Virus record (IMG/VR): IMGVR_UViG_3300008470_000248
Span: 1-21,207 of that record
Source: a virus
Strand: one strand, 5' to 3'
DNA: 21,207 nt
Shown here one piece after another: positions 1 through 21,207 of this stretch. Numbering within the stretch: position 1 is the first letter of the stretch; every line of letters starts with the position of its first letter. The position numbers were made by a program, and so were the translations under genes. The notes beneath the pieces were generated by a model that saw nothing but the letters and a program-made list of their open reading frames with translations, made no database searches and was not told the DNA's origin.

Positions 1-144
1 GTCGATTACATGGCCGTGAAGCGTCATATGGGCAAGACTCACGATGCCACTTTGGCCGAGGGAGACCTCGATCACGACCAGGACGTGGACTTCGACGATC
101 TTAGGATACTACGCGCTAACCTTGGTAGGACGACAGGACAATGA
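1..144 (+). CDS. C-terminal fragment of a protein with a dockerin type I-like / EF-hand calcium-binding motif (5'-partial)
   Basis: The frame is open at the first base and ends at TGA 142-144, giving 47 residues; an internal ATG at 10 could be a start, but no ribosome binding site can be seen that close to the edge. Residues 21-37 read GDLDHDQDVDFDDLRIL, which fits the calcium loop of a dockerin F-hand (acidic residues at loop positions 1, 3, 5, 9 and 12, then a short helix). Motifs of this type are known from cellulosomal dockerins and are very frequent at the C-termini of planctomycete secreted proteins. Here it is probably the C-terminal tag of a virion or secreted protein whose main body lies upstream of the window. 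Its stop overlaps the next start (ATGA), suggesting translational coupling. The motif is clear; the function of the whole protein is unknown. Confidence 0.6.
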   Translation, partial: VDYMAVKRHMGKTHDATLAEGDLDHDQDVDFDDLRILRANLGRTTGQ

Positions 145-674
145 ATATGAGACTGACAGACTTACGGAACGCGGTAGCTGGTTTATCCGACAGTATGACG
201 GCTGTGCGTGATTGCACCGCCCATCTTCTGGAAGCGCTTCCCAGCCTGATCCTGGTGTCCGGGAAGTATCCGAGCATACCGCCCATCATCAACCGGATCA
301 ACCAACTGCGTGGAGCTTTGAACGAAGCGGAGAATGCAATGGCCGAAGTAATTGGGAACGGAATAGTTGTAGGTAATGAAACACTTCTTCTGACTAGCGC
401 TCCCGAGAATACCGATCCGCTTGATCCCGACGTTAGCGGTATCTACCTCAAAGTAGCTGATTATGCTGGTCAGAAAGCCTGGACACGACAGGATGGTGCA
501 TGGTCCATTTGGTATGATGGATCATTTGAGAACTATCAACTGACTCCTATTATTGGAACTATACCAGATCTACCGGCTCCATCTTGGTTCCAACCAGATG
601 GAGGTCCTGAGTATCTCGGAAACTATGAACCAGCGGACTCTGGGGCAGGCAAGGATGTTGTAGCGACAAATTAA
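141..674 (+). CDS. Hypothetical protein with helical N-terminus and aromatic-rich beta module at the C-terminus
   Basis: 177 residues. The start at 141 overlaps the upstream stop; an alternative ATG at 147 is equally possible. Residues 1-75 look alpha-helical and amphipathic and carry no recognised motif. Residues 95-177 have a Gly/Tyr/Trp-rich pattern (SGIYLKVADYAGQKAWTR, then WSIWYDGS and GNYEP) resembling small beta modules in phage and environmental-bacterial proteins that follow a GxYxxxGxxxGxxxW outline. A binding or virion-surface role is possible, but this is inference from composition only. It lies directly upstream of the paired metallopeptidase genes. No signal peptide or membrane segment is evident. 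Confidence 0.6.
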   Translation: MNMRLTDLRNAVAGLSDSMTAVRDCTAHLLEALPSLILVSGKYPSIPPIINRINQLRGALNEAENAMAEVIGNGIVVGNETLLLTSAPENTDPLDPDVSGIYLKVADYAGQKAWTRQDGAWSIWYDGSFENYQLTPIIGTIPDLPAPSWFQPDGGPEYLGNYEPADSGAGKDVVATN

Positions 675-685
675 CGGAGCATCCA

Positions 686-934
686 ATGCGTGTCAAGGTC
701 AACGGCCGAATATGGACGATGGAGGAATCCCATATCTGTCGGTTTGCGGATCACGAGACATGCGTGATTCACATCGAATCCGGCCAGACCGGGCAAACAC
801 GACTTGACACGGTTATCCACGAATTCATTCACGCTATTCGGCCGGAGTTCTCGGAAGAGATAGTCGGCGAGTTGGCCAACGGGCTGACTGCGGCACTGTG
901 GAAAGATAGGTGGCGACGTGGCCCCAAAACGTAG
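686..934 (+). CDS. Mini zinc metallopeptidase-like protein, HExxH motif (copy 1 of a tandem pair)
   Basis: 82 residues starting at ATG 686 with GGAG eight bases upstream. The core is VIHEFIHAI: H45, E46 and H49 form an HExxH zinc-site signature, and E57 is a candidate third ligand because it is the acidic residue retained in the neighbouring copy. The rest is a short N-terminal beta region (MRVKVNGRIW) and a C-terminal helix ending LWKDRWRRG. Small HExxH proteins of this size occur in phage genomes near packaging genes; their substrates are not known to me. The next gene is an obvious paralogue with the same layout. The protein is too short for a classical peptidase fold, so it could be a structural zinc-binding protein instead. 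Confidence 0.72.
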   Translation: MRVKVNGRIWTMEESHICRFADHETCVIHIESGQTGQTRLDTVIHEFIHAIRPEFSEEIVGELANGLTAALWKDRWRRGPKT

Positions 935-955
935 CTGTGAGTGGAGGACAACACC

Positions 956-1210
956 ATGCGTATCAGGGTAAACGGCAAGAAATGGCACATTTATATCGCG
1001 GAGATTTATGGTCTTGCCAATTCTATGCGACGGATTATCTACCTCGCTCCGAAACTCCCCCCGAAGCGTAGACTGAATACCTTGATTCATGAGATGATTC
1101 ACGCTATAAGCCCGCGGTTCAAGGAGAAGATAGTAAAGTACTCCGCGAATCAGATAGCAAAGGTGCTGTGGAAAGATGGATGGAGGCGCGAGCATGGCCG
1201 CAAAACGTAA
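956..1210 (+). CDS. Mini zinc metallopeptidase-like protein, HExxH motif (copy 2 of a tandem pair)
   Basis: 84 residues. I chose ATG 956 over the upstream GTG at 941 because GGAGG (942-946) sits nine bases ahead of it and the N-terminus (MRIRVNGKKW) then aligns with copy 1 without gaps. H45, E46, H49 and E57 are kept, as is the C-terminal LWKDGWRR helix. The middle segment (residues 11-40) has diverged strongly and is much more basic than in copy 1. This points to tandem duplication followed by divergence, with the zinc-site residues under constraint. The coding end overlaps the start of the small terminase-like gene. Substrate and role are unknown. Confidence 0.72.
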   Translation: MRIRVNGKKWHIYIAEIYGLANSMRRIIYLAPKLPPKRRLNTLIHEMIHAISPRFKEKIVKYSANQIAKVLWKDGWRREHGRKT

Positions 1211-1574
1211 GATGAAATCTCCCACCGGCGCGATACTCTCCAAATACCTTCGGTCTCTCGCTCTGGACATGGAGACTGTGGATGACAAGGGTGATATTTT
1301 CACCAAGGCCGCAACTCTAGCTGCATTGGTCTGGAAGTATGCGCTGGGGTGGACCGAAGAGGACGTGAAGACCAAGAAGAAGGTCAAGCATGAGCCTGAT
1401 TGGCGCGCAATAGAGTTGCTCTACAACCGGATCGAGGGGCGCATTCCCATTGCCGTAGTCGAGGATCAGGGCCGCAACCTGACCGACAAGGTTTCGGATC
1501 TCGGGAAGGCCAAAATGAACGCTCTTGCGCGTGCAGCCACAGAGGATTCCGGGGGCAACAATGGCGAAGACTAG
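1194..1574 (+). CDS. Putative terminase small subunit
   Basis: 126 residues. ATG 1194 is preferred over the earlier in-frame ATG at 1176 because GGAGG (1182-1186) lies seven bases ahead. The N-terminus is basic (MAAKRKMKSPTG). The central part is helical with DIFTKAATLAALVWKYAL and then PDWRAIELLYNRIEGRIP, similar in outline to small phage proteins that sit before large terminases and end in an AI..ilDRxEGK-type helix. Small terminase subunits bind the packaging start site and regulate the large subunit. The assignment rests mainly on position, size and this helical signature; no helix-turn-helix could be proved by eye. It overlaps the metallopeptidase gene upstream by 17 bases and the endonuclease gene downstream by 14 bases. 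Confidence 0.55.
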   Translation: MAAKRKMKSPTGAILSKYLRSLALDMETVDDKGDIFTKAATLAALVWKYALGWTEEDVKTKKKVKHEPDWRAIELLYNRIEGRIPIAVVEDQGRNLTDKVSDLGKAKMNALARAATEDSGGNNGED

Positions 1575-2022
1575 CCCTCCTCTTATCAGTCGTAGGTGTT
1601 GTCGATGCGGCGTTGTGAAAAGTATGTCGGAGTTCCACCGCAACAAGACCAAGCAGGAAGGTAGGCAGTACATATGCAAGGTCTGTACGTGCCTGGAGCA
1701 GCGAGAGAAGTATTCTTACGAGCATAATCGACGGGCCAATCTCAAGGCCCACTACGGCATCACCCCGGAGACGTACACTGATCTTCTTATCAGACAGGGT
1801 GGAGGATGCGCCGTATGCGGAAGTCGTAAGGGCAATGCCCGTACGGCTTGTCTGCATGTTGACCACGACCATATAACCGGGTTTGTCCGCGGTCTGTTGT
1901 GCAGTAGGTGTAATACCGCGTTTGGCCTCTTGGACGACAACCCCGAACGCATACAGAAGCTACTCGACTACGCACTGGCCAGGGCTGCGACCGAAGGGGA
2001 AGATACCCCGGATGCAACTTGA
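1561..2022 (+). CDS. Endonuclease VII-like HNH resolvase (T4 gp49 family)
   Basis: 153 residues from ATG 1561; the longer upstream reading from 1525 has no better ribosome site. An N-terminal zinc finger is formed by C13-x2-C16 and C39-x2-C42. The C-terminal half is a typical recombination endonuclease VII domain: YGITPETY, then C83-x2-C86, HVDHDH (99-104), and C114-x2-C117 followed by N118. By analogy with T4 endonuclease VII, the four late cysteines bind zinc, D101 and H102 are catalytic-site residues and N118 follows the last cysteine. Such enzymes cleave branched DNA before or during packaging. Its placement between small and large terminase, overlapping both, suits debranching of the concatemer at the packaging motor. 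Confidence 0.88.
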   Translation: MAKTSPPLISRRCCRCGVVKSMSEFHRNKTKQEGRQYICKVCTCLEQREKYSYEHNRRANLKAHYGITPETYTDLLIRQGGGCAVCGSRKGNARTACLHVDHDHITGFVRGLLCSRCNTAFGLLDDNPERIQKLLDYALARAATEGEDTPDAT

Positions 2023-3946
2023 TATTGCCAAACCTGAACTGAGCACACCCTTCCCCGACGTACCGCGGATATGGACCTGCCCTATTACCGGCATCCAAGT
2101 CCCGAAGTTGGTCCATGAGAATCTCCAGTGGCGCGGGCGTTTGCTGCGCGATGCGGAGGACGATCCCGGATTCCAGAATGATCTCTGGGCTGCTTGCAGG
2201 GATTCCATTCTCTTCTGGGTAAATGGTTTTGCCTTCACCTTCAAGCTGCGTGAATTCGACGAGCAGGGAAAAGCCATCCAGATAACGGAGGGTGTTCACG
2301 CACCATTTGTTACTTGGGAGATCCAGCATAGACATATATTAGAGATAGAAAGTGCGATTGATAAAGGCTATGATCTCCTTACTGACAAGTCGCGTGAAAT
2401 GGGGGCATCATGGGACCACATCCTGGTTTTTGAGCATCAATTTTTGTTCAAACCTGACCGTATGTTTCTGGAATTGTCAAGGACAGAAGAGTACGTTGAT
2501 AGGGCTGACAATCCTAAGTCGCTGTTTTGGAAACATCGGTACATCAGGAAGTGGCTCCCGGACTGGCTCTTGCCTCCTATTACAGACATCACAATGCACT
2601 TTTCCAATTTGGCGAATGGATCTAAAATTGACGGAGAATCCGCCAATGCGAATGCCGCCTCTGGCGACCGTCGTACAGCGGCTCTGTTGGATGAGTTTGC
2701 CAAGGTGGAGCAGGGTACTAAGATCCGTTGGGCTACGTCGGATGTTACCTCATGCCGCCTAATCAACTCTACCCCGGCCGGGCCTGGTACCGAGTATAGC
2801 AAGTGGAAGAAATCAGGTCAGATCAAAGTCTTCACGATGCCCTGGTGGGAGCATCCGGAAAAGGGTGTCAATCGGTATGTCGTGCAAGATGAGGAAACAA
2901 AGGCGTGGCAGATCCGTTCCCCATTTTATGATCTTCAAGCGGAGCGTAGATCGCCCCAAGAGATGGCGCAGGAGTTAGATCGTGATGACATCGCATCCGG
3001 ATCGACGTTCTTCGATGCGTATCCTATCGAGCAGCATAAGGCGCTGTTTGTCGCACCACCGACGTTTACACGCGGGTTCAAATTCAAGCGCGACGTGTCT
3101 CAAGACGCTATGCCGAGCATTATCATGCGTCGTCAGATGGCGCGGGTGGAGGTCGCCAAGACAGGCGCGTGGAAATTCTGGCTTGCTAAAAATCCAAGGG
3201 AACATCCCGATCAAACGAAAAACTACGTCTTTGGGATTGACATCTCTAAGGGTCAGGGAGCGTCTAATTCAGTTGTCTCGGTATTATGCGCTGAGACGCG
3301 CGAAAAGGTTGCGGAGTTCGCAGACGCCAACACCCCGCCCTACGAACTGGCGCTTACTGTTGCTGCTGCTTCTATTTGGTTTGGTGGCGCTCGTGCTGGC
3401 GGTCATCCTCTGATTATCTGGGAGCAACAGGGACCAGGTTGGGATTTCGGTCGGGTGTTGGTCAAGACTCTACAGTATCCGAACTACTACGTTGACAAGG
3501 CCACTGGCACGGTACGTGAGAGAACCGGCAAGAAGTACGGGTGGCATTCGAGTCGGGAGAAGAAAGAGCAGATGCTTGGTGCTTTGAATCGCGCCTACGC
3601 GCACGGTGGAATTGTCAACCACTGCGAGCGGGCACTTGATGAGGCTCTTACCTACGTCTACTACGACAGCGGGGGCATTGGTCCGGCTGATTATGTGAAG
3701 GAATCAGAGTCAGCCAGGATGACGCATGGCGACCGTGTTATAGGCGACGGACTCGCGCTCCTCGGGATAGACGGGGAATTCAAAACCAAGCAAAACGCTC
3801 CTACACCACCCTTTAGATCCATCGGATACCGGAGGAGAATGGCTCTAGCACGCAATAAGAAGGGTCCACCGAAATGGGGTGCGACTATTGATTTTTCTAG
3901 TGGCACGCCAGAGTTTGTTGCACGGAAACCCCTAAGTCGGGTATAA
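2012..3946 (+). CDS. terL: Terminase large subunit (packaging ATPase and nuclease)
   Basis: 644 residues from ATG 2012; GGGGAAG (1996-2002) precedes it. The upstream in-frame extension to 1883 lies inside the endonuclease gene and was rejected. ATPase: Walker A-type KSREMGAS at 126-133, Walker B with catalytic glutamate in ALLDEFA (D227, E228), coupling motif INSTPAG at 251-257. Nuclease: D410 in GIDISKG, a second acidic residue E471 in IIWEQQGPG, and the terminal acidic cluster HGDRVIGDGLA (D574, D579), as expected for an RNase H-fold terminase nuclease. The protein powers DNA translocation into the prohead through the portal and cuts the concatemer. It is full length with all catalytic residues present. 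The gene ends eight bases before the portal start. Confidence 0.95.
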   Translation: MQLDIAKPELSTPFPDVPRIWTCPITGIQVPKLVHENLQWRGRLLRDAEDDPGFQNDLWAACRDSILFWVNGFAFTFKLREFDEQGKAIQITEGVHAPFVTWEIQHRHILEIESAIDKGYDLLTDKSREMGASWDHILVFEHQFLFKPDRMFLELSRTEEYVDRADNPKSLFWKHRYIRKWLPDWLLPPITDITMHFSNLANGSKIDGESANANAASGDRRTAALLDEFAKVEQGTKIRWATSDVTSCRLINSTPAGPGTEYSKWKKSGQIKVFTMPWWEHPEKGVNRYVVQDEETKAWQIRSPFYDLQAERRSPQEMAQELDRDDIASGSTFFDAYPIEQHKALFVAPPTFTRGFKFKRDVSQDAMPSIIMRRQMARVEVAKTGAWKFWLAKNPREHPDQTKNYVFGIDISKGQGASNSVVSVLCAETREKVAEFADANTPPYELALTVAAASIWFGGARAGGHPLIIWEQQGPGWDFGRVLVKTLQYPNYYVDKATGTVRERTGKKYGWHSSREKKEQMLGALNRAYAHGGIVNHCERALDEALTYVYYDSGGIGPADYVKESESARMTHGDRVIGDGLALLGIDGEFKTKQNAPTPPFRSIGYRRRMALARNKKGPPKWGATIDFSSGTPEFVARKPLSRV

Positions 3947-3947
3947 T
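3918..3947 (+). promoter_or_regulatory. Candidate sigma70-type promoter at the terminase-portal junction
   Basis: A perfect TATAAT (3942-3947) overlaps the terminase stop codon, with TTGCAC (3918-3923, four of six consensus bases) 18 bases upstream. Transcription would start about at the portal ATG (3954), giving a leaderless message. This would fit the absence of any Shine-Dalgarno sequence before the portal start. It could be chance. Confidence 0.35.
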
Positions 3948-3953
3948 AACAAT

Positions 3954-5816
3954 ATGGCAGCGAAGGAAGTCACCGTCCGTAAAATGTACCGCGCTGTGAA
4001 ACTCGGTGAGGATCGTCTGCGTAATTTCCGAGCCGCACGCCTGTTGTTTCTACGGCAATACGCTGGACAATACTACGACCAGGAACGTGCGCGATTGGGC
4101 GATGAGCCGCTCAACATGATTTTCAGCGCGATCTCCACGCTCGTTCCTAACCTCGTGACAAACTTCCCCAAGACGCTCGTGACTTCCAAGTTTCTCGTGT
4201 ACCGCGGATACGCCGAACTCCTTGGATTGGGTCTGGACTACCTGGCGAAAGAAATGAATCTACGGGCGGAATTGCGCCGGTGGATCGTGGACTCGTTATT
4301 TGCTATTGGCATTATGAAAACCGGAATTGCCACGAGCAATAATCTTGTCAGTTTTTCCGATGACCTCCGCATCGACCCAGGCCAACCATACGCAACCGTG
4401 GTGGATTTCGACGACTTTATTCTCGATCCAGCATGTCGTCGTATTGAAGAGGCGAGTTTCGTCGGGCATCGCGTGCGAGTGCCCAGGCAAATGCTGCTTG
4501 ATTCAAAGTTCTACGACAGCGATTTGGTAGCGCAACTTCCGTCTTCCGGTAGCAGTGTCAACGACCGTCGAGGCGCTCAGTTACTTTCTCAGCGTGAAAC
4601 TTCGCCCGAGCAGGTTGCATCCCTTCAAGATTTGGTGGATGTACGCGAAGTCTGGGTCCCCGCGGCACAGGCCATTGCGACTCTTCCCGCTGGGCGGGCC
4701 GTATATGACAAGTATCTTCGGACTGAGGACTACGACGGTCCTGATGAGGGGCCGTACACCTATCTCGCTCTTACGCCGCCGCTCCCCAACAATCCTATGC
4801 CTATCGCCCCGGTGGGTATTTGGTACGACCTTCATGTTGCTGGCAACAAAATGGCCAAGAAGATCATGGATCAGGCCGAGCGGCAGAAGGATATTCTGGG
4901 ATACAAACCCGCCGCCGCGGATGATGCGCAAGGTATCATTGATGCCGGTGATGGCGAGTCAGTGGGCCTGATGGACCCCGATGGCGCGAAGATCTATTCC
5001 TTCGGCGGTCAACAGCAGTCGAACGAGGCGCATCTCCAGCAATTGGGTTACTGGTTTAACCTAGCGACTGGCAACACCGAGCAGTTGGGTGGGATAAAGT
5101 CTGATGCCAATACCGCTACTCAGGCCAACATCCTCGCTGGTAATCAGAATGTGCGTGTTGAGGATATGCGCGATCTCGTATACGTTGGCACTCAGAATGT
5201 GCAGCGCGGTGTGGCGTGGCATCTTCACACCGATCCATTGATTGCCCTTCCGCTCATCAAGCGCCGCCCGATTCCAGCACGTACTGTCATGGGTCCAATG
5301 GGTCCGATGGTTCTGCCGCCGCGCATGGAAGAGGAACAGGTTATCCTCACGCCGGATACTCGTGCGGGTGAGTTCTTGGATTTCCATTTTGAAATTGAGC
5401 AGAAGTCCATGTCTCGTATGGACCCTGCCCAGCGACTTCAAAAGGCGTTGCTATTTGCAGGGAAGGTATTGCCAGCCGCGGCTCAAGCTGCGATGGTCTG
5501 TCAGCAAATGGGAACGCCATTCTCGTTCCAGAAGTTCCTCATCCGAATGGCCAAAGAAATGGACATCGACTGGATGGACGAGGTATTCTACGACCCTGAA
5601 TTCCAGGCGAAGGTGGCGGGAATGGTAGCGCAATCGCCGCAGCCCGATAACGCGAAACCTCAACAGGCTGGTGGCGGTATGGGCGCGATCATGCAGAACG
5701 GCCAGCCGGGTAACGTCAGCATGACGGATCAGGATACCAACATGGGTCCTCAAGGCGCATCAACTGAAACTCGTTCCGGGGCGCAGCCCGCGGAAGCATT
5801 TGCGGGAGCATTCTGA
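3954..5816 (+). CDS. Portal protein (head-tail connector ring)
   Basis: 620 residues, normal for a podovirus-type portal. The N-terminal 120 residues are helical with aromatic motifs (RLLFLRQYAGQYYDQ), followed by the region VVDFDDFILDPACRR (residues ~145-160), a pattern I associate with phage portals in which a conserved acidic/aromatic stretch precedes the wing. Residues ~373-425 (GNTEQLGG through HLHTDP) form a long helix as expected for the portal stem and crown. The last ~60 residues are Gly/Gln/Asn-rich and probably disordered. The dodecameric portal is the channel for DNA entry and exit and docks the terminase. The start has no Shine-Dalgarno sequence. The stop overlaps the next gene as TGATG. 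Confidence 0.88.
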   Translation: MAAKEVTVRKMYRAVKLGEDRLRNFRAARLLFLRQYAGQYYDQERARLGDEPLNMIFSAISTLVPNLVTNFPKTLVTSKFLVYRGYAELLGLGLDYLAKEMNLRAELRRWIVDSLFAIGIMKTGIATSNNLVSFSDDLRIDPGQPYATVVDFDDFILDPACRRIEEASFVGHRVRVPRQMLLDSKFYDSDLVAQLPSSGSSVNDRRGAQLLSQRETSPEQVASLQDLVDVREVWVPAAQAIATLPAGRAVYDKYLRTEDYDGPDEGPYTYLALTPPLPNNPMPIAPVGIWYDLHVAGNKMAKKIMDQAERQKDILGYKPAAADDAQGIIDAGDGESVGLMDPDGAKIYSFGGQQQSNEAHLQQLGYWFNLATGNTEQLGGIKSDANTATQANILAGNQNVRVEDMRDLVYVGTQNVQRGVAWHLHTDPLIALPLIKRRPIPARTVMGPMGPMVLPPRMEEEQVILTPDTRAGEFLDFHFEIEQKSMSRMDPAQRLQKALLFAGKVLPAAAQAAMVCQQMGTPFSFQKFLIRMAKEMDIDWMDEVFYDPEFQAKVAGMVAQSPQPDNAKPQQAGGGMGAIMQNGQPGNVSMTDQDTNMGPQGASTETRSGAQPAEAFAGAF

Positions 5817-6025
5817 TGTCAAAAGGTGCTAGTCCAGCCGTAACAGATGACAAGAAGTGGGAAGCTGAATCCGATGCTCGGTCACTTACCGAATCTGAGC
5901 AGATTCGCGCCGATAAACCGCGACACGCACGAGCCATTGTCGAACTTAGAAAACAAGCTGAGGTGGCTGATAAAGAGGCCAAGATAAAGAGGGGTCTCGC
6001 TGCTGCGTTCCCGAAGGATAAATAA
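5816..6025 (+). CDS. Small charged helical protein of unknown function
   Basis: 69 residues, translationally coupled to the portal by a TGATG overlap, with GGGAG (5804-5808) ahead of the start. It is rich in Lys, Glu, Asp and Ala and is probably one long helix or coiled coil (residues ~18-60). It contains the pattern KWEAESDARSLTESEQIRAD, which resembles small proteins of unknown function that often follow portal genes in environmental phages. No catalytic or binding motif is visible. A minor virion or assembly role is possible. Confidence 0.65.
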   Translation: MSKGASPAVTDDKKWEAESDARSLTESEQIRADKPRHARAIVELRKQAEVADKEAKIKRGLAAAFPKDK

Positions 6026-6026
6026 A

Positions 6027-6473
6027 ATGCCCGAAGCAAATGCAGGTATAGGCGCGTCCGGTGTCCCACGTGGCGGGCAGTTAGAGACAGATCTACTGGC
6101 CTTGAGTGATCCTGCGAAAAAAATTGCCAATACCCGGAAAGCTGCCGTTGAGGCCAACGCTGCGAAGAACCTCAAGATGCTGGGGGAGGGTCAGGCGATG
6201 CGCGCTAAATCGCTCAACGATCAGGCCGCGGATTTCGTGATGAACATGCTCAAGCCCAATGCTGAGCGAGATCCGGATGGCTACATGCGTGACCTTGAAC
6301 TTCGTATCGCCGATATGGAGACCAAGGCGAAAGCAGTGAAAGCGTCTAAGAGTGGAAATGTCGAGGCCGAGCAGACGTATCAGCAGGTCGCGGAGGTTCT
6401 GCGCAAACGTCTCCAAGCGATGCAGAACGACCAGATGCAGGCCACATCTCAGCCCGCTGGAGGGACTCAATAA
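6027..6473 (+). CDS. Hypothetical helical protein
   Basis: 148 residues; ATG 6027 follows the previous stop by one base, with AAGGA (6014-6018) upstream. After a Gly-rich N-terminus (residues 1-20) it is almost entirely helical, and residues ~85-130 have coiled-coil-like composition (RIADMETKAKAVKAS onward). The C-terminus is Gln/Asn/Met-rich. It may be an assembly or internal protein given its place between portal and scaffold, but nothing specific identifies it. Confidence 0.62.
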   Translation: MPEANAGIGASGVPRGGQLETDLLALSDPAKKIANTRKAAVEANAAKNLKMLGEGQAMRAKSLNDQAADFVMNMLKPNAERDPDGYMRDLELRIADMETKAKAVKASKSGNVEAEQTYQQVAEVLRKRLQAMQNDQMQATSQPAGGTQ

Positions 6474-6761
6474 ATGACCTTCGTATGGAAAAGAAATGGT
6501 CGAGTGGTTCGTGGTCCAGAGGACATACCCTCTCGTGGTAATGGTGTGGGAGTGGCGGTTCGTGGCAACTACAAGACGCCAATCGAACTTCTGTCGATGG
6601 GCTTCATAGCTCATCCGGAAGATGTGGCCGAGCATCGTAAGCGTTTTCCCGCCGTAGATCTTCGGATGCACGAAGGATCGGCTATTCCCGTAGTGGTGAG
6701 TCTGAGCCAGAAGCGCGCTTATCTCAAGGCTTCGGGTTGGGCCGATACGAAAAGCTATTGA
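6474..6761 (+). CDS. Hypothetical small protein
   Basis: 95 residues; ATG 6474 abuts the previous stop, and GGAGG (6461-6465) is the ribosome site. The protein is basic, with a short VWKRNGRVV N-terminus and a C-terminal helix SLSQKRAYLKASGW. The last part resembles an Arg/Lys-Tyr-Leu helix seen in small phage proteins between portal and capsid genes, but I cannot name a family. The stop codon lies inside the TTGACA of the candidate promoter that follows. Confidence 0.6.
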   Translation: MTFVWKRNGRVVRGPEDIPSRGNGVGVAVRGNYKTPIELLSMGFIAHPEDVAEHRKRFPAVDLRMHEGSAIPVVVSLSQKRAYLKASGWADTKSY

Positions 6762-6786
6762 CAGATCGGAGTAGATCTGCTAGAGT
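6758..6786 (+). promoter_or_regulatory. Candidate sigma70 promoter ahead of the scaffold-capsid genes
   Basis: A perfect TTGACA (6758-6763) is followed after 17 bases by TAGAGT (6781-6786, four of six matches to TATAAT). A nearby TAGAAT (6786-6791) is a better box but at 22-base spacing. Transcription would begin near 6793, leaving a leader of about 48 bases before the scaffold-like start. Placement before the most highly expressed genes of a virion makes it plausible. Confidence 0.5.
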
Positions 6787-6807
6787 AGAATAGTGAAGTC
6801 TTTTACC

Positions 6808-6819
6808 CCGCTTCGGCGG
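6808..6819 (+). other. UUCG-tetraloop hairpin in the scaffold gene leader
   Basis: CCGC-TTCG-GCGG is a perfect four-base-pair stem with the very stable UUCG loop. It lies in the predicted leader between the candidate promoter and the ribosome site (AAGGAA, 6828-6833). There is no following T-run, so it is not a terminator. A role in protecting the 5' end or shaping translation is possible. Confidence 0.4.
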
Positions 6820-6840
6820 CAATTGACAAGGAACCCTAAA

Positions 6841-7923
6841 ATGGCGACAGAGACAGAAAATTCCGAAGTTGTAGAACCCGAAGCTCCGGCTTCTCGACTT
6901 TCCGATGACCCGAAGATTGTGGACGCGGTGCAAGCGCATCTCGACGCATTTTTGAGTGACGGGGAAGTTGTTGAAACCCCGGACCCCAAGGTGGAAACCA
7001 AGGAAACTCCCGTCGAAGGAGAACATGTTGTCGAGCCGGTAGTTGAGCCTGTGGTTGAGTCGGTTGTGGAGCCTGTCGTGGAAGCAGTGATCGCGGGTGA
7101 CAAGCCCGAGGACTCTACCCTTCCCGCGGCGTACGTTCGCACGGCCAAGGCACGCGGTTGGACCGATCAGGAGATCATCGACTTCAACAAGGCGACTCCG
7201 GAACTGGCGCTCAAGACAATGGAGCGTATGCACGAGTCTCGGACGAAGGAACTCAACGAATGGGCAGAACTAGGACGAAGATCCCGGTTGGCCCCTGCGG
7301 CGGGTCAAGTTGTTGCTTCACCCGTAGCCAGCCCTGCCGCACCTGTTGCTACCGGCGCGGAAGTTTCGCTCCAGCCGATCAACGTGCAGGAGTTGGCCGA
7401 GAAGTTCGGGAACGAGGAATTGATCGCTGCGATAGCCGGGCCGATTAACGCTCAAGTCGCGGCGATGCAGCCCCTCATGGCCGAAGTCAAGGCCACACGG
7501 GAGCGGGAGAATTCCGCGCATCAAGCCACTCTCGCTAAGACCGTGCAGGACTTCTTCTCCAGTGATGAGATGAAGTCTTTCGTTCCGGTGTATGGTCCCG
7601 CAGCTTTCGAGGCCAAAACCCCGGAGCAGCGCGACAAGGTAAGCAGAGTCCTGGAAATGGCCGACGCATTGATTGCAGGAGCCGCGCACCAGGGTCGAGA
7701 TGTACAGGTTCCAGATGCACTGATGTTGGCGCATGATTCCATCGCCAGCGAATTCAAGGAAAACATCATTCGGGACGGAATTCGTGAGAAAGTCGCCAAG
7801 CGAGAGAAGAGTATCACCCTCAAGCCTACCGCTAAAGGGCGTGTAGCTGTGGGTGGTCCTCCTCGGGATCGGCAGGAACTCCTGTCGCGTACCGAAGACA
7901 GGCTCGCAGCGGCGTTCTCGTAA
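6841..7923 (+). CDS. Putative capsid scaffolding protein
   Basis: 360 residues from ATG 6841, chosen over the GTG at 6793 because AAGGAA (6828-6833) is correctly spaced. It is acidic in its N-terminal third, with a disordered Glu/Val/Pro-rich tract and five VVEP-type repeats at residues 63-83. A conserved-looking segment AAYVRTAKARGWTDQEII (97-113) follows. Another Ala/Pro linker (152-172) leads to a helical region with heptad-like character (~180-325) and a basic C-terminus. Position directly before the major capsid gene and the acidic, helical, repeat-containing make-up are typical of scaffolding proteins, which template the procapsid and are then removed. No protease signature is present in it. 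The assignment comes from position and composition. Confidence 0.65.
   Translation: MATETENSEVVEPEAPASRLSDDPKIVDAVQAHLDAFLSDGEVVETPDPKVETKETPVEGEHVVEPVVEPVVESVVEPVVEAVIAGDKPEDSTLPAAYVRTAKARGWTDQEIIDFNKATPELALKTMERMHESRTKELNEWAELGRRSRLAPAAGQVVASPVASPAAPVATGAEVSLQPINVQELAEKFGNEELIAAIAGPINAQVAAMQPLMAEVKATRERENSAHQATLAKTVQDFFSSDEMKSFVPVYGPAAFEAKTPEQRDKVSRVLEMADALIAGAAHQGRDVQVPDALMLAHDSIASEFKENIIRDGIREKVAKREKSITLKPTAKGRVAVGGPPRDRQELLSRTEDRLAAAFS
7027..7089 (+). repeat. Degenerate tandem repeat encoding VVEP units
   Basis: Five consecutive 12-base units encode VVEP, VVEP, VVES, VVEP and VVEA within the scaffold-like gene. Codons for the same residues vary between units (for example ccg, cct for Pro), so the repeat is old or kept at protein level rather than a fresh slippage product. 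Confidence 0.7.
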
Positions 7924-7925
7924 CC

Positions 7926-7939
7926 GTCTCACAGGAGAC
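7926..7939 (+). promoter_or_regulatory. Hairpin enclosing the capsid gene ribosome binding site
   Basis: GTCTC-ACAG-GAGAC is a five-base-pair stem with a four-base loop. The Shine-Dalgarno AGGAG (7933-7937) is split between loop and stem, nine bases ahead of ATG 7947. Such a weak hairpin could tune capsid translation; it may also be fortuitous. Confidence 0.35.
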
Positions 7940-7946
7940 ATGACTC

Positions 7947-9029
7947 ATGGGCGTTGATAATGACAAACTCATTGATCTTCTTGCTACGACTCTCAAGGAT
8001 CTGCCCAAGCAGACATTCGAGGTAGCGTGGACCAATCAGGATTACGAGTTCTGCCGGATCTACCAGGAAGATCGTCAGCAAGTTGACGGCGGCACGAGCA
8101 TCAAGCGCAACGTTATGCTGAATCCCAGCGGCAATGCTGCGTATCGTAGATTGTTCGATACGGACCAGCCGACTGTTGGCAACGTGCAGCATGAGATAGA
8201 CGTGCCCTGGACTCAGATTGGTACGAACTACTCGTGGGATGTTGTCGAAATACTGCGCAACAAGAACAGCGCCAAGGGCTACATCAACCTGATGGAGTCC
8301 CGGCGTACGGACGGCCTGTGGTCCCTGGCTGATCTTATCGAGGAACGCGGGTGGAAGACTCCTACCAGTTCTACCGATAAGCTGTATCCATACGGCGTGT
8401 CGTATTACCTGAACATGCTCGCCGCAGGGGGCACTACGGCAGGTTTCAACGGGCAGACAATTCGCTATCAGGATGGTAGTACCGGCACGGTTTGCGCGGG
8501 CATCGACGCCTCTACCGAGTCGAAGTGGCGCAACTATGCTGCGACGTACAACAAGGTGGATAATGCGCTCCTGCGTACGTTGCGTAGGGCGATTCTGGCC
8601 ACTCGCTTCCGTCCTCCGCTGTTCATCAAGTCGCCGGGCGATGACGCGGTTGGTACACGCCGGATGTACGCGAATCTGGACATCAACGTGGAACTCCAGG
8701 ACCTCGCTGACAAGCGCGATGACAGCTCCCAGCCGAAGGATCTGGCTGGTAAGAGCCTGATCGACATCGAAGGTACCTGTTACTTCAACCGTATTCCAGT
8801 CCAGTACATCCCGAATTTGGATGACGTGGACTATGATCCGATCTATACGGTTGACTTCAAGAAGTTCGTCCCGTTCGTCCAGGAGGGTTTCTGGATGGAA
8901 GAGGGCAAGCCGATGACCGACCGGCTCCAGCACACGACCTTCACGGTGTTCCTGGATGGTTCGCATAACAACCTCTGCCTCAACCGGCGTACGGCTGGTT
9001 TCGTGGTACACAAGCCGATCCCGGCGTAA
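7947..9029 (+). CDS. Major capsid protein
   Basis: 360 residues; AGGAG at 7933-7937 and ATG 7947. Size, position immediately after the scaffold-like gene and two genes after small portal-linked genes, and the mixed alpha/beta sequence rich in aromatic and charged residues fit a major capsid protein, presumably of the HK97 fold although that cannot be proved by eye. Recognisable patterns include TNQDYEFCRIYQEDR (29-43), VPWTQIGTNYSWDVVEI (86-102), TRRMYANLDINVELQDLAD and YTVDFKKFVPFVQEGFWM near the C-terminus. The sequence has strongly codon-biased, GC-ending codons compared with several neighbours, as expected of a highly expressed gene. No cleavage signal is obvious. Confidence 0.82.
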   Translation: MGVDNDKLIDLLATTLKDLPKQTFEVAWTNQDYEFCRIYQEDRQQVDGGTSIKRNVMLNPSGNAAYRRLFDTDQPTVGNVQHEIDVPWTQIGTNYSWDVVEILRNKNSAKGYINLMESRRTDGLWSLADLIEERGWKTPTSSTDKLYPYGVSYYLNMLAAGGTTAGFNGQTIRYQDGSTGTVCAGIDASTESKWRNYAATYNKVDNALLRTLRRAILATRFRPPLFIKSPGDDAVGTRRMYANLDINVELQDLADKRDDSSQPKDLAGKSLIDIEGTCYFNRIPVQYIPNLDDVDYDPIYTVDFKKFVPFVQEGFWMEEGKPMTDRLQHTTFTVFLDGSHNNLCLNRRTAGFVVHKPIPA

Positions 9030-9048
9030 GCGCTAAGATATTGGCGCT
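9029..9048 (+). other. Stem-loop just after the capsid stop codon
   Basis: AGCGCTAA (9029-9036) pairs with TTGGCGCT (9041-9048) as an eight-base-pair stem with one G-U pair and a GATA tetraloop. It begins in the capsid stop codon. No T-run follows, so it is more likely a 3'-end stabiliser or processing point than an intrinsic terminator. Confidence 0.45.
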
Positions 9049-9094
9049 AACTGGCGGAAATCGACAGTAACAGACAAAAATCGGAGAATTGAAA

Positions 9095-9880
9095 ATGAGT
9101 AAAGGTATTGCAAAAGTTGAATTGGTCGGCCAGGGCAGTCAGGTGACTGTTGACGATGTGCCGAACTGGGCTTTCATCTATGCTGTGTCCCTGGTGAAAA
9201 GTCTAAAATATGCTATCGGAGATCGGGTGGTTCTTCCCGATGGCCGGGAGTTTCGTTACGCGAAGTCCAGTGGGGTGTGTGCCTCGGGTCAGTCCGTGGA
9301 CTTCGACCAGACGGGCATTATCCCTTACACCGCCTTCGAGGCGGCTGCTGCGATTGGAGACACGGAGATTTCCTTCGTGGCGAGTACACATGCTGCTATT
9401 GCGGAAGATGAACTGCGGGGTGGGTATACCATTTCCTGGCCTGCCTCCGACTACGACCAGTTCCGGGGGATCATTGGAAATATGGCTTCTGCTGAAAATG
9501 CGGCCCTCACGATCTATTTGGACGGCCCGTTGACGGTTGCCCTTACTACGGCGATGTACGGCGAAGTCTACGAGAATCCGTACGCCTCGGTCAAAGAAGC
9601 CTCGAATGTGGCACTGGGCAAGGGAGGCATTCCTGCCGTGTATGTGAGTGCGGCCAATATGTTCTTCTGGTGTCAAACGCTTGGTCCGTGCTTTGTTGCC
9701 CCGCAGACGGATGTGAAAGACAATGGGGGTGTCGGTGCGTGCTTCCGCCATGATGGCTCACTCCAGAGTGTGGAGACATCGTTAGCGGTGACAGTTGCGA
9801 CCAATGATACGTCGCAGTACGCAGGATTCCGTATCATCGGTTCGGCCGATGGCAACGGCCCCCTATTCATGCTGAAATAA
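9095..9880 (+). CDS. Putative capsid decoration / head-associated protein
   Basis: 261 residues from ATG 9095 with CGGAGAA nine bases ahead; the TTG at 9089 is less well placed. It is beta-rich: VGDRVVLPDGREF-like segment at ~41-54, AIGDTEISF at ~88-96, then ALTIYLDGPLTVALT (~141-155) and PAVYVSAANMFFWCQTLGPC (~177-196). Proteins of this outline directly follow the major capsid gene in many uncultured tailed phages and are usually thought to sit on the capsid surface. I cannot name a family with certainty. No signal peptide or enzymatic motif is visible. A head fibre or cement protein is the leading reading, based mainly on position. Confidence 0.6.
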   Translation: MSKGIAKVELVGQGSQVTVDDVPNWAFIYAVSLVKSLKYAIGDRVVLPDGREFRYAKSSGVCASGQSVDFDQTGIIPYTAFEAAAAIGDTEISFVASTHAAIAEDELRGGYTISWPASDYDQFRGIIGNMASAENAALTIYLDGPLTVALTTAMYGEVYENPYASVKEASNVALGKGGIPAVYVSAANMFFWCQTLGPCFVAPQTDVKDNGGVGACFRHDGSLQSVETSLAVTVATNDTSQYAGFRIIGSADGNGPLFMLK

Positions 9881-9907
9881 GGGCTAGCGGCAGGATCGAA
9901 CGAAAGT

Positions 9908-9923
9908 GAGTTGGTACCGACTC
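9908..9923 (+). other. Short inverted repeat upstream of the 44-aa gene
   Basis: GAGTTG-GTAC-CGACTC forms a six-base-pair stem with one G-U pair and a four-base loop, in the 69-base gap after the decoration-like gene. It is followed by TCTAGATTTC rather than a clean T-run. A weak terminator or incidental structure. Confidence 0.3.
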
Positions 9924-9949
9924 TCTAGATTTCTAACTGGAGAACAAAT

Positions 9950-10084
9950 ATGAGTTCCAAAGACGCAATAAAAGCCCCCGCCAAAGAGGCGAAGGCCAAA
10001 ATGACCAAGGTGGAACCGCCCTCCCCCAAATACGGGCCGGAGTGGCAGAAGTGGTATTTGGAAACCCAGAAGAACGCCAAGTAA
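9950..10084 (+). CDS. Small basic protein, 44 residues
   Basis: ATG 9950 follows CTGGAG (9938-9943) at a good distance and the frame ends at TAA 10082-10084. The protein is Lys/Ala/Pro-rich with a C-terminal PKYGPEWQKWYLETQKNAK tail. The basic, probably unstructured N-terminus and aromatic C-terminal helix are compatible with a small virion or capsid-interacting protein. It shows no recognised family. It is bracketed by hairpins on both sides, and the good ribosome site makes it a probable real gene despite its size. Confidence 0.6.
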   Translation: MSSKDAIKAPAKEAKAKMTKVEPPSPKYGPEWQKWYLETQKNAK

Positions 10085-10089
10085 GATTC

Positions 10090-10110
10090 CGCACTTCCGG
10101 AAGTGCGTTT
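10090..10110 (+). terminator. Candidate weak terminator hairpin
   Basis: CGCACTT-CCGG-AAGTGCG (10090-10107) is a perfect palindrome forming a seven-base-pair stem, followed by only TTT before GAG. It begins six bases after the 44-aa gene. The short T-run suggests partial termination or an RNA processing/stability element. Confidence 0.45.
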
Positions 10111-10116
10111 GAGAGC

Positions 10117-10156
10117 GCGGGTCAGGGCGATCCTAGTGGTAAACGCCCTGACTCGC
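10117..10156 (+). other. Strong 13-bp stem-loop upstream of the connector-like gene
   Basis: GCGGGTCAGGGCG (10117-10129) pairs with CGCCCTGACTCGC (10144-10156), 13 base pairs with one G-U, around a 14-base loop. It ends 20 bases before ATG 10177. There is no proper T-run after it, so attenuation by intrinsic termination is doubtful. A protein-binding RNA or DNA site is an alternative. Confidence 0.6.
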
Positions 10157-10176
10157 ACCCGATTTAGTGGTGAGAT

Positions 10177-11394
10177 ATGGCTGAACCAACCGCGGCACTG
10201 ACATACCAGGACCTTATCATAGCTGTCGCCGAGCAGCTTGGTGTGTCCTACTATGGTGCTGCGGGTGATGAGGCCGCACAGGTCCCCACCGATGCCTACG
10301 AACTCGACCGGGTGAAACGGTTCGTGCAGGATGGCATTCGGATGTTCATCGCCGATTCTCCACCGGCCGGTTGGCGCTGGCAGCGTCCGTTGGCCTCAAT
10401 TGTGCTTTGGGCTACGGCGACCGGGACAGCCAGCGGTGCCCCCACATACGTTGACCCTTCCAGCACTGTGACCTCCCACTTGAGGATGTTCTATGACTCG
10501 ATGGTGGGACACAATCTTGCGTTTACCGTCACGAGCACAGCGGATGGCACGCCCTCCTATGACTCGACCGATGGGGTAACGACCATCGACGTAGACGACG
10601 CGATCTTTTCCTCAGTTGTCGCGGTAGGCCAGTCGATCACGTTCTCTGCAACATCGAACGCCTACATCATCACCCAGATCTCCGATACCACAACCGTTGT
10701 GGTCGAGGGAGATGCCAGCGGCGAAGCAGACGGGGATACGGTCACGATTGCCCGCAACTATGCGATTGCGAGTGTCACAAGCGCTGTAGTAGCCGTTGTG
10801 ACCGGGGACGCAAGCGGTGAGGCTGATGATGCTGCGATGACCGTCACTGCTGACGGGGCGTACATCATGCCAGGGAGCTTCGGCGGCGAGGTTGTCGGCG
10901 GTATTACCTACACGGCTGGTAGCAACATAGGCACAACCATTGACTGGGGCGATGAGCTTGAGATTCGTCGCCTACGGGAGAATTGGAACGATACGAGAAC
11001 TCGCCCTTATTTAGCCGCAATTCGCCGCAACCAAACCAATTCACGGCAATGGGATCTGCTCGTTTATCCAACACCGGGCAGCGATCAGACAGTCGAATTC
11101 CCCTACATGATCTACTTCGACGAGATCACAGAGTTAACCGATATGCACGTCGCGGGATTTGCCCACGACGAGACTGTTAAGTGGGCGGCTAAGTCCCAGG
11201 CTGAAATGCAAGGCGAAGATGCGATGGCTGGGGCTACGGAGTACTACCGTAAAATAGCTCTACTTAACAGTTTCAAGACCGATGCTCGCGCTGCTCCGCG
11301 GAAGTTGGGGTACTGTGGCAATCCTGGCAACGGGAATGTTTCACTACGAGATTTCCGGCAGTTTACACGGAGACCTACTGTAACGTACAACTAA
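10177..11394 (+). CDS. Putative head-tail connector / neck (adaptor-like) protein with inserted beta repeats
   Basis: 405 residues; GGTGAG (10168-10173) lies close ahead of ATG 10177. The N-terminus (YQDLIIAVAEQLGV, then VKRFVQDGIRMFIADSPPAGWRW at residues 46-68) and the C-terminal part (IRRLREN, WDLLVYPTPG, helix DETVKWAAKSQAEMQGED at 331-348) match the helical outline of short-tailed-phage adaptor or neck proteins. Between them, residues ~115-225 form a Thr/Val/Asp-rich beta segment with two GDASGEAD units (178-185 and 210-217), which looks like an inserted repeat module exposed on the particle. Such adaptors join the portal to the tail. Assignment is by position and partial pattern. Confidence 0.58.
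   Translation: MAEPTAALTYQDLIIAVAEQLGVSYYGAAGDEAAQVPTDAYELDRVKRFVQDGIRMFIADSPPAGWRWQRPLASIVLWATATGTASGAPTYVDPSSTVTSHLRMFYDSMVGHNLAFTVTSTADGTPSYDSTDGVTTIDVDDAIFSSVVAVGQSITFSATSNAYIITQISDTTTVVVEGDASGEADGDTVTIARNYAIASVTSAVVAVVTGDASGEADDAAMTVTADGAYIMPGSFGGEVVGGITYTAGSNIGTTIDWGDELEIRRLRENWNDTRTRPYLAAIRRNQTNSRQWDLLVYPTPGSDQTVEFPYMIYFDEITELTDMHVAGFAHDETVKWAAKSQAEMQGEDAMAGATEYYRKIALLNSFKTDARAAPRKLGYCGNPGNGNVSLRDFRQFTRRPTVTYN
10708..10827 (+). repeat. Two degenerate copies of a GDASGEAD-containing module
   Basis: Residues 178-185 and 210-217 of the connector-like protein are identical (GDASGEAD), 32 residues apart, each following a Val-rich strand (TTTVVVE, SAVVAVV). The codons differ (gccagcggcgaa versus gcaagcggtgag), indicating an old duplication. 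Confidence 0.6.
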
Positions 11395-11400
11395 CCGGGC

Positions 11401-11425
11401 ACTGGCGGACGCCAGTTCCACTTTT
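11401..11425 (+). terminator. Candidate weak terminator hairpin
   Basis: ACTGGC-GGAC-GCCAGT (11401-11416) is a perfect six-base-pair stem, with TTTT at 11422-11425 after a five-base interruption. It lies between the connector-like gene and the next start. The displaced T-run makes full termination unlikely. Confidence 0.35.
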
Positions 11426-11436
11426 GGGAGAGACCC

Positions 11437-12099
11437 ATGAATGAAGCGAACCTAGTTCGGAGATTGAACTTCTTGGCTACCGGCGACGGCTTTCGGAGGT
11501 GTGTCCCTATCGACATCCTCGCGCAAGTCAAGACTACCGCGGGCCTGGTGCTCACTGCCTCGACGGTGCCCGCGATCCTGGCTACGGAGACCAGTTTTCT
11601 CGCTCTGACAAGCGTAGCGAGCCAGACGCATGTTGGTGCGTTCGTCTGGAATGTGCCGGATGACTACGATGAGAGTTCCGACGAGCTTCGCATCCGCCTG
11701 GCCTGCAACATGAACGGCGATACGGATTCCGCCAAGACCATTACGGCCGCGATCTATCGCAAGCGCCCGGTCCCGAACATCATCCCTGATGGTGAGTCGA
11801 GTCTGCCCGCGGGCCTTGCTCTATCGGCCGATCTCGGTGCACCGGTGTCTGGTGCGATTCCACTGCTGGGAGCGAACATCTTGTCTTCCTGGGTGGAGAT
11901 CAATGCCGACGCGATCAAGACTACGGATGGCTCGGCCAATCGTTCCCTGGCCGCGACAGCCGACGCCAGCATAAAGCCGGGCGATTGCCTCACCGTCGTT
12001 CTGACTTCTGGTGCCCACACGACTGATGATCTCGATGTATACGGCCTCAACCTCTGGTACCGGTCGAACCTGGCCCTGTCAGACATAAATAGCCGGTAA
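11437..12099 (+). CDS. Hypothetical beta-sandwich virion protein
   Basis: 220 residues; GGGAG (11426-11430) precedes ATG 11437. It appears to consist of two beta-rich halves: residues ~60-115, including FVWNVPDDYDESSDELRIRL and TAAIYRKRP, and residues ~145-215, including WVEINADAI, KPGDCLTVVLTSGAHT and YGLNLWYRSN. The alternation suits jelly-roll or Ig-like domains exposed on a particle. I do not know a named family. It is the last gene before a strong terminator, so it probably closes the head transcription unit. A head or neck decoration protein is an inference. Confidence 0.6.
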   Translation: MNEANLVRRLNFLATGDGFRRCVPIDILAQVKTTAGLVLTASTVPAILATETSFLALTSVASQTHVGAFVWNVPDDYDESSDELRIRLACNMNGDTDSAKTITAAIYRKRPVPNIIPDGESSLPAGLALSADLGAPVSGAIPLLGANILSSWVEINADAIKTTDGSANRSLAATADASIKPGDCLTVVLTSGAHTTDDLDVYGLNLWYRSNLALSDINSR

Positions 12100-12122
12100 C
12101 ATCGGAAGACGGCTCAACCGAT

Positions 12123-12161
12123 AATAGGCCCGTCTGCTACGTGCGGGCGGGCTTATTTCTT
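12123..12161 (+). terminator. Rho-independent terminator
   Basis: GCCCGTCTGC (12128-12137) pairs with GCGGGCGGGC (12143-12152) around a TACGT loop, with two G-U pairs, followed by TTATTTCTT. AATAG (12123-12127) also pairs with TTATT (12153-12157), so the full stem is 15 base pairs. This is the clearest terminator in the window and separates the head genes from the tail genes. Confidence 0.85.
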
Positions 12162-12176
12162 ACGAGAGAGAGAGTT

Positions 12177-14555
12177 ATGGGCCAGAAGAAACCTATCGAT
12201 CTCAGCTTTCCTGCTAAGGGTTTTGATGAGGGCTGGGCCTATAAGGCTCAACCGGAAGGCACGTCTCCGGACTGTCTCAATGTACGACCGTATGATGTGA
12301 TCGGGCAGCGTCTCCGCGGTGGTCAACGGTCGGGTTTGTCGAAGTATTGCACTTCTACAGTTAACGGGACTAACCCGATTCAACGTCTTGGGGTTATAAT
12401 AGCTGCTATAGTTGGCGGGGATGACAACACACAAGACACATTTACGCAGGATAATGGGGTACTAAGTGACACGAATTGGTATCTTGCTACTGCTTCGTAT
12501 CCTAACCTTGTAGCCAGCGGGATTCAACCTATTGTTTCCAGCAACAAGATTGTTCTTGATAACACTACATATCCAGGGGCCGGATCGTGTGCAGCCATAC
12601 ATAAATCAGCAGCTACGGTAAGTAAAAGTTCTGTATCGGCTACTGCTATTCTCGTTAGCGACTCTGCCTCGGGTGCCTCCCTAGAATTCAGGTTAATTGT
12701 GCGTTCACCTAGTCCATCCTTCCCCTTTAGTTACACCAATTTTGTACGGGTTGGTGTAACCGTTTACTCCGACGGAAGTGGTTTTGGAATTCAACCGTAT
12801 GTCGGGGGATCATCATTTGGTGATGGTAGCGGACCCTATGGTTCTACTGCCATGAATACCGGCGTTTCCGGAGACTGGAAAGATACTGATGTTTGGGCTT
12901 CGGGTGTCGAGGTAAAGGCGGTGATGGATGGTATAGTCATCAAACTATACCTCGATGATGTACTGATGGGAACCCAGAATTTTGCTTCTTATCCCGTCTC
13001 TAATACGTTCGCGGGTTTTGTAATCAACAAATCGGATCACGCGAGCAATTCGGTAACTATGGATCTGTTTACTGTGACAAATTCCTTGCCAATCTCCGGT
13101 CGGGAACCTACCATAGTAGCTGTGTCAGACGGAAGCGTATACCACGGTGATGCAACTGATTTTGATTTAGCAACTGATGGTGGGGACATTCTCGACACGG
13201 CCGTTGAGCGTGTTCGCATGACAAACCTATTTGGCAAGGTATACCTAGTTGACGGAACTAGCTATTATGTGTTTGATAATGCCACCACAACGGTAAGTGT
13301 TTGGACTCCCTCAAATGGGGATGTACTACCAATCAGTGGAGCAAATACAGCTAGAATCATTACAACATATCGGGGACGCATCGTTCTTGCGGGTGTAGTC
13401 GGAGATGCCCAGAACTGGTTTATGTCCGCGGCTGGCGACCCTCTTGACTGGGACTACGGAGCTACTCAATCTGCTATCATGGCTGTTGCCGGAAATGAGT
13501 CAGTAGCCGGTAAATGTCCTGACATAATCACCTGTCTTGCCTCTGCGAGCGATGATCTTATGATTATCGGAGGAGATCACACTCTCTGGATGATGCGCGG
13601 TGATCCGGCTAGTGGGGGCCGTATTGATAACATCAGTAACAGTACCGGAATTATTGGGCCAGATGCGTTTGCCTATGATTCTACTGGTACACTCTACTTC
13701 TTTGGTAGTGGAGTCGTATGGCGAATGACCCCTGACGGGCAACTTACCCCACTCAGTCGGAACCGAATGGATCGTACCTTCGGGGCCATAGATGCTACCT
13801 CAAATACTGTTAAGTTAGCTTGGGACACAATACGGCAGGGGCTACATATATTCGTTACGCCTACCGTGGAGGGCACTACACAGCACTACTGGTGGGATGC
13901 TAGAACAAACAGTTTTTGGATTGACGAATATCCGGCTTTCATGAATCCGACCTCGGTGGCGATTTTCGATGCCGATAACCCGTCTGATCGAGCGATTCTG
14001 CTAGGAGGGTGGGACGGATACATTCGACAAGAAGATCCATCCGCGAATGATGACGACGGAACAACGATCAACAGCCGGGTTAAGTTTGGGCCGATGACTC
14101 CAGGTAGTGTCCACCAGAACGCTAGAATCAGTCGAATTATTACAGTATTGGGGTCCGACAGTAATCCAGTTGATTTGCACGTCTATGTGGCTCAATCCCC
14201 CGAGCAAGTAGTCGCCGCAACGACTCCTGTGTGGGCGAAGGAAATAACATCCATATCCCGATATTCTATCCCTCGAATCGGTGGCAACTCGGTCCTATTC
14301 GAGTTTGAGAATGACTCCTACTCCGCGGCCTGGGTGACGGGAACGGTTTATGTGGCGGGGGATCAAGTAGTAGTGAGCGGCGTGCCGTACGACTGTGATG
14401 TAGCGCATACGAGCACAGATAGCGGTGATAACGACCATCCTACACCGCCTGGCAATACAACTGACTGGACAGCAACGACGTTCCGTACCTGGGCACTGGA
14501 GAGTGTCAGCGCAGTCCTTGAGACTACCGGCCGAACTCGACACGGGAGAATCTAA
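12177..14555 (+). CDS. Tail nozzle / tail tubular-type beta-propeller-like protein with two inserted domains
   Basis: 792 residues from ATG 12177 (GAGAGAG ahead; the upstream GTG at 12141 overlaps the terminator). The core reads FDEGWAYKAQPEGTSPDCLNVRPYD (split over residues 16-40), RLRGGQRSG, later DPLDWDYGATQSA, LWMMRGDPASGGRIDN, YFFGSGVVWRMTPDG and HYWWDARTNSFW, repeated beta-blade-like strands similar to long tail proteins placed after connectors in podovirus-like phages, and comparable to T7 gp12-type nozzles. Residues ~85-305 look like a laminin G/concanavalin-type insert. Residues ~718-768 (WVTGTVYVAGDQVVVSG ... TTDWTA) resemble a CBM5/12-type module inserted before the last core strands. 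The gene overlaps the fibre start as TAATG. Confidence 0.62.
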   Translation: MGQKKPIDLSFPAKGFDEGWAYKAQPEGTSPDCLNVRPYDVIGQRLRGGQRSGLSKYCTSTVNGTNPIQRLGVIIAAIVGGDDNTQDTFTQDNGVLSDTNWYLATASYPNLVASGIQPIVSSNKIVLDNTTYPGAGSCAAIHKSAATVSKSSVSATAILVSDSASGASLEFRLIVRSPSPSFPFSYTNFVRVGVTVYSDGSGFGIQPYVGGSSFGDGSGPYGSTAMNTGVSGDWKDTDVWASGVEVKAVMDGIVIKLYLDDVLMGTQNFASYPVSNTFAGFVINKSDHASNSVTMDLFTVTNSLPISGREPTIVAVSDGSVYHGDATDFDLATDGGDILDTAVERVRMTNLFGKVYLVDGTSYYVFDNATTTVSVWTPSNGDVLPISGANTARIITTYRGRIVLAGVVGDAQNWFMSAAGDPLDWDYGATQSAIMAVAGNESVAGKCPDIITCLASASDDLMIIGGDHTLWMMRGDPASGGRIDNISNSTGIIGPDAFAYDSTGTLYFFGSGVVWRMTPDGQLTPLSRNRMDRTFGAIDATSNTVKLAWDTIRQGLHIFVTPTVEGTTQHYWWDARTNSFWIDEYPAFMNPTSVAIFDADNPSDRAILLGGWDGYIRQEDPSANDDDGTTINSRVKFGPMTPGSVHQNARISRIITVLGSDSNPVDLHVYVAQSPEQVVAATTPVWAKEITSISRYSIPRIGGNSVLFEFENDSYSAAWVTGTVYVAGDQVVVSGVPYDCDVAHTSTDSGDNDHPTPPGNTTDWTATTFRTWALESVSAVLETTGRTRHGRI

Positions 14556-16356
14556 TGCCCCTTATAGGACAATCTCGACCTGATAGATTCCCAGGAGAGG
14601 ATACTCGCATACGCCGTGCTTTAGGAAGGCCCGTGAATGTTCCGTACTTGGATGCCGTATACGATGTTGATCTCGGTGCGCATTCTATAACGGCTGGTAC
14701 GGGCCTGATCGTGGGAGTGGATGCCGCTACCAACACCGCTGGGACTATTAAACTTTGGGGTGCTGGGGCAAACGATTTCTACACGACTATCACAGCGGCG
14801 GAACAAACAACTAATGCGACTTATGTACTTCCAATAGCGATGCCGACAGCCAATGACCGTGCTCTCATATGCTCGACGGCGGGTGTATTCTCTTGGAACG
14901 ATCAGGCAGTTAAGACTACCAGCAGTCCGACATTCGCTGGGGCGGCTATCAGTACGATAACATTGGCCAGCGGTAGTATTACATCGTCCACTGGGGCGAT
15001 CAGCTTTGGTAACGAGAACCTGAGCACCACCGGGATCATAACTGCCGGAAGCATCACTGACGGAACAACTCTCCACGATGCTACGTCTGGCCTTCATGTC
15101 TACGGTACGGCTACGACAGACTACGCCGTTATTGATACCGGTGTGAACTTTGATTTTGTGACGATGCCGGACAATCCGACGTTGGCTCTTATCGAAACCG
15201 CAGGGAATGTTGACGAGGGCAAGCACTATTATCAGGTTTCGTTCACCACCGCGTTTGGCGAGACGGACGCGCAGAGCTATGGTTCGGCTCCATCTGTCAC
15301 GACGGACGCTACCCATAAGCAAGTCACCGTCACAATCCCAGTCAGCACTGACTACAGGGTACGGGAAGGAAGATATACCGGACGAAGGCGGGTGATGCGG
15401 CCTATAAGGATTACCTGCTTGTGACTGTTGCCAATAACGTCGATACTGAATACGTCGATAACATTTCCGACGCGACCTTGGAGGCCCCTGGAAGATCGTA
15501 TCTGTACACAAAGCCGAACCTCGCCAGCAAGATGCTCCTGAAAGATGGATCGTCGGTGATGACCCTCGATGCGAAAACTACGCAGATCGGCGTAGGTGCT
15601 GGGCTATCAGGGAAAGGTGTGACGATAGGATCGGAAGCCGGGCAGAACTTAGAATCCACAGGGGCAGGGAATGTTCTCGTTGGCCACCAAGCTGGACGCG
15701 GATTGACAAGCGGGACTAATAACGAATATATTGGACTTGAAGCTGGAATATACGCGACTGGGACTACTTCCTACAACGTGGGGATCGGCCAAGGAGCCCT
15801 TCAATCCGCTGGTGGAAGCAGCAATGTAGCGGTGGGTCACAACGCTGGGAGGTACTGCGCCGGGTATTACAATGTTCTGCTCGGTTATAAAGCCGGTTAC
15901 TCAGTCTCCGGCAGCGGGGCGATTCAGCGAAATACTTGCATTGGCGACCAGGCAGGCTACTTTCTGCGAACCCCCGCGAGCTACAATCAGTTGATCGGGA
16001 TGTACTCTGGCGACTCCATCACAGACGGCGACGGGAATGTCTTGCTGGGGTATAACACTGATGTTCTAGTAGCTGGCCAGGACTTCGGCACTGCGGTAGG
16101 ACACCTGGCGACCGTAGGTGCGTCGGGCATTGCGTTGGGCTACAACGTATCCGCCGCCGCCAATGAGTTCGCCATACCCACGACGATTACCGCCTGCACA
16201 TTCACCGGAGCAGTCGTGACGGCTGCTGGTTTTGCAGTCGGGGCATCGGTTGGTATCGACGCTACGGTGCCAGTTGCACCCGTAGACCCTGATACTGTCG
16301 CTGGTAGCATGACTTTTACCAAAGGAATTCTTACTGCGTACACGGCTCCGTCGTGA
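14555..16356 (+). pseudogene. Tail fibre protein with YadA-head-like repeats, interrupted by an apparent frameshift
   Basis: Two frames, 14555-15424 and 15421-16356, read as one protein of about 600 residues if the frame changes by one base near 15358-15364. The first part has a short conserved N-terminus (MPLIGQSRPDRFPGEDTRIR), likely particle-binding, a fibre region resembling T4-type distal proteins (ATYVLPIAMPTANDRALICS), and an FnIII-like strand set ending VTIPVSTDYRV. The second continues the same domain (TGRKIYRTKAGDAAYKDYLL from 15361) and then gives about ten glycine-centred repeats (NVAVGHNAG, NVLLGYKAG, NTCIGDQAG) as in trimeric autotransporter heads. GTG 15421 has no ribosome site. 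Whether the break is real, programmed or an assembly error is unresolved. Confidence 0.75.
15616..16170 (+). repeat. YadA-head-like beta-roll repeats in the tail fibre
   Basis: A run of roughly ten degenerate units of the form N-V-x-x-G-x-x-A-G separated by 10-25 residues: VTIGSEAG, NVLVGHQAG, EYIGLEAG, NVGIGQGA, NVAVGHNAG, NVLLGYKAG, NTCIGDQAG, NVLLGYN, TAVGHLA, IALGYN. This is the pattern of left-handed beta-rolls in trimeric adhesin heads, which suggests a trimeric fibre shaft or receptor-binding region. Confidence 0.75.
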
Positions 16357-16372
16357 TATAATAGGAGTTACT

Positions 16373-16855
16373 ATGCCATCAGGAATAAATCTCAGCGGGC
16401 TGCTGTCCGGATCTCCATCCGGGCTCCAGGACATCATCAAGCAACTCCAGCAGGCCCAGACCGCTGCCAATACGGCGAACGAGCAGCGCTATCAGGACAT
16501 TCTGGGCTTGTACGGCAATCTCGGCCAGGCTGGTATGACGCGTATCGGGCAGGCTGAACAGCAGGGCCAGGCCCAGAGCACCCAGGACTTGACCTCCCGC
16601 GGTCTGGGCAACACCACGATCACCGGCGCTATGTCGCGGGGCATTAGTGGCGAAGCTGAACTCCAGCGCCAGCAACTCCAGGAAGGGGTTGCGATGCAGA
16701 AGGCTGGCGTCATGGAGCGGCGTACCGATCAGGGTCCTGATATGTCGATGTACGCCAACCTGATAGGTCAGGCTGCTCAGAAGCAGAAGCCTTCCGGGTA
16801 TTGGAGTTCTAGCGGTAAAGCTGGCAACATCAAGACCTCCTGGGTCACACGATAG
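16373..16855 (+). CDS. Putative internal virion protein, Gln-rich helical
   Basis: 160 residues; TAGGAG (16362-16367) is the ribosome site. After a short Ser/Gly N-terminus it is helical and Gln/Ala-rich, with QRYQDILGLYGNLGQAGMTRI (in two parts, residues ~38-58), LTSRGLGNTTITGAM and MQKAGVMERRTDQGPDMSMY. Proteins of this outline occur between tail fibre and large ejection-type genes in podovirus-like environmental phages, but I know no defined function. No enzymatic motif is seen. A role in the ejected inner-body proteins is inferred from gene order. Confidence 0.58.
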   Translation: MPSGINLSGLLSGSPSGLQDIIKQLQQAQTAANTANEQRYQDILGLYGNLGQAGMTRIGQAEQQGQAQSTQDLTSRGLGNTTITGAMSRGISGEAELQRQQLQEGVAMQKAGVMERRTDQGPDMSMYANLIGQAAQKQKPSGYWSSSGKAGNIKTSWVTR

Positions 16856-16864
16856 GAGTTCACC

Positions 16865-17755
16865 ATGCCGATCACAGTTCAATATGGACCCGCCAGTTTG
16901 ATGGGTACTCTTGCAACACGGGCTGGTGAGGCTCGCGGCCAGCAAATCCAGCATCAATGGGACATGGATTCAGCAAGGTTGTCCCTTCAAGCCCGGGCCC
17001 AGGCTAACCAAAAACGAGCGCAAGATCGCGCCTTTCAGTTGCAGATGGCTACGGCTGACAAGATGCTGGCCGCACGACTAAAGACCCCTGCCGCCGATCA
17101 CATGCGGACGCAAGCGGATGTAGCTCGTGCAGAGCAGCAGAAAGTTAAGGATCAACTGGATAAGTTGGCTGCTAGTGGTTCCATAACGCCGGAGGTGTAC
17201 CAAAAGAGTATCTTCGGCCTGTTGTCTGGGAACAAAGCTCTTATCACAGAGTTGCTCAAGCCTGTCAAGCCCGCGGTCGAGAAGCCCAACATTTCACGCG
17301 CTCAAGAAGTGGACATAATCCGCAAGCCCTTCCAGGAGCGGCGTGAGGTTTTGGGCAGAGAAATCTCTGATCCCATAACTTCCAAGAAGCGCAAGACTGA
17401 ATTGCAGAAACGGATGCAGGATCAGTTTGACAAGGAAGCAACAGCGGTGTCCAAATGGCGCGAGGAAGGGCCTAGTATGTATGAAGCTGCGCCTCGCCAA
17501 GCGCCTCGAACGGGCGGTGGATCTGTTAGTTTCACCCCTGAGATGAGCGCTTCGGAACAGAACATCCTTCGTTTCGCCCGTGGTCTGGCCGGGGAGGCGT
17601 CATCGAAGATCGGGGGCGATCAGCCGGTGACGCAATCATTCGGTTCACCTGCGCCACCTGTTGTTGTCCGGTCTGATGAGGACTACGCGAAGCTCCCGTC
17701 CGGGGAAAATATCCAATTCATCGGGCCTGATGGCGTCCTACGGGAGAAGCCTTAA
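16865..17755 (+). CDS. Putative virion / ejection-associated protein, helical
   Basis: 296 residues; AGGAG (16854-16858) is followed at good distance by ATG 16865. The N-terminal ~130 residues are Gln/Ala/Arg-rich helices resembling a coiled coil (LSLQARAQANQKRAQDRAF). A charged middle (~140-200) follows, then a low-complexity Pro/Gly segment and a C-terminal tail, VRSDEDYAKLPSGENIQFIG (residues ~268-287), like the short beta tail seen at the ends of several phage virion proteins. The stop overlaps the next gene as TAATG. It is probably made together with the giant protein and packaged with it. Confidence 0.55.
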   Translation: MPITVQYGPASLMGTLATRAGEARGQQIQHQWDMDSARLSLQARAQANQKRAQDRAFQLQMATADKMLAARLKTPAADHMRTQADVARAEQQKVKDQLDKLAASGSITPEVYQKSIFGLLSGNKALITELLKPVKPAVEKPNISRAQEVDIIRKPFQERREVLGREISDPITSKKRKTELQKRMQDQFDKEATAVSKWREEGPSMYEAAPRQAPRTGGGSVSFTPEMSASEQNILRFARGLAGEASSKIGGDQPVTQSFGSPAPPVVVRSDEDYAKLPSGENIQFIGPDGVLREKP

Positions 17756-20700
17756 TGGGATGGCAAGACGCCCCAATCGTAGAAGAAACTGCTCCTCAGT
17801 GGCAATCAGCCCCGGCAATGGCCGATCAGGACGGGATGGTGCCCGAGCAGGCCAGGACTAAGCTGACTCCTGATAATTGGCTACAGTCCGCGGCCAACGA
17901 CATCCAGGCCAAGCAGGAGCAGCGGGTACGTCATAACATCGACCCCATGAACGCTGACGAGCAGATGAAGCTCCAGGATCGCTACCGCGTGGCGGCGGGT
18001 ATGGAGCCGATCTACAAGCGGGCGCTCCAGCGCTACCAGGAGATGCGACAGGCGCGGACCACGGATAGCGACTGGCAGAACTACCTGAATAACATCGCCA
18101 ATACCACTGGCAGTTTCATGGCTGGGATGACTGAGGTTGGCTACAAGTTGAGTGATCTCGTTGGTGCGACCAAGGGGCAGTCTGCGAAGTTCGCCCGACA
18201 GCAAGCGCGTATGACCGAATCTCTGGCCCCGCGGGGTGGTGTCTCCGGCTTCGGGGGACGATTCACCGGCAATTTCTTTAACATGCTGCTGCTTGGTGGT
18301 GGCGCGAAGACCAAGGCTGGCACACCCTTCGGTGGCAGGATGCTGGCCCAGCTTCCAACTGCCGGTGCTTTTGGGGTCTCCTCGGCTGGCAGTGCGATCA
18401 CCGACATTGAACAGCGACGGGCGAAGGGTGAGGAAGTCTCCGGTGGGCAGATGTTCGCCGCGGCTACGCTCAATGCGATCATAGAGACAGGCATCGAGAT
18501 GTTCGGCCTGGAAATGGTGAGCATGGCGGGACGGGCATTGGGCCGTGAAGTACCCTCGATTGTCAATGCCCTACGCAAAGGTTCGGCTACCGGGGCTGGA
18601 CGGGCACTTGTCAAGGCGATTGTCAGCAAGCAGACCATCGCTGGGTTGGCGAAGGCCAGTGCGAGCGGTACGGCCGAGGAAGTGACTACCCAGATTGGGC
18701 AGAACCTCGTCAATAAGTATGTCGCTGGTGTGCAGGATCAGGCCATCATGGAAGGGGTGGGCGAGGCCGCATTGCAAGGTGGGCTGATGCCGCTCTTTGC
18801 CGGTGGTATAAGTGCAATTGGCCGTGGCACCAAGGCCGGTCCTACCGCTGCACCGACGCTCGACACCGGACTCAAGCCGGGGGACACCGGCCCCGCGGTC
18901 GAGGGCACCGAGCACTACCCGATCCCACCCCTGGTGAAGTACGAAGGTGGGGGTCCACTGGCCACCATCCCGCGCAAAACGCCGATCATCCCAAGGGACA
19001 GCGGGAAAACCTACTCCCAAGCTGGGCCGGGTGCGCCATTGATAGTGCCCCCCACGGCTGGACAGGTGACGCCTGAGCAGACGCTTGAGATGATCCGGGA
19101 GATCGGGCCGCAAGTGCCCTCTCCCCCGCCTACGCCCGGCGCTGCGTTCCCAATTGTCCCGTCAGGCGGGCCACTTGTTTCTCAGCAGCAGACTCCAGTG
19201 ATCCCGGTTGATCGTGGTAAGACGTACTCCCAACCTGGCCCAGACGCGCCACAGACCATCGTGCCGATGCCCTCGGCCGGACAGATTACGCCAGAACAGA
19301 CGCTTGAAGAAGTGGCCATTGCCGGGCGGCAAGTTGATGAAGCTGCGCCAGCCCAGCCGCAACCGAGCTTGGCAGATCGCATCGTCTCAGATGAGACCGG
19401 CGCGATCCCTCTGTCGGCTATGAGTGGTGCTTCAATGAAAGCAGTTGCACCGATTGCTCATCTCGTTAACGACGCAATGGGTGAGATGGCTATGGCGGTG
19501 GCTGATAGTCCTGATGGTAAGGCTGTAGTACGCAGCCTGGATTCTGTATCCACGAAAGCTGCTACACTGCTTGGTAGGATAGCGAATGTAGCTGCTGATG
19601 CGTACACGGCTTTAAGCCGTTTAGATCTAAAGTGGTTACATACATCGGATGTAAACGGATATTCCAACATGCAACGCCTCGTAGAAGACACACCAAGCGG
19701 TAGACTTACTGCCCCGAATTCACAAATTCAGGGGATTGTAGATGCGTATAATCTGATGATTGATGTGACTGGGCAAGAAGCCGAACGGCTTAACGTACAG
19801 GTCATTACACCAGACGGTGAAGTAATTTACTTCAAACAAGCTAGTACTGGACGCTACCTTCGTAACATGACTCCTGATGCCTTTGTAGCAATCACGCAGG
19901 GAAGTGGCCCACTGTTCGATGCTATAGCTGCCGCGGTTGCTAGGGATAACAATGTGGACATGGCCAAAGCGGGGCTGTTCCTTCGGGAATGGCTAGGCCC
20001 GGAATCAGTACGTAAGGTGGGGCAGATTGAGCGGTTGCGTGCTATTAAATTCATGCCTACAACGGTTAAGGTTAATGGTAAATCGGTGTCTATTCAAGAG
20101 ACTGATCCCTACCTGTCTATTATGAATAATGCCCGCCGTCAGGCTAAACGAATTTATTTCATTGGGGAGTTTGAACAAAATATCAAAGGGAAGCCAACAC
20201 GACTTGAGCTACTCAGAGCATCATTCCAGAAAAGTGGTGGTAAAGTAGCTGATTTCGACGACATGATTACGGTCTTTGAAGAACGACCATATAAACGAGT
20301 ATTCCGCGATCCGCGTGCGCTGTTGAGTCGGGCTATTCGTATAGTGGACAGTATAATCGCTACCGCTCAGACCAGTCTTTCGGCGATTCCTAACTTACCA
20401 CAGACCTTGATTCTAGTGCCTAAGTACGTCGGAGTTGTTAACTACCTCAAAGCACTGGGTCACTCCCTTCGACATCCGCGCCTTACCACGGCTCAACTCG
20501 CGGGAATAGGGGCGATGAATCGCTCTGTGCTTGATTGGACTCTTCGACCAGGACATGGCCCCGAGGATTTCGTGAAGATCTTCAAGGGTGTAGTGGCGCG
20601 AGTGACCGGTTTAGAGGCTATCAGCCAGTTCAATAACCAGGTCTCTGGTGTCGGATTCTCAAGACTTGCAGACAGTTGGTTGCAGAATGGTATCGAATCG

Positions 20701-21207
20701 AAGGACATAGCCGTAGCACGTGATCTACGTTTGACCAAGGCCGAGATCTCCGCGATCAACGCTGGCAAAATGACGCAGGGTATCTACAACAAGATTGTGC
20801 AAAACGGCGTGAAGATCACGCAGTTCATTACCGAAGACCCGCATCGGATGTCGAAGTGGCAACATATCCCGATGATTAACGGCCTGATAGCGTACAACAA
20901 TTATGCAATTGGAACCGCAAAAGCTGTTATGCGAATTGGGCGTGAAACCGCTATCGCTAAACTTGAATCTGCAGGATTCAACGTGGAAGACATTCCAATG
21001 GCATCTTCCAGTGAGCACTACTCTCGGATAGAAATAATGCGATTAGCAGAAGTCAAAGTGCCAAATGAAGAAAACCTATTCTGCAAATATCAATTAATGG
21101 TTGAAGATGCTGAATTAATTTCAACATATAAAACTGTAATTTTTGTTGGTGCTTATAAAACGAATTTAAAAAATGGTTTTGCTATGGAACGCGTATATCC
21201 TTCTAAA
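17755..21207 (+). CDS. Giant multidomain phage protein, probable internal virion / ejection protein (3'-partial)
   Basis: At least 1151 residues from ATG 17755 without a stop before the window end. Residues 1-110 are charged and helical. Residues ~115-360 are Gly/Ala/Met-rich and hydrophobic (GSFMAGMTEVGYKL, GNFFNMLLLGGGAKTKAG, AEEVTTQIGQNLVNKYVAG, GEAALQGGLMPLFAGGISAI), with segments able to interact with membranes. Residues ~363-540 are a Pro/Gly linker with an internal duplication. From ~541 on it is a mixed helical region including RALLSRAIRIVDSIIATAQT, which recalls the C-terminal domains of giant phage polyvalent or ejection proteins. No catalytic motif could be named. Base composition drops within the gene around 19430 and again sharply after ~21000. 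Confidence 0.6.
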   Translation, partial: MGWQDAPIVEETAPQWQSAPAMADQDGMVPEQARTKLTPDNWLQSAANDIQAKQEQRVRHNIDPMNADEQMKLQDRYRVAAGMEPIYKRALQRYQEMRQARTTDSDWQNYLNNIANTTGSFMAGMTEVGYKLSDLVGATKGQSAKFARQQARMTESLAPRGGVSGFGGRFTGNFFNMLLLGGGAKTKAGTPFGGRMLAQLPTAGAFGVSSAGSAITDIEQRRAKGEEVSGGQMFAAATLNAIIETGIEMFGLEMVSMAGRALGREVPSIVNALRKGSATGAGRALVKAIVSKQTIAGLAKASASGTAEEVTTQIGQNLVNKYVAGVQDQAIMEGVGEAALQGGLMPLFAGGISAIGRGTKAGPTAAPTLDTGLKPGDTGPAVEGTEHYPIPPLVKYEGGGPLATIPRKTPIIPRDSGKTYSQAGPGAPLIVPPTAGQVTPEQTLEMIREIGPQVPSPPPTPGAAFPIVPSGGPLVSQQQTPVIPVDRGKTYSQPGPDAPQTIVPMPSAGQITPEQTLEEVAIAGRQVDEAAPAQPQPSLADRIVSDETGAIPLSAMSGASMKAVAPIAHLVNDAMGEMAMAVADSPDGKAVVRSLDSVSTKAATLLGRIANVAADAYTALSRLDLKWLHTSDVNGYSNMQRLVEDTPSGRLTAPNSQIQGIVDAYNLMIDVTGQEAERLNVQVITPDGEVIYFKQASTGRYLRNMTPDAFVAITQGSGPLFDAIAAAVARDNNVDMAKAGLFLREWLGPESVRKVGQIERLRAIKFMPTTVKVNGKSVSIQETDPYLSIMNNARRQAKRIYFIGEFEQNIKGKPTRLELLRASFQKSGGKVADFDDMITVFEERPYKRVFRDPRALLSRAIRIVDSIIATAQTSLSAIPNLPQTLILVPKYVGVVNYLKALGHSLRHPRLTTAQLAGIGAMNRSVLDWTLRPGHGPEDFVKIFKGVVARVTGLEAISQFNNQVSGVGFSRLADSWLQNGIESKDIAVARDLRLTKAEISAINAGKMTQGIYNKIVQNGVKITQFITEDPHRMSKWQHIPMINGLIAYNNYAIGTAKAVMRIGRETAIAKLESAGFNVEDIPMASSSEHYSRIEIMRLAEVKVPNEENLFCKYQLMVEDAELISTYKTVIFVGAYKTNLKNGFAMERVYPSK
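18982..19308 (+). repeat. Internal duplication in the Pro/Gly linker of the giant protein
   Basis: Two copies of a ~36-residue unit: copy 1 at 18982-19089 and copy 2 at 19195-19308. Shared blocks are P-I/V-IP, GKTYSQ, GP-AP, AGQ-V/I-TPEQTLE. About 105 bases of Pro/Gly-rich sequence separate them. Such linker repeats usually arise by local duplication and give a flexible spacer. Confidence 0.72.

Follow-up and report, generated by a model that had tools for sequence, protein, structure and literature searches.

Here we report that the break in the tail-fibre gene of the window, by which we mean the entire 21,207-base virus record analysed, is very probably a frame-breaking indel peculiar to this record in an otherwise ordinary single-ORF gene. 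The gene would comprise ~600 codons, and the record would be short of one base at ~15361. An assembly or sequencing error is its probable source, a recent real indel in the sampled phage is a possible but less likely one, and all programmed readings taken together are improbable; neither recoding nor phase variation nor designed reinitiation is likely. Among the readings offered by the original prediction, the assembly indel and the truncating mutation are jointly supported, whereas the evidence speaks against recoding and phase variation, since none of 104 distinct relatives is broken and no signals for either were found.

Read literally, the ORF from ATG 14555 (14555-15424, plus strand, 289 aa), which is preceded by a Shine-Dalgarno-like GGGAG (dG -7.4), has the C-terminal end ...PVSTDYRV-REGRYTGRRRVMRPIRITCL; the gene then consists of 269 native codons and 20 foreign ones, with a stop at 15424 and 331 codons left out of frame. 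In the frame one base back the translation is TGRKIYRTKAGDAAYKDYLLVTV..., and this frame is open from 15352 to 16356, overlapping the first by 73 bases. The parts of the gene, all on the plus strand, are as follows.

14555-15361, plus strand: N-terminal part of the tail-fibre gene, with its 269 native codons, an ORF that fits the fibres of three relatives (L083, L084 and L085) in-frame up to the break.
15215-15480, plus strand: beta-sandwich domain of 86 profile positions, split after position 49, with profile matches in two frames.
15352-15424, plus strand: stretch open in both frames, where any shift would have to occur; no slippery heptamer and no homopolymer longer than 3 bases.
15361-16356, plus strand: C-terminal 331 codons, one base back in phase, identified by tblastn of 13 relatives and by alignment.
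15362-15424, plus strand: 20 out-of-frame codons and a TGA stop in the literal reading, with negative codon log-odds and no match in relatives.
15405-15424, plus strand: TAAGGA (15405-15410) and a GTGA stop/start overlap (15421-15424), a possible weak restart (dG -6.0).

Three lines place the break. Using a profile HMM of the domain built from 17 relatives, with the window left out, we found that profile positions 1-49 match 15215-15364 in the frame of ATG 14555 (44.0 bits), and that positions 49-86 match 15361-15480 one base back (51.0 bits). Used as tblastn queries, 13 fibre proteins that are intact on other contigs each gave two main matches, one in frame 2 and one in frame 1, and all 13 joined the two frames near 15361. 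Codon usage, modelled from the remaining genes, also switches coding phase near 15355; every other such switch in the window sits at a gene boundary, the fibre break being the sole exception, and no second frame break was found in the whole 21 kb. The two-frame structure of the fibre gene is not chance, and the break that had been predicted near 15361 is borne out by all three lines. The predicted join of DYRV to TGRKIY through a one-base change at 15361 was likewise confirmed by alignment to relatives, in which DYRV-TGRKIYRTKAG of the window, read across two frames, aligns without a gap to DYRVTSRKIYRTKAG of L083 and DYRVTGRKIYRTKAG of L085. Because the residues at 15361 join with none lost or gained, the break amounts to the net loss of one base.

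To place the break among relatives, viral contigs and genomes were searched, yielding 127 loci with the domain and 104 distinct domain sequences. Of these, 101 contain the complete domain within a single open frame, and the remaining three are partial matches that are likewise unbroken; at the fibre site, the break occurs in 0 of the 104. In L083, L084 and L085, the domains on both sides of the junction follow in the same order within a single ORF. Relatives carrying two separate genes at this point, which had been named as one of the observations that would overturn the prediction, were looked for and not found; the relatives examined have one gene. A second copy of the window phage gave no match, either with degenerate and exact DNA patterns in viral contigs or with megablast and blastn in phages. 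Unbroken copies of the domain are also present in several metagenome-assembled genomes of Patescibacteria, assigned to Falkowbacteria, Nomurabacteria, Saccharibacteria and Kaiserbacteria (loci L181, L183, L190, L195, L196, L198-L200, L202 and L203).

A programmed -1 ribosomal frameshift, or transcriptional slippage, would yield both a short and a long fibre, and the open, coding downstream frame and the overlap of the two frames count in favour of such a mechanism. No X XXY YYZ slippery heptamer in the zero frame is present in 15345-15424, however, which upholds the earlier claim that the shared stretch 15352-15424 has none, and the longest homopolymer in that stretch is 3 bases, with no A/T run. 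The RNA of 15355-15475 folds like its own shuffles (z -0.56), leaving no unusual downstream structure, and the break is absent from all relatives; we therefore regard this mechanism as highly improbable. Slipped-strand mispairing at a phase-variable site, toggling fibre length, is the least probable account of all: a short GGAAGGAAG stretch does adjoin the break, but it comprises only ~2 units, tandem-repeat and direct-repeat searches found no tract there, and no relative is broken at the site. For phase variation or frameshifting of fibres, titles and abstracts in the literature offered no obvious parallel. A genuine but unusual recoding or stop-restart site, using no known slippery motif and giving a short and a long fibre from one gene, is very doubtful. 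Overall, we infer that the frames are not joined by any programmed mechanism.

The remaining arrangement to be weighed is one of two genes, in which translation would stop at 15424 and restart by translational coupling at GTG 15421, producing separate proximal and distal fibre proteins. The GTG overlaps the stop as GTGA, and TAAGGA lies ten bases upstream, a modest Shine-Dalgarno match (dG -6.0 kcal/mol) within the range of real starts, so the earlier denial of a ribosome site at GTG 15421 went too far. Across the window, however, 19% of ATG and GTG codons have a ribosome site just as good. Moreover, the restart would fall within a domain found uninterrupted in all relatives, its codons encoding YK(D/E)Y within the domain of the closest one, and the product would start with only the final two of the domain's eight predicted strands. 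We read the restart signal as chance, and two genes as very unlikely, while counting the presence of this weak site as a point against a singleton indel.

The domain of L083, modelled by AlphaFold2 with 16 relatives (pLDDT 91.9), is a compact sandwich with 8 strands, and the break position is in the loop that leads into the sixth, after ~5/8 of the predicted strands. Beyond the break, the C-terminal part runs from the end of this beta-sandwich domain through G-N-G-AG repeats to a tip ending in TAPS, and matches to the virion and tail-spike families phrog_6002 and phrog_4636 lie within 15421-16353. Neither half of the fibre matched Pfam, and NCBIfam gave no family match. The distal fibre had been described as YadA-like; its best fold match is indeed the YadA-like head 3s6l, but with an E-value of 0.27, from a low-confidence model (pLDDT 60.9) and with no Pfam match, so that a YadA-like distal part is plausible but weakly supported. 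At its C-terminal end, the fibre shares 82-84% identity over its final 44 residues (...GSMTFTKGILTAYTAPS; 16222-16356) with the ends of the fibres (5001-5132) of two other phage contigs, L002 and L003, whose fibres are otherwise different, which suggests modular exchange of fibre tips.

Homologues are continuous across the break and the break is unique to the window record, as expected of a singleton indel, and this indel could be either an error in the record or a real mutation. A real recent deletion in the phage population would cut the fibre short, leaving 269 native and 20 foreign residues and losing the 331-residue distal part, and would make the sampled phage a host-range or loss-of-function variant. 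The receptor-binding parts of fibres mutate readily. Sequencing or assembly errors are commonest in homopolymers, and the break lies outside one, which counts against error and for a deletion. On the other hand, the truncation would leave half a beta-sandwich and remove 55% of the protein, a kind of fibre loss that is usually harmful to a phage, and the downstream part is without decay. We consider a real deletion possible, on the unlikely side. Since both halves are otherwise intact and the 331 downstream codons contain no further stop or shift, the lesion is recent or artificial. In a comparison of platforms, single-base errors affected ~3% of proteins in Illumina contigs at 10x coverage (PMC3277595); at this rate, one case among the ~20 genes of the window is not surprising. 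The division of the odds between error and mutation is our own estimate from these considerations.

Neighbouring genes match terminase (phrog_5989), portal (phrog_1216) and endonuclease VII, a set that fits a tailed phage. Some further features of the record were observed. The gene before the fibre (12174-14555) carries at residues 719-749 a carbohydrate-binding module, CBM_5_12 (PF02839), which scores 27.9 bits where the cut-off is 26.2. Two small adjacent ORFs, 686-934 and 941-1210, are alike in sequence, each with an HEF/MIHAI motif, and match phage families weakly, a metallo-protease family among them; they are perhaps a tandem duplication. At the end of the window (21050-21207), GC content is ~0.28 over the last 150 bases, compared with ~0.5 before, and the ORF from 17755 remains open, with no viral relative found for its last 83 residues; this stretch is possibly a chimeric contig end.

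The observation of a frame break is thus correct and well located, and the thing itself is ordinary. Its main value is as a caution in reading the record, which presents itself as a truncated fibre and an orphan distal ORF, so that gene callers would list two genes where relatives have one. A deletion, if real, would be a fibre-loss variant in the wild, and recoding, if true, would offer a new means of varying fibre length; on the evidence, neither is preferred to error.

L083, the fibre protein of IMGVR_UViG_3300033148_003642 (ORF 3909-6797, 962 aa), has, like the window fibre, an SFGNEN region, an HYYYVTY...DYRVTSRKIYRTKAG beta-sandwich and then G-N-G-AG repeats, and is 47-49% identical to it on either side of the break; unlike it, L083 has a single uninterrupted frame, and its C-terminal tip differs. 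L085, the fibre of IMGVR_UViG_3300001533_000636, is homologous to the window fibre on both sides of the break and, by its codons at the junction, is among the relatives nearest to the window, yet its frame is intact. The nearest solved fold to the L083 domain model lies in the capsid structure of phage SPO1 (9vel), where Gp6.1 has a beta-sandwich domain like the split one (sequence E 1.3e-6, fold E 6e-5); Gp6.1 is a capsid-associated protein, whereas the split domain here is part of a fibre. Finally, whereas the GeneTack set was drawn from complete genomes and the window is a metagenome contig, the singleton frameshift genes of that study resemble the present case in having one homologue-validated frame break at a site that is not conserved, and such unclustered genes, validated by BLASTp homologues, were expected to reflect sequencing errors and not genuine indels (PMC3711429).
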